DNA of 64,000 nt from assembly GCF_001425445.1 (NCBI RefSeq), contig NZ_LMQU01000010.1:131501-195500 (forward strand), written 5' to 3'. The translations under genes were made by a program, and so were the position numbers. Every line of letters begins with the position of its first letter. The first letter of the stretch is position 1. The stretch is from Devosia sp. Leaf420. GTDB taxonomy: Bacteria > Pseudomonadota > Alphaproteobacteria > Rhizobiales > Devosiaceae. Below the pieces are notes generated by a model. The model searched no databases, had not been told where the DNA came from, and saw nothing but the letters and a program-made list of their open reading frames with translations. Positions 1-64,000 of the stretch are shown piece after piece.

Positions 1-369
1 GAAGCCTCGACCGCCTTCGGCTCGACGCCGATGCAGATGCTGTTCGAGCTGCAATTGCCGCTCGCCATGCGCACCATTTTGGCAGGTCTCAACCAGACCC
101 TGATGCTGGCGCTCTCGATGGTGGTGATCACCGCCCTGATCGGTGCCGGTGGCCTCGGGCTCACTGTCAATACCGGCCTCGGCCGCCTCGATGTCGGCGG
201 CGCCACCGCCGGCGGCGTTGGCATCGTCATTCTTGCCATCGTGCTCGATCGCATCACCCAAGGCCTCGGCGAGCAGAAGAGGCTCGAAACCACCTCGCTC
301 CGCCAAACCCTCGTTTCCCTGTTCAAGCCAGGCGCCCCGGCGCCGGCCCAAGCGGGAAAGGCGGCCTGA
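1..369 (+). CDS. proW: Glycine betaine/proline ABC transporter permease, C-terminal part (ProW-like)
   Basis: Inner-membrane permease of an osmoprotectant importer. The reading frame is open from base 1, so the gene begins upstream of the window and only about 122 residues are present. The visible part holds the cytoplasmic coupling loop ([10 protein letters not shown]...[15 protein letters not shown]) and the typical ProW segment [18 protein letters not shown], then a last membrane helix ([16 protein letters not shown]). The tail is a short Pro/Ala-rich stretch. It lies 87 bases before a matching binding protein on the same strand, as in proVWX operons; the ATPase would be upstream, outside the window. 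The family is clear; the exact substrate (betaine, choline, proline) is inferred. Confidence 0.9.
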
Positions 370-456
370 TCGCCGCCACGCTGGGGGCGCTCTGCCCCCA
401 TTCGCCTCCGCTTTCGCGGAACACCGAAAAGCAAAAACAAGGAGACAAAAACAGCA

Positions 457-1473
457 ATGTTCCGTCTCGATAAGAGCCTTCCCTTCCTCGCCGCCGCCCT
501 TCTCGCCACCTCAGCCCTGCCGGCAATCGCACAGGACGGCCCAGGCGCCGGCACCGCGATCACCATGGCCCAGCCAACCTGGGACACCGGCTGGTTCCAC
601 ACCGAAATCTACCGCCAGCTTCTCCAGGAGCTTGGCTATGACGTCGCTCCGGCGATCACGCTCGACAACCCACCGTTCTATCAGTCCGTCGCCATGGGCG
701 ATGTGACCATGTGGGTCGATGGCTGGTTCCCGCTCCACTCGACCTATGAGCCGATCTTTTCGAGCGGCGCTGAAATCGTCGGCGCCGTTGCCAAGGGCGG
801 CGCGCTCGAAGGCTATCTGATCGATAAGGCTGCTGCCGACGAGTTTGGCATAACCTCGCTCGAAGACTTCAAGCGCGACGAGGTCAAGGCCGCGTTCGAT
901 CGCAATGGCGATGGCAAGGCCGATATGGTCGCCTGCCCACCGGGCTGGGGCTGCGAGATCAATATCGAGCATCACATGGATGCCTATGAGCTGCGCGACC
1001 ATATCAATACGATCAAGGCGGGCTATTCCGCCTCCATGGCCGATGCACTTGCGGCCTATAAGGGCGGCGAGCACATCCTTTATTACACCTGGACACCGAA
1101 CTGGACCGCCAACCAGCTGGTGCCCGGCAAGGATGTCGTCTGGATCGAAGTGCCGGAGGTTGACCTGCCCGATATGAGTCTTGCCGATGCCGCGACGCTC
1201 GAAGGCGTTGAGGGCTGCGTCAATGATCCGTGCAAGCTCGGCTTCCCGGCCAATGACATCGTGCCGGTCGTCAATTCCGAGTTCCTCGCCGACAACCCGG
1301 CCGTGGGCGCTCTGCTTAACGAAGTCGCCATTCCGCTCGAAGATATCTTTGCGCAGAATTCGGCGATGAACGACGGCGACACCGATATCGAAGCCCAGGC
1401 TGCCGCCTGGATCGAAGAAAATCGCGCCGCTGTCGATGGCTGGCTCGACGCTGCCCGCGCCGCAGCGTCCTAA
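457..1473 (+). CDS. proX: Glycine betaine ABC transporter substrate-binding protein (ProX/OpuAC family)
   Basis: Periplasmic binding protein that delivers a quaternary amine to the ProW-type permease just upstream. It begins with a Sec signal peptide (hydrophobic LAAALLATSALPAIA, cleavage likely after AIA-QD). The mature protein has OpuAC features: early QPTWDTGWFHTEIYRQLLQELGYDV, MWVDGWFPLHSTYEPI, and a Trp-rich stretch LYYTWTPNWTANQLVPG, where aromatic residues form the cation-binding box in this family. An internal CVNDPCKLGFPANDI carries a probable disulfide. The 338-residue length is normal. The start follows AACAAGGAGACAAAAACAGCA, a good ribosome site. The operon ends at a hairpin directly downstream. 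Confidence 0.9.
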   Translation: MFRLDKSLPFLAAALLATSALPAIAQDGPGAGTAITMAQPTWDTGWFHTEIYRQLLQELGYDVAPAITLDNPPFYQSVAMGDVTMWVDGWFPLHSTYEPIFSSGAEIVGAVAKGGALEGYLIDKAAADEFGITSLEDFKRDEVKAAFDRNGDGKADMVACPPGWGCEINIEHHMDAYELRDHINTIKAGYSASMADALAAYKGGEHILYYTWTPNWTANQLVPGKDVVWIEVPEVDLPDMSLADAATLEGVEGCVNDPCKLGFPANDIVPVVNSEFLADNPAVGALLNEVAIPLEDIFAQNSAMNDGDTDIEAQAAAWIEENRAAVDGWLDAARAAAS

Positions 1474-1482
1474 ATAAACTCG

Positions 1483-1504
1483 GGACCGGGCTCAGGCCCG
1501 GTCC
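1483..1504 (+). terminator. Rho-independent-type hairpin after proX
   Basis: A perfect 9-bp stem (GGACCGGGC / GCCCGGTCC) with a TCAG loop starts nine bases after the proX stop and touches the stop codon of the convergent GGDEF-EAL gene. The T-run is poor on both strands, so it may slow or stop transcription from both sides rather than act as a strong one-way terminator. Confidence 0.6.
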
Positions 1505-3177
1505 TATGCCGCATCGGCAAGCTTGGCCGGCTTCAATGGCCCCGGTCGTCCCAGCAGATAGCCCTGGAACGCGGTGCAGCCGGCCCGGCGCAACAGGTCG
1601 AGCTGAACCTCCGTCTCGACGCCTTCGGCAATAACCTCAACCTCGAGCGAGCGCGCAATGTCGCAGATGGCTTCGACGATCATCGCGTCGATCCGGCTTT
1701 CCCCGATATTGGCGACATAAGTCCGATCGATCTTGATGACGTCGAAGGCAAAGCCACGCAGATACTGCAAGCTGGCGTGACCGGCGCCGAAATCGTCGAT
1801 CGCCACCTTGAAGCCAAGGCTGCGTAGGGTTTCAAGATTGCCCTGCTCGACCAGCCCCGCTCCAAGCGGCACGGTTTCAGTGATTTCGATAATCAGCCGC
1901 CCCGGCTCGATCGCACTGTCCATGACCATGGTCGCGAATTTTGCCGCAAAATCACCGCGACGGAGCTGCGCTGCGGAAACGTTGATCGCCACAGGCGTGC
2001 CAAGTGTCGGGATATCGTTGAGCGCGCGCCGCAAAACCCATTCACCGAGCTTGTCGATCAGGTCACTTTCTTCGGCAATACCGATGAACTGCGCAGGCGG
2101 GATCATGCCGCGCACCTTGTGCCGCCAGCGCAACAGCGCTTCGTGCGAACGCACTTTCATGTCGGCGCCAACGACCGGCTGGTAATGGAGTTCCAACTCG
2201 TCCATCAGCAGCGCTGCGCGCAGTTCCCGCTCGATGAACCGGCGATGCCGCTCATCTCCCAGCATATCGGGATCAAAGGCAATCACCTGCCGCCGCCCGG
2301 CGCGCTTGCCCTTGTAAAGCGCAAGGTCGGCCTTGGCGATGAGATCGTCGACATCGCTGGCATCCGTCGGCGCCAGCGAGAAACCGATCGTCGCTGAAAG
2401 CCGCGTCGGCCGCCCGGCAATCGTAATCGGTTGATCGAGGCGGCGGAGCAATTCCTCGCCGAGCCGCTTGAGCGCGCCGCGATTATCGCAATCGAGCACG
2501 GCAATGCCGAATTCGTCGCCGCCAAGCCGGCCGATCACCGCGCCTGGCATCACCTCGGCAATCGCCTTGGCCAAATGCACCAGCGCCGCATCGCCCGCGC
2601 CATGTCCTGCGCCGTCGTTCAGCACCTTGAGATTATCCATGTCGAGCTGCAGATAGCCAAGGGACCGCGACGAGCCATGAAAGATTTCGTCGCGCAGCGC
2701 CTGCATGAAATAGGAGCGCGTGAAGACTCCCGTCAGCGCGTCACGATGGACGGATGCGACGATTTCCTGGGTGTCCTGCGCGGCCTTGGCAAGCTGGCGG
2801 CGAATGCTGCGATGGCCCGCAATGAGAAGACCCACTCCGGACAGGAGCGACGCGACCCCAGCCAATAAAAGTGTCGGATTAGGCGCAACCACATAGGCCG
2901 GCCGATCGAGGGCCATTAACGCAATCGCGCTGATCGCCAGAAGAACCAGCGCCAGCCCCAGTGCAACCTTACGGTAGCTGGAGAGGATCGGCGCGAGATG
3001 ATTGGCGCGGCGCGGCGCTTTTTCTCCAACAGGCTGCACCCGCCGCGCGAGACGCGCTCCAGGCAGCCGGGTTCGCTCTCTCGGCGGAAAATTCATATTG
3101 AGTTCAGGGGTATAGGTGACGCCACAATTAGCCGCGACCCTAGTTTTCTCAGGTGACAAAACCAAGACAAGTTGCAC
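1504..3177 (-). CDS. Membrane GGDEF-EAL cyclic-di-GMP protein
   Basis: Bifunctional cyclic-di-GMP enzyme: the GGDEF domain makes it, the EAL domain degrades it. In the 557-residue frame, two membrane helices lie at about 71-90 and 100-121, then a GGDEF domain with intact GGDEF at 219-223 and an EAL domain with EALLRW from 346. Later EAL hallmarks are present: EITET, AIDDFGAGHASLQYL, KIDRTYV, AEGVET and FQGYLLGRP. Both domains look catalytically intact. No RxxD inhibitory site sits at the usual place five residues before GGDEF. The start is uncertain: ATG at 3096 (MNFPPRER) is a plausible alternative, and neither start has a strong ribosome site. The gene stands alone between two betaine-type binding proteins. 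Confidence 0.88.
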   Translation of the reverse strand: MQLVLVLSPEKTRVAANCGVTYTPELNMNFPPRERTRLPGARLARRVQPVGEKAPRRANHLAPILSSYRKVALGLALVLLAISAIALMALDRPAYVVAPNPTLLLAGVASLLSGVGLLIAGHRSIRRQLAKAAQDTQEIVASVHRDALTGVFTRSYFMQALRDEIFHGSSRSLGYLQLDMDNLKVLNDGAGHGAGDAALVHLAKAIAEVMPGAVIGRLGGDEFGIAVLDCDNRGALKRLGEELLRRLDQPITIAGRPTRLSATIGFSLAPTDASDVDDLIAKADLALYKGKRAGRRQVIAFDPDMLGDERHRRFIERELRAALLMDELELHYQPVVGADMKVRSHEALLRWRHKVRGMIPPAQFIGIAEESDLIDKLGEWVLRRALNDIPTLGTPVAINVSAAQLRRGDFAAKFATMVMDSAIEPGRLIIEITETVPLGAGLVEQGNLETLRSLGFKVAIDDFGAGHASLQYLRGFAFDVIKIDRTYVANIGESRIDAMIVEAICDIARSLEVEVIAEGVETEVQLDLLRRAGCTAFQGYLLGRPGPLKPAKLADAA

Positions 3178-3216
3178 GGCACATCGGGTCGTGGTGAACA
3201 GCTGGTAAAACCCCGG

Positions 3217-4275
3217 TCAGGGCGTGCCGCCCGTCCAGGCCTGCCAGATATCGCTATGCTCGGCGACAAACCGCTCGGCCACACCTTCGATGGTCGCGCC
3301 CGGCTCATTGGCTTGCGCCAGGAGCCGATTCATTTCCGCGATTGGCAAGGTGGCGCGCTGAAAATATCCCGCGACATTGGGGGCCTCGGTAAAGACCCAT
3401 TCGGCCACGGCGCTCACCACCAATTCGCTTGGAAAGGCCGACGGTTTTGGATCCGCACACGTCGCCGCCGCAAGGCATTTCATCGCCGCCTCGTCAAATG
3501 CGCCCATATCGAGCGCCTTGAAATCGAGCTGCGCCAAAACCGCATTGGGCTGCCAATAATAAAAGACGAAATTCTCGCGCCGGCTCACCGCCTCTGCAAT
3601 CAGCGCATCCATTTCGAACCGATTGGCCGGCTCGACGATCTCGAGACGATCCGCCAAACCCTGCGCCTTGATCAGGTTGCGATTGATGACTGAACAGGCC
3701 CAATCCGCCGGGCAGGAAATAAAGCGCACCGGGGTCGTGCCTGCCCCGGCGAGGAGCGTCGTCAGTCCCGCTGCCGTCAAGGCGCTGCCATCGCTGGCAT
3801 TCATATAGGAGGGGACGAACCAGCCTTCGAAGGTCGTCGTATCGTATGTGGGCGCCGCACTCCGCAGCATCTGTGCATCGACCGCGCCATTCCAGACATC
3901 GGCAATGCGCGTCACCCACATTTCCGGCGCCATCGCCGGCTGCCCGGTCGAACCCATGGATGAAGTCGTCGCCGCAAGATCGCCGGGAATGACCCGCGCA
4001 TCGCAGCCATACGCTTGCTTGAGCACGCGCGCGTGAATTTCCGACAAAAGTGCGGCCGATGGCCAGGTCATCCGCGCGATCGTCATCGGCTGCGTGCCGC
4101 AAGGCGTTGCGATCGCGGGAGGCGGCGATGCACCCGATTCAGCACCGTCGACAGGCGCGACTTGGGCATCCTGCGCACTATCGAGCATGGTGAACTGCGC
4201 CTGCGCCGGAACGACTGGTGAGGTCAGCAGCAGGGCAAGAATGATGGTGGTGCGAAAGGCCATTGGCGTCCTCAT
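3217..4275 (-). CDS. Second glycine betaine-type ABC substrate-binding protein (OpuAC family)
   Basis: Periplasmic ligand-binding protein of the ProX/OpuAC fold. The signal peptide is FRTTIILALLLTSPVVPAQAQ. The mature chain shows the family layout: RMTWPSAALLSEIHARVLKQ, then EMWVTRIADVWNGA, FEGWFVPSY, a CPADWACSV disulfide-type segment and FVFYYWQPNAVLAQLD, again Trp/Tyr-rich as expected for a cation-binding pocket. It is only distantly similar to the proX at 457-1473 and has no permease or ATPase beside it, so it either shares the upstream transporter or acts as an orphan. The ATG at 4275 is chosen because GGAGGGGAGGGA precedes it. It is divergent from the liv binding-protein gene. Confidence 0.82.
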   Translation of the reverse strand: MRTPMAFRTTIILALLLTSPVVPAQAQFTMLDSAQDAQVAPVDGAESGASPPPAIATPCGTQPMTIARMTWPSAALLSEIHARVLKQAYGCDARVIPGDLAATTSSMGSTGQPAMAPEMWVTRIADVWNGAVDAQMLRSAAPTYDTTTFEGWFVPSYMNASDGSALTAAGLTTLLAGAGTTPVRFISCPADWACSVINRNLIKAQGLADRLEIVEPANRFEMDALIAEAVSRRENFVFYYWQPNAVLAQLDFKALDMGAFDEAAMKCLAAATCADPKPSAFPSELVVSAVAEWVFTEAPNVAGYFQRATLPIAEMNRLLAQANEPGATIEGVAERFVAEHSDIWQAWTGGTP

Positions 4276-4485
4276 TCCCTCCCCTCCAGTCTATGCGCAA
4301 ACATCATGCCTTAAGCAACCGACAGGCCTTGGCAATTTGGCGCAAGACCCCCGGTGACAACTGTTTTGAAATTGTGCAACAGTCCGTGCCAGCGGGGCGC
4401 GTGTGGCGCCCCCGGCATCCGTTGCACGTCGCAAGAATGAGGCCAGCAAGGCCATCCTGCGTGCAACGCCAACAGAGGGACGTCC

Positions 4486-5682
4486 ATGTTCAAGAAAACC
4501 CTGACCCTGGCGGTCGCCGCCACTGCCCTTAGCGTTGCCGCTCCGGCAATCGCCCAGGACACCGGCGCCACCATCGGTTTCATCGGTGGCTTCACCGGTC
4601 CGATTGAATCGCTCACGCCGCCGATCTTTGCCGGCGCCGAACTCGTCGTGAAGCAGGTCAACGAACAGGGCGGGATCCTGGGCGGTGAATTCAAGATCGT
4701 CTCGGCCGACGGCGCGTGCGACGCGACCGCAGCCGCAGCCGCTGCCGACCGCCTGATCAACACCGACAACGTCACCGGCGTCGTCGGCGCGCTCTGCACC
4801 GGCGAAACCATCGGCGCCTTCAACGGCTCGGGTCTTTCGGGCAATGTCGTCTTCATCTCGCCAGCCTCGTCCGCTCCGGCTCTGACGACGCTCGAAGACA
4901 ACGACCTCGTCTACCGCACCACCCCGTCCGACGCGCTCCAGGGCGTCAAGATGGCCGACCTGCTGCTCGCCAAGGGCATCAAGGACATCGCCATCACCTA
5001 CGTCAACAATGACTACGGCAAGGGCTTTGCCGACGCACTGTCGGCTGCCTACACCGCTGGCGGTGGCACTGTTGCTGCCAACCTCGCGCACGAAGAAGGC
5101 AAGGCCGACTATCGCGCCGAACTTGGCAACCTCGTTGCCTCGCAGAACCTCGTCGTCCTCGCCTACGCCAACGCCTCGGGCAACACCATCCTGCGCCAGG
5201 CCGTCGAATCCGGCAACTTCACCACCTATGTCGGCGGTGACGGCATGGTTGGCGACGACCTCCTCAGCGGCATCGATGCTTCGGCTGTCGAAGGCCTGAT
5301 CGCAACCCGCGCTGGCGCTCCGACCGGTGAATCCGTTGATCTCTACAACGCCTTCACCTCCGACGGTTTTGAAGCCAACGCCACCTACGCACCCCAGGCC
5401 TATGACGCTGCCTTCCTGATGGCCCTCGCCATCGAGAAGAACGGCTCGACCGACCGCGAAGGTCTCTCCGCAGCCCTCCGCGACGTCGCCTCCGCGCCTG
5501 GCGAAACCATCCGCCCCGGCGAATGGAAGAAAGCCGTCGACCTGATCAAGGCCGGCACCGACATCAACTATGAAGGCGCTGGCGGCTCGCTCGACTTCGA
5601 CGCAGCCGGCGACGTCGACGGCATCATCGTCGAACTCGCCGTCGAAGGCGGCAAGTTCGTCGAAAAGGGCCTGATCCAGTAA
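4486..5682 (+). CDS. livK: Branched-chain amino-acid ABC transporter substrate-binding protein (LivK-like)
   Basis: Periplasmic type I binding protein of the leucine-isoleucine-valine/amide family, 398 residues. The signal peptide is LTLAVAATALSVAAPAIAQD. It continues with TIGFIGGFTGPIESLTPPIFAGAELVVKQVNEQGGILGG, the standard start of the Peripla_BP_6 fold, and contains VVGALCTGETIGAFN and YVNNDYGKGFADAL. Codon usage is strongly biased to C-ending codons, more than in its neighbours, as expected of a highly expressed binding protein. The matching permeases and ATPases (livMHFG) are on the other strand, beyond a toxin-antitoxin pair, so the locus is split. A strong terminator follows. Confidence 0.88.
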   Translation: MFKKTLTLAVAATALSVAAPAIAQDTGATIGFIGGFTGPIESLTPPIFAGAELVVKQVNEQGGILGGEFKIVSADGACDATAAAAAADRLINTDNVTGVVGALCTGETIGAFNGSGLSGNVVFISPASSAPALTTLEDNDLVYRTTPSDALQGVKMADLLLAKGIKDIAITYVNNDYGKGFADALSAAYTAGGGTVAANLAHEEGKADYRAELGNLVASQNLVVLAYANASGNTILRQAVESGNFTTYVGGDGMVGDDLLSGIDASAVEGLIATRAGAPTGESVDLYNAFTSDGFEANATYAPQAYDAAFLMALAIEKNGSTDREGLSAALRDVASAPGETIRPGEWKKAVDLIKAGTDINYEGAGGSLDFDAAGDVDGIIVELAVEGGKFVEKGLIQ

Positions 5683-5704
5683 GCTGGGTCTTGCTAAAGA
5701 ACCG

Positions 5705-5732
5705 AAGCCCGGGAGTGATCCCGGGCTTTTTG
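5705..5732 (+). terminator. Strong rho-independent terminator of livK
   Basis: Ten-base-pair stem AAGCCCGGGA / TCCCGGGCTT with a GTGA loop, ending in TTTTTG, 22 bases after the livK stop. It isolates the binding-protein transcript from the locus that follows. Confidence 0.85.
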
Positions 5733-5807
5733 TTTGGTAGCAAAAAGCCCGAAAACGCCGATTGCAGCGTCTATGCTATCTCGTCGAGACACAGAGCCTG
5801 TTCTGCC

Positions 5808-5878
5808 GTCATTGCCCGGCTTGTCCGGGCAATCCATTTCGCTGCTAGGTGGACTACCCGGACAAGCCGGGTAGTGAC
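5808..5878. repeat. Intergenic inverted repeat, 29-base arms
   Basis: Arms 5808-5836 and 5850-5878 are near-perfect reverse complements, each containing CCCGGCTTGTCCGGG or its complement, separated by 13 bases. The combination is typical of short palindromic elements dispersed through alphaproteobacterial genomes. It lies between the livK terminator and the 3' end of the RES toxin gene, and could fold into a long cruciform or RNA hairpin. Small open frames crossing it are not believable genes. Confidence 0.75.
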
Positions 5879-5920
5879 GATGACCAAGAGGTCACATCCG
5901 ACAATCGATGGTCACTTATC

Positions 5921-6589
5921 CTAACCCGCAGGAAGCCGCTCCACGACCACCTGCCGCATATCGGTGCGGACCGTGATCGAAAAATGCTCAGCCTGCACCA
6001 CATCCAGGATTTTGCGTGGCCGGAAGGCGCAGATGCAAAGACCGCTGCGGTGCCGCAGGCTGGGATAGACGAGGCCGTCCTTCCCAGCCGCCCGCAGTCC
6101 CTCACCAAAAGCCTGGCTCGGCCCATAATCGTCGGTAAAACAGTCCGGCCGGTCCTCAGGCAGGACATCACGATACGAACCCTCGATCCGCGCTTGGTAC
6201 ACCCGAAAAGTCCGCTGCCCCTCGGCCTTGCCGCGCGCAAAAGCCTCGCGCCGCAGATGGTGTCCGACTTCGGCAATACCCGTTTCGATCCGCGCGGCCG
6301 CATACCAGGCGCCGAGATCCGGCCCGGAAAAGCGCGCACCCATTGGCGGAGCATGGAGAAAAGCCGCCATGACGATCGAGGCGTTGGGCCGCCCAAAAAC
6401 CCAATCCGCCTTCGGCAGGCGCGCAATGCGCTCGGTCACCAGCCGGTCATTGGTCCAGCCGGACAGTTCCATCACCGCTTCAAGATCATCCGCCGACGCG
6501 ACCGTCTCGAACAGCCCGATTGGCGGAAACTGCGAAGGGATCAGCCGATAGGTGACGTCAGGGGCTGCCACATCCATCGTCAGCGCCAA
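5921..6589 (-). CDS. RES-domain toxin
   Basis: Toxin component of a RES/Xre (ParT/ParS-like) type II toxin-antitoxin pair. Characterised members consume or transfer the ADP-ribose part of NAD+. The 222-residue protein has the family's three signature places: Arg in VTYRLIP near the N-terminus, Glu in ARIETGIAEVGHH in the middle, and Ser in YPSLRHRSG toward the C-terminus, so the catalytic R-E-S set looks complete. Its start overlaps the end of the upstream antitoxin gene by 10 bases, indicating coupled translation. The pair sits between livK and livMHFG. Confidence 0.87.
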   Translation of the reverse strand: MALTMDVAAPDVTYRLIPSQFPPIGLFETVASADDLEAVMELSGWTNDRLVTERIARLPKADWVFGRPNASIVMAAFLHAPPMGARFSGPDLGAWYAAARIETGIAEVGHHLRREAFARGKAEGQRTFRVYQARIEGSYRDVLPEDRPDCFTDDYGPSQAFGEGLRAAGKDGLVYPSLRHRSGLCICAFRPRKILDVVQAEHFSITVRTDMRQVVVERLPAG

Positions 6590-7110
6590 ACGATATCGGC
6601 ATCCGTCGTGGGGCTGAAGACGGCGTCAATGCCATTGGGCGGCATATAAAGCCCTCCCCGCGCCGCATCGAGAAACCGCCGCACCAGCATGATCCCGTCC
6701 ATGCTGCCATTGGTCAGGAGCGCTAGTGGCGCCTGCCCGCCAAAGACCGGCGCAAGGTGCGGCCCCTTGAGCCACTCGACCCCGGCCTCCTTGGTCGCAA
6801 ACAACACGCCGAGCGCCTGATGGACACCCAGAAGCGCCGAAAGCCGCATCAGCGCATCGACATCGAGCGTCACCGCCCCGCCGTCACGCGCCAGCCGCAT
6901 CCAGTTGTGGTAGGTCGATCGCGACGGATAACCAAGCACCAGCCGCCGCTGCTCTTCGCTCAAGCCCCAGTCTTCGGCGATATTGAGAAACGTGCGCAAA
7001 GCCGGCCCACTCAGCCGCTTGCGATTGACCGAGGAAAACCGATCCGACGCCAAGACAGGCGTCTTGCCGATGAACGAGGTCTGGTTTTCTTCTAATCCCG
7101 CAGCGCGCAT
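6580..7110 (-). CDS. Xre/MbcA/ParS-type antitoxin of the RES toxin
   Basis: Antitoxin and probable autoregulator. The first half has an HTH-like segment (WGLSEEQRRLVLGYPSRSTYHNWM). The C-terminal part contains NGSMDGIMLVRRFLDAARGG, the DUF2384 toxin-binding motif typical of MbcA/ParS antitoxins that cap RES toxins. The start at 7110 has CAGGAGACGGAA just upstream. The coding end overlaps the RES toxin start by 10 bases. A perfect 16-base palindrome 53 bases upstream is a likely operator for the complex. Confidence 0.87.
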   Translation of the reverse strand: MRAAGLEENQTSFIGKTPVLASDRFSSVNRKRLSGPALRTFLNIAEDWGLSEEQRRLVLGYPSRSTYHNWMRLARDGGAVTLDVDALMRLSALLGVHQALGVLFATKEAGVEWLKGPHLAPVFGGQAPLALLTNGSMDGIMLVRRFLDAARGGLYMPPNGIDAVFSPTTDADIVWR

Positions 7111-7162
7111 TTCCGTCTCCTGAAGCAGAAATACCCCAGAAGCCCCAAAGCTTCAAGCACTC

Positions 7163-7178
7163 TGTCCAAATTTGGACA
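7163..7178. promoter_or_regulatory. Palindromic operator candidate upstream of the RES/Xre operon
   Basis: TGTCCAAATTTGGACA is a perfect 16-base palindrome ending one base before the livM stop codon and lying 53 bases upstream of the antitoxin start. Xre-type antitoxins commonly bind such palindromes to repress their own operon. The binding itself is inferred. Confidence 0.6.
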
Positions 7179-8468
7179 TCACCGCTCGCGTTTGACCACT
7201 TCTGGAATGAGACCGCGGGGCGCAAAGCGCAAGGCGATGGTAATGACGAGACCCAGAACGAAGACGCGCATCTGTGCCGATCGGGCTTCGATCTCCGGAA
7301 TGGCGCCCCAGCCGAATTGGGTCGACCACGTGCTGACGAAGTCGAAAACAGCCTTCGACAGCGGCTCAGAAATCACCCAGATTAGCCAGAGGAGGATCGC
7401 TCCAAACAGCGCGCCCCAGTTGTTGCCCGCGCCGCCAACGATCACCATCACCCAAATGAGGAAGGTATGGTTGATCGGCTGATAGCTCGAAGGATCGAAA
7501 ATCTGGACAAAGCTGACCAGCATGGCGCCGCCAATGCCCATCAAAACCGAACCGAAGACGAAGATTTCGAGCTGCCGCGCAGTGACGTTCTTGCCCATGG
7601 AGGTTGCAGCGATGTGGTTGTCGCGGATGGCGCGCATCATGCGGCCCCACGGCCCGGCATAGGCGCGCGAGATCAACCACATGACGATCGCCAAGACGAT
7701 CACGGCCAGAAGCAGATAGCCCGAGCGCGCGGCAAGGAGCGCTGTCGATCCATCCATGCCACTGGCTTGAAACGCCTGCGGCAGGGGCGTCGGCCACGGG
7801 ATCGGCGACACGGTCAGCGTGCCGCGCGTCAGCCAGTCCATGTTCTTGATCAGCGCGCGGATGATTTCGGAAATACCGATGGTCGCGATCGCGAGATAAT
7901 CGGTCCGCAGGCCAAGACAGATTTTTCCGACGATATAGGCAATGCCCGCAGCGAGGACGCCGCCAAAGAGCCAACCGAGAACCGGATGACCGCCAAGCCC
8001 ACCGATCCAGCCGCCACCGGCGGCCGACTCGATATAGGCCGCGGCCGGATCGATCTGGCTGCGATAAAGGCAATAGCCGATGAACCATGCCAGCACCGTC
8101 AGCGCCGTCTTCCACTTTCCGGTAATGCCGATGCGATCGGATTTCCGGGCTGCCAGCACGATCAGTGCGCCCACCGCAAAGGCAAGCAGCGCCTTGCCGA
8201 GCATGGCCGGACCTTCACCGGCCCAAAAGACCGGATTGACCGGAAAGGAGATGAAGGTCACGGCCGCCCCGCCCACCATGAGAAAGCCCATGATGCCGAA
8301 GTTGAAGAGCCCGCCATAGCCCCACTGAATGTTGAGCCCCAGGGCAATCAGCGCATAGGCCGCCGCCTCGACGAGCCGTGAGGAGGTGAAGGGCAGCCCC
8401 ATCACCCATCCCATAAGAAGGATGAGGACGAAAAGTCCGCCAAAAAGCGTCAGGGAACGCTGGATCAT
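7179..8468 (-). CDS. livM: Branched-chain amino-acid ABC transporter permease LivM
   Basis: Second inner-membrane permease of the liv importer, 429 residues with about ten hydrophobic segments. Recognisable LivM parts include AAAYALIALGLNIQWGYGGLFNFGIMGFLMVG near the N-terminus, CLGLRTDYLAIATIGISEIIR in the centre, the coupling-loop-like GRMMRAIRDNHIAATSMGKNV, and MVIVGGAGNNWGALFGA near the end. It is longer than enteric LivM because of an extra loop around residues 105-165. Its ATG overlaps the livH stop by four bases (ATGA). It is last in the livG-livF-livH-livM order on the minus strand. Confidence 0.92.
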   Translation of the reverse strand: MIQRSLTLFGGLFVLILLMGWVMGLPFTSSRLVEAAAYALIALGLNIQWGYGGLFNFGIMGFLMVGGAAVTFISFPVNPVFWAGEGPAMLGKALLAFAVGALIVLAARKSDRIGITGKWKTALTVLAWFIGYCLYRSQIDPAAAYIESAAGGGWIGGLGGHPVLGWLFGGVLAAGIAYIVGKICLGLRTDYLAIATIGISEIIRALIKNMDWLTRGTLTVSPIPWPTPLPQAFQASGMDGSTALLAARSGYLLLAVIVLAIVMWLISRAYAGPWGRMMRAIRDNHIAATSMGKNVTARQLEIFVFGSVLMGIGGAMLVSFVQIFDPSSYQPINHTFLIWVMVIVGGAGNNWGALFGAILLWLIWVISEPLSKAVFDFVSTWSTQFGWGAIPEIEARSAQMRVFVLGLVITIALRFAPRGLIPEVVKRER

Positions 8469-9469
8469 GATGAGGCTCCCTTGAAGATACCTGTCGGCCG
8501 CACAAGAAGGGTGACGACGAGGATCACGAAGGCGACGGTAAGCTTATATTCGGTGGGCACCAGGGCCAGGGTCGGCGGCAATTGCATCCAGTCCGGCAGG
8601 ATCGCATTGAGCGGCCGCAAAACCATCGTCCAGTTGAAGACGGCCAGCGTCTCGGCAAAGCCGATCAACAAACCGCCGGCGATGGCGCCATAGGCCTGAC
8701 CGAGCCCGCCGACGATGGCGGCGGCAAAGATCGGCAGGATGATGTTGAAGGCGAGGTCAGGCTTCAGCGTCACGTCGAGTGCCAGCATCGTGCCGGCCAT
8801 GCAGCCCAGCGCCCCGGCGATGATCCAGGTGACGCGCACGACAAGCGCGGTATTGATGCCCGAAACCTGCGCGAGATCGGCATTGTCCGCCATTGCGCGC
8901 ATGGCCTTGCCGAGACGCGAACGCGTGAGGAAGAAATGCAGCGCCAGCACCGACACGAAGGTAACGAGGATCATCAACACCTGCGGCTCGGTGATCACCA
9001 GCGGCCGGGTCGAACCGATGCTCGCAAGGTCAAACCGGAAGACTTCCTTGGGCTCGGTCTCGAAGAACGAATAGGAGCCCGCGCCGAAAAACAGGCGAAT
9101 AAGGCCCTGGATCATCAGCGTCACGCCGATCGAGGCGATCAGTAGCGTCACGGGCTTGGCGCCACGCTTCCTCAGCGGAGCATAAAACCCCTTGTCGATA
9201 CCGAGCGCCAAAATGGCCGCGAGCACCATGGCGATGGGCAGCACGACGAAGCCGGTCGGGATCGGCGTCACAATGCCCCAGGCCGCAAAAGCCGATGCGA
9301 GCAGGAAAGCGATGAAGGCCCCGCCGGTCATCAGTTCGGAATGCGCAAAATGGGCAAAGCGCAAAATGCCGAAAATCAGCGTGATGCCGATGGCCCCGAG
9401 CGCATAGATGCAGCCCAGCACGAGACCGGAGATGATCACCTGATTGGTGAAGAAAACGAGTTCGGTCAC
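8465..9469 (-). CDS. livH: Branched-chain amino-acid ABC transporter permease LivH
   Basis: First inner-membrane permease of the liv importer, 334 residues. Family segments: LVLGCIYALGAIGITLIFGILRFAHFAHSELM at the N-terminus, the coupling-loop-like KAMRAMADNADLAQVSGINT, and PIFAAAIVGGLGQAYGAIAGGLLIGFAE near the C-terminus. The start is a GTG (9469) three bases after the livF stop, and the end overlaps livM by four bases. It works with LivM, the two ATPases and a binding protein such as that at 4486-5682. Confidence 0.92.
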   Translation of the reverse strand: MTELVFFTNQVIISGLVLGCIYALGAIGITLIFGILRFAHFAHSELMTGGAFIAFLLASAFAAWGIVTPIPTGFVVLPIAMVLAAILALGIDKGFYAPLRKRGAKPVTLLIASIGVTLMIQGLIRLFFGAGSYSFFETEPKEVFRFDLASIGSTRPLVITEPQVLMILVTFVSVLALHFFLTRSRLGKAMRAMADNADLAQVSGINTALVVRVTWIIAGALGCMAGTMLALDVTLKPDLAFNIILPIFAAAIVGGLGQAYGAIAGGLLIGFAETLAVFNWTMVLRPLNAILPDWMQLPPTLALVPTEYKLTVAFVILVVTLLVRPTGIFKGASS

Positions 9470-9472
9470 GGC

Positions 9473-10180
9473 TCAGCCCCCGAGGAAAGACTTGGCGACT
9501 TCCGGGTCGGCGATCAACTCCGCCCCGGTGCCGGTGAAGCGGTTCTGGCCGCTGGCGAGGACAAAGCCCTTGGACGCGAAAGCCAGCGCCTGACGGGCAT
9601 TTTGCTCGACCATGAGAATGCCGACGCCTTCCTTGTTGACGCGCTGGATGGTCTCGAAAATCTCGATCACATAGCGCGGCGAAAGCCCGGCCGAAGGCTC
9701 GTCGAGCATCAGAAGGCTCGGCTTGCTCATCAGCGCGCGGCCCATGGCCACCATCTGCCGCTGCCCGCCTGAAAGCTCGCCCGCCGGCTGCCGCCGCTTT
9801 TCGCGCAGCACGGGGAACATCTCGTAAACCCATTCCATCGTGCCGGAAAAATCGTCGGGACGCGTAAAGGCGCCCATTTCGAGATTTTCCTCGACGGTCA
9901 TCGAGGTAAAGACGTTCTTTTCCTGCGGCACAAAGCTCAGGCCCTTGGGCACGAGCTTGTCAGGGAGCGAATTGGCGATGTTTTCGCCGCCAAACTCGAT
10001 CGTGCCGCCGGTGACTTTCAGCAGCCCGAAGATGGCCTTGAGCGTCGTCGACTTACCGGCCCCATTGGGGCCGACGATGACGCCGATATCGGTCTTCTCG
10101 ATGGCCATATTGACGCCATTGAGGATCGGCGCGCCGCCATAGCCGCCGACGACGTGCTTCAGTTCAATCAAAGGCATCAA
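9473..10180 (-). CDS. livF: Branched-chain amino-acid ABC transporter ATPase LivF
   Basis: Cytoplasmic ATPase subunit of the liv importer, 235 residues, the usual LivF size. Walker A is GPNGAGKS, the signature motif is LSGGQRQMVAMGRAL, and Walker B is LLMLDEPSAGLSP, followed by the switch-region MVEQNARQAL. The short C-terminus without an extra domain separates LivF from LivG. It overlaps the livG end by four bases. Confidence 0.93.
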   Translation of the reverse strand: MMPLIELKHVVGGYGGAPILNGVNMAIEKTDIGVIVGPNGAGKSTTLKAIFGLLKVTGGTIEFGGENIANSLPDKLVPKGLSFVPQEKNVFTSMTVEENLEMGAFTRPDDFSGTMEWVYEMFPVLREKRRQPAGELSGGQRQMVAMGRALMSKPSLLMLDEPSAGLSPRYVIEIFETIQRVNKEGVGILMVEQNARQALAFASKGFVLASGQNRFTGTGAELIADPEVAKSFLGG

Positions 10181-10962
10181 ACGGCCTCCACTGGAGTGCC
10201 GAAATAGGCTTCGACGATTTGCGGATTGGCGCGGATTTCGGCCATCGGGCCTTCGGCGATCTTCTCGCCCTGTGCCATGACGATGACGGGATCGCAGAGC
10301 CGGCCGATCAGGTCCATGTCATGCTCGATGACAAAGAACGTATAGCCAAGCTCGCGATTCATCCGCTCGATGTTCGAAGCCAAATCGTTGAGGAGGCTCT
10401 TGTTGACGCCCGCCGCGACTTCGTCGAGCAGCACGACCTTGGCATCGACCATCATGGTGCGCCCAAGCTCAAGGAGCTTTTTCTGTCCGCCGGAGAGATT
10501 ACCTGCCAGCTCATTGCGCACATGACCGAGCTTCAAGAAATCGATGACATCGAGCGCCTTCTTGCGCACCCCAGTCTCGCGGCTTCTAACGAGTCCCGGC
10601 CGAAACCAAGTATCGAGCAAATGCTCGCCCGGCTGGTCGCCCGGCACCATCATCAGGTTCTCGAGCGCGGTCATCTGGCTGAATTCATGCGCGATTTGGA
10701 AGGTGCGCAACATGCCGATGCGGAAAAGCTGGTATGGCTTCATACCAGTGACATCTGCACCATCGAACATGACCTGGCCGCTATCGGGCGTGATATTGCC
10801 GGCGACCATGTTGAAAAGGGTCGATTTGCCCGCGCCATTGGGGCCGATCAGCCCGGTGATCGATCCGCGCCGGACCGAAAGCGAGCAATCGTTGACGGCC
10901 AAAAGGCCGCCAAATCGTTTTGTGACGTTGCGAACGTCAATCACCAAGTCGGTGGTCACCAA
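10177..10962 (-). CDS. livG: Branched-chain amino-acid ABC transporter ATPase LivG
   Basis: Second ATPase of the liv importer, 261 residues. Walker A GPNGAGKS, signature LSGGQKKLLELGR, Walker B VVLLDEVAAGVN (Val in place of the usual Pro after DE, common in LivG), and the switch His in FVIEHDMDLI. The C-terminal LivG extension is short (IVEAYFGTPVEAV). The start is unclear: no ATG is available, and TTG at 10962 and GTG at 10959 are adjacent. As first gene of livGFHM its promoter should lie in 10963-11115. Confidence 0.92.
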   Translation of the reverse strand: MVTTDLVIDVRNVTKRFGGLLAVNDCSLSVRRGSITGLIGPNGAGKSTLFNMVAGNITPDSGQVMFDGADVTGMKPYQLFRIGMLRTFQIAHEFSQMTALENLMMVPGDQPGEHLLDTWFRPGLVRSRETGVRKKALDVIDFLKLGHVRNELAGNLSGGQKKLLELGRTMMVDAKVVLLDEVAAGVNKSLLNDLASNIERMNRELGYTFFVIEHDMDLIGRLCDPVIVMAQGEKIAEGPMAEIRANPQIVEAYFGTPVEAV

Positions 10963-11115
10963 GCGGCCCCGAATGTTCCTGAAATGCCATGCCTGCCCAG
11001 TTCAATCCGGGCAAATTTGCGGCATCTGTTCACAAGAGGGCCGGGCGGTCAACGCATTGCAGCCGGCGCGCGGGACAAAAAACCGCCAGCAGCGCGATTT
11101 TTCCGTGGGAACGCT

Positions 11116-11499
11116 TTATTCCAAATCCGTTCGGTCCGGCAGGAAGGCCAGAACCGCGTCTGCCGTCGAGCGATTATTAGCGAGCGGCACATCGTAAAGC
11201 GTCGCCAATCGCGTCAGCGCCTTGACGTCGACATCATGGGGCTGGGCCGACATGGGATCGATGAAGAAGATCAGCATATCGAGCTTGCCTTCGCAGATCA
11301 TCGCGCCAAGCTGCTGATCCCCGCCGAGCGGCCCGCTTTTGAGAAGGGTAACGGTCATCCCCGTTGCCGCCATGACGCGGCTGCCGGTCGTGCCAGTGCC
11401 CCAGAGCTGATGCTGGCTGAGCTTGGCCTTGTGCCGTTCGGCCCAGGCGCAAAGATCGTCCTTTTTGTCGTCATGCGCCACAAGGCCGATATGCGCCAT
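11116..11499 (-). CDS. mgsA: Methylglyoxal synthase
   Basis: Cytoplasmic enzyme that converts dihydroxyacetone phosphate to methylglyoxal and phosphate, a bypass of lower glycolysis used under phosphate limitation. The 127-residue protein starts IGLVAHDDKKDDL, with the usual substrate-loop HDxKK, and carries LWGTGTTGSRV, LKSGPLGGDQQLGA (the phosphate-binding and catalytic Asp region) and IFFIDPMSAQPHDVDVKAL. All are hallmark MgsA motifs. It is a single gene between livG and the receptor cluster. Confidence 0.93.
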   Translation of the reverse strand: MAHIGLVAHDDKKDDLCAWAERHKAKLSQHQLWGTGTTGSRVMAATGMTVTLLKSGPLGGDQQLGAMICEGKLDMLIFFIDPMSAQPHDVDVKALTRLATLYDVPLANNRSTADAVLAFLPDRTDLE

Positions 11500-11556
11500 G
11501 GTCCGTCTCCCCGTTCGCCGTCTTCAAGCACGGCGGACGAGACGGCGCAATGCCGG

Positions 11557-13152
11557 TCAGAACGCCTCCCAGTCATTGGCGATGGCCGTATTGCCCGCGA
11601 CACGCGGCGCCGGCCGGCGCTGCGGCGCAGACCGATACTGCGAACCACTCGAACTGTCGTCGATGCGAAACACCTCGACGATTCTGTCGAGTTCGGCCGC
11701 CTGGCCCTCGGTCTGCTCGATGGCAGCGTTGGTTTCTTCGACGAGCGCGGCATTGTGCTGGGTCATCTCGTCCATCTGCCGCACGGCAATCGTCACCTCT
11801 TCAAGCGAAGAGGACTGCGAGCGATTGGCCTGCGCGATAGTGTCGATCAGCGTCGCGCTTTCCTGCGCTCCGGCAAGTATATCAAGCAGCATTTCCGTTG
11901 CCCGCGCCACCAGTTGGGTGCCACCGCGCACTTCTGCGGCCGAGGTTTCGATCAGCTGTTTGACCTCGGACGAGGCATTGGCCGCACTTTGCGCCAGGCG
12001 CCGCACTTCGACGGCGACCACCGCAAAGCCCTTGCCCGCCTCCCCTGCCCGCGCCGCTTCCACCGAAGCGTTCAGGGCCAGGAGATTGGTCTGGAAGGCG
12101 ATATCGTCGATCATGCCGATGATATTGGAAATCTTGGACGACGAGGCTTCGATGGCGCCCATTGCCGTATTGGCTTCGTTCATCACCTGGCCGCCGGTCG
12201 TCGCGCTTTCCGAAACGCTGCGCGCCTTTTCGCTGGCGGTTGCAGCGCGTTTGGCGTTTTCGACCACGGCCGAAGAGAGCTGCTCGATCGCCGCCGTCGT
12301 CTCTTCGATCGTCGCCGCCTGCCGCGTCGTGCGCTCGGCGAGATCATTGGCACCGGTCAGGATTTCGCTGGTCGCCGTCTTGAGCTGGCGCGAGGTGCCC
12401 TGCAATTGCGTGACGATCGAGGTCAACCGCTCGGCCACCGCATTGGTGTCGAGCTTGATCTGGTCAAATTCCGGATCGAGGTTCTCCGTCACGCGGCTGC
12501 GGAGATCCCCGCGCGCCACGTCTTGCAATACCGATCCGGTCGCGGCGACCGCTGCCTGAATGCTGGCCTTGGCCGCATCGTCTGCCGCCCGCGCATCGCT
12601 GTTGAGCTTTTCGAAATAGGCAGAAACGCCGATATCGATGTCGAGCATCACCGCCTTAAGGACAGCAACGAGCGAAGCGGTCATCGCCTCGACATCCTGC
12701 ATCACGTCCTTTGGGTCGCGCGTCACCTTGCGCCCGAAGGCGCCCCTGGTCGGCTCCAGCGCCGCCGCCATCGTATCGCGCACGATCCCACTCACCAGCG
12801 TCTCGACGATGAGACTATAGCCCCCGATATGCCAGCGCGGCTCGAGCCCGATCTGAGCATGGCGCAGGCCGACCTTGGTGCTTGATTCGAAATAGGCCTG
12901 ATCCAGCTTGCCGTCGGCGATCGAATTCCAATGTCCGGTCTGCTTGCCCTGTGCCCGGTTCATCTGCCCCTTACCGTCGAAGAATTTCGTAACGGCCGGC
13001 ACAGTGGAGAGATGGGCGTAAAACCGGTCGAGCGCCTCGCCGAGATGGGTATCGATCAACGGCCGGATGCGGGCGATGCCGGCAAGGGCTTCTTTATCGA
13101 GCTTGACGAAATCAAGACGGGATTGGAGGGAATCGTTCGGATTGGTGGACAT
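11557..13152 (-). CDS. Globin-coupled chemoreceptor (HemAT-like methyl-accepting protein)
   Basis: Soluble aerotaxis-type receptor, 531 residues. The N-terminal protoglobin domain spans about residues 10-170. His98 in [18 protein letters not shown] matches the proximal haem ligand of HemAT, and Tyr45 in DRFYAHL is at the usual B10 position. A short HAMP-like linker follows (about 200-260), then the methyl-accepting signalling domain with the conserved hairpin tip [21 protein letters not shown]. There are no membrane helices. The chain ends NDWEAF, an xWxxF tail of the kind that tethers CheR. It is the most distal of four clustered receptors. Confidence 0.9.
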
Positions 13153-13279
13153 GGATCAGCCTGCGACTCGTGCATCAGAAAGTTCGATTTGAACCGCGCA
13201 CAAGTTCCCAAGCTTGATCACGATCATTCACCCGAACCTTATGTCAGTTATGGTAAATTTGGAGTTGATGCGGCCCTCC

Positions 13280-14980
13280 TCAGGCCGCATAGGCTTCCTT
13301 GCGCGGGGCCCGGCTTTCCTGCCGGAACACATCGACGATGCCGTCGAGCTTGGCCGCCTGTTCCTCGGTTTGTTCGATGGCGGCATTGGTCTCTTCCACG
13401 AGCGCTGCATTGTGCTGGGTGATTTCGTCCATCTGCCGGATCGCCATGGCGACCTCGTCGAGCGCGCCCGATTGTTCGCTGCTGGCCTTGGCCATGGCCT
13501 CGATCAGCCCAAAGCTGTCCTCGGCCCCGCGCAAAATGTCTTCCAATTTGCGCGCCGCCTGGGCGACGAGTTGCGCCCCAGTCCGCACTTCCCCGGCACT
13601 TGCTTCGATCAGCGCCTTGACGTCCGACGACGCCTGCGCCGCGCTCTGCGCCAGGCGCCGCACTTCGACGGCGACCACCGCAAAGCCCTTGCCCGCATCC
13701 CCGGCCCGTGCTGCTTCCACCGAAGCATTGAGCGCAAGCAGATTGGTCTGGAACGCGATGTCGTCGATCAGCCCGATAATATTGGAGATCTTGCCCGACG
13801 AGGCCTCGATCGCCGTCATCGCGCCGGTCGCTTCACCCATCACGGTGCCGCCATTGGTCGCGTCCTGCGCCAAAACGCGGGCCTTCTCGCTCGCCGTTGC
13901 CGCGCGCCGCGCATTCTCGGCCACCGTCGTCGCCAACTGCTCGACCGCTGCCGAAGTTTCTTCGATGGTCGCCGCCTGCCGTGTCGTGCGCTGGGAAAGA
14001 TCGTTGGCGCCGGTCAGAATCTCCGCGGTCGCGGTCTTCAACGACCGCGAGGTGCTGCGCAGATTACCGACAATGCCCTCGAGCTGGGTCAGCGATTGAT
14101 TGAAGGCCTGCCGCAGCTCTTCATATTGCCCGGTAAAACTGGTCTCGATGCGCCCGCCGAGATCCCCGTTCGCCATGCGTGCAAGGCTTTCAGTAAGAAG
14201 CTTGATGATCCCCTCGGCGCGCTTGCGCTCGGTGATGTCGGTCGCAAACTTGATGACCTTCACCACCTTGCCCGCAGCGTCGAAGATCGGATTGTAGCTG
14301 GCCTGGATCCAGATTTCCTTGCCGCCCTTGCCGAAGCGCTGAAACTCGGCGGAGACATATTCCCCGGCACCCAGCCGCTGCCAGAAATTGCGATAGTCCG
14401 AAGTCGAGACGAATTTGGGGTCGCAGAACATCGAATGATGCCGGCCCTTGATGTCCTCGAGCCGATAGCCGACCGTCGACAGGAAATTCTCATTGGCATC
14501 GATGATGGTGCCATCGAGATTGAAGGCGATCACGGCCTGGACGCGCGAAATCGCCGCGATCTGTGCCTCGTGATCAGCCGCCAGCCGCATTTGCTCGGTC
14601 ACGTCGGTCGCGAACTTGATCACCTTGACGGGCTTCCCCGACCGGTCGAACACCGGGTTGTAGCTCGCCTGGATCCAGATCTCGCGCCCACCCTTGGCGA
14701 GCCGGCGATAGGCCGCCGACTGATAGGTGCCGCTGCGCAGCGCCGCCCAAAAGGCCTTGTAGTCAGCGCTCGCCGCAAAAGCGGGATCGCAGAACATCGA
14801 GTGGTGCTTGCCCGCGATTTCCTCGAGCTGGTAGCCCATCGCGCTGAGGAAATTGTCGTTGGCCGTGATGATCGTACCATTAAGCGTGAATTCGATGATT
14901 GCCTGGCTGCGGGACAAAGCCGCACTTTTCGCTTCCAGGTCTCGGATAGAAGCACTCTGACCAAAACCCAGAGTTCTCAT
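13280..14980 (-). CDS. PAS-PAS methyl-accepting chemotaxis protein
   Basis: Soluble receptor, 566 residues from the ATG at 14980 (a TTG four codons upstream is less likely). Two similar PAS domains in tandem (about 20-135 and 145-260) each end in the PAC-type sequence IKFATD(V/I)TE. Each contains SYNP(V/I)[10 protein letters not shown] and WIQA, as in Aer- and BdlA-like receptors that bind haem or FAD; the cofactor cannot be told from sequence. A HAMP-like segment and the standard signalling domain ([17 protein letters not shown]) follow. Unlike its three neighbours it ends RKEAYAA and lacks the xWxxF tail. Confidence 0.88.
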
Positions 14981-15482
14981 GATTAGCCCCAATTGTCCGG
15001 GGTGACAGCCGCTTTGTCCCCCTGAGGCAAAATTGCGCCCGCCTGGTTAAAAAATCCTTTCATACCAATGGAATGGTTTTCCGGATGCAGTGCTCCGCCG
15101 AGCAATGAAAACATTCCCCGCAGAAACACGTAGAAAAATCCGATAACGACAACAAAACCTCTGTAGAATTACGGAGATTGATTTGTCAGTACAGAACAAT
15201 ATTCGCTTTTTGCGCGCACAGCGGCGCGACAACGCATCCGAACAAGCGGCCGTTCTGAAAATGGTGCGGAGGTGATGCTGAGACGCATGCTCCACCGGAG
15301 GTCATAGCGGCCGTTGGAGGGATACCCTGTTCGATCAGGGAAATCGCTGCCAGCCGTCCAAATCTGCGTCCAAGCACAGGATGCCGCATCACGGTTAATC
15401 CGGCGTAAACAGCTATGACACTGTCATCAATAGAAAAACGGCGCCCCGGAGCACGCCGCTTTCATGGAACTATTAACCGGGA
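14981..15482. other. Gene-free interval between two receptor genes
   Basis: About 500 bases. It should hold the promoter of the PAS-PAS receptor (read to the left) and contains the terminator of the Cache_3-like receptor at 15434-15460. The stretch 15060-15200 is A/T-richer than its surroundings and holds an imperfect palindrome at 15159-15176 (CTCTGTAGAATTACGGAG). The small open frames here lack ribosome sites and family features. Confidence 0.5.
15434..15460 (-). terminator. Terminator of the Cache_3-like receptor gene
   Basis: Read on the minus strand, CGGCG and CGCCG form a short stem around a GC-rich loop, followed at once by TTTTT. It lies 23 bases past the stop codon at 15483. Confidence 0.65.
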
Positions 15483-17528
15483 TCAGAACTCGTCCCAATC
15501 CGTCGAGATCGCTGCATTGCCCTGTGTGCGGAACGCTGTCGCAGAGGCGCGCGCCGGCGCCGGACGCGCAGCGGCCAGGCTCCGAGCCGCCGGCCTGCCG
15601 TCGATCTTGAAGATATCAACGATCCGGTCGAGCTCCGTTGCCTGCGCTTCCGTTTGTTCGATCGCGGCATTGGTTTCCTCGACCAGCGCCGCATTGTGCT
15701 GGGTCATTTCATCCATTTGCCGGACTGCGGCAGTGATCTCTTCGATCGCGCCCGCCTGATCGCGGCTTTCGCGCGCAATGGCTTCGAGAGAGCTCGTATT
15801 CTCACGGATGGCGCCCAGCACCGATGTCAGCTTGCTCGCGGCCTCTTCGACCAGTTTCGATCCCGTCGCAACCTCGCTGCCGCTCTGTTCGATCAAGACT
15901 TTCACTTCCGACGATGCCTGCGCCGCGCTTTGCGCGAGGCGCCGAACTTCGACGGCCACCACCGCAAAACCCTTGCCGGCATCGCCTGCCCGCGCCGCTT
16001 CCACCGAGGCATTGAGCGCGAGGAGATTGGTCTGGAAGGCGATATCGTCGATCATGCCGATGATATTGGAGATCTTCGACGAGGATTGGGTAATCCGCTC
16101 CATCGCCTGCGTCGCGTCCTGCATCGCCGCGCCGCCATCTTCCGCCGTTCGCGTCACCTGCGCTGCATTGGCGCTAGCGTCCTTGGCCCGCGCTGCGTTT
16201 TCCAACACCGTCGTCGCCAATTGCTCCATGGCGGCCGATGTCTCTTCGATCGTCGCCGCTTGGCGCGTCGTGCGCTCGGAGAGATCATTGGCGCCGGAGA
16301 GAATTTCGCCAGTCGCTGTCTTGAGCGTCCCCGATGTGCTGCGCAATTGCCCCACGACATCGCTCAAGCGGTCGGCCACGGCATTGACGTCGGTCTTGAG
16401 CCGCGCGAAAGCGCCTTCGAAATCGCCCTCCATGCGCTGCGTCAGGTCGGTATTGGCGAGTGCCGCCAGCACCGTCCCGGTCTCGCCCACGCCCCGATCG
16501 ACCGTATCGACAAGGCCATTGACCGACCGCGCCAGCGAATTGAGTTCGTCATCCGGGAATTCGGCATGCACGCGCCGCGAAAAGTCGCCTGAGATGGCGG
16601 CATCGACCACATCGCCAAAGGCGCGCTGCAGCTCCGTCATCATCTGTTGGCGCTCGGCCTGATCGGCAATGATGCGCGCGGCTTCCGCCTCGGTCATCTG
16701 GCTCACGCGCAGCCCATTTTCCCGGAACACTTCCACCGCCCGCGCCATGGCGCCGATTTCGTTGCGCCGCGCCAGATAGGGCACAACAGTCTCGAACTGC
16801 CCGTCGGCGATGGCCTCCATGGTTTCTGCAAGGCGCGGCACGGGCTTGGTCAATTGCCGCGCAACGAGAATGGTCAGCGACCCCATGACCACAAGCAAAA
16901 TGCCGCCCATCATCAGCATACCCGGCACGGCGTCCTGCGCTGCCGCACCCGCCGCCGTCAGATCCGCGCCGACCCAGAATGCGCCCAGAAGGGTGTTGTC
17001 GAGCTTGAGCACAGGATAGAACCCACCCCAATAAGTCGTCCCGAGTATCTCGACCGAACCTTCATAGGGCAGGGAATGCGCCAGCGCTGCCGCCGCAGCA
17101 CTATTTGGATCAAGCGCAAATTCAACTGCCCGCTCGTCACCCTCGCCCGGAAAGCTCGTGGTCTTGGCCATGAACTGCCCATTGGCCGGGTCGAGCGCAA
17201 AGATTGCGGCCTGACCGCCAGTGACGCGGGTCACCGAGTCTATGGTGCTGTTGTCGTAAAAGCGCGGGATCGAATAGGTCTGGAACGCGCCGATGGTGTT
17301 GTCGTCGCTCCAGGTGATGATCGAGCTTGCCAGCCGCTTTTCGAGAATCGTCGCGGCAGTCTTGAGGTCAGTGCGCTGCTGCATCTGCGCCTGGGTCACT
17401 GCCTGACTCTCCAGCCCCAGATAATTGCTCACGGAAAAAGCCGTGATCGTGATCAAGATACTGGTCAGCACCAGGCCCGCGATCGCGGTCGTGAGCTTGA
17501 TGCTGCCGAATATTGAAAATGCCTTCAT
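15483..17528 (-). CDS. Transmembrane chemoreceptor with a single Cache_3-like sensor domain
   Basis: Membrane methyl-accepting protein, 681 residues from the ATG at 17528, which has GGGGGGA upstream. The first membrane helix is [19 protein letters not shown]. The periplasmic part (about 40-200) has [17 protein letters not shown] and a later [32 protein letters not shown], the Cache_3/Cache_2 pattern for small organic ligands. A second helix ([20 protein letters not shown]) leads into HAMP ([14 protein letters not shown]), a second HAMP-like unit ([13 protein letters not shown]) and the signalling domain. The C-terminus is STDWDEF, an xWxxF tail. The cytoplasmic half is nearly identical to the next receptor upstream, indicating a recent duplication. 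Confidence 0.9.
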
Positions 17529-17633
17529 GAATCCCCCCAAGGCACCCAACAGGGCGCCACCTCAAATTTCCTCGGGCGCAATCCTAGGAAATTACGGGTT
17601 AATGCGGGGTTTCTTGTATGGTAGCGGAGAGGC

Positions 17634-17658
17634 AAAAGGGGCGATACCGCCCCTTTTT
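17634..17658 (-). terminator. Terminator of the dCache receptor gene
   Basis: GGGGCG-ATAC-CGCCCC forms a 6-bp perfect stem with A-run on the left and T-run on the right, so it can terminate in both directions. It lies 17 bases beyond the stop codon at 17675. Confidence 0.75.
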
Positions 17659-17674
17659 ATTTCACATCAGGCCT

Positions 17675-20182
17675 TTAGAACTCGCTCCAGTCATCCGCCT
17701 TCACCGCGGCATTGCCGTGGCTGAGATAGCTCTTGGCCACCGACTTGAGCTTTTGCTGCAGGCCGCGCACGCCGTCTGCCGGCGCTTCGACCCGCGCGGG
17801 AGCCGCAGACCGTCCACCGCTCGTATTGAAAATATCGACAATACCATCGAGCTTGGTGGCCTGGGCCTCCGTCTGCTCGATCGCTGCGTTCATCTCCTCG
17901 ACGAGAGCCGCATTGTGCTGGGTCATCTCGTCCATCTGCCGGACGGCCGTATTGACCTCCTCGATGGACGAAGCCTGCTCGCGGCTTTCCCGCGCAATGC
18001 CGGTCATCAGCGTATTGGACGAGCGCGCCGCCTCGAGCATGGCATGGAGCTTTGCCGCCGCATCGTCCACGAGCCGCGTCCCGCCTTTGACTTCGCTGGC
18101 GCTCTGCTCGATCAACTGCTTCACATCGGCCGAAGCGCTTGCCGCACTTTGCGCGAGGCGCCGCACTTCGACGGCAACCACCGCAAAGCCCTTGCCCGCC
18201 TCGCCCGCCCGCGCCGCTTCCACCGAAGCGTTGAGCGCAAGAAGGTTGGTCTGGAAGGCGATGTCATCGATCATGCCAATGATATTGGAGATCTTCGAGG
18301 ACGACTGCGTGATCCGCGCCATGGCCTCGGTGGCTTCGGCCATCACCTGGCCGCCCACTTCCGCCGAGCGCGTCACATCGGCCGCGACAGCGCTGGCTTC
18401 CTGCGCGCGCTGCGCATTCTGCAGCACCGTTGCAGCCAATTGCTCCATCGTCGCCGAGGTTTCCTCGATCGTCGCCGCCTGCTTGGTGGTACGTTCCGAA
18501 AGGTCGTTGGCACCGGAAAGGATTTCGCCCGTCGCGGTCTTGAGCGTGGTCGAGGTCTCGCGCAATTCGCCGACCACATCGGTCAGGCGATCGGCAACCG
18601 CATTGACGTCCGACTTGAGGCGCGCAAAGGCGCCCTGATAGTCGCCCTCCATCCGGCGGCTAAGATCGGTATTGGCGAGCGCCGAAAGGACGACGCCGGT
18701 TTCGCCGACACCGCGATCGACAGTCCCGACGAGACCATTGACTGAGCGCGCCAAGGCATTGAGTTCCTCATCGGGGAATTCCGCATCCACCCGGCGCGAA
18801 AAATCGCCGGCGATGGCCGCATCCACCACCGCGCCAAACGAGCGCTGCAGATCCTGCATCATCGTCGCGCGTTCCGCCTGTCCGCGAATGATCGAAGCGG
18901 CCTCGGCTTCCGTCATTTCTGCGATCCGGACGCCATTCTGGCGGAACACTTCGACCGCCCGCGCCATGGCGCCGATTTCGTCGTGACGCTTGCCGCCTTC
19001 GACGCTGACCGAAAGATCCCCCTCGGCGAGACTTTCCATCGTATCGGTCAGGCGCGAAATCGGCCGGCTGATCGAGCGGGCAAAAAAGAAGCCCCCAACC
19101 GCCGCGATCGCAAGCAGCAACCCGCCGACAAGAAGCGTCATGTTGCGCATATCGACCACGGCCGCATAGGCTTCAGCCTCCGGCTGCACCGCAGTCACCG
19201 CCCAGGTCACCCCGGAAACCGTCACCGGCGCCGCGCGTACCACCATGGTCGCGCCGCGATAATCCGTGCTCGTGCCTTCTCCGGTTGCGCCAGAGAACGC
19301 GCCCGCCACCACATCGGAGGTCAGTGTCGTCGTCAGCACGTCCGGCTCATTGGTGCGCGGCGATTCGCTGCGCAACAAACCGTCCTGCCCCACAAGCACC
19401 ACTTCGCCGGTCTGCCCAAGCCCCGAAAGGCTCGAAATCCGCGCACTCAGCGTCGCCGGCGAAATGGACAGCACCATCACGCCGGTTGCCTCGTCCTTTT
19501 CATAGACGGGCATGGCCATAAAGCTCTGCGGCGTGCCGGTCGGACCATATTGGGTGTAGTCGACAAAGGCCGCCGACCCCTCCGGCAAATCCTTTGCCGC
19601 CGCAAAGACCTGGCCAAGGCCCGACGATGCCAGCGCCGGATCGTTCACGACGTTACCGGCAAAATCAGTGTTCTTGGCGACCGAATAAACGACGTCACCC
19701 ACTGGGCTGATCAGCAGGACGTCGGAATAAGCACGCTCGACCTTGAGCGTGCGAAAACCGGGGTGGAAGCGCTTGTGCGGCGCGTCATAGGTCGCGCCCT
19801 TGCCATTGGCGCTATCGAGCGCGGCGCGGTCCTCCTGGTTGGGATTGTCCGTGATATAGGCGGCCTGAAGCTGCAGCGCGGCCCGTTCCTTGAGCCCCAT
19901 GCGCAATTCATCGAGCGCGCGCGTCAGGTTCTTGGTCGCGGTCACCGTGTCCGAGCGCTGCACGAAAAGCTGCAGATCGACCTGCGCGCTCGAGAAATAT
20001 TCGCTGACTTGGCTCGCGGCCGTCGAGAGCGCAGCCTCCATCGACTGGTCGCGCTGCTCGCGTACGGTACCGAGCCCGATATTGTAGCTGGCAAGCCCGA
20101 CGCCTGCGCTTACCAAAAGGGCCGAACCCACCAGAGCCAATGGCAACTTCTGCGCGATTCGCAGGTGTGGCAAGAATTTCAC
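17675..20182 (-). CDS. Transmembrane chemoreceptor with a double-Cache sensor domain
   Basis: Membrane methyl-accepting protein. GTG at 20182 (then [18 protein letters not shown]) is preferred because GGGGGGAAATC precedes it, matching the site used by the neighbouring receptor; frames up to 20281 add about 33 unlikely residues. The first helix is [22 protein letters not shown] large periplasmic dCache_1 region (about 55-370) contains [19 protein letters not shown] and [15 protein letters not shown]. After the second helix ([19 protein letters not shown]) come HAMP ([22 protein letters not shown]), a second HAMP-like unit and the signalling domain. The chain ends DDWSEF, an xWxxF CheR-tether-like tail. 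It lies just downstream of cheY2. Confidence 0.88.
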
Positions 20183-20350
20183 GATTTCCCCCCGATCCCG
20201 AATGGTCCCAACCATTCGGCCAGCCGTTCTCCGGACAGCGCTGCTGCGCCGCCCGGGCCGGACCAAATTAGATGGCTGCAATCGTTACATATCTAGGTTT
20301 AACCACTTATTACGCTTGGGCTTATCGCAGGTTTATGCCGCCAAAATGCA

Positions 20351-20380
20351 AGACGCCCGCAGAGGGCTCTGCGGGCGTCT
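20351..20380 (-). terminator. Hairpin after the cheB-cheY2 transcript
   Basis: A perfect 14-bp stem (AGACGCCCGCAGAG / CTCTGCGGGCGTCT) with a two-base loop lies 26 bases beyond the cheY stop at 20407. The T-run is weak (TTGCATTTTGG on the minus strand), but the stem is very strong, so it likely ends the cheD-R-B-Y operon or protects its 3' end. Confidence 0.7.
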
Positions 20381-20406
20381 CGATCAAATCTATTGGCAGA
20401 ACTGAC

Positions 20407-20796
20407 TTAGGTCAGCGCGCCGATCACCGCTTCGATACGTTTCTTCATGGTCGAAACGTCGAACGGCTTGATGATGTAGTTGTTCACCCCCGCCGAAATG
20501 GCTTCCTTGACCTGCTCGGCGTCCGAACGGCCCGTTGCCATGATGAACGGCATGGCCTGGGTCTTTGGATGCTTGCGGATCACCTTGAGCAGGGTAAGCC
20601 CATCGATATCGTCCATGTTCCAGTCGGAAATGATCAGATCGATATTGGTGGTTTCGAGCTTGCCAAGGGCATCACGGCCGGATTTGGCCTCGGTGATTTC
20701 CTTGAAGCCGAGCTGATTGAGAATGTATTTGCAGATACCACGCATGGACTGCTGGTCATCAACGATCAAAACGCTGACAGCACTTGCTTTGGGCAT
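20407..20796 (-). CDS. cheY2: CheY-type response regulator (cheY2 position)
   Basis: Single receiver domain, 129 residues, that would bind the flagellar switch or act as a phosphate sink. The acid pocket is Asp13/Asp14 (VLIVDDQQ), the phosphorylated residue is Asp58 in IISDWNMDDIDG, the switch Thr lies in MATGRSD, and the Lys lies in YIIKPFD. The SDWNM around the aspartate is the pattern of motor-type CheYs. In rhizobial che operons the second CheY, after cheB, is the motor regulator; that role is inferred here from order. It lies 106 bases after cheB on the same strand. Confidence 0.9.
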   Translation of the reverse strand: MPKASAVSVLIVDDQQSMRGICKYILNQLGFKEITEAKSGRDALGKLETTNIDLIISDWNMDDIDGLTLLKVIRKHPKTQAMPFIMATGRSDAEQVKEAISAGVNNYIIKPFDVSTMKKRIEAVIGALT

Positions 20797-20902
20797 GGAC
20801 CTTCTAACCTCTTATGCGCCGGGCATGGTGTCCCGGTATTTCTCAGCATCCTAGGCAACAAGCGTTACAATTCTCTCAACCCGAGGGTTAAGCTTGTCGC
20901 GC

Positions 20903-21949
20903 TTACGCTGCCGAACGCAGGCGAACCAACGCATTGGCCAGCTTTGCGGCAATTTGTTCGACCGCAGCCTGCTCCACTACCGCGCCTTCCTCGAAAGCAA
21001 CGCGCGGCATGCCGTAAACCAGGGCCGAAGACTGGCTCTGACCCACCGTATAGGCGCCGGCATCGCGCATCAGCTTGAGCCCGCGCGCACCGTCCCGGCC
21101 CATGCCGGTCAGGATCGCGCCGACCGCCATCGAGCCGACGGATTTGGCGACCGATTCGAACAGCACATCGACACTTGGCCGGTGCCCGCTCGTCAGCTCA
21201 TCCTGGCTGAGGCGGCACTTGAGCTGGCCCGAACTGCGCTCGACGCGCAGATGATAGTCGCCCTTGGCCACATAAGCATGGCCGCGCTCGAGCACCATGC
21301 GGTCCTCGGCTTCGACAACCTTGATGGCGCATAGCTCGTCGAGGCGCGCCGCAAACCGGCCGGTAAAGCCCGGCGGCATGTGCTGGGCGATAACGATCGG
21401 CGGGCAATCCTTGGGAATATTGGTCAGAACGGCGCGGATGGCTTCGACGCCACCAGTCGATGCGCCGATCGCGATCAGCGCGCCATCGGGCGCTGCTGCG
21501 GTCTTGACCCCGATATTGGGCATTTCGCCGCGCGCAGCGACGCCGCGCACATTGGTCTTGGCCGCGTCGCGGATCTTATCGCGAAGGCCGGCGCCAAAAG
21601 CTTCGAGGCCTCCAGACAGATCGGTATTGGGCTTGGCGACGAAATCGACCGCGCCAAGTTCAAGCGCCAGCAGCGTTTCGCTCGCGCCCTTCTTGGTCAG
21701 CGTCGAGACCATGACGACCGGCATGGGCCGCAGCCGCATGATCTTTTCGAGGAAAGCCAGCCCGTTCATATTGGGCATTTCGATATCGAGCGTCAGCACA
21801 TCGGGGTTGAGCTGCTTGATCTTCTCGCGCGCTTCGATGGGGTCCGTCGCCGTCCCGACCACCTGGATGTCGCCCTCACGCATCAGCATGCGTGTCAGGA
21901 CTTCGCGGATGAGGGCCGAGTCGTCGACGACCAGAACCTTGATTGTCAT
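20903..21949 (-). CDS. cheB: Chemotaxis protein-glutamate methylesterase/deamidase CheB
   Basis: Removes methyl groups from receptor glutamates (and can deamidate glutamines) when phosphorylated by CheA. The true start is ATG 21949 (MTIKVLVVDDSALI), since a longer frame upstream reads through cheR. The receiver domain covers residues 1-120 with Asp55 (TLDIEMPNMNG). The catalytic domain has Ser in IGASTGGVEAI, His in VIAQHMPPGFTGRF and Asp in AILTGMGRDGARG, giving the complete triad. The start overlaps the cheR stop by four bases. Confidence 0.94.
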   Translation of the reverse strand: MTIKVLVVDDSALIREVLTRMLMREGDIQVVGTATDPIEAREKIKQLNPDVLTLDIEMPNMNGLAFLEKIMRLRPMPVVMVSTLTKKGASETLLALELGAVDFVAKPNTDLSGGLEAFGAGLRDKIRDAAKTNVRGVAARGEMPNIGVKTAAAPDGALIAIGASTGGVEAIRAVLTNIPKDCPPIVIAQHMPPGFTGRFAARLDELCAIKVVEAEDRMVLERGHAYVAKGDYHLRVERSSGQLKCRLSQDELTSGHRPSVDVLFESVAKSVGSMAVGAILTGMGRDGARGLKLMRDAGAYTVGQSQSSALVYGMPRVAFEEGAVVEQAAVEQIAAKLANALVRLRSAA

Positions 21950-22788
21950 GCTGCTTCTCGCTTCGCCTGCGCGCGGGACTGGTAGATGGTCTTGCCGACG
22001 AGACGGAACCCTTCGCCGCCAGACCCGAGATTTTCCGAGTGCCCGATGTAAAGGAAGGCCTCGGGCGCCAGGAGTTTGCCGAACCGGCCGAACACCATGC
22101 CCTGGGTCGGCTTGTCGAAATAGATTGCCACATTGCGGCAGAAGATCGCGTCGAACGGGCCCTTCATCGGCCATTCGGTAATGAGGTTCAGTTGCTTGAA
22201 CGAGACCAGTTCACGCACCGCCTGCGGCACTTCCACCGTGCCGTCATTGCGGCGCTGGAACGGCCGCGAGCGCTCGGCGCTGAGCCCGGACAATTCATTG
22301 TCGGGATAGATCCCGCGTGCCGCCTTTGCGATCACTGCAGTGTCGATATCGGTCGCGAGAATCTTGAAATCCCAGCGCTTCAATTCGGGGAAAGCGCCAA
22401 GCAGGTCCATGCCGATCGTATAGGGCTCCTGCCCCGTCGAGCAGCCGGCTGACCAGATGCGCAGTTTTTGGCCGCGTGGCTTACGGCTCATCAGCGCCTG
22501 GACATGGGTCCGCAGGTGCTCGAAATGATGATCTTCGCGGTAAAAGCGCGTCAGATTGGTTGTGAGAGCATTGACGAAATCCTGCCCCTCGACGCCTGAC
22601 GCACCCTTTTCGAGGTGGTCGACATAAGCGTCGAAACTATTGAGCCCGAGAGCGCGCACGATCTTTGACAGGCGGGAAACGACGAGGGTCCGCTTGGCAT
22701 CGCTCAGCGAAATGCCGGCGACCTTATAGACGCGATCCTTGATCCGCGAAAACTCGCGCTCGCTGAGGGAAATCTCTCCCTGATCCAT
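21946..22788 (-). CDS. cheR: Chemotaxis receptor methyltransferase CheR
   Basis: SAM-dependent enzyme that methylates receptor glutamates. ATG 22788 (MDQGEISLSEREF) is chosen over an ATG at 22821 because it has GGGGA upstream. The N-terminal helical domain (1-90) includes GISLSDAKRTLVVSRLSK. The SAM site is LRIWSAGCSTGQEPYTIGM, then DFKILATDIDTAVI and FDAIFCRNVAIYFDKPTQ. The beta-subdomain that binds receptor tails is present between these motifs. Three nearby receptors carry xWxxF tails it could bind. Confidence 0.94.
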   Translation of the reverse strand: MDQGEISLSEREFSRIKDRVYKVAGISLSDAKRTLVVSRLSKIVRALGLNSFDAYVDHLEKGASGVEGQDFVNALTTNLTRFYREDHHFEHLRTHVQALMSRKPRGQKLRIWSAGCSTGQEPYTIGMDLLGAFPELKRWDFKILATDIDTAVIAKAARGIYPDNELSGLSAERSRPFQRRNDGTVEVPQAVRELVSFKQLNLITEWPMKGPFDAIFCRNVAIYFDKPTQGMVFGRFGKLLAPEAFLYIGHSENLGSGGEGFRLVGKTIYQSRAQAKREAA

Positions 22789-23017
22789 GAAACATTCCCC
22801 GACTCGACGCGCTCGAAACAACCAAGGTGCCCAGGCTGCCGACGCGGATCATCCTGCTGGTCCCGCGCTTGGCGAGCAGAACCGATATTGGGGGTGTCAT
22901 TCCTTAGATTGGGTAAATTCGCCTCGTGCCAGACGCCAATATTTGTCGATTGTGAACAAGGACAAAGAAAGCGCGTCAAATGCCGGCTGGCCCAAAAGCC
23001 AGCCAAGCAAAACGGAC

Positions 23018-23608
23018 TTAGAACAATTCGATATCGTCGACCGGCGGCGCCACGACGACACGGCGTTTCGCGAGCGCGATTTCTTCGCGCGCCACATTGG
23101 CGCCGACATCGCTGTCGAGCCGCTTGACGAAGGCGCGCCCCGAATGGGGCTTGAACAGCACGCGACGGGCAAAATTACCGCCCAGATCCTCGCTCGAAGC
23201 CATATAGCCTTCGTCCGAAAGAAACTGCCGGACGAACTCGATGTTCTTGGCCCCAACATCGTCGAGCGCGGAATTGATCTTCCCGCCACCAAAAACCTTG
23301 ATCTCGAGATTGCCCTTCTTGCCCGAGCCGACCGAGAGCACCTTGTTGATCAACTGCTCCATGGCAAAGGCGCCATAGCGCGCAGAAGCGCCATAGCGAT
23401 CCTTGGCCGAGCCGGACTGTTCGGCGAGGAGAAAGTGGTTCATGCCCCCCACATTGGCGACGCGATCCCGCACGCAGGCGGAAATGCACGAGCCGAGCAC
23501 GGTCGAAAAAGTGACGTCCTGGGCGGAGGAGACGTGGCAGTCACCCTGGTGGACCGTCGTTACAACGCCTCTGTCGAATTCGGGAGGCAGGGAACTGTTC
23601 TGGCCCAT
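23018..23608 (-). CDS. cheD: Chemoreceptor glutamine deamidase CheD
   Basis: Deamidates receptor glutamines so they can be methylated. From ATG 23608 the product is 196 residues; a TTG start at 23668 would add 20. The catalytic Cys41 lies in TVLGSCISACV and His58 in GGMNHFLL, with downstream RYGAFAMEQLINKVL and EIKVFGGGKI completing the CheD pattern. It is first in the cheD-cheR-cheB-cheY2 order, whereas in Sinorhizobium cheD follows cheY2. The last residues are DDIELF, identical at five positions to the end of the divergent CheT-like protein. A 229-base gap separates it from cheR. Confidence 0.92.
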   Translation of the reverse strand: MGQNSSLPPEFDRGVVTTVHQGDCHVSSAQDVTFSTVLGSCISACVRDRVANVGGMNHFLLAEQSGSAKDRYGASARYGAFAMEQLINKVLSVGSGKKGNLEIKVFGGGKINSALDDVGAKNIEFVRQFLSDEGYMASSEDLGGNFARRVLFKPHSGRAFVKRLDSDVGANVAREEIALAKRRVVVAPPVDDIELF

Positions 23609-23771
23609 AGTCGAAGGTCTACCCGTGTCGTCTAATTGGTCGGACAATAGCGATAACTCGTTAGCCAATTGCTAACCACGCTGAGCGCGCAACCCTCCTA
23701 TGACTTGCGTCGGCAAGAACCGGTTTAGAAATACCGAGTTAGGTTGAACGTATCTATCGCGGGGTAAGTGT

Positions 23772-24125
23772 ATGTCGCTGCAGAAATTGGCACGGGAGCT
23801 GGACGAAACGGCGCGTCAGTCGACCTCGCTGCTCGAAGGCATCACCGCGGCCCTCGAAGTGCTCTCCGATACGCCCTTGAGCCGTGACTCGTCCGTGCGC
23901 CAGGCCATGCAGATGATCATCACGGCGCTCCAGGGCCAAGACCGCATCGAACAGCGCTGCCGCAACATGGCGCTCGCCACCCGCCAGTTCTCGCTCCTCC
24001 CCCCAACCGCCCCCGAAAGCGTCTACGACGAAATCTGGCAGAGTCTTACATTGGACGAACTCCGCGTCCCTTCCCTTTCGGGTATCGCCGCCAACCAAAA
24101 CCACGGCGACATCGAGCTGTTTTAG
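23772..24125 (+). CDS. CheT/CheZ-like small chemotaxis protein with DXXXQ motif (candidate CheY phosphatase)
   Basis: Predicted all-helical 117-residue protein, divergent from cheD. Residues 42-70 form a helix carrying Asp57 and Gln61 in QGQDRIEQRC, a DXXXQ arrangement like the catalytic Asp/Gln pair of CheZ. Rhizobial CheT, a small protein at the end of the che operon, has the same motif and was reported to act on one CheY and to bind CheR. Position and size agree with CheT, but overall similarity was not tested. The C-terminus is GDIELF, matching the CheD tail. The start follows a weak ribosome site (GGGGTAAGTGT). Phosphatase activity is inferred. Confidence 0.6.
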   Translation: MSLQKLARELDETARQSTSLLEGITAALEVLSDTPLSRDSSVRQAMQMIITALQGQDRIEQRCRNMALATRQFSLLPPTAPESVYDEIWQSLTLDELRVPSLSGIAANQNHGDIELF

Positions 24126-24380
24126 GCTGGATGGGGCAGGTATATGACCCCAACTCCGTCATTCAGTTGGCCAGCGAAACGGCCTGAGCCTGCCGTTGTT
24201 CAACGCCTGTCATCCGGTTTGAGTTGGCCGTAACGGGTCCGTGTTATTGGCTGTGGAATTTTCCATACCCTTGTCGCAAATGCGTATCGCAAGAAACGTT
24301 CATCGTAAGCACATGAGACGTCTCCGTTGTTCGCTCAGATAGGGCTTTTCACCGCCGAAAACTCACAATAGGTTCGCGAC

Positions 24381-25091
24381 ATGTCGAAGAGCACCACAAA
24401 TGCGCAAGAACTGCTTGGCATTGGCCTTTATGCCGTGCCAGACGCCGCGCGTTTGCTCCAAATGCCCGCGATAAATGTTCGTCGCTGGCTAGGTGGATAT
24501 TGGTATTCGCGACGCGGTGAGCGTCACGATGTCCCTCCCCTTTGGTTGCCAGAGCTCCCGAATTTTGATGACAACATAGAGCTTTCATTTCGGGACTTGA
24601 TCGAACTGAGATTTGTGAATGCTTTCGTCAAAGCCGGCCTGGGATTGAAGACCATCAGGCATTGTTTGGACTTTGCGCGGGACGTTGTGGACAATGATCG
24701 CCCTTTCTCCACGAGCAGATTTCGGACCGACGGAAGGACGATTTTCCTCGAAAGCATAGAACGCGAGGCAGATAGTGAGGCAAAGCTACTAGACCTCAAG
24801 CGCCATCAGTACGCGTTCTCTAAGGTGCTGGAACGAAGCTTCAAGGACCTCGATCTCGAGGGCAATGAGGTCACTCGTTGGCGGCCCTATAGGGGGCGCG
24901 ACACTGTGGTGATCGACCCGCAGCGCGCATTTGGGCAGCCTATAGCAGCCGACTTCGGAGTCCCGACGATTGCGCTGGCTGAGGCGGTTGAGGCAGAAGG
25001 GTCTGCCGAACGTGTCGCTGCATTGTATGAGGTGTCAATTGAGGCGGTTCGAGACGCAGTAAAGTTTGAGCAGGAGCTGCGCGCCGCGTGA
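24381..25091 (+). CDS. Antitoxin-like DNA-binding protein (MerR-like HTH plus DUF433-like C-terminus)
   Basis: First gene of a two-gene toxin-antitoxin-like pair. The N-terminus has an HTH of MerR style (YAVPDAARLLQMPAINVRRWLGGYW). The C-terminal 40 residues (VPTIALAEAVEAEGSAERVAALYEVSIEAVRDAVKFE) match the DUF433-type HTH found in antitoxins partnered with PIN-like toxins. The middle (LSFRDLIELRFVNAFVKAGLGLKTI) is helical. Base composition is clearly less GC-rich than the flanking che genes, suggesting transfer. Its stop overlaps the next start by four bases. The 255 bases upstream hold no gene and probably contain its promoter. Confidence 0.72.
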   Translation: MSKSTTNAQELLGIGLYAVPDAARLLQMPAINVRRWLGGYWYSRRGERHDVPPLWLPELPNFDDNIELSFRDLIELRFVNAFVKAGLGLKTIRHCLDFARDVVDNDRPFSTSRFRTDGRTIFLESIEREADSEAKLLDLKRHQYAFSKVLERSFKDLDLEGNEVTRWRPYRGRDTVVIDPQRAFGQPIAADFGVPTIALAEAVEAEGSAERVAALYEVSIEAVRDAVKFEQELRAA

Positions 25092-25483
25092 AGGTAGTGG
25101 TGGATGAGAACCTTCCGCCTGCACTCGCCAAATCTTTGGCCGCTCTCTTTATTGGCAAGCACGAAATCATCCATCTGCGTGACCGCTACGGGCCGAGCGT
25201 CAAAGATATCGAATGGATCCCAGAACTCAGTGCAGAGGGTCGATGGGTTGTAATCTCTGGTGACAGGCAGATCACAAAGGTCAGGGCGGAGTACGAGGCT
25301 TTCAGAAGCAGCCGTCTAACCGGCTTCTTCCTATCCAAAGGATTGAACAAAGCTCCATTGGTGAAGAAGATGGAACGCATACTCGCGCTCTGGCCGTACA
25401 TCGAACAGCAGGTCACGTTGGTCCAAGGCGGCGCGATGTTTGAGCTCCCGATGACGAGCACGAAGCTCTCTATGTTGCGGTAA
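25088..25483 (+). CDS. PIN-like toxin (DUF5615/VapC45-like family)
   Basis: Putative RNase toxin, 131 residues. It starts KVVVDENLPPALAKSLA, the conserved Asp-Glu-Asn-Leu-Pro opening of PIN-like DUF5615 proteins. DRYGPSVKDIEWIPEL and WVVISGDRQITK supply further acidic residues expected for metal binding. The start overlaps the antitoxin stop by four bases (GTGA), so the two are coupled. The pair is inserted between the cheT-like gene and cheW, where related che operons have no such genes. RNase activity is inferred from family only. Confidence 0.72.
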   Translation: MKVVVDENLPPALAKSLAALFIGKHEIIHLRDRYGPSVKDIEWIPELSAEGRWVVISGDRQITKVRAEYEAFRSSRLTGFFLSKGLNKAPLVKKMERILALWPYIEQQVTLVQGGAMFELPMTSTKLSMLR

Positions 25484-25825
25484 CCTAGCAGCTCGCTTCG
25501 GTGGCGTGGAATTCGCCGATGCTATGCAGCCAATCTTGCCGAAGCGGCGATGTTCGCCGAGGTATGCGCGTTGGGGTTTCGCGCTTGACTCTACCGCCAC
25601 CTACCGAAACCTTGGTTGTTTTTTGGACGCTCAAAAGACAGTTCGAACTGCCGGAATGGCGAGTTGCCTGTTGAAGTGCTGCTATCGCTACAACAGGACC
25701 ACTCCCCAACGTCCGCGAACAAAGGGCGTCAGGCAAGAAACCACCCCGTTCCGACATAACCCCAAAAACAAAAAGGGCACCTCTCGGCGCCCCTTCAAAA
25801 TCCGAAAATCCAAAATCCCAAAAAA
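25484..25825. other. Gene-free interval between the inserted toxin gene and cheW
   Basis: About 340 bases with no convincing gene. The right end carries the cheW terminator (25764-25795). The left two thirds share the lower GC and mixed codon look of the inserted pair and may be part of the transferred segment. No direct repeats or integrase remains were recognised. Confidence 0.45.
25764..25795 (-). terminator. Terminator of the STAS-cheY-cheA-cheW operon
   Basis: On the minus strand GGGCGCC-GAGA-GGTGCCC forms a 7-bp stem (one G-U pair) followed by TTTTTGTTTTT. It sits about 30 bases beyond the cheW stop and ends this operon before the inserted pair, so cheD-R-B-Y must have its own promoter. 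Confidence 0.8.
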
Positions 25826-26314
25826 CTAGCCGTCGAGCTTGGCGCCCGTGACCACGGCGTGGAGGTCGATCAGGCCGACCATGCGGCTTTCGTGGGTGAC
25901 GATGCCGTTCAAAAGTTCGGTGTCGATCGCATTGCCTTCCGGCACATTGTGGATCTCTTCGCGATTGACCGTGAGAATGTCGCTCACTGCGTCGACGAGG
26001 ATCCCGACCCACTTGTCACCGACGCTCATCACCACGACGACGTGGTTCTTGGTGGGCGATGTCTGGCCATCGCCGAAGCGGGCGCGCAGGTCGAAAATCG
26101 GCACGATGGTGCCGCGCAGGTTGATCACGCCGCGCACGAATTCGCGGGTGTTCGGCAGCGGGGTCGCACCGTTCCAGGCGCGGATTTCGCGCACCGTGGT
26201 GATTTCCACCCCATAGGTCTGCTCGCCTATTGAAAAGGCGATGAGCTGCAGCGTGTTGGCGCCGACGACGCCCGACTTGTCGCCATTCTCTTCGCGGAGG
26301 CTAAGCGCTTCCAT
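25826..26314 (-). CDS. cheW: Chemotaxis coupling protein CheW
   Basis: Adaptor that links receptors to CheA in the signalling array. 162 residues: LQLIAFSIGEQTYGVEITTVREI opens the SH3-like fold, PNTREFVRGVINLRGTIVPIFDLRARFG is the typical core, and VGILVDAVSDILTV follows. The roughly 20-residue N-terminal lead is not conserved in the family. It lies 109 bases after cheA, last in its operon. Confidence 0.94.
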   Translation of the reverse strand: MEALSLREENGDKSGVVGANTLQLIAFSIGEQTYGVEITTVREIRAWNGATPLPNTREFVRGVINLRGTIVPIFDLRARFGDGQTSPTKNHVVVVMSVGDKWVGILVDAVSDILTVNREEIHNVPEGNAIDTELLNGIVTHESRMVGLIDLHAVVTGAKLDG

Positions 26315-26423
26315 TCTCTTGGCCTTTCTGCCGCCTCGAAAGGTCGGCTACTCACTCAAGGCGGCTCGCGGCCGCTTTTTACTCGTTTGGCTCGGCCCAA
26401 CAGGGCCGGGTCACTTGGCCCAA

Positions 26424-28727
26424 CTAGGCCGCGTTCTGATGGATCATGGTGGTGCGCAGACCCTGCACGTCGACGATCAGCGCGACATTGCCGTCGCCAA
26501 GGATCGTGCCGCCGGCAATGCCTTCGACCTGCTCGAAGTTTTCTTCGAGCGACTTGATGACGACCTGCTGCTGACCGATGATATCGTCGACGACGAGCGC
26601 CACCTTCTGGCTGCCTTCGCTTTCGCAGAGGACGACGAAGCGTTCGTCGGCCGCCTTGGTCGAGTGCATGTTGAAGCGCTGGGCCACATCGATGACCTGC
26701 ACATATTCCCCCCGCACCTGCAGCACCTGGCCACCGGACGGCACGCGTTCAAAGGTTGCGCCCGAACACTGCATGGTCTCGACGATCGAGGAAAGCGGCA
26801 CAACGTAGGGCGACTCGCCGACCTTGACGAGCATGACGTCGAGCACGGCCAGCGTCAGCGGCAGGCGGAGCGTGACGCGCGAGCCCTTGCCGGTCCAGGA
26901 GCGAACGTGGACGGAGCCGCCGATCTTCTTGATGTTGGAGAGCACCACGTCCATGCCCACGCCGCGGCCGGAGATGTCGCTGACTGCTTCTGCCGTCGAG
27001 AAACCCGGGGCAAAGATCAGCTGGTCGATCTGCTCGTCTGTCGGAGTGATGTCTGGCGCAACGAGACCCTTGTCGCGGGCAAGCTGCAAGACGCGTTCGC
27101 GGTTGATGCCGTTGCCGTCGTCCTCGACGATAATGAGGATATTGCCGCCAGCCTGCTCAGCCGAAAGACGGATCGTGCCGATTTCGGACTTGCCGCGCGA
27201 CTTGCGCTTTTCCGGATCCTCGATTCCGTGGTCGGCCGAGTTGCGGATCATGTGGGTCAGCGGATCGGACAATTGCTCGATGACGGTCTTGTCGATTTCG
27301 GTGTTTTCACCGATCGTTTCGAGCTTGATCTTCTTGCCGGTCTTGGTCGCGAGTTCACGCACCAGACGCGGCATGCGGCTGAAGACCGATTTAACCGGCT
27401 GCGCGCGGATCGCCATGACCGAGTCCTGCAGCCCGCGGGTGGTCTGGGCCAGAACCTCGAGGCCGCGCACCAGTTCGGTATAGCGGGCGCGCAGGTTCTC
27501 ATCCATCTGCTGGGTGAGCATGGACTGGGTGATCACGAGTTCGGAGACCATGTTCACCACGCGGTCGACCTTATCGAGATCGACGCGGATCGACTGCACG
27601 CCAACGCTGCGATTGCCACCTTCTTCGCCGCCTTCGGCGGAAGCAGGTTTTGGCGCTGCAGGCTTTGGTGTCGGCGCCGCAACAATCTTCGGCGGTGCAG
27701 CAGCAACGATTTCGCTCGCGAGATCGGCAAAGCTGAGACCGGCTTCTTCTTCGACAACCGGGGCAGTAGCGGGCTTCGCCGGCGCGTCGACGACTTCGTC
27801 TTCCGTCAGCGCCAGCAAGTTTTCTGCCTTTGCCGGAGCGACAGGCGCGGCTGCAACCGGCTTGGGCGCAGCAGCGGGCTTTGCGGCTGGTGCCGCAGCC
27901 TGGCCAAGCGGCACGACCTCGATGCGGCAATCGCCATCGACGAATTCAAAGACTTCGCGGATCGCAGCTTCCGTCAGATCCGGCGCAAACAGCGAGATCT
28001 CCCAGGAGCAATAGACCCCGAACGGCTCGAAATCGCTCAGCGGCGGCACTTCAGAAAGGATCGCCTTGACGTTGATCTCGCCGAGCGCACCGAGCTCGCG
28101 GAACAGCAGCAGCGGATCATTGGCGCGTGAATAGAGCTGGCGGAACGGCGTGAAGCGCACTTCCCAATGACCCGGCTCGGCCGGCATAGGGGGGGCGTCA
28201 AACGTATCGGCCTCGGATTCAGCCACAGCCTCGACGACTACTTCAGGCTCGGATTCGACGGCGAGTTCGACGCGCACCGGAGTGAATTCGATATCGAATT
28301 CCTCGATGATCTCGCCGCTCCACTCGTCCTCGTCACCGCGCTGGCCGCGGGCGATGGCGTCGAAGCGCTGCTTTTCCTCGGCGCCATAATCGGCTGCGAG
28401 TTCTTCGCCGGTCTGGGCGGCGTTGATGAAATCGGCAACGATGTCATTGGCGCGGATGCAGAGCGTAACCACATCGTCGGTCATCTCGACGCGACCGTCG
28501 CGCACATAATCGAGCAGGGTTTCATAGGCATGGGCAAAGCCCACAAGGCCGGAGAACCCGAAAGCGCCGGCGCCACCCTTGATGGAGTGAATAGCGCGGA
28601 ACACGGCATTGAGCCGATCCGCATCCCGCTCCCCGCTCTCGATGGCGGCAAACTGCTCTTCAAGCTCGTTCATGAGCTCGGAACATTCGTCGAAATAGGT
28701 GGCCTTAAAGTCGTCGAGGTCGCTCAT
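26424..28727 (-). CDS. cheA: Chemotaxis histidine kinase CheA
   Basis: Central kinase of the chemotaxis pathway, 767 residues. The HPt domain holds the phosphorylated His47 in FRAIHSIKGGAGAFG. A long Ala/Pro/Glu-rich linker region surrounds a response-regulator-binding domain (about 170-290, PLLLFRELGALGEINVKAI...). Dimerisation segment: QSIRVDLDKVDRVVNMVSELVI. The ATP-binding domain has the N box HMIRNSADHGIE, G1 IIVEDDGNGI and G2 GRGVGMDVV. The C-terminal CheW-like domain includes PLSSIVETM and LVVDDIIGQQQVVIKSL. All catalytic motifs are intact. Confidence 0.95.
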   Translation of the reverse strand: MSDLDDFKATYFDECSELMNELEEQFAAIESGERDADRLNAVFRAIHSIKGGAGAFGFSGLVGFAHAYETLLDYVRDGRVEMTDDVVTLCIRANDIVADFINAAQTGEELAADYGAEEKQRFDAIARGQRGDEDEWSGEIIEEFDIEFTPVRVELAVESEPEVVVEAVAESEADTFDAPPMPAEPGHWEVRFTPFRQLYSRANDPLLLFRELGALGEINVKAILSEVPPLSDFEPFGVYCSWEISLFAPDLTEAAIREVFEFVDGDCRIEVVPLGQAAAPAAKPAAAPKPVAAAPVAPAKAENLLALTEDEVVDAPAKPATAPVVEEEAGLSFADLASEIVAAAPPKIVAAPTPKPAAPKPASAEGGEEGGNRSVGVQSIRVDLDKVDRVVNMVSELVITQSMLTQQMDENLRARYTELVRGLEVLAQTTRGLQDSVMAIRAQPVKSVFSRMPRLVRELATKTGKKIKLETIGENTEIDKTVIEQLSDPLTHMIRNSADHGIEDPEKRKSRGKSEIGTIRLSAEQAGGNILIIVEDDGNGINRERVLQLARDKGLVAPDITPTDEQIDQLIFAPGFSTAEAVSDISGRGVGMDVVLSNIKKIGGSVHVRSWTGKGSRVTLRLPLTLAVLDVMLVKVGESPYVVPLSSIVETMQCSGATFERVPSGGQVLQVRGEYVQVIDVAQRFNMHSTKAADERFVVLCESEGSQKVALVVDDIIGQQQVVIKSLEENFEQVEGIAGGTILGDGNVALIVDVQGLRTTMIHQNAA

Positions 28728-28758
28728 GGCGGCGTACCAGCCTTCGGGAGGTAGTGTG

Positions 28759-29124
28759 TTAGTGGACCACGCGGTTGATGACGCTGATCAGCTTGTCGGG
28801 GTCGAAAGGCTTGACGATCCAGCCGGTGCCGCCCGCGGCCTTGCCCTGATCGCGCTTGTCCTGGCTGGTTTCGGTGGTGAGGATCAGGATCGGCAGGCTC
28901 TGGTACTGGCCAGAAGCGCGCACATTCTTGATGAACTCGATGCCGTCCATGACGGGCATGTTGATGTCGGTGATCACCACATCGACATTGTGGCTCATCA
29001 AGACGTCGAGCCCCTGCTTGCCGTCTTCGGCCTGCAGCACCTCGAAGCCGGCATTGCTCAGCGTGTGGTGCAGCATGGCGAGGATGGTTCTCGAATCATC
29101 CACGGTCAGTACGCGCAAGGTCAT
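28759..29124 (-). CDS. cheY1: CheY-type response regulator (cheY1 position)
   Basis: Single receiver domain, 121 residues. Acid pocket Asp9/Asp10 (VLTVDDSR), phosphorylated Asp53 in VITDINMPVMDG, switch Thr in ILTTETS and Lys in WIVKPFDP. It lies between the STAS gene and cheA, the place of cheY1 in rhizobial operons, where it acts as a phosphate sink rather than on the motor. That role is inferred from position. Its ATG overlaps the STAS stop by four bases. Confidence 0.9.
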   Translation of the reverse strand: MTLRVLTVDDSRTILAMLHHTLSNAGFEVLQAEDGKQGLDVLMSHNVDVVITDINMPVMDGIEFIKNVRASGQYQSLPILILTTETSQDKRDQGKAAGGTGWIVKPFDPDKLISVINRVVH

Positions 29125-29411
29125 GGCTTCATCATCCCGGAAAACTGTGTGCCGAGGCCAAGCCGTTCGATGGCGGCCAACATGGCAGCACTTGGCGCTT
29201 CAACAGCGAATTCATTGTGGTTCCGGCGGGCGGTCTCGGCTGCGCTGATCAGCATCAGCAGACCATTGGTGGCGACGCGCTGCACAGAGCTGGCGACGAC
29301 GGTTACCGGGCCATCTTCAACGGCATCGATCAGCTTGTCGCGAATAGCGTCCAATGCATCGAGGTCGATGACCTCTGGCAAGGTGACCGCGCTTGCTTCC
29401 TGTTGTGCCAT
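29121..29411 (-). CDS. Small STAS-domain protein of the chemotaxis operon
   Basis: 96-residue single STAS domain: EVIDLDALDAIRDKLIDAVEDGPVTVV, then VQRVATNGLLMLISAAETAR, where Thr stands near the place of the phosphorylated Ser in anti-anti-sigma factors, and a final helix AMLAAIERLGLGTQF. It occupies the position of ORF2 in the Sinorhizobium che operon (ahead of cheY1). It is the first gene of this operon, so the promoter should lie in 29412-29470. The biochemical role is unknown. Confidence 0.82.
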   Translation of the reverse strand: MAQQEASAVTLPEVIDLDALDAIRDKLIDAVEDGPVTVVASSVQRVATNGLLMLISAAETARRNHNEFAVEAPSAAMLAAIERLGLGTQFSGMMKP

Positions 29412-29562
29412 TCTTGGCTTGCCCCCGGATTTCTCTCCAGCGCCATAATCGACTGGAACGGTTTAAGAAGTGCTAATCAGGGAAACACCTGACGCGACGC
29501 TGCGCTTGATGCGGCAGGCGACTGCCTGTAACCAGACCCCGACCAACCGGACGCTCCACGCC

Positions 29563-30879
29563 ATGACCAGCAAAATCGCCCTGACCGGGCTCGCCCGTGA
29601 TCTCGCCGCCCGCGCCGAAGCCGGCAAGCCGATCCGCGTCGGCGTCATCGGCTCTGGCGAAATGGGCACCGATCTCGTCACCCAGATGAGCCTGATGAAG
29701 GGCGTCGAAATGGCGGCGATCGCCACGCGCCGTCCGCACACCGCCCTTGCCGCCATGACCATCGCTTATGGCGACGAAAGCCATGGCAAGGTCGTCGATA
29801 CGCCAAGCGCCGCAACCGCCGCAATCGAGCAGGGCAAGATCGCCATCACCTCGGCGGAAACCCTTGTCACCACGCCAAATATCGACGTCGTCATCGACGC
29901 GACCGGTAAGCCCGGCGTCGCCGCCGATTTCGATCTCACGGCCATGGAGCATGGCAAGCATCTCGTGATGATGAATGTCGAAGCCGACGTCACCATCGGG
30001 CCTTATCTCAAGGCACAGGCCGATCGCCTCGGCGTTGTCTATTCCGTCGGCGCGGGCGACGAACCCTCGTCCTGCATGGAGCTGATCGAATTCGTTTCCG
30101 CTCTCGGACTCGACATCGTCGCCGCCGGCAAAGGCAAGAACAATCCGCTCAAGCATGACGCCGTCCCCGACGATTACCGCGAGGAAGCCATCCGCCGGAA
30201 CATGAACCCGCGCATGCTGGTCGAATTCGTCGATGGCTCGAAAACTGCCGTCGAAATGACCGCTATCGCCAATGCCACGGGTCTGATGCCCGATATTCCG
30301 GGCATGCACGGCCCCAAGGCCGATCGCGACGACATGGCCAAGGTGCTGATCCCCAAGGCCGATGGCGGCATTCTCAATTCCTCGGGCGTCGTCGATTTCA
30401 CCATCGGCAAGGGCGTCGCCCCCGGCGTCTTCGTCATCGTCAAGGCCGAGCATCCGCGCATCATCGAGCGCATGGACGATCTCCATATCGGCCACGGGCC
30501 CTATTATGCGTTCTTCCGCCCCTATCACCTGACGAGCCTTGAAGTGCCGCTGACCTGCGCGCGGATCATGCTCACCGGCAAGCCCGACATGGTGCCGCTG
30601 CCGCGCCCCGTCGCCGAAGTCTGCGCCGTCGCCAAGCGCGATCTTCTCCCGGGCGAACCGCTCGATGCGATCGGCGAGACCTGCTACCGCTCTTATGCCA
30701 TGACCGCGGCCGACGCCCGCGCCAAGGGCGCCCTCCCCGTCGGTCTTTTGGAAGGCGGCAAGGTCACGGCGCCTATCCTGAAGGGCGACCTCCTCACCAC
30801 CGCCAATAGCCAGCCCGACACATCCACGCGCCTCTTCGCCCTGCGTCAAGCACAGGACAAACTCCTCGGCCTCATCTGA
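29563..30879 (+). CDS. DRL-like reductoisomerase (type II DXP reductoisomerase candidate) with SAF domain
   Basis: NAD(P)-dependent enzyme of about 438 residues. The N-terminal Rossmann part is IRVGVIGSGEMGTDLVTQM, then IDVVIDATGKPGV and HLVMMNVEADVTIGPYLKAQADRLGV, resembling homoserine dehydrogenase. The centre has GAGDEPSSCMELIEFVSALG and GKGKNNPLKHDAVPDDYREEA. The C-terminus is SAF-like (AKRDLLPGEPLDAIGETCYRS). This layout matches DRL of Brucella, an alternative to Dxr in the MEP isoprenoid pathway; the match is from memory. Only some members of the family have that activity. ATG 29563 is preferred over a GTG at 29470, which adds 31 residues unlike the family. Confidence 0.65.
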   Translation: MTSKIALTGLARDLAARAEAGKPIRVGVIGSGEMGTDLVTQMSLMKGVEMAAIATRRPHTALAAMTIAYGDESHGKVVDTPSAATAAIEQGKIAITSAETLVTTPNIDVVIDATGKPGVAADFDLTAMEHGKHLVMMNVEADVTIGPYLKAQADRLGVVYSVGAGDEPSSCMELIEFVSALGLDIVAAGKGKNNPLKHDAVPDDYREEAIRRNMNPRMLVEFVDGSKTAVEMTAIANATGLMPDIPGMHGPKADRDDMAKVLIPKADGGILNSSGVVDFTIGKGVAPGVFVIVKAEHPRIIERMDDLHIGHGPYYAFFRPYHLTSLEVPLTCARIMLTGKPDMVPLPRPVAEVCAVAKRDLLPGEPLDAIGETCYRSYAMTAADARAKGALPVGLLEGGKVTAPILKGDLLTTANSQPDTSTRLFALRQAQDKLLGLI

Positions 30880-30910
30880 AAACAAAAACTGCCCCAATCT
30901 CGCCCTGCTT

Positions 30911-30937
30911 CTCCCGGCATGTGCCGGGGGGATTTTT
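30911..30937 (+). terminator. Terminator after the DRL-like gene
   Basis: CCCGGCA-TG-TGCCGGG, extendable by flanking pairs, followed by GATTTTTG, 32 bases past the stop codon and directly before the ribosome site of the next gene. Confidence 0.65.
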
Positions 30938-30953
30938 GAAGCGGGACAACAAT

Positions 30954-31787
30954 ATGCAGCGATTTCTGGCTAGCGTGATCGCGACCACCCTTATCGCGTC
31001 CGCCCCGATCCACGCCCAGGAAGCGCCTGCACCTCTCAAAGATTGCCGCGCCCTCCTCAAAGCCGCACGCGGCGAAATCGAGCGCACAACACAAACCGAA
31101 ATCGAATACCTCGAGGACGGCTGCCGCTTCACCCATGTCGGCTTGGCTATCGACAGCTCTATCACGGCAGACATGGACGAGTTGATCATCCGGACCCCGG
31201 ACCTTCTCGCCGTCTGGCCCACCGGCGACGTCTTTGAATCGGCAGACTTGACCCTCAACGGTTTTGCACTGTTGCCCGGCCAGAACTTCAATCTGCAGCT
31301 TGTCTATGACACCGATCCCGATGCGATGACGGCCAATCTTGAGCGCCTCCATCTCGATGCTGGCGCTCTCGGCGAATTCACGCTCGCTGCAAATTTTTCT
31401 GAGTTCGACAATGCCGATCTCGAGGCCTCGCCCCTGGAGAGCGAAAAAGGGCTGCTGCACAAATTCGAACTGTCGCTCGTCGATACCGGGCTTTCAGCGG
31501 TCCTTTTGCCCAGCTTGATGCTCATCATCGGCTCGCCCACGGCAGAAGACACAACCGCCATCGCCACCACGATCCGTTCCTGGCCCGAAAGCCGCATTTC
31601 CAAGAAGAGCGCGAAATCCCTCGTCCGCTTACTCACGGCCCTGCCCAATCTATCGGGAAACTGGACGCTGCAGTTCGAAAGCGAGGAGGGCCTTGCCATC
31701 AATACGCTTGTGGCAGGCAGCTTCGATGCCTTCGCCGATGCCATTCCTGACGATGCCAAAATAGAAGCCACCGCTGCCAAGCGCTAA
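30954..31787 (+). CDS. Secreted protein of unknown function, first of a tandem paralogous pair
   Basis: Not recognised. From ATG 30954 (GCGGGACAAC upstream) the product is 277 residues with a Sec signal peptide (FLASVIATTLIASAPIHAQ). Two cysteines near the mature N-terminus (KDCRALL and LEDGCRFTH) may form a disulfide. The rest is a long beta-rich region (ELIIRTPDLLAVWPTGDV, ADLTLNGFALLPG) ending in a helical part. The next gene encodes a protein of the same plan, including the paired cysteines and the (I/V)IR(T/S)PDL motif. It is probably periplasmic. The two genes are 21 bases apart. Confidence 0.65.
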   Translation: MQRFLASVIATTLIASAPIHAQEAPAPLKDCRALLKAARGEIERTTQTEIEYLEDGCRFTHVGLAIDSSITADMDELIIRTPDLLAVWPTGDVFESADLTLNGFALLPGQNFNLQLVYDTDPDAMTANLERLHLDAGALGEFTLAANFSEFDNADLEASPLESEKGLLHKFELSLVDTGLSAVLLPSLMLIIGSPTAEDTTAIATTIRSWPESRISKKSAKSLVRLLTALPNLSGNWTLQFESEEGLAINTLVAGSFDAFADAIPDDAKIEATAAKR

Positions 31788-31808
31788 CCTGACACTGCTG
31801 GAGCCGAT

Positions 31809-32720
31809 ATGCGAATTCTCCTCCTGCCTGCCCTCGTGGTCCTCGCCGCCTCCCCGGTCCTTGCCCAGGAGACACCTCCCGAGCCTCAGGGCATCTGCGT
31901 CGACCTCGCTAAGTCCCTTGGCTTCGTTGACGCGACCAAGGATTCAAAGTTCGAGGATGTGCCCGACGGCTGTCACGCCACCAATTTCTTCGTCAATTTT
32001 GGCCCCTATACCCGCTACAGCGTCGCCGACATCGTGATCCGATCGCCCGACCTCTTTTCGGGCAAATTCGATTTCGACGTCGAACCCGAAGATTTCGAAC
32101 TGCCCGCGGCAGTGGAAATCACCTTGACCGGCTTTACCTTCGCTCCCGAAACCGGCAGCGCGCTCAACGACTACATCATCGAAATCCAGTCCGAGCCGAT
32201 GGACATTCATTTCGACTATAGTTGGGACAAGCCCACTGGCACGTTCAACCTGAATGATCTCAGCGTCCGCGGCTTCAACGACAGCCTGATCGCCCTAGCC
32301 GCGAAAGCCTCGGGCTTTGATAAAACGCCCACCGATTTCGATCGGGTCGATGATCTACCGGGAGCTATTGAAGAGCTCACCTTCACCCTTCAGGACGCCC
32401 GCTTCTTCAGCGTCATGGCCAGTCCGGGCGTCATTGCCTCGCTGCCGTCGGACGGCGATCCGCGTGCCATCGTGGCCAGTTATCAACAGGCCGCCGTCGA
32501 AGTTGTGACAGGCCTGCCCGACGGCACCATCTCTGATGATTCCAAAGCGGCCCTGACGACACTGATCAACAGCTTTCCTCGCTTGCGCGGCGACTATCGG
32601 TTTCACCTTGAAGCCAACCCGGCTGTCCCATTCCATAAGCTGCTCCTTGATGACCTCAGCGACGGCCTGAAACTCCTCTCAAGCTTCAAGCTCGACGTCA
32701 CCCACCAGCCGGCCGACTAA
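31809..32720 (+). CDS. Secreted protein of unknown function, second of a tandem paralogous pair
   Basis: Not recognised. 303 residues with signal peptide LLLPALVVLAASPVLAQ. The mature chain opens with ICVDLAKSLGF and VPDGCHATNFFVNFG (two cysteines), then ADIVIRSPDLFSGKFDF and AAVEITLTGFTFAPETG, each of which lines up with the preceding protein. The C-terminal part also aligns in outline: ASLPSDGDPRAIVASYQQ with the neighbour's SPTAEDTTAIATTIRS, and LTTLINSFPRLRGDYRFHLE with LVRLLTALPNLSGNWTLQFE. The pattern indicates an old gene duplication. A terminator follows. Confidence 0.65.
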   Translation: MRILLLPALVVLAASPVLAQETPPEPQGICVDLAKSLGFVDATKDSKFEDVPDGCHATNFFVNFGPYTRYSVADIVIRSPDLFSGKFDFDVEPEDFELPAAVEITLTGFTFAPETGSALNDYIIEIQSEPMDIHFDYSWDKPTGTFNLNDLSVRGFNDSLIALAAKASGFDKTPTDFDRVDDLPGAIEELTFTLQDARFFSVMASPGVIASLPSDGDPRAIVASYQQAAVEVVTGLPDGTISDDSKAALTTLINSFPRLRGDYRFHLEANPAVPFHKLLLDDLSDGLKLLSSFKLDVTHQPAD

Positions 32721-32730
32721 AACCCCAAAC

Positions 32731-32761
32731 AAAAACCCCGCCTCATCGGCGGGGTCTTTTC
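32731..32761. terminator. Bidirectional terminator between convergent genes
   Basis: CCCCGCC-TCATC-GGCGGGG with AAAAA on the left and TCTTTTCTTTT on the right. It can serve both the secreted-protein pair (plus strand) and the MDR gene (minus strand). Confidence 0.85.
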
Positions 32762-32763
32762 TT

Positions 32764-33732
32764 TTAAGCCTTGATGGCGATCTTGCCCTTGCGGCCCGGT
32801 TCGCCGCTGGCCTTGGCGGCCTCGGCCACCTGGTCGATCGTATAGGCCGCCTCGATGTCGAGGACCAATTTGCCCTCGGCCGCGTCCTTGATCAGTTCGG
32901 CGAGCAGCACGCCAACCCGCTCGGGCTTGACCGGGGGCTTGGCACCCCAAAAACCCTTGACCGTGATATTGCGGAACAGCAATTCGCCGGCCGAGATCTT
33001 GAGCGGCGTATTGGTCATCGCGCCAAAACTGACAAGCTGCGCACCATCGGCCAGAATGCTCGAAAGTTCATTGGCGCCGTCGCCACCAAGCGATTCAATG
33101 CCGCGCACGATCGGTGCACCACCGGTAATCGCCCGGACCTTGCCGCGCCAATCGGCGCCTTCGGTCGCGACGACGGTCGTAAAGCCGGTCTTGGCCAGTT
33201 CATCGACCGCCGCAGCGCGACGCACGAGACCCAAAACCTTGACGCCCTTTTCCGCGCCATACTGGGCGAGCAGCTTGCCCACAGCGCCATTGGCGGCGTT
33301 GATGGCGATCCAGTCGCCGTCCTTCACGTCGAGCGTATCGAGCAGCATCTTGGTCGAAAGCGGCATGGCCACAAGCTGGCAGGCAGTCTCGTCGCTAACG
33401 CTATCGGGCACCGGCACGAGCCGCGCGGCATTGGCGGTGTAGAATTCGGCCCAGGTCTGCTCAGCCCCGCCCGCCACGCGCTGGCCCACCTTCAAATTGG
33501 TCACGCCCGCGCCTAGCGCCTCGACGATCCCAACGGCCTCGGTGCCCGGCACGGCCGGCAGCGGCGGTTTGAAGCCATATTGGCCCGCAATGGTCATGAG
33601 GTCGTGGTTATGGATAGGCGAAAGGACCATCTTGACCAGAACCTGACCCTCGCCCGGCTGCGGTCGCTCTGCCTCTTCAAACTTGAGAACGGTTTCGGGG
33701 GTGCCAAATTGGGAATAGACCGCACGCTTCAT
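32764..33732 (-). CDS. Zinc-independent MDR-family oxidoreductase (enoyl reductase/quinone reductase-like)
   Basis: NADPH-dependent medium-chain dehydrogenase/reductase, 322 residues. GroES-like half: GQVLVKMVLSPIHNHDLMTIAGQYG and PAVPGTEAVGIVEALGAGVTNLKVGQRV. Rossmann half: WIAINAANGAVGKLLAQYGAEKGVKVLGLVRR, with the second-loop RR typical of NADPH use. The catalytic-zinc Cys/His set is absent, which places it with the 2-enoyl thioester reductase or quinone reductase branch rather than alcohol dehydrogenases. Substrate unknown. Single gene, convergent with the secreted pair. Confidence 0.8.
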   Translation of the reverse strand: MKRAVYSQFGTPETVLKFEEAERPQPGEGQVLVKMVLSPIHNHDLMTIAGQYGFKPPLPAVPGTEAVGIVEALGAGVTNLKVGQRVAGGAEQTWAEFYTANAARLVPVPDSVSDETACQLVAMPLSTKMLLDTLDVKDGDWIAINAANGAVGKLLAQYGAEKGVKVLGLVRRAAAVDELAKTGFTTVVATEGADWRGKVRAITGGAPIVRGIESLGGDGANELSSILADGAQLVSFGAMTNTPLKISAGELLFRNITVKGFWGAKPPVKPERVGVLLAELIKDAAEGKLVLDIEAAYTIDQVAEAAKASGEPGRKGKIAIKA

Positions 33733-33836
33733 CGCGAGTTCCTTTCAGTTAAGTGGTTCACATAGGCTAATTGCCGTTAACGTCAACCAGCGCGCCTATT
33801 CGTCGCGCGCATGGCTCGTCTGTGCCGAAAGGGCAA

Positions 33837-33859
33837 GGCCCGCAAATTTCTCGCGGGCC
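33837..33859 (-). terminator. Hairpin after the small secreted-protein gene
   Basis: GGCCCGC and GCGGGCC form a 7-bp perfect stem with a nine-base loop, eight bases past the stop at 33867. The T-run on the minus strand is weak. Confidence 0.5.
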
Positions 33860-33866
33860 GTTACAA

Positions 33867-34358
33867 CTACTTGGTCTTAGTCTTTGTCGGCGCCGGCGTA
33901 CTGGCGCCTGATTCAAGCGCATCCATATAGGCACGCCATTCTTCATAGGCCTTTTCCTGGTCCGGCAGCGGATCGCGCGATCCACCCTGGGCCGCGAGTT
34001 CGCTCAACACCTGCTCGACTCCGGGCCCCTTCTCTTCGCAGGTCCCAGGCTTATCGAGCGCATCGAAAGCCGGCTTATAGAAATAACTGTCATAGTCGTC
34101 GGTGCTGAGCTTGAGCTGCCCATAAGCCAGGATATCGGCCGAGTCCGTTAGGAGTGACCACTCGGCATCGGTGATCTCAAAGCCCGCGCAATTGCTCGAC
34201 ACCACATTGGCGAGCACCACTTCGGTGAGAAATTCTTCCGCCCGATGGTCGGTATAGGACGAGAGATCGGGCAACTTCACATAGACCTTGCCATCCGCTG
34301 CCGCCTGCTGCACCCCGGCCGCCACCAACAGACTGGCGATGATCATTTTTTTCAGCAT
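33867..34358 (-). CDS. Small secreted protein of unknown function
   Basis: Not recognised. ATG 34358 is chosen for its strong GGAGGA site; a longer frame to 34385 lacks one. The product has 163 residues, with signal peptide MIIASLLVAAGVQQAAA. The mature part is acidic and helical, with two cysteines (SSNCAGFEI and GTCEEKGPG) that may pair. The tail is Pro/Thr/Lys-rich (STPAPTKTKTK). It is flanked by unrelated genes, so no context clue is available. Confidence 0.65.
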   Translation of the reverse strand: MLKKMIIASLLVAAGVQQAAADGKVYVKLPDLSSYTDHRAEEFLTEVVLANVVSSNCAGFEITDAEWSLLTDSADILAYGQLKLSTDDYDSYFYKPAFDALDKPGTCEEKGPGVEQVLSELAAQGGSRDPLPDQEKAYEEWRAYMDALESGASTPAPTKTKTK

Positions 34359-34424
34359 TACAAAAGTCCTCCATGCTTGGGCCACAGGTGTCGCGACCCA
34401 AAGTGGAGAAAAGACGGCAAAAAC

Positions 34425-35309
34425 TTATCTTGGCTGTCCACCGACAAACTGTACGGCGCGCGCGCCGTTCTCGATCCCATGCGCGAGACAGACCGAGAGG
34501 TCGCGCCCAGCCATCAGTTCCGCGATAAACCCAGCCGCAAAGGCATCGCCTGCGCCGGTCGAATCCACCACATCGACCGTCGGCGCCGGCAGGCTCATAA
34601 CCATGCCCCCGGCCCCACCCTGCGCCGCGCCATCCCGCCCGCGCTTGATGACGACCCGCTCGAACTGCGCCCCGAGCCGCTCCATCTGCAGCACCAGATC
34701 TTCCGTCCCGGTCAGCATGGCCGCCTCGTCGCCATTGGCAAAGATCCAGTCCGCCTTGCCGACCCAGTCGAGAAAAACCGCCGGCCCAACCTCACCCAGA
34801 AACCCGATCGAAGCCGGATCGATAGCGACTGCCGTCCCCCGCCGCCGCGCCCGGGAAAGCAGCGACTGCACCGCCGCCCGCGGCCCCGGCGCAAAAAAGC
34901 TATAGCCCGAAACCAGCACCAGCCCGGTATTGTCGAGCAAACTATCCGGCAGATCCTCGGCCGAAAGATTGAGATTGGCCCCGCGATCGGTGAGAAAACT
35001 GCGCTCCCCGCTCGGATCGACCAGCGTCACCAGCATGCCCGAATGCAGTTTCTCGTCGCCCGACAGGCATGGCGTCACCCCCCGCAGCCGGAACCGCCCC
35101 TCGTGGCTCGCCTTGTCGACCATGCCGACCCGCGCCGCAAAGGCCACCTCGACCCCCGCAGCCCCGAGCCACACCGCCTGATTGGCGCCCGACCCGCCCG
35201 GCCGCGTCTCGATCGCCGCGCGCCGGTCCGAGCCGATCACCACCGGCCCCTCGGGCCGCACGATGACGTCGGTCATCACATCGCCGACGACGAGAACGCG
35301 TTTGCTCAT
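34425..35309 (-). CDS. psuK: PfkB-family sugar kinase, probable pseudouridine kinase
   Basis: Carbohydrate kinase of the ribokinase family, 294 residues. It opens with VLVVGDVMTDVIV, has the first PfkB signature in ETRPGGSGANQAVWLGAAGVEV, and the second, catalytic one in DVVDSTGAGDAFAAGFIAELMAG, where the last Asp is the base. Its start overlaps the psuG stop by four bases. In that context it should phosphorylate pseudouridine to the 5'-phosphate, the PsuG substrate. The family is certain; the substrate is inferred from the pairing. Confidence 0.85.
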   Translation of the reverse strand: MSKRVLVVGDVMTDVIVRPEGPVVIGSDRRAAIETRPGGSGANQAVWLGAAGVEVAFAARVGMVDKASHEGRFRLRGVTPCLSGDEKLHSGMLVTLVDPSGERSFLTDRGANLNLSAEDLPDSLLDNTGLVLVSGYSFFAPGPRAAVQSLLSRARRRGTAVAIDPASIGFLGEVGPAVFLDWVGKADWIFANGDEAAMLTGTEDLVLQMERLGAQFERVVIKRGRDGAAQGGAGGMVMSLPAPTVDVVDSTGAGDAFAAGFIAELMAGRDLSVCLAHGIENGARAVQFVGGQPR

Positions 35310-36253
35310 GCGCGGCGAACGGGCGCTTTGCCGGCCTGCACCTTGGCGAGCGCCACGGCGATCTCACCGGCCACCCGCGCATTGTTCTTGACGAGCGCGA
35401 TGTTGGAAACGAGCGACTTGCCTTCGGTCAATTCGAAAATCCGCTGCAGGAGGAAAGGCGTCGTCGCCTTGCCCTTGATCCCCTTGGTATCGGCATCCGC
35501 CAGCGCCTGCGCAATAAAGCCTTCGATGGCGCTCGCCTCCCAGGCATTTTCCTCTGGGATCGGATTGGCGATAAGCACGCCACCCATGTCGAGATCGGCC
35601 TGGATCGCCAGCATTTTCGCGACACCCTCGGCATCGTCGAAGCGATGATCGACGCCAAAGCCGCTCTCCCGCGCCCAGAAGGCCGGGAAATGATCGGTGC
35701 CAAAACCCAACACCGGCACGCCATTGGTTTCGAGCACTTCGAGCGTCTTGGCGATATCGAGGATCGACTTGGCGCCCGCGCAAACCACCGCCACCGGCGT
35801 CCGCCCCAGCTCTTCGAGGTCAGCCGAAATATCGAAGCTGCCCTCGGCCCCGCGATGGACGCCACCGATACCGCCGGTCGCAAAAACCTTGATCCCGGCC
35901 AGCGCCGCGATCTGCATCGTCGTCGCAACGGTCGTGCCCGCCATCACGCCATTGGCGAGCAGTGCCGCCACATCGCGCCGGCTGGCTTTCGCCGCCTTGT
36001 GGCCTTCCTGCGCCAGGCGCTCGAGATCTTCGCCCGAAACGCCGACGCAAAGCCGCCCATCCATGATGGTGATGGTGGCCGGCGTCGCGCCGGTCGAGCG
36101 CACCACATCTTCCACGTCCTTGGCCATGGCGAGGTTCTGCGGATAGGGCATGCCATGGGTGATGATGGTGGATTCAAGCGCCACGACCGCTTTGCCGGCG
36201 GCAAGCGCGGCCTTCACGTCTGCCGAAATCGAGAGATAGGCCTTGCCGGTCAT
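35306..36253 (-). CDS. psuG: Pseudouridine-5'-phosphate glycosidase
   Basis: Splits pseudouridine 5'-phosphate into uracil and ribose 5-phosphate, 315 residues as usual. Conserved stretches: VALESTIITHGMPYPQNLAMA at the start, RRDVAALLANGVMAGTTVATTM, FATGGIGGVHRGAEGSFDISADLEEL, VCAGAKSILDIAKTLE, and LIANPIPEENAW. The Glu and Lys of the active site lie within these. It is first in the psuG-psuK pair. No transporter gene is adjacent. Confidence 0.94.
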   Translation of the reverse strand: MTGKAYLSISADVKAALAAGKAVVALESTIITHGMPYPQNLAMAKDVEDVVRSTGATPATITIMDGRLCVGVSGEDLERLAQEGHKAAKASRRDVAALLANGVMAGTTVATTMQIAALAGIKVFATGGIGGVHRGAEGSFDISADLEELGRTPVAVVCAGAKSILDIAKTLEVLETNGVPVLGFGTDHFPAFWARESGFGVDHRFDDAEGVAKMLAIQADLDMGGVLIANPIPEENAWEASAIEGFIAQALADADTKGIKGKATTPFLLQRIFELTEGKSLVSNIALVKNNARVAGEIAVALAKVQAGKAPVRRA

Positions 36254-36689
36254 CGGTGCCCCCTGAAAAAAGGTTGAGGCAGGTGCTGTCCCTGCCGGTT
36301 TGAAGTGAGCTTTTGCGCTTGCCGCTTTTTGCGGTCAAGCCGGATAAAAACTTCTGTTGGTGCGTCTTGTCGCCCTAGGAAAATGGCTTTAGTTTGCCCC
36401 TTATCCGAGCGGGAAAGGGCACTTCGCTGACCAGGTCATTTGTTGATGGCGCGCGCCTTGCGCCTCGATATTCGCCCCTCAATGGGCCGATCGCAGCGAC
36501 ACTCCCGGGTGCCCTTGGGCGCCCCCTCCTAACGCATCCCGATTTGCCGTCCGTTTCCGCCGCGAGCACTCCAAGATGAGCCCTCGGGCTTGAACGCGGT
36601 TTTTCCGCGACGCCTGCCGCTTGCGGCGCAACACCGCCCTGCCCTGGGCCAATGCCTTTAATCGAATTTCCATCAGGAGCTTTGAGGTT
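36254..36689. other. Gene-free interval upstream of psuG and potF
   Basis: About 436 bases between divergent operons; it should contain both promoters. No structured RNA, operator palindrome or convincing gene was recognised. The middle (36420-36640) is as GC-rich as coding DNA and might be a decayed gene, but no family could be read in any frame. AGGAGCTTTGAGG just before 36690 is the potF ribosome site. Confidence 0.4.
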
Positions 36690-37772
36690 ATGAACAAGAC
36701 GCTCGCCCTCGCCTTTGGCGCCCTTCTGGCCGCAAGCCCTGCCCTTGCGCAGGAAGAGCCGGTCCTCAACGTCTATAATTGGTCCGATTATATCGCCGAA
36801 GATACCATCGCCAATTTCGAGGCAGAGACCGGCATCAAGGTCAATTACGACGTCTACGACAATAACGAGATCGTCGATGCCAAGCTTCTCGCCGGCAATT
36901 CCGGCTATGATATCGTCGTCCCCTCGGGCAATTTCCTTGAACGCCAGATCAAGGCCGGCCTGATCCTGCCGCTCGACAAGGCCCAGCTCACCAATATCGG
37001 CAATCTCGATCCCGCCGCCATGGAAGCCGCCGCAGCGCTCGATCCCGACAATGCCCACGGCATTCCCTATATGCAGAACACCATCGGCCTCGGCTACAAC
37101 AAGGCCAAGGTCGCCGAAGCCCTCGGAACCGACGCCGCTCCGACGAGCTGGGACATTCTTTTTGATCCAGCCACCGTCAGCAAGCTCGCCTCCTGCGGCG
37201 TTGCCGTGATGGATAGCCCCTCCGAAGTCATCGGCGCCGCGCTTCATTATCTCGGCCTCGATCCCAATTCGGAAAGCGAAGAAGACCTCGCCAAGGCCGA
37301 GGAACTCCTCAATTCCATCAAGCCCTCGATCCGCTATTTCCATTCGTCGCAGTACATCGACGATTTGGGCAATGGCGAAATCTGCCTCGCCATGGGCTAT
37401 TCCGGCGACATGTTCATCGCCGCGGACGCTGCCGCCGAAGGCACCGAGATCGCCTACCTCATCCCCGAGGAAGGCGCGCCGACCCTCTATGACTTCCTCG
37501 CCATCCCGGCTGATGCGCCCCATCCGGGCAATGCCATGAAGTTCATCAATTATATCCTCGAGCCCAAGGTCGTTGCCGACATCACCAACACGGTGTTTTA
37601 CGCCAACCCAAACCCGGCCTCGCTGGAATTCGTGAACGAAGACGTCAAGTCCAATCCCTCGATCTACCCCTCGGCCGAAACCCTCGCCAAGGGCTTCACC
37701 ATGAAGGCCCATTCGCCTGAATTCGAAGAGGTCTTGACCCGAACCTGGACCCGCATCAAAACGGGCCAGTAA
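36690..37772 (+). CDS. potF: Putrescine/spermidine-type ABC transporter substrate-binding protein
   Basis: Periplasmic polyamine-binding protein, 360 residues from ATG 36690; a frame extending to 36621 is not needed. The signal peptide is TLALAFGALLAASPALAQ. The mature chain begins EPVLNVYNWSDYIAEDTIANFEAETGIKV and has YDIVVPSGNFLERQIKAG, IPYMQNTIGLGYN, and EICLAMGYSGDMF, which are the hallmark PotF/PotD positions contacting the amine groups. It heads a potFGHI operon in the enteric gene order. Putrescine specificity is inferred. Confidence 0.92.
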   Translation: MNKTLALAFGALLAASPALAQEEPVLNVYNWSDYIAEDTIANFEAETGIKVNYDVYDNNEIVDAKLLAGNSGYDIVVPSGNFLERQIKAGLILPLDKAQLTNIGNLDPAAMEAAAALDPDNAHGIPYMQNTIGLGYNKAKVAEALGTDAAPTSWDILFDPATVSKLASCGVAVMDSPSEVIGAALHYLGLDPNSESEEDLAKAEELLNSIKPSIRYFHSSQYIDDLGNGEICLAMGYSGDMFIAADAAAEGTEIAYLIPEEGAPTLYDFLAIPADAPHPGNAMKFINYILEPKVVADITNTVFYANPNPASLEFVNEDVKSNPSIYPSAETLAKGFTMKAHSPEFEEVLTRTWTRIKTGQ

Positions 37773-37781
37773 TTTTAAGTT

Positions 37782-37805
37782 GGGGCGATCCATCCGGGTC
37801 GCCCC
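37782..37805 (+). terminator. Intercistronic hairpin between potF and potG
   Basis: GGGGCGA and TCGCCCC form a 7-bp stem with a ten-base loop, nine bases after the potF stop, followed by TTCACTCTTTTTCG. It is likely a partial terminator or an mRNA-stabilising hairpin that keeps binding-protein levels above those of the transporter. Confidence 0.6.
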
Positions 37806-37830
37806 TTCACTCTTTTTCGTAGAGTCAGCC

Positions 37831-38985
37831 ATGGCCAAAAAGCCGCAGCAGCTTGCAGTCGATACGCGTCCATGGCGCGATACCGCAAACCATAAGCCTT
37901 TCGTGCGCATCAAGAACGTCACGAAGAAATTCGGCGATGTCTCTGCGGTCAACGACGTCTCGCTCGATATCTACCGCTCCGAACTCTTCTGCCTCCTTGG
38001 CGGTTCGGGCTCGGGCAAGTCGACCTTGCTGCGCATGCTGGCCGGTTTTGAAACCCCGACCTCGGGCACCATCGAGATCGATGGCCAGGACATGACCAAC
38101 GTCGCGCCCTATAACCGCCCGGTCAACATGATGTTCCAGTCCTATGCGCTCTTCCCGCATATGTCTGTCGAGCAGAACATTGCCTATGGCCTCAAGCGCG
38201 ATCACCTGCCCAAAGGCGAAATCGCCGACCGCGTCGCCGAACTCCTGAGCCTCGTCAAACTTCAGGATTATGGCCGCCGCCGCCCCCATCAGCTCTCCGG
38301 CGGTCAGCGCCAGCGCGTCGCCCTCGCCCGCGCGCTTGCCAAGCGCCCCAAACTCCTCCTCCTCGACGAACCCCTTGGCGCGCTCGACAAGAAGCTGCGC
38401 GAAGAAACCCAGTTCGAACTGGTGAAAATCCAGGAATCGCTCGGGGTCACCTTCATCGTCGTCACCCACGACCAGGAAGAAGCCATGACGCTCGCGACGC
38501 GCATCGGCGTCATGAACCAGGGCGAAATTGCCATGATCGGCGAGCCCACCGACATCTACGAATTCCCCAATTCCCGCTTCGTCGCCAATTTCATCGGCTC
38601 GGCCAATATGGTCGAAGGCGTCGTCACCGAGGATGAACCGGGCCATGTCCGCATCCGCTCCGCCGAACTCGGCTGCGACATCTATGTCGGCCACGGCGTC
38701 GATTGCGCCCCCGACCAGCTCCTCTGGTGGGCCATCCGCCCCGAAAAAATGTCCCTGAGCCGCGAAAAGCCCGAAGCGCTCCACGACGCCAACGTCACCT
38801 CGGGTGTCGTCGAAGAAATCGCCTATCTCGGCGATATCTCGCTCTACCAGGTCGCCCTCGAAAGCGGCAAACGCATCCGCGTCAGCCAAACCAACTCCGT
38901 CCGCGGCAACCCCGACGCCATCACCTGGGAAGAAAAAGTCTACATCACCTGGGGCGACAGCTCCGGCTCGGTGCTCACGGTATGA
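37831..38985 (+). CDS. potG: Polyamine ABC transporter ATPase
   Basis: ATP-hydrolysing subunit of the polyamine importer, 384 residues from ATG 37831. Walker A is GGSGSGKST, Q-loop MFQSYALFPHMSV, signature LSGGQRQRVALARAL, Walker B LLLLDEPLGALD and switch His in VVTHDQEEAMTLA. The C-terminal third (after residue 245) is the TOBE-type regulatory domain (LWWAIRPEKM, ISLYQVALESGKRIRV). The N-terminal 25-residue lead is common in PotG. Confidence 0.93.
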   Translation: MAKKPQQLAVDTRPWRDTANHKPFVRIKNVTKKFGDVSAVNDVSLDIYRSELFCLLGGSGSGKSTLLRMLAGFETPTSGTIEIDGQDMTNVAPYNRPVNMMFQSYALFPHMSVEQNIAYGLKRDHLPKGEIADRVAELLSLVKLQDYGRRRPHQLSGGQRQRVALARALAKRPKLLLLDEPLGALDKKLREETQFELVKIQESLGVTFIVVTHDQEEAMTLATRIGVMNQGEIAMIGEPTDIYEFPNSRFVANFIGSANMVEGVVTEDEPGHVRIRSAELGCDIYVGHGVDCAPDQLLWWAIRPEKMSLSREKPEALHDANVTSGVVEEIAYLGDISLYQVALESGKRIRVSQTNSVRGNPDAITWEEKVYITWGDSSGSVLTV

Positions 38986-39013
38986 CCATTTTGTGCCACA
39001 TGGCCGAAGGCCA

Positions 39014-39123
39014 CCTCTCCCTTCGGGGGAGAGGTCGGCGCATAGCGCCGGGTGAGGGGGCCTTTCCTTTTCACGCTGCCATCAAGGCCCCCTCACCCCA
39101 ACCCTCTCCCCCAAGGGAGAGGG
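39014..39123. repeat. Intergenic palindromic repeat inside the pot operon
   Basis: Arms 39014-39064 (CCTCTCCCTTCGGGGGAGAGG...GTGAGGGGGCCTT) and 39084-39123 are largely complementary, and the left arm itself contains a small hairpin. It fills most of the gap between potG and potH. The composition is typical of dispersed repeat elements in GC-rich Proteobacteria. As RNA it would form a strong structure that could affect transcript stability. Confidence 0.7.
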
Positions 39124-39160
39124 AGCGGACCGAGCCAATTTGCACCAATGGGGCCGCCCC

Positions 39161-40114
39161 ATGACCGCCACCCACGACCCCACCATCCCGCCACCGCGGC
39201 GCCTGAAACCCTGGAACGCCGTCGAACGCGGCCTGGCCAAGGTCGGCATTTCCGGCCGCATGCTGGTGCTCTTCGCGCCGGCCCTATGGCTGCTGATCTT
39301 CTTCCTCGTGCCGCTTGCCGTGGTCTTCGGCATTTCGCTCGCGACCAAGCAGTTCGGCCGCCCGCCCTATTCTGCCCTCCTCTCGACCGAGGACGGCACG
39401 GTGCAACTCACCCTGCACCTCTCCAACTACATCCGCATCTTCACCGACAATCTCTATGTTGCGGCCTATCTCTCCTCGATCCGCATCGCGGCGATTTCGA
39501 CTGTCATCACGCTGCTCGTCGGCTATCCGATGGCCTATGCCATCGCCCGTGCCGACGATCGCTGGCGCAACATTCTGCTGATGCTGGTGATTCTCCCCTT
39601 CTTCACCTCATTCCTCCTTCGCGTTTATGCGCTTACCGGCTTCATGCGGGGCAATGGCGTCATCAACCAGCTCCTCGGCCTTTTCGGCATCGAACCGCTC
39701 GTGATGATGCAGACCGATTTCGCCGTCTATGTCGGCATCGTCTACACCTACCTGCCCTTCATGATCCTGCCGCTCTATACGACGCTGGTAAAACTCGACG
39801 TGTCGCTCTTTGAAGCCTCCGCCGATCTCGGCGGCCGCCCCATGCGCACCTTCCTCTCGATCACCCTGCCGCTGTCGCTGCCCGGGATCATTGCCGGCTC
39901 CATGCTAGTCTTCATCCCGGCCATCGGCGAATTCGTCATCCCCTCGCTTCTGGGCGGGCCGGAAACCCTGATGATCGGCCGCGTACTTTGGGACGAGTTC
40001 TTTACCGCCGCCAATTGGCCGCGCGCCGCCGCCGTGGCGGTCGCCATGCTGGTCGTCGTCGTCGTACCGATCATGCTGATGCAGCGCGCCCAAAGCGCCG
40101 TGGTGGAGAAGTAG
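39161..40114 (+). CDS. potH: Polyamine ABC transporter permease (PotH)
   Basis: First inner-membrane permease of the polyamine importer, 317 residues from ATG 39161; an ATG at 39140 is possible and neither has a good ribosome site. Six membrane helices, starting with MLVLFAPALWLLIFFLVPLAVVFGIS. The coupling loop is FEASADLGGRPMRTFLSITLPLSLPGIIAG, the EAA motif of this family. It ends in LVVVVVPIMLMQR. It is followed one base later by potI. Confidence 0.92.
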   Translation: MTATHDPTIPPPRRLKPWNAVERGLAKVGISGRMLVLFAPALWLLIFFLVPLAVVFGISLATKQFGRPPYSALLSTEDGTVQLTLHLSNYIRIFTDNLYVAAYLSSIRIAAISTVITLLVGYPMAYAIARADDRWRNILLMLVILPFFTSFLLRVYALTGFMRGNGVINQLLGLFGIEPLVMMQTDFAVYVGIVYTYLPFMILPLYTTLVKLDVSLFEASADLGGRPMRTFLSITLPLSLPGIIAGSMLVFIPAIGEFVIPSLLGGPETLMIGRVLWDEFFTAANWPRAAAVAVAMLVVVVVPIMLMQRAQSAVVEK

Positions 40115-40115
40115 C

Positions 40116-40928
40116 ATGTTCCGTCGTGGCTGGTTCCTCCCCATCGCAGCGGCCCTAGGGTTCACCTTCCTTTACGCGCCCATCGTTTCGCTCGTCATTT
40201 TCTCCTTCAACGAAAACCGGCTCGTCACCGTCTGGTCCGGCTTTTCGTTCAAGTGGTATGGCGAGCTGTTCCGCGATCCGCAGATGCTCAATGCCGCTTG
40301 GCTGAGCCTCCAGATCGCCGCGCTGAGCGCCAGCATCGCCCTCGTCCTCGGCACGCTGGCCGCCGTCGCGCTCGTTCGCTTCCGTCGCTTCCGCGGCCGC
40401 ACGCTCTTTTCCGGCATGGTCTCGGCTCCGCTCGTCATGCCTGATGTCATCACTGGCCTCGCGCTGCTGCTGCTCTTCGTCGCCATGGAGAGCTTTATCG
40501 GCTGGCCCCGTGGCCGCGGCATGCTGACCATCGTCATCGCCCACTCGACCTTCTGCATGGCCTATGTCTGCGTCGTCGTGCAGTCGCGCCTATCGGATTT
40601 CGACCGGAGCCTTGAAGAAGCCGCCATGGACCTCGGCGCCTCGCCCGTTCGCACTTTCTTCGACATCACCCTTCCCATCATCGCCCCGGCCCTGGTCTCG
40701 GGCTGGCTCCTCGGCTTCACGCTCTCGCTCGACGATTTGGTGATCGCAAGCTTCGTCTCCGGCCCCGGCTCCTCGACCTTGCCCATGGTGATCTTCTCCA
40801 AGGTCAAACTCGGCGTCTCCCCCGACGTCAACGCCCTCGCCACCATCATCATCGGCATCGTGGCCACCGGCGTCCTCATCGCGACAATCATCCAGCTCCG
40901 CACCAAGCCGAAAAAAGCGCGCGCCTAG
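40116..40928 (+). CDS. potI: Polyamine ABC transporter permease (PotI)
   Basis: Second inner-membrane permease, 270 residues, six helices beginning FLPIAAALGFTFLYAPIVSLVIFSF. The EAA coupling loop is LEEAAMDLGASPVRTFFDITLPIIAPALVSG. The motif FTLSLDDLVIASFVSGPGSSTLP near the end is typical of PotI/PotC. It starts one base after the potH stop and ends the operon. Confidence 0.92.
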   Translation: MFRRGWFLPIAAALGFTFLYAPIVSLVIFSFNENRLVTVWSGFSFKWYGELFRDPQMLNAAWLSLQIAALSASIALVLGTLAAVALVRFRRFRGRTLFSGMVSAPLVMPDVITGLALLLLFVAMESFIGWPRGRGMLTIVIAHSTFCMAYVCVVVQSRLSDFDRSLEEAAMDLGASPVRTFFDITLPIIAPALVSGWLLGFTLSLDDLVIASFVSGPGSSTLPMVIFSKVKLGVSPDVNALATIIIGIVATGVLIATIIQLRTKPKKARA

Positions 40929-41033
40929 TCCACCGCCCATATCCCTCCCCCTCCCAGGGGGATGCTAGGTGGGGGGTGAGGCTAGGTGTGGGTCACCGCC
41001 CCGTGAAAATCTTGTGACTAGACAAGCCGAAAA

Positions 41034-41053
41034 ATGAGGCGCAAGCTCCTCAT
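41034..41053 (+). promoter_or_regulatory. Leader hairpin ahead of the micro-gene
   Basis: ATGAGG and CCTCAT form a 6-bp stem around CGCAAGCT, 15 bases before the Shine-Dalgarno. Its 3' arm includes CTCCT, which could instead pair with AGGAG of the ribosome site, so two exclusive foldings are possible. Function is inferred. Confidence 0.35.
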
Positions 41054-41068
41054 ATGTTCAACCAACTT

Positions 41069-41083
41069 TAAGGAGGTGATCCA
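41069..41083 (+). promoter_or_regulatory. Extended Shine-Dalgarno, full 15-base match to the 16S rRNA tail
   Basis: TAAGGAGGTGATCCA is the exact reverse complement of the bacterial 16S rRNA 3' end (TGGATCACCTCCTTA). The GGAGG core lies seven bases before the GTG at 41084. Normal genes use four to seven of these bases. Confidence 0.8.
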
Positions 41084-41152
41084 GTGTCTTTTGAGAATTC
41101 GGTGCTCGAGGTCCTGGGAATGTCGGTGCAGTTTGGGAGTGATCTCGACTAG
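41084..41152 (+). CDS. Micro-gene, 22 codons, unknown function (leader peptide or small protein)
   Basis: Not recognised. GTG start, then SFENSVLEV...; the peptide ends FGSDLD before TAG. It is amphipathic and acidic, with no cysteine and no membrane segment. Support comes from its context: a perfect extended Shine-Dalgarno at ideal distance, no overlap with other genes, and a strong terminator 40 bases beyond the stop. Together these define a self-contained transcript of perhaps 150-220 bases between potI and purU. It could encode a working small protein, a regulatory leader peptide, or be a ribosome-binding RNA in which translation is secondary. Confidence 0.5.
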   Translation: MSFENSVLEVLGMSVQFGSDLD

Positions 41153-41189
41153 CATCCCCCTCCTCAGGCTCAGCGCCTGTCACTCAGGG

Positions 41190-41224
41190 AAGGGTCGCTC
41201 CGCGGAGCGGCCCTTTTCCTTTTT
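41190..41224 (+). terminator. Strong terminator of the micro-gene transcript
   Basis: AAGGGTCGCTCC and GGAGCGGCCCTT form a 12-bp stem (one G-U pair) with a two-base loop, followed by TTCCTTTTTCT. It separates the micro-gene from purU. Confidence 0.85.
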
Positions 41225-41317
41225 CTGGCCCCAGAGACGGCCCGCGCCCGCAAGGGCTTGACGGAAAGCCGCGGGCCATTGATACCGCTGGCCTCACTCT
41301 TTCTCCGGAGGCCCGCC

Positions 41318-42172
41318 TTGTCCTCGGCCAATTTCGTCCTGACCCTTTCGTGCAATGACCGCCCCGGCATCGTCGCCGCGGTCACCACCGAACTTGCGGC
41401 GCTCAACGCCAATATCGCCGAATCCAATCAGTTCTGGGACAAGGAAACCGGCCGCTTCTTCATGCGCCTCGCCTTCACCGCGCCCGATGGCATGGGCCGC
41501 GACCGCATCGAAAAGGCGCTCCGCTCACCCATCGAGCGCTTCGACATGAAGACCGCGCTCAGCGACGAAAGCCGCCGCAAGCAGATCGTCGTGCTGGTCA
41601 GCAAATTCGACCACACGCTCCTCCACCTGCTCTACCAGATCCGCGTTAATTGGCTCGATGCCGATGTCGCCGCGATCATTTCCAATCACGTCGACGCCCA
41701 AAAGATCGCCGAAGACGCCGGCATTCCCTATTACTACCTGCCCGTTACCAAGGACACCAAGGCCGAACAGGAGGCCCAGGTGCTCGAGATCGTCAAATCG
41801 ACCGGCGCCGATCTCGTCGTTCTAGCCCGCTACATGCAGGTGCTCTCGGATAATCTCTCCACCCGCCTTTATGGCCAGGTGATCAATATCCACCACTCGT
41901 TCCTGCCGAGTTTTAAAGGCGCAAAGCCCTATCACCAGGCCCATGAGCGCGGCGTCAAGATCATCGGCGCCACCGCGCACTACGTCACGCCCGATCTCGA
42001 CGAGGGTCCGATCATCGAACAGGAAACCGCCCGCGTCACCCACGCCATGAGCCCCGACGACCTCGTCGCCGCCGGCCGCGACATCGAAAGCCGCGTCCTC
42101 GCCCGCGCGGTCAAACTGCACCTCGAAAGCCGGGTGATGCTCAATGGCAAGAAGACGGTGGTGTTCGGGTAA
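41318..42172 (+). CDS. purU: Formyltetrahydrofolate deformylase
   Basis: Hydrolyses 10-formyltetrahydrofolate to formate and tetrahydrofolate, balancing one-carbon pools and supplying formate. TTG 41318 is chosen because GGAGG lies six bases upstream and it gives the normal length (284 residues). The frame to 41258 has no ribosome site. N-terminal ACT domain: VLTLSCNDRPGIVAAVTTELAAL and ANIAESNQFWD. Formyltransferase-like domain: IISNHVDAQKIAEDAGIPYYYLP, INIHHSFLPSFKGAKPYHQAHERGVKIIGATAHYVTPDLDEGPIIEQ, with the catalytic Asn/His/Asp set present. Confidence 0.93.
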   Translation: MSSANFVLTLSCNDRPGIVAAVTTELAALNANIAESNQFWDKETGRFFMRLAFTAPDGMGRDRIEKALRSPIERFDMKTALSDESRRKQIVVLVSKFDHTLLHLLYQIRVNWLDADVAAIISNHVDAQKIAEDAGIPYYYLPVTKDTKAEQEAQVLEIVKSTGADLVVLARYMQVLSDNLSTRLYGQVINIHHSFLPSFKGAKPYHQAHERGVKIIGATAHYVTPDLDEGPIIEQETARVTHAMSPDDLVAAGRDIESRVLARAVKLHLESRVMLNGKKTVVFG

Positions 42173-42181
42173 TCCCGCAGA

Positions 42182-42297
42182 CACCCCCTCCCAGCCTCCC
42201 CCATCAAGGGGAAGGTAAAGGGTCAGTGGTTTAGGTGAGATCGTGCCATACACTCGATCGGCACCTCCCCCTTGATGGGGGAGGATGGGAGGGGGTG
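42182..42297. repeat. Intergenic inverted repeat, 35-base arms
   Basis: Arms 42182-42216 and 42263-42297 are reverse complements with two mismatches, each containing CCTCCCCCATCAAGGGG or its complement. It lies between purU and the convergent Rrf2 gene and may end both transcripts. It resembles in composition the element at 39014-39123. A related C/G-run stretch without clear arms lies at 40935-40985. Confidence 0.75.
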
Positions 42298-42325
42298 ATG
42301 GCAATCACAAACCTTGAGGCCAGCC

Positions 42326-42766
42326 CTATGCTACCTCATCCACCGGCAAATCCTCCAGATTCAGCGAATCCGCCAAGCTCGTCCGGTCCAGTACCGCCCG
42401 CGTCGCCAGCGTCACGCGCTCGAACACATGGCGGATCTCGCAAGCCGCCTCGTCCTTGCAGTCCTCACACTTCCGATAGGCGATTTTGGACAGGCACGGC
42501 AGCGGCGCAATCGGCCCGTCGATCAGGCGCAGCACTTCGCCATACATGATCTCTTCGGGCGCCCGCACCAGTTCATAGCCGCCCATGCGCCCCCGCCGGC
42601 TAGTCACGAAACCCGCCCGCTTGAGCTCGAGCAGGATCTGCTCGAGAAATTTCTTCGGGATCGCTTGGTCGCGGGAAATTTCGCCGATCATCCGGCTCTC
42701 TCCCCGACCGGCGCGGGCCAGGGCCACCAAAGCCCGCAACGCATATTTGGCCTTTTGCGATATCAT
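42326..42766 (-). CDS. Rrf2-family transcription regulator with Cys-rich sensor
   Basis: DNA-binding regulator, 146 residues. Winged HTH: MISQKAKYALRALVALARAG, IPKKFLEQILLELKRAGFVTSRRGRMGGYEL. After it a cysteine cluster CLSKIAYRKCEDCKDEAACEI has four Cys, the pattern used by Rrf2 proteins (IscR, NsrR, RirA) to hold an iron-sulfur cluster. It starts five bases after the stop of the upstream antiporter gene on the same strand, so the two are co-transcribed. The regulated genes are unknown. Confidence 0.88.
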   Translation of the reverse strand: MISQKAKYALRALVALARAGRGESRMIGEISRDQAIPKKFLEQILLELKRAGFVTSRRGRMGGYELVRAPEEIMYGEVLRLIDGPIAPLPCLSKIAYRKCEDCKDEAACEIRHVFERVTLATRAVLDRTSLADSLNLEDLPVDEVA

Positions 42767-42771
42767 CGCGC

Positions 42772-45294
42772 CTAATCCCTCGGCTCCGGCTTGACCACCG
42801 GAATGCCCGGCGTCTCGGTATTGGCCGCGTCCGCATCGGGCTCGTCATCCGTCGCAGCGGGCTTTTCATCCCCACTGTCACCGTTTTCGCCATTCTCTGC
42901 AACAGTTTGCGACGGTTTAGGCGCCTCTTCGAAGGCCGGCTCGGCAACCACGTCCGCTGCCGGCTCCTCGGCCAAGACCGGTTCAACAGGCGCTGCCGGC
43001 GTAACGGCGATCACAGGCTCGACCGGCCCCACCACCGGCAGGTCCGACGCCACCAAAGTCGGCGTCTCTACCTCCACCACTGGCTCCGAAACCACCGCCT
43101 CTTCAACCGCAGGCGCCGCAGGCTCAACAGGTTCAGCACTCTCCGGCGCCACAACCACCACTTCATCGATGGCCGCCGGCGGCTCGCCAATCGATGGCGT
43201 TTCGTCCCTACCGGCAACCTCGGCCGGCTCGTCCGTCTCCGCCTCGATCTCGACGACCTCCGCCGGTGGCACCACCGGGGCTTCCGGCTCCTTCACAGCC
43301 GGCGGCGGCAATTCGATCACCGTCGGCGCATAGAGCACTTCAACTTCCGTCGCCTCCGGCCGCACGATCTCGACCACTTCGGCAATCGGCGACACAGCCA
43401 GCGCCATGCCCGCCGCCTGCGCCACAATATTCTCCGTCGGCGGCAATTTCGGCTCTTCCGGTTCGGGCGCCACTGGCGCCGGCTTATCGTCCCCGGCCTG
43501 CAACAGCACCAAAATCCCCTTGCCGATTTCGCGCTCGCCGCGAATGACGACACTCGCCCCCAGCCCCCGAAGGAACGTCTCTTCTTCCTCCGAATAGGCC
43601 CGCGCCACGATCGAAATTTCGGGATTGAGCTTTCGCCCGCTCTCGACCACCGACCCCGCCTCGAATGCATTTGAGATCGCGACAAGAAGGTTTTTGGCCC
43701 CGCCAAGATTGGCGAGTTTCAAGACACTCTGGCTCGCAGCATTGCCATAAATCACCTCGAGCCCCGCTGCCCGTGCCGCCGCCACGTCATGATCGGAATC
43801 CTCGATGACCACGACATCGCGACCCGAAGCCTTGAGGCCATCCGCAACGATCCGCCCCACCTGCCCATAGCCGACGAGCACGGCGTGCCCGCTCAGCGTC
43901 AGCGGCTCGGTCAGATCATCGTCCGCGCCCAGCGCCCCGCGCTCGATCCCCGCCTCACGCGGAATATCGCTCGTCGCCGGCCCCTGCGACACCGTCGCAA
44001 ATTCACCCGGCTCCACCCGCCCATCGCCCGCCGCTGCAGCCGCGGCCACTGGCCGCCCATAGCGCGTCTCAAGTTTTGGCCGCATCCGCTCCAGAAGGAA
44101 GAAAACGATCGGGTTGAGCACGATGGAAATCAGCGCCCCGGCCAGGATCAGGTCCTGCCCCTCTTGCGGCAGGATGGCAAGGCTCACGCCCATGCTGGCG
44201 AGAATGAAGGAAAATTCGCCGATCTGCGCCAGGCTGGCCGAAATCGTCAGCGCCGTGCCCACCGGCCGGCGGAACAGCAGCACGATCCCGAACGCGGCGA
44301 TCGACTTGCCGATGACGATGATGAACACCGTCGCCAGCACCGGCATCGGATTGGTGATGATGATGGTGGGATCAAAAAGCATGCCTACCGAGACAAAAAA
44401 CAGCACCGCAAAGGCATCGCGCAGCGGCAGCGTTTCGTTGGCCGCCCGATGGCTGAGTTCGCTCTCCGAAAGGATCATGCCTGCAAAGAACGCGCCGAGC
44501 GCCAGCGACACGCCAAACAGCACCGCCGACCCCAAGGCCACGCCGAGCGCGATCGCGAGGACCGCGAGTCGGAACAGTTCGCGGCTCCCGGTATGCGCCG
44601 TCAGGTGCAGCGCCCAGGGAATAAGCCGCCGCCCGACGATCAGCATGAAGCCGACAAAGGCCGCAACCTTGACGAGCGTGATAATCAGCACGCCCCAGAT
44701 GCCCACCGGCGCGTTGACGATACGCTCGACGAAGGACACGAAGGGGTCATGCACCCCGGTATCGACCCCATTGAGGCTCGCAATCGCCGGCACCAGAACG
44801 AGCGCCAGCACCATGGCAAGGTCCTCGACGATCAGCCAGCCGACCGCGATCCGCCCCCGCTCACTCTCGATCAAGCGACGATCCTGCAACGCCTTGAGCA
44901 GCACCACAGTCGACGCCACCGACAGCGCCAAACCAAACAGCAGCGACCCGCCGATCGGCCAGCCGAGCAGCGTGCCCAGCCCCGCGCCCAGCGCGGTCGC
45001 GACGGCAATCTGCGCAATGGCCCCCGGAATGGCAAGCGCTCGCACGCTCATGAGATCCTTGAGCGAAAAATGGAGACCCACGCCGAACATGAGAAGGATG
45101 ACGCCAAGTTCGGCGAGCTCCGCACCCAGCGCCTGATCGGCGACAAAACCCGGCGTATGCGGCCCGACTAACACACCGGCAAAGAGATAGCCGACGAGCG
45201 GCGGCAGCCGCAGCCGGTTGGCGATCATCCCGAAAATATAGGCTAGCACCAGACCCGCGACGATCGTCGAGATCAGGGGGGTACCATGGTGCAT
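42772..45294 (-). CDS. Kef/YbaL-type cation:proton antiporter with TrkA-N domain and long acidic tail
   Basis: CPA2-family transporter, 840 residues. About 12 membrane helices up to residue 395: PPLVGYLFAGVLVGPHTPG, the conserved GLALSVASTVVLLKAL and GWLIVEDLAMVLAL (Glu-Asp ion site). The cytoplasmic TrkA-N nucleotide-binding domain starts at about 450 (GHAVLVGYGQVGRIVADGL, VVVIEDSD). From about residue 598 to the end a 240-residue tail of Pro, Glu, Ala and Val (EEPV, VEPV, EVVEIE patterns) is predicted disordered and is absent from typical KefB/KefC/YbaL. The gene is co-transcribed with the Rrf2 regulator. Confidence 0.85.
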   Translation of the reverse strand: MHHGTPLISTIVAGLVLAYIFGMIANRLRLPPLVGYLFAGVLVGPHTPGFVADQALGAELAELGVILLMFGVGLHFSLKDLMSVRALAIPGAIAQIAVATALGAGLGTLLGWPIGGSLLFGLALSVASTVVLLKALQDRRLIESERGRIAVGWLIVEDLAMVLALVLVPAIASLNGVDTGVHDPFVSFVERIVNAPVGIWGVLIITLVKVAAFVGFMLIVGRRLIPWALHLTAHTGSRELFRLAVLAIALGVALGSAVLFGVSLALGAFFAGMILSESELSHRAANETLPLRDAFAVLFFVSVGMLFDPTIIITNPMPVLATVFIIVIGKSIAAFGIVLLFRRPVGTALTISASLAQIGEFSFILASMGVSLAILPQEGQDLILAGALISIVLNPIVFFLLERMRPKLETRYGRPVAAAAAAGDGRVEPGEFATVSQGPATSDIPREAGIERGALGADDDLTEPLTLSGHAVLVGYGQVGRIVADGLKASGRDVVVIEDSDHDVAAARAAGLEVIYGNAASQSVLKLANLGGAKNLLVAISNAFEAGSVVESGRKLNPEISIVARAYSEEEETFLRGLGASVVIRGEREIGKGILVLLQAGDDKPAPVAPEPEEPKLPPTENIVAQAAGMALAVSPIAEVVEIVRPEATEVEVLYAPTVIELPPPAVKEPEAPVVPPAEVVEIEAETDEPAEVAGRDETPSIGEPPAAIDEVVVVAPESAEPVEPAAPAVEEAVVSEPVVEVETPTLVASDLPVVGPVEPVIAVTPAAPVEPVLAEEPAADVVAEPAFEEAPKPSQTVAENGENGDSGDEKPAATDDEPDADAANTETPGIPVVKPEPRD

Positions 45295-45524
45295 GGACAG
45301 GGCTCCGGCGCTCTAGGGGAAATCTCTATGGCGATAGTGGTGTATCGCCGTTTCCCACGCAAGCGCGGATCGTCCTCCTGGGGTCAATCCCTTGGCGGAA
45401 CACGGCAATGCAAGTCAGAAACGGTCCAAACTTGGCTGAATGATGTCGCCCCCATTCATCCCCCGTTCAGCCAGGAATGGTTGGCCTCTTGGGCTCCCCC
45501 ACACCCCTCCACCAACCACCAGAT

Positions 45525-45558
45525 GTCACCCCGGCGAAAGCCGCGGCCCATCCTCAGT
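45525..45558. repeat. Dispersed repeat, copy 1 (GTCACCCCGGCGAAAGCC type)
   Basis: A 34-base element whose second copy, with a few changes, is at 52033-52066. Such sequences are found in many intergenic places in alphaproteobacterial genomes. Confidence 0.6.
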
Positions 45559-45636
45559 TATCAAGGTGGAGCGCCCAAGCAACCAGAAGCAGTCTCGCCA
45601 TTTCGGGGCTACCAATCCGTTTCCTAAAACTCCGCC

Positions 45637-45723
45637 CTTCCCTCGGGCTCGACCCGAGGGCCTATGCGGGAGCCACCACATCCGGGATCGGCCAAGTGAC
45701 CCTCGGGTCAAGCCCGAGGGAAG
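45637..45723. repeat. Inverted repeat, copy 1 (CTTCCCTCGGGCTCGACCCG type)
   Basis: Arms 45637-45662 and 45698-45723 are nearly perfect complements. A second copy at 52148-52230 has an intact left arm and degraded right arm. The hairpin lies about 45 bases beyond the helicase stop and may end that transcript. Confidence 0.7.
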
Positions 45724-45766
45724 ATCGATGACTGAGATGAAGCACGGTGAGGGCAAAAATCCCCCC

Positions 45767-46858
45767 TCAACTCACAATCGTAATCTTCTCCGCCGCCCGC
45801 GTGATCCCGGTATACAGCCACCGCGCCCGCTCCTCGCGGAATACAAAACTCTCGTCGAACAGATACACATTGTCCCATTGGCTGCCCTGCGCCTTGTGGA
45901 CGGTCAGGCAATAGCCAAAGGTGAATTCGTCGAATTGCCGTCTTTCGGTCCAGGCCATGCTTTCTTCTTCGCCTGAGAAGAAGGCCTTGTGGGTCAGCAC
46001 CTTCGCTTCGCCCTTGCCCTCGTCATCGGCCAGCATCAGGCTCCATTTGCCGTTCGAGCGCCGGGTCACATCGGTCGCAATCCAGATCTGCCCATTGAGC
46101 AGTTTCTTGCGCGGATTGTTCCTGAGGCACACCATGCGGTCGCCCACCACCGGCTCATGAAAGGGCAGTCCCTTCAATTCGCGCAGCCGATCATTATAGG
46201 TCAGGCGCGTCTTGTTGCGCCCCACCAGCACCTGGTCCGCCTCAAGCACCGCATCGCGATCGACCTTATCGCGCCCGACGACAATGCTCTCGCCATAGCG
46301 GCCATGCTCCAAAAACCCGCCTTCGCGCACCGCCATCGACAGCTGGATGATCGGATTGTCGGCCGCCTGACGGTGAATTTCGGTCAGCATGACATCGGGC
46401 TCTTCGGCCGTAAAAAAGCCCGCCCCCTGCACCGGCGGCAACTGGAACGGATCGCCGAGAACCAGGATCTTCGTGCCAAAGCTGAGGAGATCAGCGCCGA
46501 GCTGCTCGTCGACCATCGAGACTTCGTCGATGACGATCAGGTCCGCATCCGCCGCCGGGCTTTCGGGGTCGAGCACGAAGCGCGGCTCGCCCTCTTTTTC
46601 GCTGACGAGCGTATAGATCAGCGAGTGGATGGTCTGTGCGCCCTTGCAGCCGCGCTTGCGCATGACGAGCGCCGCCTTGCCGGTGAAGGCCGCATATTTG
46701 ACCGAGCGGATATCCTGCGCCAGATGCACGGCCAGCGTCGACTTGCCGGTCCCGGCCCAGCCGAAGAGCCGGAACACCTGCGGACCGTTTTTGTCCTTGA
46801 GCCATTTGGATACTGCAACGAGTGCGGCATCCTGCTGTCCGGACCAGATATGCGCCAT
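45767..46858 (-). CDS. RecD/Dda-like ATP-dependent DNA helicase
   Basis: Superfamily 1B helicase core, 363 residues, short compared with RecD2. Walker A: RLFGWAGTGKSTLA. Motif Ia: YAAFTGKAALVMRKRG. Walker B: ADLIVIDEVSMVDEQL. Motif III: ILVLGDPFQLPPV. Motif V/VI (UvrD_C_2): FGYCLTVHKAQGSQWDNV and ERARWLYTGITRAAEKITIV. All ATPase motifs are intact. The protein resembles Dda-type helicases annotated in Rhizobiales. It overlaps the FAH gene stop by one base (TGATG), the last of a three-gene operon with two metabolic enzymes. Confidence 0.88.
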   Translation of the reverse strand: MAHIWSGQQDAALVAVSKWLKDKNGPQVFRLFGWAGTGKSTLAVHLAQDIRSVKYAAFTGKAALVMRKRGCKGAQTIHSLIYTLVSEKEGEPRFVLDPESPAADADLIVIDEVSMVDEQLGADLLSFGTKILVLGDPFQLPPVQGAGFFTAEEPDVMLTEIHRQAADNPIIQLSMAVREGGFLEHGRYGESIVVGRDKVDRDAVLEADQVLVGRNKTRLTYNDRLRELKGLPFHEPVVGDRMVCLRNNPRKKLLNGQIWIATDVTRRSNGKWSLMLADDEGKGEAKVLTHKAFFSGEEESMAWTERRQFDEFTFGYCLTVHKAQGSQWDNVYLFDESFVFREERARWLYTGITRAAEKITIVS

Positions 46859-47541
46859 CAGCCGATCACCGTCCGCACCGTGCCCACGCCCGCAATCGCG
46901 CCTTCGATCCTGTCGCCCCGCACCACCGGGCCGACCCCGGCCGGCGTCCCGGTCATGATCAGGTCGCCCGCCCGCAGCGTCACGAATTGGCTGAGATAAG
47001 CGATAGTCTCGGGCACGCTCCAGATCTGGTCGCCGAGATCGCCGCGCTGGCGTTCTTCGCCATTGACCGAAAGCGTAATCGCCCCGCTCGTCGGATGTCC
47101 GATGGCCTCGGCCGGTTCAATCGTTCCGATCGGCGCCGATTGATCGAACCCCTTGGCCATTTCCCAAGGCCGCCCGGCCTTTTTTGCCACCGCTTGCAGA
47201 TCGCGCCGCGTCATGTCGAGCCCACAGGCATAGCCATAAACATGGGTCAGCGCGTCCTCCGCCGCGATATCCGCCCCATCCTTGCCGATGGCGACGACCA
47301 GCTCCACCTCATGGTGAAAATCCGAAGTCTGCGGCGGATAGTCGATGCCAGCGCCACCAACGACGACGGCATCGGCGGGCTTTGCAAAGAAGAATGGTGG
47401 GTCTTTTACGTCATTTCCCATTTCCTTGATGTGCTCGGCATAATTGCGCCCCACGCAATAGACGCGCCGGACAGCAAAGAGCCCGCCGCGCGCGATGGGG
47501 ATGGAAACCGGGGCATGCGGCTCGAATAGAAAATCAGCCAC
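46858..47541 (-). CDS. Fumarylacetoacetate hydrolase-family protein
   Basis: Metal-dependent FAH-fold enzyme, 227 residues from GTG 47541, which has GAGGA upstream; the longer ATG frame to 47559 overlaps the aldo-keto reductase more. The conserved core is [40 protein letters not shown] (Glu ligands), [28 protein letters not shown] and [13 protein letters not shown]. Small single-domain members act as hydrolases, isomerases or decarboxylases of 2-keto acids, and the exact substrate cannot be told. Confidence 0.87.
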
Positions 47542-48595
47542 GCTTGAAATCCTCTGCATAGGGTCCGATGAGGTCGAGATCGACCGGGCTCAGGCGATCC
47601 TGCGCCGTAAACGACTGGTGCCAATAGGGATAAAGCAAATTGGGCCGGCTGACATCGTCCAGCCGCTTGCGGTCCACTTCGCTGAGTTTGAAATCGGCCG
47701 CCAAAAGATTATCGCGGAACTGCTCTTCGTTGCGCCCGCCGATCACCACCGATGTGACGCCCGGCCGCCCGATCAGCCAGGCCAGCGCCACCTGCGCGCC
47801 CGATACGCCGCGCTCTTCGGCAATGGCAACGACGACGTCGATGACGTCATAGAGCTTGTCCCAGTCATAAACCGGTGGCTCGCGAAACCCGCCGACATGC
47901 CGCCCGCTTTCCGGCCCACCATTGCGACGATATTTTCCCGAAAGCAGCCCACCGGCCAGCGGCGACCAGACCAGAATCCCCAGCCCCTGATCCTGCGAAA
48001 TCGGCACCAGTTCATATTCGGCATCGCGCGAATGGAGCGAATAGTGGATCTGCTGGGAGACGAAGCGCTCGCCGTGCCGAACGCCCGCCGCCATCAGCGC
48101 CTTCATGATATGCCAGCCCGAATAATTCGAGCAGCCGATATAGCGGACATGGCCATGGCGCACGAGGGTATCGAGCGCTTCCATCGTCTCCTCGATCGGC
48201 GTCCGTCCGTCCCATTCGTGCACCTGATAGAGATCGATCACATCGGTCTTGAGACGCTTCAAACTGGCCTTGCACTCGGCAATGATATGGTGCCGCGACA
48301 GCCCGATATCATTGGGCCCATCGCCCATCTTGAACCGCACCTTGGTCGCGATCAGCGCTTTTTGCCGGCGCCCATTCTCGCTCAGCACGTCGCCGAGAAT
48401 CTCCTCGGACACCCCGGCATTATACACATTGGCCGTGTCATAGAGATTGATCCCGGCATCGAGGCAGAGATCGACCTGCCGCGCCGCCGCAGCCTTGTCG
48501 GTGTTGCCGATCTTCTCGCTGCCGCCAAAGGTCATGGTGCCCATGGTCAGGGTCGAGACCTTCAGCCCCGATCGTCCGAGATAGCGATACTCCAT
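47534..48595 (-). CDS. Aldo/keto reductase
   Basis: NADPH-dependent carbonyl reductase with TIM-barrel fold, 353 residues from ATG 48595, preceded by AAAGGAGGA. It opens [25 protein letters not shown]. Catalytic residues: Asp and Tyr in [17 protein letters not shown], Lys in [12 protein letters not shown], and His in [20 protein letters not shown]-site segment: [18 protein letters not shown]. It belongs to the Tas/YajO-like branch (AKR11/12-type). First gene of the operon with the FAH protein and helicase; overlaps the FAH start by eight bases. Confidence 0.9.
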
Positions 48596-48726
48596 CGGCC
48601 ATTCCTCCTTTGTTCTTCTCCCCAAGGGCTAAAGACTTGCGGGAGTCGGGTCAATCTTGCTCTTGGAAATTCCCATGGCGCCCGTGCCCGCAACCCGCTA
48701 AGCAGCCCCAGCAATCGGGGATCACC

Positions 48727-49092
48727 ATGGCTCACGCAGAACACGTCCTTGCCACCTGCCATTGCGGATCGGTCTCGATCCGCCTCCCCAAGGCGCCAGC
48801 CGAAATTACCCATTGCAATTGCAGCCTCTGCCGCCGCTATGGCGTCCTCTGGACCTATTACGCCATCGCCGATGTCACCATCACGTCAGAAAAGCCCACC
48901 GACACCTATGCCTGGAATGGCAAGAATGTCGATTTCCACCGCTGCTCCGGCTGCGGCTGCGTGACCCACTGGTATCCGCGCAAAGCGAGCCGCGAGAGCC
49001 TCGGCGTCAACGGGCGCCTGCTCGATCCAGAAATCCTCGCCGCCGCCCAGATCCGCTATAAGGACGATGCGGGCACCGGCCTCTTCATCTAA
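48727..49092 (+). CDS. GFA-family zinc-binding protein
   Basis: Small Mss4-like zinc protein of the glutathione-dependent formaldehyde-activating family, 121 residues from ATG 48727. Zinc ligands are in CHCGSVSI, CNCSLCRRYG and CSGCGCVTHW, the full family set. Despite the family name most members have unknown reactions. The coding frame continues upstream without a start that has a ribosome site. It is divergent from the aldo/keto reductase and 24 bases ahead of the EamA gene. Confidence 0.85.
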   Translation: MAHAEHVLATCHCGSVSIRLPKAPAEITHCNCSLCRRYGVLWTYYAIADVTITSEKPTDTYAWNGKNVDFHRCSGCGCVTHWYPRKASRESLGVNGRLLDPEILAAAQIRYKDDAGTGLFI

Positions 49093-49116
49093 CGATTTTC
49101 CTCCGAAAGCCCGATC

Positions 49117-49980
49117 GTGCGGCCCAATTCCGTTCTCTTCCCCGTGCTGCTGATCGCTCTCGGCATGATCGTCACCCAGACCGGCGCCAGCTTTGCCAAA
49201 ATGCTGTTCCCGCTCGTCGGCGCGGCCGGGGCCACCACGCTCCGCCTCACCATCGGCGCCGTCGTGCTCATCGCCGTCTTCCGCCCCTGGCGTTATCGCC
49301 TCACGCGAGCGCAGTGGCGCGCCGTGCTGCTCTATGGCGCCGTCATGGGCACCATGAATCTCACCTTCTATGCCGCGCTCGAACACATTCCCCTCGGCAT
49401 TGCCGTCGCGCTTGAATTCACCGGTCCCCTCGCCGTCGCCCTCTTCGGCGCCCGCCGCCCGCTCGATTTCCTCTGGATCGTCCTCGCTTTGTCTGGCTTC
49501 GCGCTTCTTCTGCCCTGGACTGGCTTTGCCGGCGATATCTCGCCCGTCGGCGTCGCCCTCGCCCTTTGCGCTGGGACCTGCTGGGCCGGATATATCATTT
49601 TCGGCCAGCGCGCCGGCACCGGTGGCGGCCCCCATATCGCCGCGCTCGGCGTCGCGACGGCTGCGCTCATCGCCCTTCCCTTCGGCATCGCGACGGCAGG
49701 AACCGCACTGATCGATCCCGCCATTCTCCCCCTCGGCATCGCCGTTGCTCTGCTCTCGAGCGCCATCCCCTATGCCCTCGACATGGTCGCCCTGCCGCTG
49801 ATCCCCGCCCGTCTCTTCGGCATTCTGATGAGCGGCCAACCGGCCATGGCGGCCCTCTCCGGCCTCGTCATTCTGGGCGAAACCCTGACGCTCCTGCAGA
49901 TCCTTGGCATGGCCGCCATCATCCTCGCCTCGATCGGCGCCACCGCCACCATCGCGAAACCGGCACCGATCGCACACTAA
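49117..49980 (+). CDS. EamA-family (RhtA-like) metabolite exporter
   Basis: Inner-membrane transporter of the drug/metabolite superfamily, 287 residues with ten hydrophobic segments forming two EamA repeats. RhtA-like segments: LIALGMIVTQTGASFAKMLFPLVGAAGATTLRL, MNLTFYAALEHIPLGIAVALEFTGPLAVAL, and SAIPYALDMVALPLIPARLFGILMSGQPAMAALSGLVILGE. RhtA exports homoserine and threonine; that substrate is inferred. The start is GTG at 49117. Confidence 0.83.
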   Translation: MRPNSVLFPVLLIALGMIVTQTGASFAKMLFPLVGAAGATTLRLTIGAVVLIAVFRPWRYRLTRAQWRAVLLYGAVMGTMNLTFYAALEHIPLGIAVALEFTGPLAVALFGARRPLDFLWIVLALSGFALLLPWTGFAGDISPVGVALALCAGTCWAGYIIFGQRAGTGGGPHIAALGVATAALIALPFGIATAGTALIDPAILPLGIAVALLSSAIPYALDMVALPLIPARLFGILMSGQPAMAALSGLVILGETLTLLQILGMAAIILASIGATATIAKPAPIAH

Positions 49981-50046
49981 GGCTGGATTTTTCCTGTTCC
50001 ATCAGCATAGTGCCTGCCCATGAGTGTGTCGGGAGCGAGGTCCACC

Positions 50047-50433
50047 ATGCTATACGCAATTCTCTGCTATAACGACGAAAACGCCGTCTCGACCTGGACC
50101 AAGGAAGAAGACGATGCCTGCATGGCCCGCCTCGGCGAAGTCCAGGATGGGCTGCGCTCCGTCGGCAAGCTCGGCCCCGTCGTGCGCCTCCAAAACACCA
50201 CCGAAGCCAAGACCCTGCGCAAGGCCAATGGCGAGCACGTGGTTTTTGACGGCCCCTTCGCCGAAACCAAGGAGCAGTTCCTCGGCTTTTACGTCGCCGA
50301 CGTCGACACCATCGATGAAGCTGTCGATTTTGCGAAGAAACTTTCGGTCGCCAATCCCGGCCTCGGCGCCTATGAAATCCGCCCGCTCCGCGTTTATCTG
50401 CCAAGTGCCCTGCCGGAAGCCGTAGCAGTTTGA
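50047..50433 (+). CDS. YCII-domain protein
   Basis: Small cytoplasmic protein, 128 residues from ATG 50047 (GGGAGCGAGG upstream). It has the YCII-related fold: MLYAILCYNDENAV, then TLRKANGEHVVFDGPFAETKEQFLGFYVADVDTIDEAVDFAKKL and a closing YEIRPLRVYLP. The DGPFAETKE stretch is the most conserved part of this branch, often encoded near sigma-70-like genes; none is seen here. Function unknown. Confidence 0.83.
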   Translation: MLYAILCYNDENAVSTWTKEEDDACMARLGEVQDGLRSVGKLGPVVRLQNTTEAKTLRKANGEHVVFDGPFAETKEQFLGFYVADVDTIDEAVDFAKKLSVANPGLGAYEIRPLRVYLPSALPEAVAV

Positions 50434-50541
50434 CCAAGCCCTGAGGCAGTATCTGCTTAACCGCGTTGGGCTTTTGGCAACGCGGATTTTACGCTTCTCG
50501 CCTATAGTGCTGCTCGGAAAACTGTCAGACAGCCGAGCCGC

Positions 50542-52005
50542 ATGTATCAGCCACTCAAATCCGATGCTGTTGCGCCTGCCCCCGCCGGGCTTCCGCGCCG
50601 TCCGATTGGGCAGCGCCCGCTGCGTATCGAGCCGCTTGTGCAGCCAAAGCCGCCTCAGGCGGTCCTCGCGACCATCACCCCGATCGTCATTCTCGGCTGG
50701 GTTCGTCGCTTCTGGCTCATCGCGCTGGTGCTCGCCGTTCTCGGCGCCATAGCGGGCTATGCCGGGGGCACGATCATTCCGCCGCGCTACACCAGCTATT
50801 CCGATATCCTGCTTGATCCCAACGATCTCCAGCTCGTTGCCGACGATCTCTATTCCCGCGCGGCCCAGGGCGATGCGCAATTGATCGACGTCGAAAGCAA
50901 GATGCGCATTCTCTCTTCGATCAGCGTTCTCGGCCGCGTCGTCGACGAACTCAACCTCGCCGAAAATCTCGATTTCGCCGATCCCGCCGATGCGAACCAG
51001 GCCGGCTCCGATAATCGCCTCGCCGCCATTCGCTCTCTCTCCGATCGCGTCCGCGTCAGCCGCGAAGAACGCTCTTATGTGGTGACGGCATCTGTCTGGG
51101 CCCGCACCCCGGCCCTTTCGGCAGCCATCACCAATTCTCTCGTCAACGCCTTCCTCGTCGAATTGGCCGATGCCGATTCCGAGGGCGCGCGCAACGCCTC
51201 CGATGCCCTCAACCTGCGCCTGACCGAATTGCGCAACGATGCCGCCGCCGCTGAATCCGCCGTCGTCGATTATCGGCGGGCTAATAACCTCCCCATGTCG
51301 AGCGATGGCCAGCTCAGCACGCAGAGCGCCGTGCAGATCAACACCCAGGTCGATACCGCGCGCGAAACGCTGATCGCCGCCGAGGCGCGCTATGCCGCCC
51401 TCAATTCCGGCACGGCCAGCGCCGATGCGCAGGAAACCGAGACACTCGCCCAACTCCGCCGCGAATATGCCATCGCCAAGCAAAAGGCCGATGCGCTCGC
51501 CGCCACCATGGGCCCGCGTCATCCCAATCTTGCAACCGCCCGCGCCGAACAGACGGCGCTCCAGGGCGAGATCGATGCCGAAGTGGCTCGCACCGTTGAA
51601 ACCGCCCGCACCGATCTCCAGCGCGCTCGCGATGTCTTCGACCAGCTCAGCAATGCTGCAGGCACGCAGATGGGCAATGTCTTTACCGACGAGCAGGCCC
51701 AACTCGAACTGCGGCAGCTCGAGCGCACCGCCGCCTCGAGCGTCGCCATTTATGAAGCCTATCTCACCCGCGCCCAGCAGGTTGCCGAACGCAGCCAGCT
51801 CAACACCTCAAAAGTGCGCGTCATTTCTCCCGCTGTCGAACCCATCGCCCGCAGCTATCCGCCCCGCAGCATGGTCCTCGCCGCCGGCGGCTTCTTCGGC
51901 GGCCTCATGCTTGGCCTAGCCCTCGCCGCCGCTCTCGGCCTCCTCACCACCCTCATGCCCCAACGCCCGCGCCGCGCGCAAAAGACCAGGGTCAAAACCG
52001 CCTAA
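50542..52005 (+). CDS. Wzz/GumC-like polysaccharide chain-length protein
   Basis: Inner-membrane co-polymerase of surface polysaccharide export, 487 residues. First helix WLIALVLAVLGAIAGYAGG near residue 55, a large periplasmic part with Wzz features (YTSYSDILLDPNDLQLV; GNVR-like QLELRQLERTAASSVAIYEAYLTRAQQV) and coiled coil around 210-380, then SPAVEPIARSYPPRSMVLAAGGFFGGLML leading into the second helix. It stops after a short basic tail, with no tyrosine-kinase domain and no kinase gene beside it. It starts the polysaccharide region. Confidence 0.85.
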   Translation: MYQPLKSDAVAPAPAGLPRRPIGQRPLRIEPLVQPKPPQAVLATITPIVILGWVRRFWLIALVLAVLGAIAGYAGGTIIPPRYTSYSDILLDPNDLQLVADDLYSRAAQGDAQLIDVESKMRILSSISVLGRVVDELNLAENLDFADPADANQAGSDNRLAAIRSLSDRVRVSREERSYVVTASVWARTPALSAAITNSLVNAFLVELADADSEGARNASDALNLRLTELRNDAAAAESAVVDYRRANNLPMSSDGQLSTQSAVQINTQVDTARETLIAAEARYAALNSGTASADAQETETLAQLRREYAIAKQKADALAATMGPRHPNLATARAEQTALQGEIDAEVARTVETARTDLQRARDVFDQLSNAAGTQMGNVFTDEQAQLELRQLERTAASSVAIYEAYLTRAQQVAERSQLNTSKVRVISPAVEPIARSYPPRSMVLAAGGFFGGLMLGLALAAALGLLTTLMPQRPRRAQKTRVKTA

Positions 52006-52032
52006 AGCGTCGCAGCTCCCACCCTACCGGCT

Positions 52033-52066
52033 GTCACCCCGACGAAAGCCGGGGCCCATCCCCAGG
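52033..52066. repeat. Dispersed repeat, copy 2 (GTCACCCCGACGAAAGCC type)
   Basis: Second copy of the element at 45525-45558. It lies just after the Wzz-like stop codon. Confidence 0.6.
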
Positions 52067-52147
52067 TCTCAAGCTCGATCCCCGCCATAGCCGGCGACAA
52101 TCCAATCCGAACTCATTTGGATCAACCAAGCTTACCCCGCCCCCCTC

Positions 52148-52230
52148 TTCCCTCGGGCTCGACCCGAGGGCCCACGCGGGAGCCACAAGCATTTCCGCAC
52201 AAGAAAGTAACTCAAGCCCAGGGGAAAGAC
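52148..52230. repeat. Inverted repeat, copy 2 (CTTCCCTCGGGCTCGACCCG type), right arm degraded
   Basis: The left arm 52148-52173 matches 45637-45662 and is followed by the same ACGCGGGAGCCAC stretch. The right arm near 52209-52230 is recognisable but altered. Confidence 0.6.
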
Positions 52231-52256
52231 GGAGGCGATAGCACCAAGAGCACAGC

Positions 52257-52280
52257 GTCATTCCCGCGCAAGCGGGAATC
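52257..52280. repeat. Short palindromic repeat (GTCATTCCCGCGCAAGCGGGAATC)
   Basis: ATTCCCGC and GCGGGAAT form a perfect stem around GCAA. It lies 20 bases from the stop of the convergent WecG-type gene and could serve as its 3' hairpin. A degenerate copy is near 45355. Confidence 0.6.
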
Positions 52281-52299
52281 CCGGCTTGCGAGACCGCCA

Positions 52300-53091
52300 C
52301 TACTTCGAATGAAAAATAATCTGCCAGAGCGCGGCGGGATTGGTCTTGATATAGCGCCCCAAAAGCCGCCTTGGCTCGAGAATGGCGCGATAGGCCCATT
52401 CCATGCCGATATCCTGCATCCACTTCGGTGCCCGGCTATTCTTGCCCGAAAGAAAATCGAACAGCCCGCCCGAGGTCTTGATCACCCCGACCCCGCGTAG
52501 CGCCTCGATATTGCGCGCAACGAATTCCTGCTCCTTGGGCACACCAAGGCCGATCCAGAGAATGTCCGGCTTGGTGGCCACGATCTCGGCGATCACCGCC
52601 GCTTCCTGATCCCGGCTGAAATAGCCGTCGCGAGCCCCGGCAAAGATCAGGTTGGGATAGCGCCAGCGCATATTCGAGACCGACCGCCGATTGACCTCCG
52701 GCGTCGCGCCCAGAAAATAAAAGCTGACGCCCGCCTTCTGCGCGAGACGCGCCACGGCATGGATAAGATCGGTGGTGGCGACGCGCTCGGTGATTTCGTC
52801 GCTCGCTACATAGCCCGAGAGCTTGACCATCGGCATGCCGTCGGCATGCACCTGGTCTGCCTCGGTCACGAGGTTGCGAAACGCCTCGTCTTCGGAAGCC
52901 AGCGCGATCACCTGCCCATTGGCGGACGTCGAATAGAAGGGACGCACGTCCTGGCCACGCGCCCAGAGCGCCGTGCGCACGAGCATGCGCGCAGACTCTT
53001 CCATGCCGAGAACCGACACGGGAAGTCCGCCGATGACGGTGGTCGGTTCTTCGATGACCAAGCCGTCTTTCGTGGGCTCGAAAGGCTTCAT
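52300..53091 (-). CDS. WecG/TagA/CpsF-family glycosyltransferase
   Basis: GT26 enzyme that adds a sugar (ManNAc or glucuronic acid-type in known members) to a lipid-linked intermediate, 263 residues. Signature places: FYSTSANGQVIALASED, QVHADGMPMVKLSGY (catalytic Asp), FYFLGATPEVNRRSVSNMRWRYPNL, IAEIVATKPDILWIGLGVPKEQEF, and the C-terminal SGGLFDFLSGKNSRAPKWMQDIGMEWAYRAILEPRRLLGRY. It is like GumM. The sugar is not predictable from sequence. Confidence 0.9.
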   Translation of the reverse strand: MKPFEPTKDGLVIEEPTTVIGGLPVSVLGMEESARMLVRTALWARGQDVRPFYSTSANGQVIALASEDEAFRNLVTEADQVHADGMPMVKLSGYVASDEITERVATTDLIHAVARLAQKAGVSFYFLGATPEVNRRSVSNMRWRYPNLIFAGARDGYFSRDQEAAVIAEIVATKPDILWIGLGVPKEQEFVARNIEALRGVGVIKTSGGLFDFLSGKNSRAPKWMQDIGMEWAYRAILEPRRLLGRYIKTNPAALWQIIFHSK

Positions 53092-53198
53092 GGGCTTACC
53101 TTCAAACTACGTCACATCAGCAGTGCCATGGGGGGCAGGAGGTGTAAAACGCAGACTAGGCGAAGCATTAATGGCCGTTTGGAACGATAGACCGCATT

Positions 53199-54269
53199 TT
53201 AACGAGCTGCCGGCCCGTCAAGACGATGAGTAATGTCCTGCCAAAGCGTAGCGATTTCCGCCTCCGCAGACAAGATGCTGTGAGCACTCGATTTTGCAGC
53301 GATTACAGCCTCGGCAATGGCGGGAATGTCGGCCGCGAACGGCACGAGATGGATCTGTCCTTCGGCAATTAACCTAAGGAACAGACGATGATGGGCCAGC
53401 GCATCATCATGCTCGGGCGCATTGACGACGACGGGCTTGCCCGAAAGCGCCGCGGCCAGCACGCTACCGCGCCGCGCCGTCAGCCCCTCGGCAAAAATAT
53501 AGCAGAACACGTCGACCGCTTCGAATATACCGGCCAGTTCATCGTCCCCCGCCACGAACCCTGTGACAATGACCCGATCGCGCAATCCCAGCGCCTCGAC
53601 CCGCGCAAAAAACTGCGCCTCGACATCGTCCATTCCCTTGATGAACGATCCGGCAAAGACGACGCCCACATCGTGGCCATCGCCCAAGAGGCGCGCCGCG
53701 ACATCGAGCACGAGCCCAGACTGCTTCTTGGGATAGATCGAGCCGAACTGCCCAAGGATCATCCGCCCCGCCGCCCGCATCTCTTGCAGGCGCGCGCTAT
53801 GGACCGTCGGCCGCGGCACCACTTCGGGCGCGATATTGGGCGGAATGGGAATGACCACCCGGTCCCGCGTCAATAGCCCCGAAAGCCGCGTTCCCGAAAA
53901 CTCCGCCGCAATCTCGGGCGCCGAAAACACCAGCCGGTTCGAGAGCAGCACCACCGGCATCAAGACGATCCGCCGCTTCCAGTCGAGCGCCAGCCATTCA
54001 TGCAGCACGCTCACCACATCCCGGCCCATCACCCGCGCCAAAAGTGCCGTCAGCCCCGACGCCAGAAGCTTCTTCTTCCAGGCAACGATCGGAAAATTGA
54101 AAACCACGGCATCGCTCGCGGCAATGGCCCGCCGCACCGCCCCAAATCCCGACCCAAGCACTGCAGTACGTGCCCGCCCCCCCAGCGCCTCAGCCAAAAG
54201 CCGCGAAAACGCCTCGACCCCACACGTCTCCGCCGCCGCTGAAATCAGAACGAGGTATTTTGGGCGCAC
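53199..54269 (-). CDS. Glycosyltransferase, GT4-like
   Basis: Cytoplasmic or membrane-associated sugar transferase of GT-B fold, 356 residues from GTG 54269. The C-terminal half carries the usual nucleotide-sugar site: MILGQFGSIYPKKQSGLVLDVAARLL, VGVVFAGSFIKGMD, VIVTGFVAGDDELAGIFEAVDVFCYIFAEGLTARRGSVLAAALSGKPVVV, where the EGLTARRGS stretch is an EX7E-like variant. The N-terminal acceptor half is less conserved (CGVEAFSRLLAEAL, VSVLHEWLALDW). Specific sugar unknown. Confidence 0.82.
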   Translation of the reverse strand: MRPKYLVLISAAAETCGVEAFSRLLAEALGGRARTAVLGSGFGAVRRAIAASDAVVFNFPIVAWKKKLLASGLTALLARVMGRDVVSVLHEWLALDWKRRIVLMPVVLLSNRLVFSAPEIAAEFSGTRLSGLLTRDRVVIPIPPNIAPEVVPRPTVHSARLQEMRAAGRMILGQFGSIYPKKQSGLVLDVAARLLGDGHDVGVVFAGSFIKGMDDVEAQFFARVEALGLRDRVIVTGFVAGDDELAGIFEAVDVFCYIFAEGLTARRGSVLAAALSGKPVVVNAPEHDDALAHHRLFLRLIAEGQIHLVPFAADIPAIAEAVIAAKSSAHSILSAEAEIATLWQDITHRLDGPAAR

Positions 54270-54357
54270 GTCTATCTCGATTCCGAGCTCTGGCCGGGTA
54301 ACGCTACCTTAGCCTCGCCCCGTTAACGTCGGCTTGCCCCATCCGGCAGGAGAAACC

Positions 54358-55218
54358 ATGACCGCCTCGATCTCGCTGATCACACCCAGCTATTCCGGGG
54401 ATTTTGCGAGCTGTCAGCTGCTCTGCGAGAGCATGGACAAGTTCGTCTCGGGCTATGACATGCACTATATCGTGGTTGGCGACGAAGATGTGAGCTTGTT
54501 CGCGCCCCTTGCCGGACCTAAGCGGCGAATTGTCTCCAATTCCGCGCTCCTCCCAAAATTCTGGTCGATCGGCCGCTGGCGTGGCCGCCGCTATTGGTGG
54601 GCGCCGGGTCTCGGTCTCCCCGTCTATGGCTGGCATCTCCAGCAATTGCGCAAGATCGCGATGACGCTGCAACAGGACAGCGATTGGGTCATGTGCGTCG
54701 ATTCCGACAATTGCTTCTGCCGGCCTTTCGACCTCGGCGAAATCACCCGCAGCAATAAGATCCCGCATTTCGTCACGCCTGCCGGCATCAAGGCTGACCG
54801 TCCGAACCACATCAAATGGCTCAACAACGCTCATGCCCTTCTCGGCCTTCCGGCCCCGACGCTGCCGCATGATGATTTCATCGGACCCATGATCGTCTGG
54901 GAGCGCGAAACCGTCCGCGTCATGGTCGAAAAGATCGAGACCCTATCGAAAAAGCCGTGGTGGTCGGCCATCGCCCGCCAGCGCCAGTTCTCGGAATATC
55001 TGATTTATGGCGCAGCCGTTGCCAGCGATCCCGCCATTGCCGATCGCCACGAGCGCACAACCGACACCTGGTGCCTGACCTATTGGGAAGGTCCGGCCCT
55101 CAACGAGCAATCCCTCGCCGACTTCATCCGTCAGCTCGCCCCGCATCAGAACTCGATCACCATCCAGTCCCACACCCAGACGCCCGCTGCGGTCATTCGG
55201 AAAGTCGTACTCGCCTAG
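54358..55218 (+). CDS. DUF6492-like putative glycosyltransferase
   Basis: 286 residues from ATG 54358, preceded by AGGAGA. It starts TASISLITPSYSGDFASCQLLCESMDKFV and has DWVMCVDSDNCFCRPFDL, a DXD-type metal and nucleotide-sugar motif. WYAA-type aromatic patches (WSIGRWRGRRYWWAPGLGLPVYGWHLQQL) are typical of this little-studied family, which is found in polysaccharide clusters. Its 3' end overlaps the convergent GT2 gene by four bases. Function as a glycosyltransferase is inferred. Confidence 0.7.
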   Translation: MTASISLITPSYSGDFASCQLLCESMDKFVSGYDMHYIVVGDEDVSLFAPLAGPKRRIVSNSALLPKFWSIGRWRGRRYWWAPGLGLPVYGWHLQQLRKIAMTLQQDSDWVMCVDSDNCFCRPFDLGEITRSNKIPHFVTPAGIKADRPNHIKWLNNAHALLGLPAPTLPHDDFIGPMIVWERETVRVMVEKIETLSKKPWWSAIARQRQFSEYLIYGAAVASDPAIADRHERTTDTWCLTYWEGPALNEQSLADFIRQLAPHQNSITIQSHTQTPAAVIRKVVLA

Positions 55219-56135
55219 CGCTTGGCCTTATAAGGCGCCGGCAGAATACCAAGCCCGGCCATGATCCGACCGATAGGTAAGAGCAGCGGATGGCTGGCAC
55301 CAAGCAAGGACCGGGTCCCAGCGAGAGCCTTTACGCCCCGCAAAACCCCAAGGCCCAGACTGCCGATATTCTTCGCCCAGGCTTTGCCCGCTGGCATATG
55401 CGTGCGATCGACCACATAATTGATGCTGCCGGTCCGTATAGAGCGCCGTGTCAGGAATTTCGCCGTGACGCGATCAGCCGGCACATATTCAACGATCACC
55501 GCCTCTTCGCACCACCAGGTCTTGAACCCGCGCAATTTGCAGCGGGTAAAAAATTCCATGTCGCCGCCACCAAGGAAATTGAAGCGCACATCGAATGGCG
55601 GCTTGTCCATCGCCTCGAACACCCCGCGGCGAATGAGGCAATTGCCCGACCCGTGGATCTGATCGACCTGCCTTGTCGTCCCATCGATCGAAAAGAACAG
55701 CGGATGCTGCGCGACGGCTGGGGAAACCGGCACATCGAAGCGCCGCACCACCGGCCCCCCGACGATATCAGCGGTCTCCCGATTAGCGAGAGCAACGATG
55801 CTAGCGAGCCAGCCGGGCATCGCTTCCTCGTCATCGTCGATCATCAGGAAGTATTCCGCCCCGGCAAAGGCCGCCTGTGCCTCCCCAAAAGCCCGGTTGA
55901 TCGCGTGGCAATTGCCTTGGTTGGGCTCGACCAGCACCAGATGGTCAAGCGCACTCTCGGCCATGATCGATCGCGCCCGCGCCGCGCCTTCGGCCGTGCC
56001 CGCATCATTGTCGACGATAACGACCGCAAAGCCGAACGTCGTCTCCTGCGCCAAAACGGATCTGAGGGTCCGCTCCAGCCAGTCGGGCCGACGAAATGTC
56101 GGGATGCAGACCACCGCGCGGATCGGACCTGCCAT
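55215..56135 (-). CDS. Glycosyltransferase family 2 protein
   Basis: GT-A fold transferase, 306 residues from ATG 56135; a GTG at 56153 is possible. Hallmarks: IRAVVCIPTFRRPDWLERTLRSVLAQE, FAVVIVDNDAGTAEGAARARSI, LVEPNQGNCHAINRAFGEAQ, YFLMIDDDEEAMPGWL (DXD motif), and FNFLGGGDMEFFTRCKLRGFKTWWCEEAVIVEYVP (the ED-type acid). The C-terminus is hydrophobic and basic. It is downstream of the Wzy-like gene on the same strand. Confidence 0.88.
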   Translation of the reverse strand: MAGPIRAVVCIPTFRRPDWLERTLRSVLAQETTFGFAVVIVDNDAGTAEGAARARSIMAESALDHLVLVEPNQGNCHAINRAFGEAQAAFAGAEYFLMIDDDEEAMPGWLASIVALANRETADIVGGPVVRRFDVPVSPAVAQHPLFFSIDGTTRQVDQIHGSGNCLIRRGVFEAMDKPPFDVRFNFLGGGDMEFFTRCKLRGFKTWWCEEAVIVEYVPADRVTAKFLTRRSIRTGSINYVVDRTHMPAGKAWAKNIGSLGLGVLRGVKALAGTRSLLGASHPLLLPIGRIMAGLGILPAPYKAKR

Positions 56136-56163
56136 TTGTTCTTCGCGCCTCACCTGCCGCCAC

Positions 56164-57501
56164 TCACACGGATGCCGGTTGCAATGCGGATGGCCCGGTC
56201 ACCGGCTTTTCCACCAGATGGGCATAGGCCTGCAAGCGCAGACCGAAGACGGCAATCAGCATGGTAAACCAGATCGGACCATTGTTTTCGAAGAATGGAC
56301 TTTCGAACGAACTTGAAAACAGCGCGAACATCCAGATCCGCGTATAAAGCCGCGTCAGGTCGGGCTCCGCGCCCCGCGCCAGCGCCACCGAAGCATGATG
56401 GGCCGGCAATATCACGAGCCATACGACGACCAGCACCAGCAAGGGGATGCCGCCATTGATGAGCTGGTCGAGATAGGCGTTATGCGCATTTGCCGCCGTC
56501 ACCGCCCAAGTGGCCGCCGATTGATTGCCGTAAAACAGCGCATCCGTCTGCCAGAATGATTGGAAGCCGTATCCAGTAAAGAGCCGGCTGCCCACTGCAT
56601 CGAGGGCCAACTTCCAGATCGAGGCGCGATCGGTAAAGCTCGCGTCGATCCCGAGCCCACTGACGAAATCCTTGATCGCCGGCACGGCGACGACTGAGAG
56701 AATGACGACATTGAGGACCAGCAGGCTCCCCGCCACCAGCACATAACGCATGGTTCCCGCGCGCTCGAACATCCAGACGAGCACGAGAATGGCCGGCAAC
56801 ATCGCGGCCGAAGTCTTGCCCCCCGAATTGAGGAGGAAAATCCCAGCCAAGACTGTCAGAAAAAAACCGCCCCAATAGGACCGCGTCTTCATCAGATAAA
56901 GGCCGAAAAACAAGGCAAAACCCATCGCGGCCGAAGCCACGTTCTTATGCCCGAAATGGCCGCGCCAATCGCCCGCCAGTGCAGCTTCGGCGATATCGCT
57001 CGCCTGGTGAATGCCACGCGCCGGCAGCACGAACACCCCGAAATAGGAGAGCGCCACGGCAAAGCAGATGCAAATCCCCGCCAGCCGGGCGAAATGCGCA
57101 GTGTCCCGCGGCAGGAGCAGCATGGCGCTTGCCGAAAGCACGACCAGCGCCGAATAGACCGTGCGGCGCAGCGCCGCGTCCGGCGTGTCGGAGAAAAAGA
57201 TCGTCAGTGAGATCCAGACAAACACCAGCGCCACCGGCCCGAAGGCACGAAAGGCCAGTTCGCGCCCCGGATGGAAAAACAGCATGGTCATGACGAGGAG
57301 AGACATGCCGAAGACGATGATCTGGGTGAACACATTGGAGCTCTCGCCATAGGCGGCGAGCTGGGCCGCCGTGCTCGGTGGCGGCAAGGGATTGAGCCCA
57401 ATCCAGAAATAGCAAAAGACCACGACGAACAATATGGACGCGAACCATCCGCCTTGGGGATTATAGGGCTCCGCACTGAGGTCAGACACTGGCGCCTCCA
57501 T
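56164..57501 (-). CDS. O-antigen ligase/polymerase-family membrane protein (Wzy-like)
   Basis: Multi-pass inner-membrane protein, 445 residues from ATG 57501, with about 11 hydrophobic helices. The large loop in the second half contains FTDRASIWKLALDAVGSRLFTGYGFQSFW and ANAHNAYLDQLINGGIPLLVLVVVWL, the Wzy_C pattern with the R-x-x-x-W and H-N-x-Y-L motifs of polymerases and WaaL ligases. It probably polymerises repeat units in the periplasm. The downstream GT2 gene starts 28 bases later. Confidence 0.86.
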   Translation of the reverse strand: MEAPVSDLSAEPYNPQGGWFASILFVVVFCYFWIGLNPLPPPSTAAQLAAYGESSNVFTQIIVFGMSLLVMTMLFFHPGRELAFRAFGPVALVFVWISLTIFFSDTPDAALRRTVYSALVVLSASAMLLLPRDTAHFARLAGICICFAVALSYFGVFVLPARGIHQASDIAEAALAGDWRGHFGHKNVASAAMGFALFFGLYLMKTRSYWGGFFLTVLAGIFLLNSGGKTSAAMLPAILVLVWMFERAGTMRYVLVAGSLLVLNVVILSVVAVPAIKDFVSGLGIDASFTDRASIWKLALDAVGSRLFTGYGFQSFWQTDALFYGNQSAATWAVTAANAHNAYLDQLINGGIPLLVLVVVWLVILPAHHASVALARGAEPDLTRLYTRIWMFALFSSSFESPFFENNGPIWFTMLIAVFGLRLQAYAHLVEKPVTGPSALQPASV

Positions 57502-57671
57502 TGCCGCCAATCTGCCAGCAAAGTCTGGATAATTCCTTCATGCTCAAGGCCAATTAGCCCAGCATTAACGGTGCGGACCATGCGGGCATGAGAATTCCTT
57601 CCATTGCCGCTATTATGCTGCGATTGGCTGAAGACTGGCGCGATGCCGCCACGTTGAAAAGGGCTCTCTTC

Positions 57672-58730
57672 ATGCGCAGGCGCGATTTCGTCCTCGGTGC
57701 GTTAGGCACGAGTGCCCTCTCCTATATCAAGCCGGGTTTGGCTTTGGCGCAATCAAAGCGCCCCGCCATTCCCTATGGCGCCGCCATCCGCGATGGCGCC
57801 ATGGTTGATGATCCCTTCTATCCTCAGGCCATCATTAAGTATTGTCAGCAGGTCGTCGGCGAAGGCAATCTCAAATGGATTACGCTGCGGCCCGACCGGG
57901 AAACCTTCGCGTTCGCAGAAGCCGATGCGCTGATGGCGTTTGCCGATGCCAATGGCATGGAGATGCGGGGCCATAATCTCGTCTGGTATGCCGGCAATCC
58001 CGATTGGGTCGAAGCCATCGGTTCTGCGGAAGAAGCCAAGACCGAACTCGTGCATCACATCGAAACGGTCGTCGGCCGCTATAAAGGCAAGATCCGCAGT
58101 TGGGATGTCATCAACGAGCCGATAGCCGACCAGCCAAGGGCCGAAGCGCCCTATCGCGACTCGATCTGGCTGAAACATCTTGGTCCAGATTATCTCGATC
58201 TCGCGCTGCGCACCACCGCAGCAGTCGATCCGGAAGTACAGCTCGTCATCAACGATTTCGATTTCGAGCAACCCAACGATAAGACCCGCGCTCGCCGCAA
58301 GGCATTCCTCGATATGGTGCGGGGCCTCCAGTCGCGCGATGTCCCGCTTCACGCCATTGGCCTACAGGGTCACATCCAAGGGGAATTGGGCATCGACAAG
58401 CCCGGCCTTACCGCCTTTGTCGCCGAGCTTGCGGCCATGGGTCTCTCGGTTCTCGTGACCGAGCTTGATGTCATCGACAAAATGCTCCCCGGCCCCGAAA
58501 TCGAACGCGACGGCATCATCGCCCAGCGCGCCAAGGATTATCTCGACGCCATTGGCGCCGCCAAGCGTCCCGACGCCGTGCTGACCTGGGGCATCACCGA
58601 TAAACACACCTGGGTTCCGGTCTGGTTCAGCCGCGACGACGGGCTGCCCAACCGCCCCCTGCCGCTCGATGCCGATTACAAGCCCAAACCGATGATGCAG
58701 GTCATCGAAGATTTCTGCGCGGAACAATAG
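57672..58730 (+). CDS. GH10-family endo-glycanase with Tat-type signal
   Basis: Exported glycoside hydrolase of family 10 (endo-1,4-beta-xylanase fold), 352 residues from ATG 57672. The leader MRRRDFVLGALGTSALSYIKPGLALA is a twin-arginine type. Core: NLKWITLRPDRETFAFAEADALMAFADANGMEMRGHNLVW, the acid/base Glu in WDVINEP, VINDFDFEQPNDKTRARR, GLQGHIQGEL, the nucleophile Glu in VLVTELDVID, and LTWGITDKHTWVP near the end. In a polysaccharide cluster it more likely trims the cell's own polymer than degrades plant xylan; that role is inferred. Flippase gene six bases downstream. Confidence 0.87.
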   Translation: MRRRDFVLGALGTSALSYIKPGLALAQSKRPAIPYGAAIRDGAMVDDPFYPQAIIKYCQQVVGEGNLKWITLRPDRETFAFAEADALMAFADANGMEMRGHNLVWYAGNPDWVEAIGSAEEAKTELVHHIETVVGRYKGKIRSWDVINEPIADQPRAEAPYRDSIWLKHLGPDYLDLALRTTAAVDPEVQLVINDFDFEQPNDKTRARRKAFLDMVRGLQSRDVPLHAIGLQGHIQGELGIDKPGLTAFVAELAAMGLSVLVTELDVIDKMLPGPEIERDGIIAQRAKDYLDAIGAAKRPDAVLTWGITDKHTWVPVWFSRDDGLPNRPLPLDADYKPKPMMQVIEDFCAEQ

Positions 58731-58736
58731 GCTCCT

Positions 58737-60173
58737 ATGTTCCGTCAGGTTTCCTCATACATGATCGCCAACATTGTCTCGGCAATGTTCGGCTTTGCCT
58801 CGGTCGTCATTTTCACGCGTGTGCTCGCGCCCGAGCAATATGGCATCTACATTGTCGGCTTCAGCATTGCCGCGATGATATCGGCTTTGGTCTTTGGCTG
58901 GATCAAGGCTTCCGTGGTTCCCTTTACTGCCGATGGCAGCGGCACCGATATCAGGGTCACGGCCGGCCTCGCCTTCCTCGCCCTCCTCTTGCTTATTCCG
59001 GTTCTTTATTTCGGCATCGGCGCTTTCGCGCCGGACTCGATCGGCTACCTGCTCCCCGCCATCATGCTCGCCTTCGGTATCGGTTTTTTCGAATTCTACC
59101 TCGAAACGTTCCGCGCCCGGCAGGCCACCGGCCCCTATATGTGGGCCACTATTATCCGCGCCGCGAGCGCTCTTGGTCTCTCACTCATCCTGGTCATGGT
59201 TTTTGATCTGCGCGGCCTTGGTCTTTTGACCAGCATCGCCCTTTCTTACTTCGTCACCGCCTTGCTCTATTCGGTGCTGGTTTGGCGCGGTCCGCGCAAG
59301 CCTCTCGATCCCGCGCTCCTCCGTTCCATGCTCGCTTTCGGCATTCCGATGACGGTGTCGGGAACAGTCTTCGTCCTCCAGACCATGCTCGATCGCTTTG
59401 TGCTTGCCGGCAGCATGGGCGAACATGCCGCCGGGCTTTATGGCGCCTCCGCCGATCTCGTCCGCCAGATCATGCTTTTTCCCGGCGTCGCTATCGGCAC
59501 CGCTGTCGTCCCCATCGCCATTCACCTCCTCGCGCAGGACGATCGGCCAGGTCTTGACCGGCATCTCGTCGACAGCACGGAAATGCTGCTCGCCATCATG
59601 GCACCCGCCGCCGCCGGCCTCGCCATCATCGCCGGCAAATTGGCTTTCGTCGTCCTGGGCGACGAGTTCCGCGCCGAGGCCACCAGTCTAATACCGGTTG
59701 TGGCGCTGGCCTGGCTCTTCCGCTCGATCACCTACCAATTGCTTCACGCCAGTTTTCAGGTGCGTCGCAAGCCTGGCCTCATGTTGGCCCAGGGCATTAT
59801 CACCTTGGCGCTCAACGCTGCGGCCCTCTTCATCCTCGTGCCGCGCTTCGGTCTTTTGGGCGCGGCATGGTCGCTCGTTCTGTCAGAAGCCATGGGCATG
59901 GCTATGGGGTATTGGCTGACCCGCTGGGCCCACCCTTTGCCGATCGACATTCGCTCCATCGGCAAGGTTGGGCTTGCAACCCTTTGCATGGCTGTCCCAG
60001 CTTTTCTCCTCGATCAGAGCTTGGGCGGGTTTGGGATCATCGACATCGCCCTGCCCGTCATCGCTGGCGTACTCGCTTACGGCATTGCAGCTTATGGCCT
60101 CGATATCGCTGGGGTCCGCACCCGCTTCGTGGCCCTGCGCCAGCGGCGAGCAACCGCCCCGATCATTCCCTAA
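58737..60173 (+). CDS. Polysaccharide flippase (Wzx/PST family)
   Basis: Inner-membrane protein of the MATE/PST superfamily, 478 residues with about 12-14 hydrophobic segments. It opens MFRQVSSYMIANIVSAMFGFASVVIFTRVLAPEQYGIYIVGFS, the classic Polysacc_synt start. A second half repeats the fold (LLRSMLAFGIPMTVSGTVFVLQTMLDRFVLAGSMGEHAAGLYGASADLV). It likely flips lipid-linked oligosaccharides for the Wzy-like enzyme. It begins six bases after the GH10 stop. The 291 bases after it hold no gene. Confidence 0.88.
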   Translation: MFRQVSSYMIANIVSAMFGFASVVIFTRVLAPEQYGIYIVGFSIAAMISALVFGWIKASVVPFTADGSGTDIRVTAGLAFLALLLLIPVLYFGIGAFAPDSIGYLLPAIMLAFGIGFFEFYLETFRARQATGPYMWATIIRAASALGLSLILVMVFDLRGLGLLTSIALSYFVTALLYSVLVWRGPRKPLDPALLRSMLAFGIPMTVSGTVFVLQTMLDRFVLAGSMGEHAAGLYGASADLVRQIMLFPGVAIGTAVVPIAIHLLAQDDRPGLDRHLVDSTEMLLAIMAPAAAGLAIIAGKLAFVVLGDEFRAEATSLIPVVALAWLFRSITYQLLHASFQVRRKPGLMLAQGIITLALNAAALFILVPRFGLLGAAWSLVLSEAMGMAMGYWLTRWAHPLPIDIRSIGKVGLATLCMAVPAFLLDQSLGGFGIIDIALPVIAGVLAYGIAAYGLDIAGVRTRFVALRQRRATAPIIP

Positions 60174-60464
60174 AATTTTACCTTTCGCGCAAAAGCTCTT
60201 TAAACCCTCCGCCAAGATATGATCGCGCCAAGCCTGGATCAGGCCCAGTTAAACGCCACGCATTAGGCCAAATTAACAGGTTGAGCCGCTAGATTTACTC
60301 CAAACACGGCGTTCCTCGACTTGTGAAAAAGGAAAGGGCGCCAAGAAAAGTCCGAATGGGCAAAAGCCGGAAGCAGGAGCAACCGGCGGAGTAGCGGAGT
60401 GGGTTGGAGGCGTTTTTGACGCCAGGACATCACTGCGCCGCTCGTCGAAACGGGGTGCGCGACA

Positions 60465-61904
60465 ATGAATGTACGGGTACAAAACGCTATGGACCTGCCC
60501 TTGGCAGTCGATCTCGACGGCACGCTGATTTCGGCGGATTTGCTGTGGGAAGGCCTGTTTCAGCTCCTCAAGAAAAATCCGCTCCTGATCTTTCTCGTGC
60601 CGATCTGGGCGCTGAGCGGCAAGGCCCGGCTCAAGGCCGAAATTGCGCGCCGCATCGACTTTGATGCCAGCCTTCTCCCCTATCGCCAGGATTTCGTGGC
60701 CTATCTGATGACCCAGAAGGCACTGGGCCGCGATCTCATTCTCGTCACTGCTGCGGCGTCTTCCTTTGCACGTGCCGTCGCCGATCATCTCGGCATCTTT
60801 TCAGCGGTTTACAGTTCCGATGAAACCGTCAACCTCGCCGCGCACAACAAGGCAAAGCTCCTAACCGACACCTTCGGCGCCAAGGGTTTTGACTACGCCG
60901 GCAATGACCGCGCCGATATCGAAGTCTTCGAGGCCGCGCGTCACGCCATCGTCGTCGCGCCCGACGCCACCGCCAGCCGCTACCAGAAGCGCACGGGCGC
61001 CCAGCGCTTCGATGCGCCGAAACCAAGCCTCAAGACTTACGCCAAAATGCTGCGCTGCCATCAGTGGCTCAAGAACGCCCTGGTCTTCGCGCCCGCGGTC
61101 CTTGCCCATCAAGTGACTTCGGCAACGGTGATGTTTGAATCACTGCTTGGCTTCTTCGCCTTCTGCGCGGCAGCCTCGGCGATCTACATCATCAATGACA
61201 TCATCGACCTGCCGCTCGATCGCCAGCATGCCACCAAGCGAAATCGGCCCTTTGCCAATGGTACTTTCTCCATTCCCTTCGGCCTCAAGGTCTCGGGCGG
61301 ATTGATGGTGATTGCAGGCCTGATCTGCTTTGCTTTGCCGCCGCTCTTTGCCGCCGTAATCGCGCTTTATGCGGTCACGACCACGGCCTATTCCTTTGCC
61401 ATAAAGCGCATGCTGCTGGTCGACGTGATCTGCCTTGCCGGCCTCTATACGCTCAGGATTATCGGCGGCAAGGTTGCCGCGACCATGCCCTTGTCCTTCT
61501 GGCTCATCGCCTTTTCGATGTTCTTCTTCCTCTCCCTGGCGCTCGTGAAGCGCTATGTGGAATTGCAGACGTCGAAAGTGTCCGAGCGCGACCGGATCGC
61601 CGGGCGCGGCTATCGGCCGGAGGATATTTCCATCATCGGGCAGGCCGGTATCGCTTCGGCCTTCACCGCCGCGCTCGTCCTTTCGCTCTATATCCAGAGC
61701 CAGGAAGTCATCGGCTACTACACCTCCCCCTGGCTGATCTGGCCGCTCGTGCCGATCGTCCTCTACATCACCATCCGCATCTGGATCCTCGCCTATCGCC
61801 GCGAGATGCATGACGACCCCGTCGTCTTCATCGCCACCGATTGGCGCAGCCAGCTTTTCGTCGCCATCGGCGTCGGCTTTATGCTGATCGGGAGCGTCTT
61901 TTGA
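60465..61904 (+). CDS. HAD phosphatase-UbiA prenyltransferase fusion (DPPR synthase-like, NoeC-like)
   Basis: Two-domain protein, 479 residues. The N-terminal HAD domain (1-185) has LAVDLDGTLISADLLWEG with the two catalytic Asp, and FDYAGNDRADIEVFEAA as the metal-binding motif. The membrane UbiA domain (about 190-479) has IYIINDIIDLPLDRQHATKRNRPFANG with the NDxxDxxxD metal/diphosphate motif and LVDVICLAGLYTLRIIGG as the second site. This branch contains decaprenyl-phosphate 5-phosphoribosyltransferase. The fused HAD could remove the 5-phosphate in the next step; this is inferred. ATG overlaps follow: its TGA overlaps the next ATG by one base. Confidence 0.83.
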   Translation: MNVRVQNAMDLPLAVDLDGTLISADLLWEGLFQLLKKNPLLIFLVPIWALSGKARLKAEIARRIDFDASLLPYRQDFVAYLMTQKALGRDLILVTAAASSFARAVADHLGIFSAVYSSDETVNLAAHNKAKLLTDTFGAKGFDYAGNDRADIEVFEAARHAIVVAPDATASRYQKRTGAQRFDAPKPSLKTYAKMLRCHQWLKNALVFAPAVLAHQVTSATVMFESLLGFFAFCAAASAIYIINDIIDLPLDRQHATKRNRPFANGTFSIPFGLKVSGGLMVIAGLICFALPPLFAAVIALYAVTTTAYSFAIKRMLLVDVICLAGLYTLRIIGGKVAATMPLSFWLIAFSMFFFLSLALVKRYVELQTSKVSERDRIAGRGYRPEDISIIGQAGIASAFTAALVLSLYIQSQEVIGYYTSPWLIWPLVPIVLYITIRIWILAYRREMHDDPVVFIATDWRSQLFVAIGVGFMLIGSVF

Positions 61905-63241
61905 TGAGCTTTGACAGCTTTGGCCGGCTCGACCGCCGAACCCGCACCGCCATTCCGCCCGAAACCGCGATCCTTGCCATGCGCGCCGGGACCACGACGA
62001 CGAGTTTTCTCGCCTTCGGCAACGGCAAATCCTATGGCGACACCTGCCACAATGACCGCGGCGCGCTTGTCCCCATGCGCGGCCGCCACGCCATTGTCGG
62101 CTTCGACCCCGAAACCGGCCTTCTCACCGCCGAAGCCGGCGCGACGCTCGAAGAGCTGATCGCCCATATCGCGCCGCACGGCTATTTCCTGCCCGTCACC
62201 CCCGGCACCCGCTTCGTCACCCTCGGCGGCGCTATCGCCAACGATGTCCACGGCAAGAACCACCATCGCCGCGGCAGCTTCGGCTGCCACGTCACCAGTT
62301 TCGAACTCCTCCGCTCCGACGGCACGGTCCACGCCTGCTCAAAGGACCAAAATCCCGAGCTCTTCGCCGCCACGATCGGCGGCATGGGCCTCACCGGCAT
62401 TATCCTCACCGCCGCGATCCGCCTGATGCGCGTCGGCTCGCTCGATATCGCCGAAACCATCACGCCGTTTTCTTCGCTCGACGCCTATTTTGACATGGCC
62501 GAAGCCGCCGACGCCGAAAACGAATATGCCGTCGCCTGGGTCGATCAACTCGCGACCGGCAAGAACACCGGCCGCGGCGTCCTCTTGACCGGCAACCATG
62601 CCGACAACGGCAATTTCGCCGTCTCCCCCCGCGCGACAAAACTCACCGTTCCGCTCGAAATGCCGTTCTCCATGCTCAACGGCCTTAGCCTCCGCGGTTT
62701 TAATACCGCCTATTTCCACGCCAAGGCGCGCAAGTCGGGCACCCATCTCAGCCCCTATGGCAGCTTCTTTTATCCGCTCGACGCCGTCGGAAACTGGAAC
62801 CGCCTCTATGGCCGCAAAGGCCTTTACCAGCACCAGAGCATCATCCCCTTCGCCGCCGCGCGCAAAACCATTCCGGCCCTCCTTGCCGCCAGCCGCGACG
62901 CCGGCGAGGCCTCGTTCCTCACGGTTCTCAAACGCTTCGGCGCAGTGCCCTCCCCTGGCCTTTTCTCCTTCCCCCGGCCCGGCTACACGCTGACCATGGA
63001 TTTTTCCAACCGCGGCGCCTCGACGCGAGCCCTGCTCGATCGCCTCGACGCCATGACCATCGCCGTCGGTGGCCGTGTGAACCCCTACAAGGACCAGCAC
63101 ATGGACGCCGAAACCTTCGCTGCCGGCTTCCCCGAGTGGGAAAAGCTCGAGCGCCTGCGCGATCCCAAATTCAATTCCAATTTCTGGCGGCGCACCGCGC
63201 TCGCCCTTTCCCATCCCATGCCGGCGCTGGCTGCCGAATAG
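61904..63241 (+). CDS. DprE1-like FAD-dependent oxidase (decaprenylphosphoryl-ribose 2-oxidase type)
   Basis: FAD-binding oxidoreductase of the VAO fold, 445 residues. FAD-site motifs: LAFGNGKSYGDTCHNDRG, FLPVTPGTRFVTLGGAIANDVHGKNHHRRGSFGCHV, and GGMGLTGIILTAAIRLMRV. C-terminal substrate domain: VLKRFGAVPSPGLFSFPRPGYTLTMDF, then GGRVNPYKDQHMDAETF with the likely catalytic Lys. The order HAD-UbiA then DprE1-like reproduces two steps of decaprenylphosphoryl-arabinose synthesis; the next step, a DprE2-like SDR, would be expected downstream. Coupled to the preceding gene by TGATG. Confidence 0.82.
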   Translation: MSFDSFGRLDRRTRTAIPPETAILAMRAGTTTTSFLAFGNGKSYGDTCHNDRGALVPMRGRHAIVGFDPETGLLTAEAGATLEELIAHIAPHGYFLPVTPGTRFVTLGGAIANDVHGKNHHRRGSFGCHVTSFELLRSDGTVHACSKDQNPELFAATIGGMGLTGIILTAAIRLMRVGSLDIAETITPFSSLDAYFDMAEAADAENEYAVAWVDQLATGKNTGRGVLLTGNHADNGNFAVSPRATKLTVPLEMPFSMLNGLSLRGFNTAYFHAKARKSGTHLSPYGSFFYPLDAVGNWNRLYGRKGLYQHQSIIPFAAARKTIPALLAASRDAGEASFLTVLKRFGAVPSPGLFSFPRPGYTLTMDFSNRGASTRALLDRLDAMTIAVGGRVNPYKDQHMDAETFAAGFPEWEKLERLRDPKFNSNFWRRTALALSHPMPALAAE

Positions 63242-63250
63242 AGGACAATA

Positions 63251-63673
63251 ATGGCTTACCTCCCCTTCATCCTCTTCACCGTCTTCACCAATGCGGCCGC
63301 CCAGCTCATGCTGAAAGCGGGCATGACCTCCATGGGCTCGATCAGCTTCACCGCCGATACCGCAATCCTCCGCATCTTCCAGATCGTCTTCAATCCCTGG
63401 GTTTTTGCGGGGCTCACGACCTTCGTCATCTCCATGGCCTCGCACCTTTATGTGCTCTCCAAGGTCGATATTTCCTTCGCCTATCCCTTCCTCAGCCTTG
63501 CCTATGTGGCCGTCGCCATATTCGCCTGGCTCGTCTTCAAGGAAGATCTCGGCGCCCTCAAAATTGCCGGCATCGCGCTCATCTGCGTCGGCACGGTGCT
63601 GATCGCCCAAGGCGGCACCAAGCACACCGAACCAACGGAAACGGTCGCAAGCCTCAATCGGGCCAGCACCTGA
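63251..63673 (+). CDS. Small four-helix transporter (EamA/SMR-like, ArnE/F-type)
   Basis: 140-residue membrane protein with four helices: FILFTVFTNAAAQLMLKAGM, an amphipathic loop, WVFAGLTTFVISMASHLYVLSKV, ISFAYPFLSLAYVAVAIFAWLVF, and IAGIALICVGTVLIAQGG. It is single-domain and like ArnE/ArnF, which move undecaprenyl-phosphate-aminoarabinose across the membrane. Next to prenyl-phosphate pentose genes it probably flips a prenyl-linked sugar; this is inferred. It begins nine bases after the DprE1-like stop. Confidence 0.78.
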   Translation: MAYLPFILFTVFTNAAAQLMLKAGMTSMGSISFTADTAILRIFQIVFNPWVFAGLTTFVISMASHLYVLSKVDISFAYPFLSLAYVAVAIFAWLVFKEDLGALKIAGIALICVGTVLIAQGGTKHTEPTETVASLNRAST

Positions 63674-63717
63674 TCCATCGACAAAACCTCATTCAGACAT
63701 TCAGAGCGGGACAAAGA

Positions 63718-64000
63718 ATGCGACACATCATTTTCGGCGGCGATGGCTTTGTCGGCCGGCACCTGGCCCCAAGACTTCTCAATGACGGACACGAGGTTAT
63801 CGTGGCCGACATCGTCAAATCCGATCTGCCGCATTATCGCGATGTGGCCTTCGTCGAGACCGATGTCACGAGCGAAGTGTCCATTCGCGCGCTCGGCATC
63901 AAGCCCGATGACATGGTCTACAATCTCTCGGCAAAAATGCTCTCGCCGATCCAGGTCCGCGCCAAGCGCCACGATTTCTTCTTCCCGGTGAATTACTACG
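63718..64000 (+). CDS. Extended SDR/NAD-dependent epimerase-like protein, N-terminal part
   Basis: Runs off the window; 94 residues are visible. It opens RHIIFGGDGFVGRHLAPRLLNDGHEVIVADI, a Rossmann GGDGFVGxxL nucleotide-binding loop, then FVETDVTS and DDMVYNLSAKM, as in sugar-nucleotide epimerases and dehydratases. It is not a short-chain DprE2-like reductase in the visible part. It belongs to the same operon as the three genes before it. Confidence 0.75.
   Translation, partial: MRHIIFGGDGFVGRHLAPRLLNDGHEVIVADIVKSDLPHYRDVAFVETDVTSEVSIRALGIKPDDMVYNLSAKMLSPIQVRAKRHDFFFPVNYY

Follow-up and report, generated by a model that had tools for sequence, protein, structure and literature searches.

An extended Shine-Dalgarno sequence in Devosia appears to mark a member of a described family of small alphaproteobacterial mRNAs

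Why do many alphaproteobacteria keep a small RNA that matches the ribosome far beyond the needs of translation? This testable question is raised by a locus in the window, the stretch of 64,000 nucleotides of Devosia sp. Leaf420 DNA analysed here, where TAAGGAGGTGATCCA occupies positions 41069-41083 and is followed by a GTG from position 41084, with a spacing of seven bases between GGAGG and GTG. The features of the locus are the following.

41018..41023, + strand: CTAGAC, a putative -35-like element (CTGGAC in most of the genus) of a candidate promoter
41054..41069, + strand: short leader AUGUUCAACCAACUUU, with the 5' end of the RNA probably near 41053-41054
41070..41084, + strand: AAGGAGGTGATCCAG, an extended Shine-Dalgarno sequence that complements the 16S tail and ends on the first base of GTG
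41084..41152, + strand: 22-codon frame MSFENSVLEVLGMSVQFGSDLD, with GTG start and TAG stop (41150-41152)
41092..41095, + strand: 5' strand UGAG of the clamp helix P1 (end of codon 3 and codon 4), from the minimum-energy fold
41159..41163, + strand: CCUCC, an internal anti-Shine-Dalgarno-like element after the stop, from sequence and fold prediction
41183..41186, + strand: 3' strand CUCA of the clamp helix P1, from the minimum-energy fold
41187..41218, + strand: intrinsic terminator hairpin, then a T-rich run, from sequence and fold

The site was compared with the 16S rRNA tail of a related alphaproteobacterium and not with that of the Devosia genome itself; this tail is the beginning, GGCUGGAUCACCUCCUUUCU, of a 39-base oligonucleotide in a table within the available part of a S. 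meliloti paper (PMC6943124). Patterns for the 16S 3' end gave no match in the Devosia genome (G000), nor in a set of five genomes that included it. The T at 41069 would pair with the 16S tail of E. coli; with the printed tail of the related alphaproteobacterium, GGCUGGAUCACCUCCUUUCU, it is left unpaired. The G of GTG pairs with the tail, and the perfect block therefore shifts by one base to AAGGAGGTGATCCAG at 41070-41084, which still has 15 bases and ends on that G. The perfect 15-base Shine-Dalgarno sequence claimed in the original prediction was thus right in its number of complementary bases and one base off in its placement, with the leading T unpaired, and the 22-codon frame opened by a GTG seven bases from the site was confirmed, running from 41084 to the TAG at 41150-41152. 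The duplex predicted for the 16 bases 41070-41085 had an energy of -29.7 kcal/mol, compared to -12.2 kcal/mol for AGGAGG flanked by A's. In the 4.2 Mb genome the 15-mer has a single exact copy, and the near-matches listed fall at one place with one mismatch and at 12 with two.

Among the 33 genus loci, identity was 94-100% at site positions 1-14 and also along the leader ATGTTCAAC; at the offsets of the -35-like element ungapped identity was 58-76%, compared to 27-55% at offsets -85 to -66. Together, the conserved leader and the terminator predict an RNA of about 165-170 nt. In the fold, the terminator stem begins 34 bases past the stop and has 14 pairs (41187-41200 with 41205-41218); the terminator that had been announced is present, at this distance and length instead of the 40 bases and 12 pairs given for it. 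The terminator hairpin at 41187-41218 was found again elsewhere in 16 of 36 genus relatives (secondary matches, query positions 188-231), which looks like reuse of one terminator sequence.

The comparisons rest on 205 sites, reduced to 191 loci after dropping identical contexts. The hc, rhodo and brady groups were defined by the start of the peptide and by frame length (18 codons in rhodo, 14 in brady), so that constant length within them is by construction. The 33 Devosia loci comprise 30 from whole-region similarity or the window and three from site patterns (L033, L042 and L095); those from whole-region similarity represent the best 29 of 36 genus relatives. Alignments were made of 42 of the 71 hc, 20 of the 33 Devosia and 28 of the 41 rhodo loci; they exclude six of the picked Devosia loci, some of which have insertions downstream of the stop.

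An exact AAGGAGGTGATCNNRTG precedes a start codon in 65 of the 75 sampled genus genomes (counted by rows), and three of the ten misses (G024, G001 and G004, corresponding to L014, L016 and L021) carry the gene with one changed site base. By whole-region similarity the locus was present in all 37 genus genomes tried, its own included, and outside the genus in one of 24 genomes, over 32 bases only. The site was found in more distant genomes as well, with AAGGAGGTGATCNNRTG in 95 of 136 family genomes (reversed control in none), AAGGAGGTGATCNNRTGTC in 74 of 385 class genomes (control 0) and AAGGAGGTGATCCAGTGTC in at least 119 public-genome stretches, most of them alphaproteobacterial by title; the titles among the matches listed also included four that name a phylum only, two gammaproteobacterial ones (SAR92, Cellvibrionales) and one of Acidobacteriaceae. 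A plasmid search with the window RNA gave no match. It is hardly conceivable that the site is a chance match or an antisense fragment of 16S rRNA. The 15-mer does read as the antisense of the 16S end, but the match stops after CAG where the S. meliloti tail, as printed in the part of the paper available, would need CAGCC, and an antisense fragment was rejected on this end of the match; a chance match is contradicted by the conservation of the site in the genus (the 65 of 75 genomes above, control 0).

Several individual loci deserve mention. The gammaproteobacterial loci L110:11-83 and L081:898-961 (Cellvibrionales and SAR92) have an exact 19-mer and a shorter body, match RF01867 weakly (25-26 bits, E 0.15-0.21) and encode short peptides that by eye share a stretch. 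At L213:422-631, from Azospirillum, the 'hypothetical protein' WP_174757059.1 is annotated antisense to a putative element (25-base match) and is perhaps a false gene. Four genomes (G162, G341, G751 and G792) have two site-pattern matches each, and in the second match the bases ahead of the start codon are often different.

At curated thresholds, an Rfam scan of the window matched no family. In a sensitive scan, 41060-41214 aligned to the full RF01867 model (CC2171, model positions 1-159) with 54.1 bits (E 1.3e-10), which is below the gathering score of 75 bits, and this match was the only one genome-wide. Around site and start, 20 bases agree exactly with the RF01867 consensus; the relation beyond the site is modest, since the body without the binding site scored 19.4 bits (E 0.015). 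RF01867 matches were obtained in 39 of 190 sampled class genomes, seven of them above the curated 75 bits, and in one of 14 control genomes, that of Caulobacter vibrioides; two Bradyrhizobium, two Rhodobacteraceae and two further Devosia loci reached 28-49 bits, all below 75. Among the 30 best-scoring RF01867 loci, own locus included, the 12-base core AAGGAGGTGATC was exact in 26 and had one change in four, compared to eight with the full 15-mer exact, so the constant part is AAGGAGGTGATC and the last three bases vary. With seven of 39 matched class genomes passing, the curated threshold of 75 bits leaves out most relatives. The available part of PMC5596092 assigns MH_s33, a predicted sRNA of Mesorhizobium huakuii, to RF01867.

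The neighbours of the locus in the window encode PurU and a permease that resembles PotI but scores below the cut-off of the model. Across the related loci, flanking proteins cluster by lineage, and the downstream genes vary in identity and strand between lineages. Single flank representatives, on either strand, were a queuosine precursor transporter and ArfB in Rhodobacteraceae, RNase R and release factor 3 elsewhere (five of the ten proteins in this set without family), and glutamyl/glutaminyl-tRNA synthetase, gamma-glutamyltranspeptidase and a TauD-like enzyme in a further set (two of ten without family). A terminator-like hairpin follows in 183 of the 191 related loci, at a median distance from the site of 118-140 nt depending on the group. 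Because the neighbouring genes differ between lineages, we regard the locus as free-standing and not as a leader of purU, and the claim that it is self-contained and unrelated to potI and purU held, with the terminator lying between. A leader peptide or attenuator controlling the downstream purU would agree with the common strand and with a purU-family gene as the next ORF called in 23 of the 33 Devosia loci, but in other lineages a different gene follows, frequently on the opposite strand, and a fixed same-strand downstream gene was not found across the relatives; a purU leader, very improbable in our judgement, was rejected on neighbours and terminator, and the leader peptide offered in the original prediction is accordingly less supported.

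The upstream queuosine-transporter family is common to 24 loci and the downstream arfB family to 11 (e.g., L117:2731-4014, Rhodobacteraceae), one member of each cluster having been named. RNase R follows in a Bosea locus (L045); in Microvirga (L083) the preceding gene, on the opposite strand, encodes release factor 3. By eye, several neighbours among the named representatives are translation-related.

The frame is open throughout the collection: in frame 0 no stop was found before codon 14 in any of the 191 loci, and the other two frames had stops before codon 10 in 21% and 38% (188 loci each). The genus loci have 22, 23 or 24 codons and start with GTG or ATG; one TTG was found elsewhere. The pN/pS values in the real frame were 0.79-0.80 in Devosia, 0.95 in rhodo, 1.30 in brady and 0.91 in hc, with 53, 138, 134 and 27 of 200 column shuffles, respectively, at or below the observed value, and purifying selection on the peptide was not found by pN/pS in any of these four groups. 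In a BLOSUM-based test of conservative substitutions, 3 of 300 shuffles were as high in Devosia, 20 in hc, 70 in brady and 101 in rhodo. The Devosia excess was 1.18 compared to a shuffle mean of 0.07, and since it lies above 297 of 300 column shuffles the peptide may matter; with four groups and two tests the signal is modest, and that in hc is borderline.

These results bear on whether the locus is an ordinary, well-translated gene, with its peptide of 22-24 residues as the function and an extended site that is simply strong. We consider such a gene unlikely, though with some real chance of being right. It would account for the narrow range of frame lengths in the genus, for the substitution excess, for a Devosia pN/pS that is lowest in the real frame (0.79 compared to 1.12 and 1.02 in the others) and for a window start codon predicted to be 0.72-0.87 unpaired. 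However, that Devosia pN/pS is equalled or beaten by more than a quarter of its column shuffles (the 53 of 200), the values of the other groups lie close to or above one, the rhodo value is lower in frame +1 (0.58) than in the real frame, and from one lineage to another the peptide changes but the RNA signals are kept. Constraint on the peptide is slight compared to that on the conserved site, start codon, terminator and helix. The highly translated small protein of the original prediction is less supported, given this weak amino-acid constraint and a relative that is reportedly weakly translated; the comparison of peptide and site that it had proposed came out with the site kept in the genus and far beyond. 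As judged from sequence comparison, the evidence favours the ribosome-binding RNA, rather than the peptide, as the conserved part.

P1, the conserved helix, brings together the bases immediately after GTGTC and those immediately ahead of the terminator. An earlier test, based on the longest run anywhere in the body, gave 7.42 compared to 6.71 in shuffled sequences for Devosia and 7.54 compared to 6.63 for hc, with little or no gain in rhodo, brady and the remaining loci ('other'); because this test is weak, we relied on one anchored at the P1 positions. There, real strands paired better than swaps from other groups in 65 of 66 hc, 34 of 41 rhodo, 24 of 33 Devosia, 7 of 10 brady and 26 of 33 'other' loci. 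The corresponding energies, real and swapped, were -9.23 and -3.62 kcal/mol in hc, -6.10 and -3.86 in rhodo, -6.81 and -4.84 in 'other', -4.32 and -3.18 in brady, and -5.41 and -4.35 in Devosia. Shuffles reached -4.61 in brady, compared to the real -4.32, and within-group swaps equalled or beat the real strands in Devosia (-5.42 compared to -5.41) and rhodo (-6.30 compared to -6.10). We thus have P1 shown in hc and 'other'; in Devosia it is short, and its support would come mainly from the other groups.

Consensus folding with RNAalifold gave a structure without P1 in Devosia and three pairs only in the poorly aligned hc set. In Rhodobacteraceae, the core GGAGGUG paired with a downstream CACCUCC, which copies part of the 16S tail, and the start codon was closed in the hairpin. 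This hairpin paired in 192 of 196 and 221 of 224 cells, compared to 105-124 (of 179-196) and 87-112 (of 224) when slid, and P1 of hc (CAUUGUC with GACAAUG) in 259 of 289 cells, compared to 58-161 of 245-292 when slid, these slid controls being soft because the structures were derived from the same rows or, for the hc P1, placed on one of them.

In 24 of the 33 genus loci a CCTCC follows the stop by no more than 25 nt, compared to one of 33 shuffled bodies with the motif anywhere, and [CT]CTCC is present in all 41 rhodo loci, compared to four when shuffled; in hc CCTCC is not enriched (14 of 71 loci, 13 of 71 shuffled). Over all groups, 85 of 189 loci have CCTCC between +20 and +200 relative to the site, compared to 12-16% in five flanking windows. 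In two Devosia loci, L012 and L017, the stop and the CCTCC/TCTCC element are separated by an inserted hairpin, GGAAAAGTGG..CCACTTTTCC, which resembles a small repeat element. The CCUCC of the window is predicted to pair partly inside the frame and not with the Shine-Dalgarno sequence, and forcing it onto the site costs 2.8 kcal/mol in the fold prediction. An element of this kind might cover the Shine-Dalgarno sites of other mRNAs, the RNA acting in trans with its own start site as a secondary matter. Such a role is in keeping with the high frequency of the motif behind the stop in Devosia and rhodo and with the listing of RF01867 as an sRNA, but hc lacks the enrichment and the Rhodobacteraceae element can pair with the RNA's own site, in 192 of 196 cells; we consider it decidedly improbable.

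In the window fold, the site core was 0.37-0.42 unpaired. Pairing between site and body was within the best 5% of shuffles in 37 of 70 hc, 20 of 41 rhodo, 8 of 10 brady and 13 of 36 'other' loci, and in 2 of 33 Devosia loci. In whole-RNA folds, rhodo was less open than shuffles at the core (0.16 compared to 0.29) and the start (0.17 compared to 0.43), and brady only at the extension (0.30 compared to 0.43) and the start (0.00 compared to 0.35). Core openness was above shuffles in hc (0.48 compared to 0.39) and Devosia (0.39 compared to 0.33), and site openness in 'other' was no different from shuffles. Self-locking of the site as a general rule was rejected, Devosia loci being no more locked than shuffles; judging from these predicted folds, it is a feature of some lineages.

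The explanation that we rate as best, and as fairly probable, is that the locus encodes a free-standing, weakly translated small mRNA that is about 165-170 nt long, engages 30S subunits and represents the rreB/rreR (RF01867-like) group in Devosia. The extended Shine-Dalgarno sequence would capture the 30S subunit by pairing with the 16S tail over as many as 15 bases; the complementarity is observed, and the binding would follow from it. With a duplex that extends as far as the start codon at this locus, and a short helix that ties the first codons to the terminator base, initiation would be tight but slow. Translation would be weak, as is reported for rreB together with co-sedimentation with 30S. 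Selection would act mainly on the ribosome-engaging RNA, with the peptide at most a secondary product here, and the likely role would be that stability and translation of the RNA report on, or draw on, free 30S subunits. Counting against this explanation, reach to the start codon is not a family rule (eight of 30 loci with the 15-mer, and ATG in part of the genus). Of the readings offered in the original prediction, an RNA that engages 30S fits best, the engagement itself being what complementarity would suggest.

A more far-reaching version, which we hold to be quite unlikely in its entirety, would cast the family as an RNA that senses free 30S subunits across the whole class. The extended site would be held, in several lineages, by an internal mimic of part of the 16S tail (Rhodobacteraceae having CACCUCC, and others CUGGAUC..GCCUC or GGAUCGCC), and only the real tail, with more bases paired, would pry it open, the long extension serving as a toehold; Devosia would have the same elements relaxed, with CCUCC behind the stop.

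Through this locus, an orphan Rfam sRNA would be linked to a family of small mRNAs. The comparisons show how widely the arrangement persists and separate conserved parts (site, start, helix and terminator) from a weakly conserved peptide. The original prediction had held that such complementarity is rare in genes; the arrangement is indeed unusual for a gene, and it belongs to an already described family, of which this locus appears, from its sequence, to be the Devosia member. Searches of the literature with the motif and the family names found no paper that equates rreB/rreR with RF01867, and a search with the site motif found none describing this RNA in the text available; it is not mentioned in the available parts of PMC5082802, PMC10117765 and PMC5521070. 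In the available part of PMC4117421, Schrader et al. report that two earlier-predicted Caulobacter ncRNAs are translated.

With Caulobacter sRNA CC2171 (RF01867), the locus shares an identical core around site and start, and it aligns over the full model, with a predicted terminator and a possible long-range helix at corresponding places; it differs in a score below the cut-off and in the inner hairpins of the model, which are matched poorly, and RF01867 is listed as an sRNA and not as a small mRNA. The rreB of Bradyrhizobiaceae reportedly encodes 14 residues behind a 17-nt site, and rreR of the Rhodobacter lineage is said to encode 18, the complementarity to the 16S tail in this family extending over about 16-17 nt. 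Their free-standing transcript is reportedly of about 165 nt; rreB is said to co-sediment with 30S and to be weakly translated, impeded by the long site and the GTG, and to be stabilised when its start codon is changed to a stop. The Devosia locus resembles this description in being a predicted stand-alone small mRNA of alphaproteobacteria with an extended Shine-Dalgarno sequence and a very short frame directly behind the site, here 22 codons opened by GTG, the start reportedly used in rreB. Forms of 14 and 18 residues, the sizes reported for rreB and rreR, occur among the collected loci: Bradyrhizobium copies encode the 14-residue VSYTKRCHLAGIAR and near relatives behind GAAAGGAGGTGATCCAG, and Rhodobacteraceae copies have mostly 18-codon frames. 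The Devosia locus differs in its 22 codons, in its peptide and in a site of 15 nt, counted with the tail of a relative, compared to the reported 17, or one to two below the family figure of about 16-17. The rreB/rreR small mRNAs are those of Hahn et al. (2017), cited in the available part of PMC7298713. In S. aureus, according to the part of PMC13009471 available, pairing of an extended Shine-Dalgarno sequence proceeds from the canonical site towards the start codon in the ribosome structure and affects the choice of start, as in the geometry described here; there it adds two base pairs in ordinary mRNA, whereas the Devosia locus offers up to 15 pairs in one dedicated small RNA.
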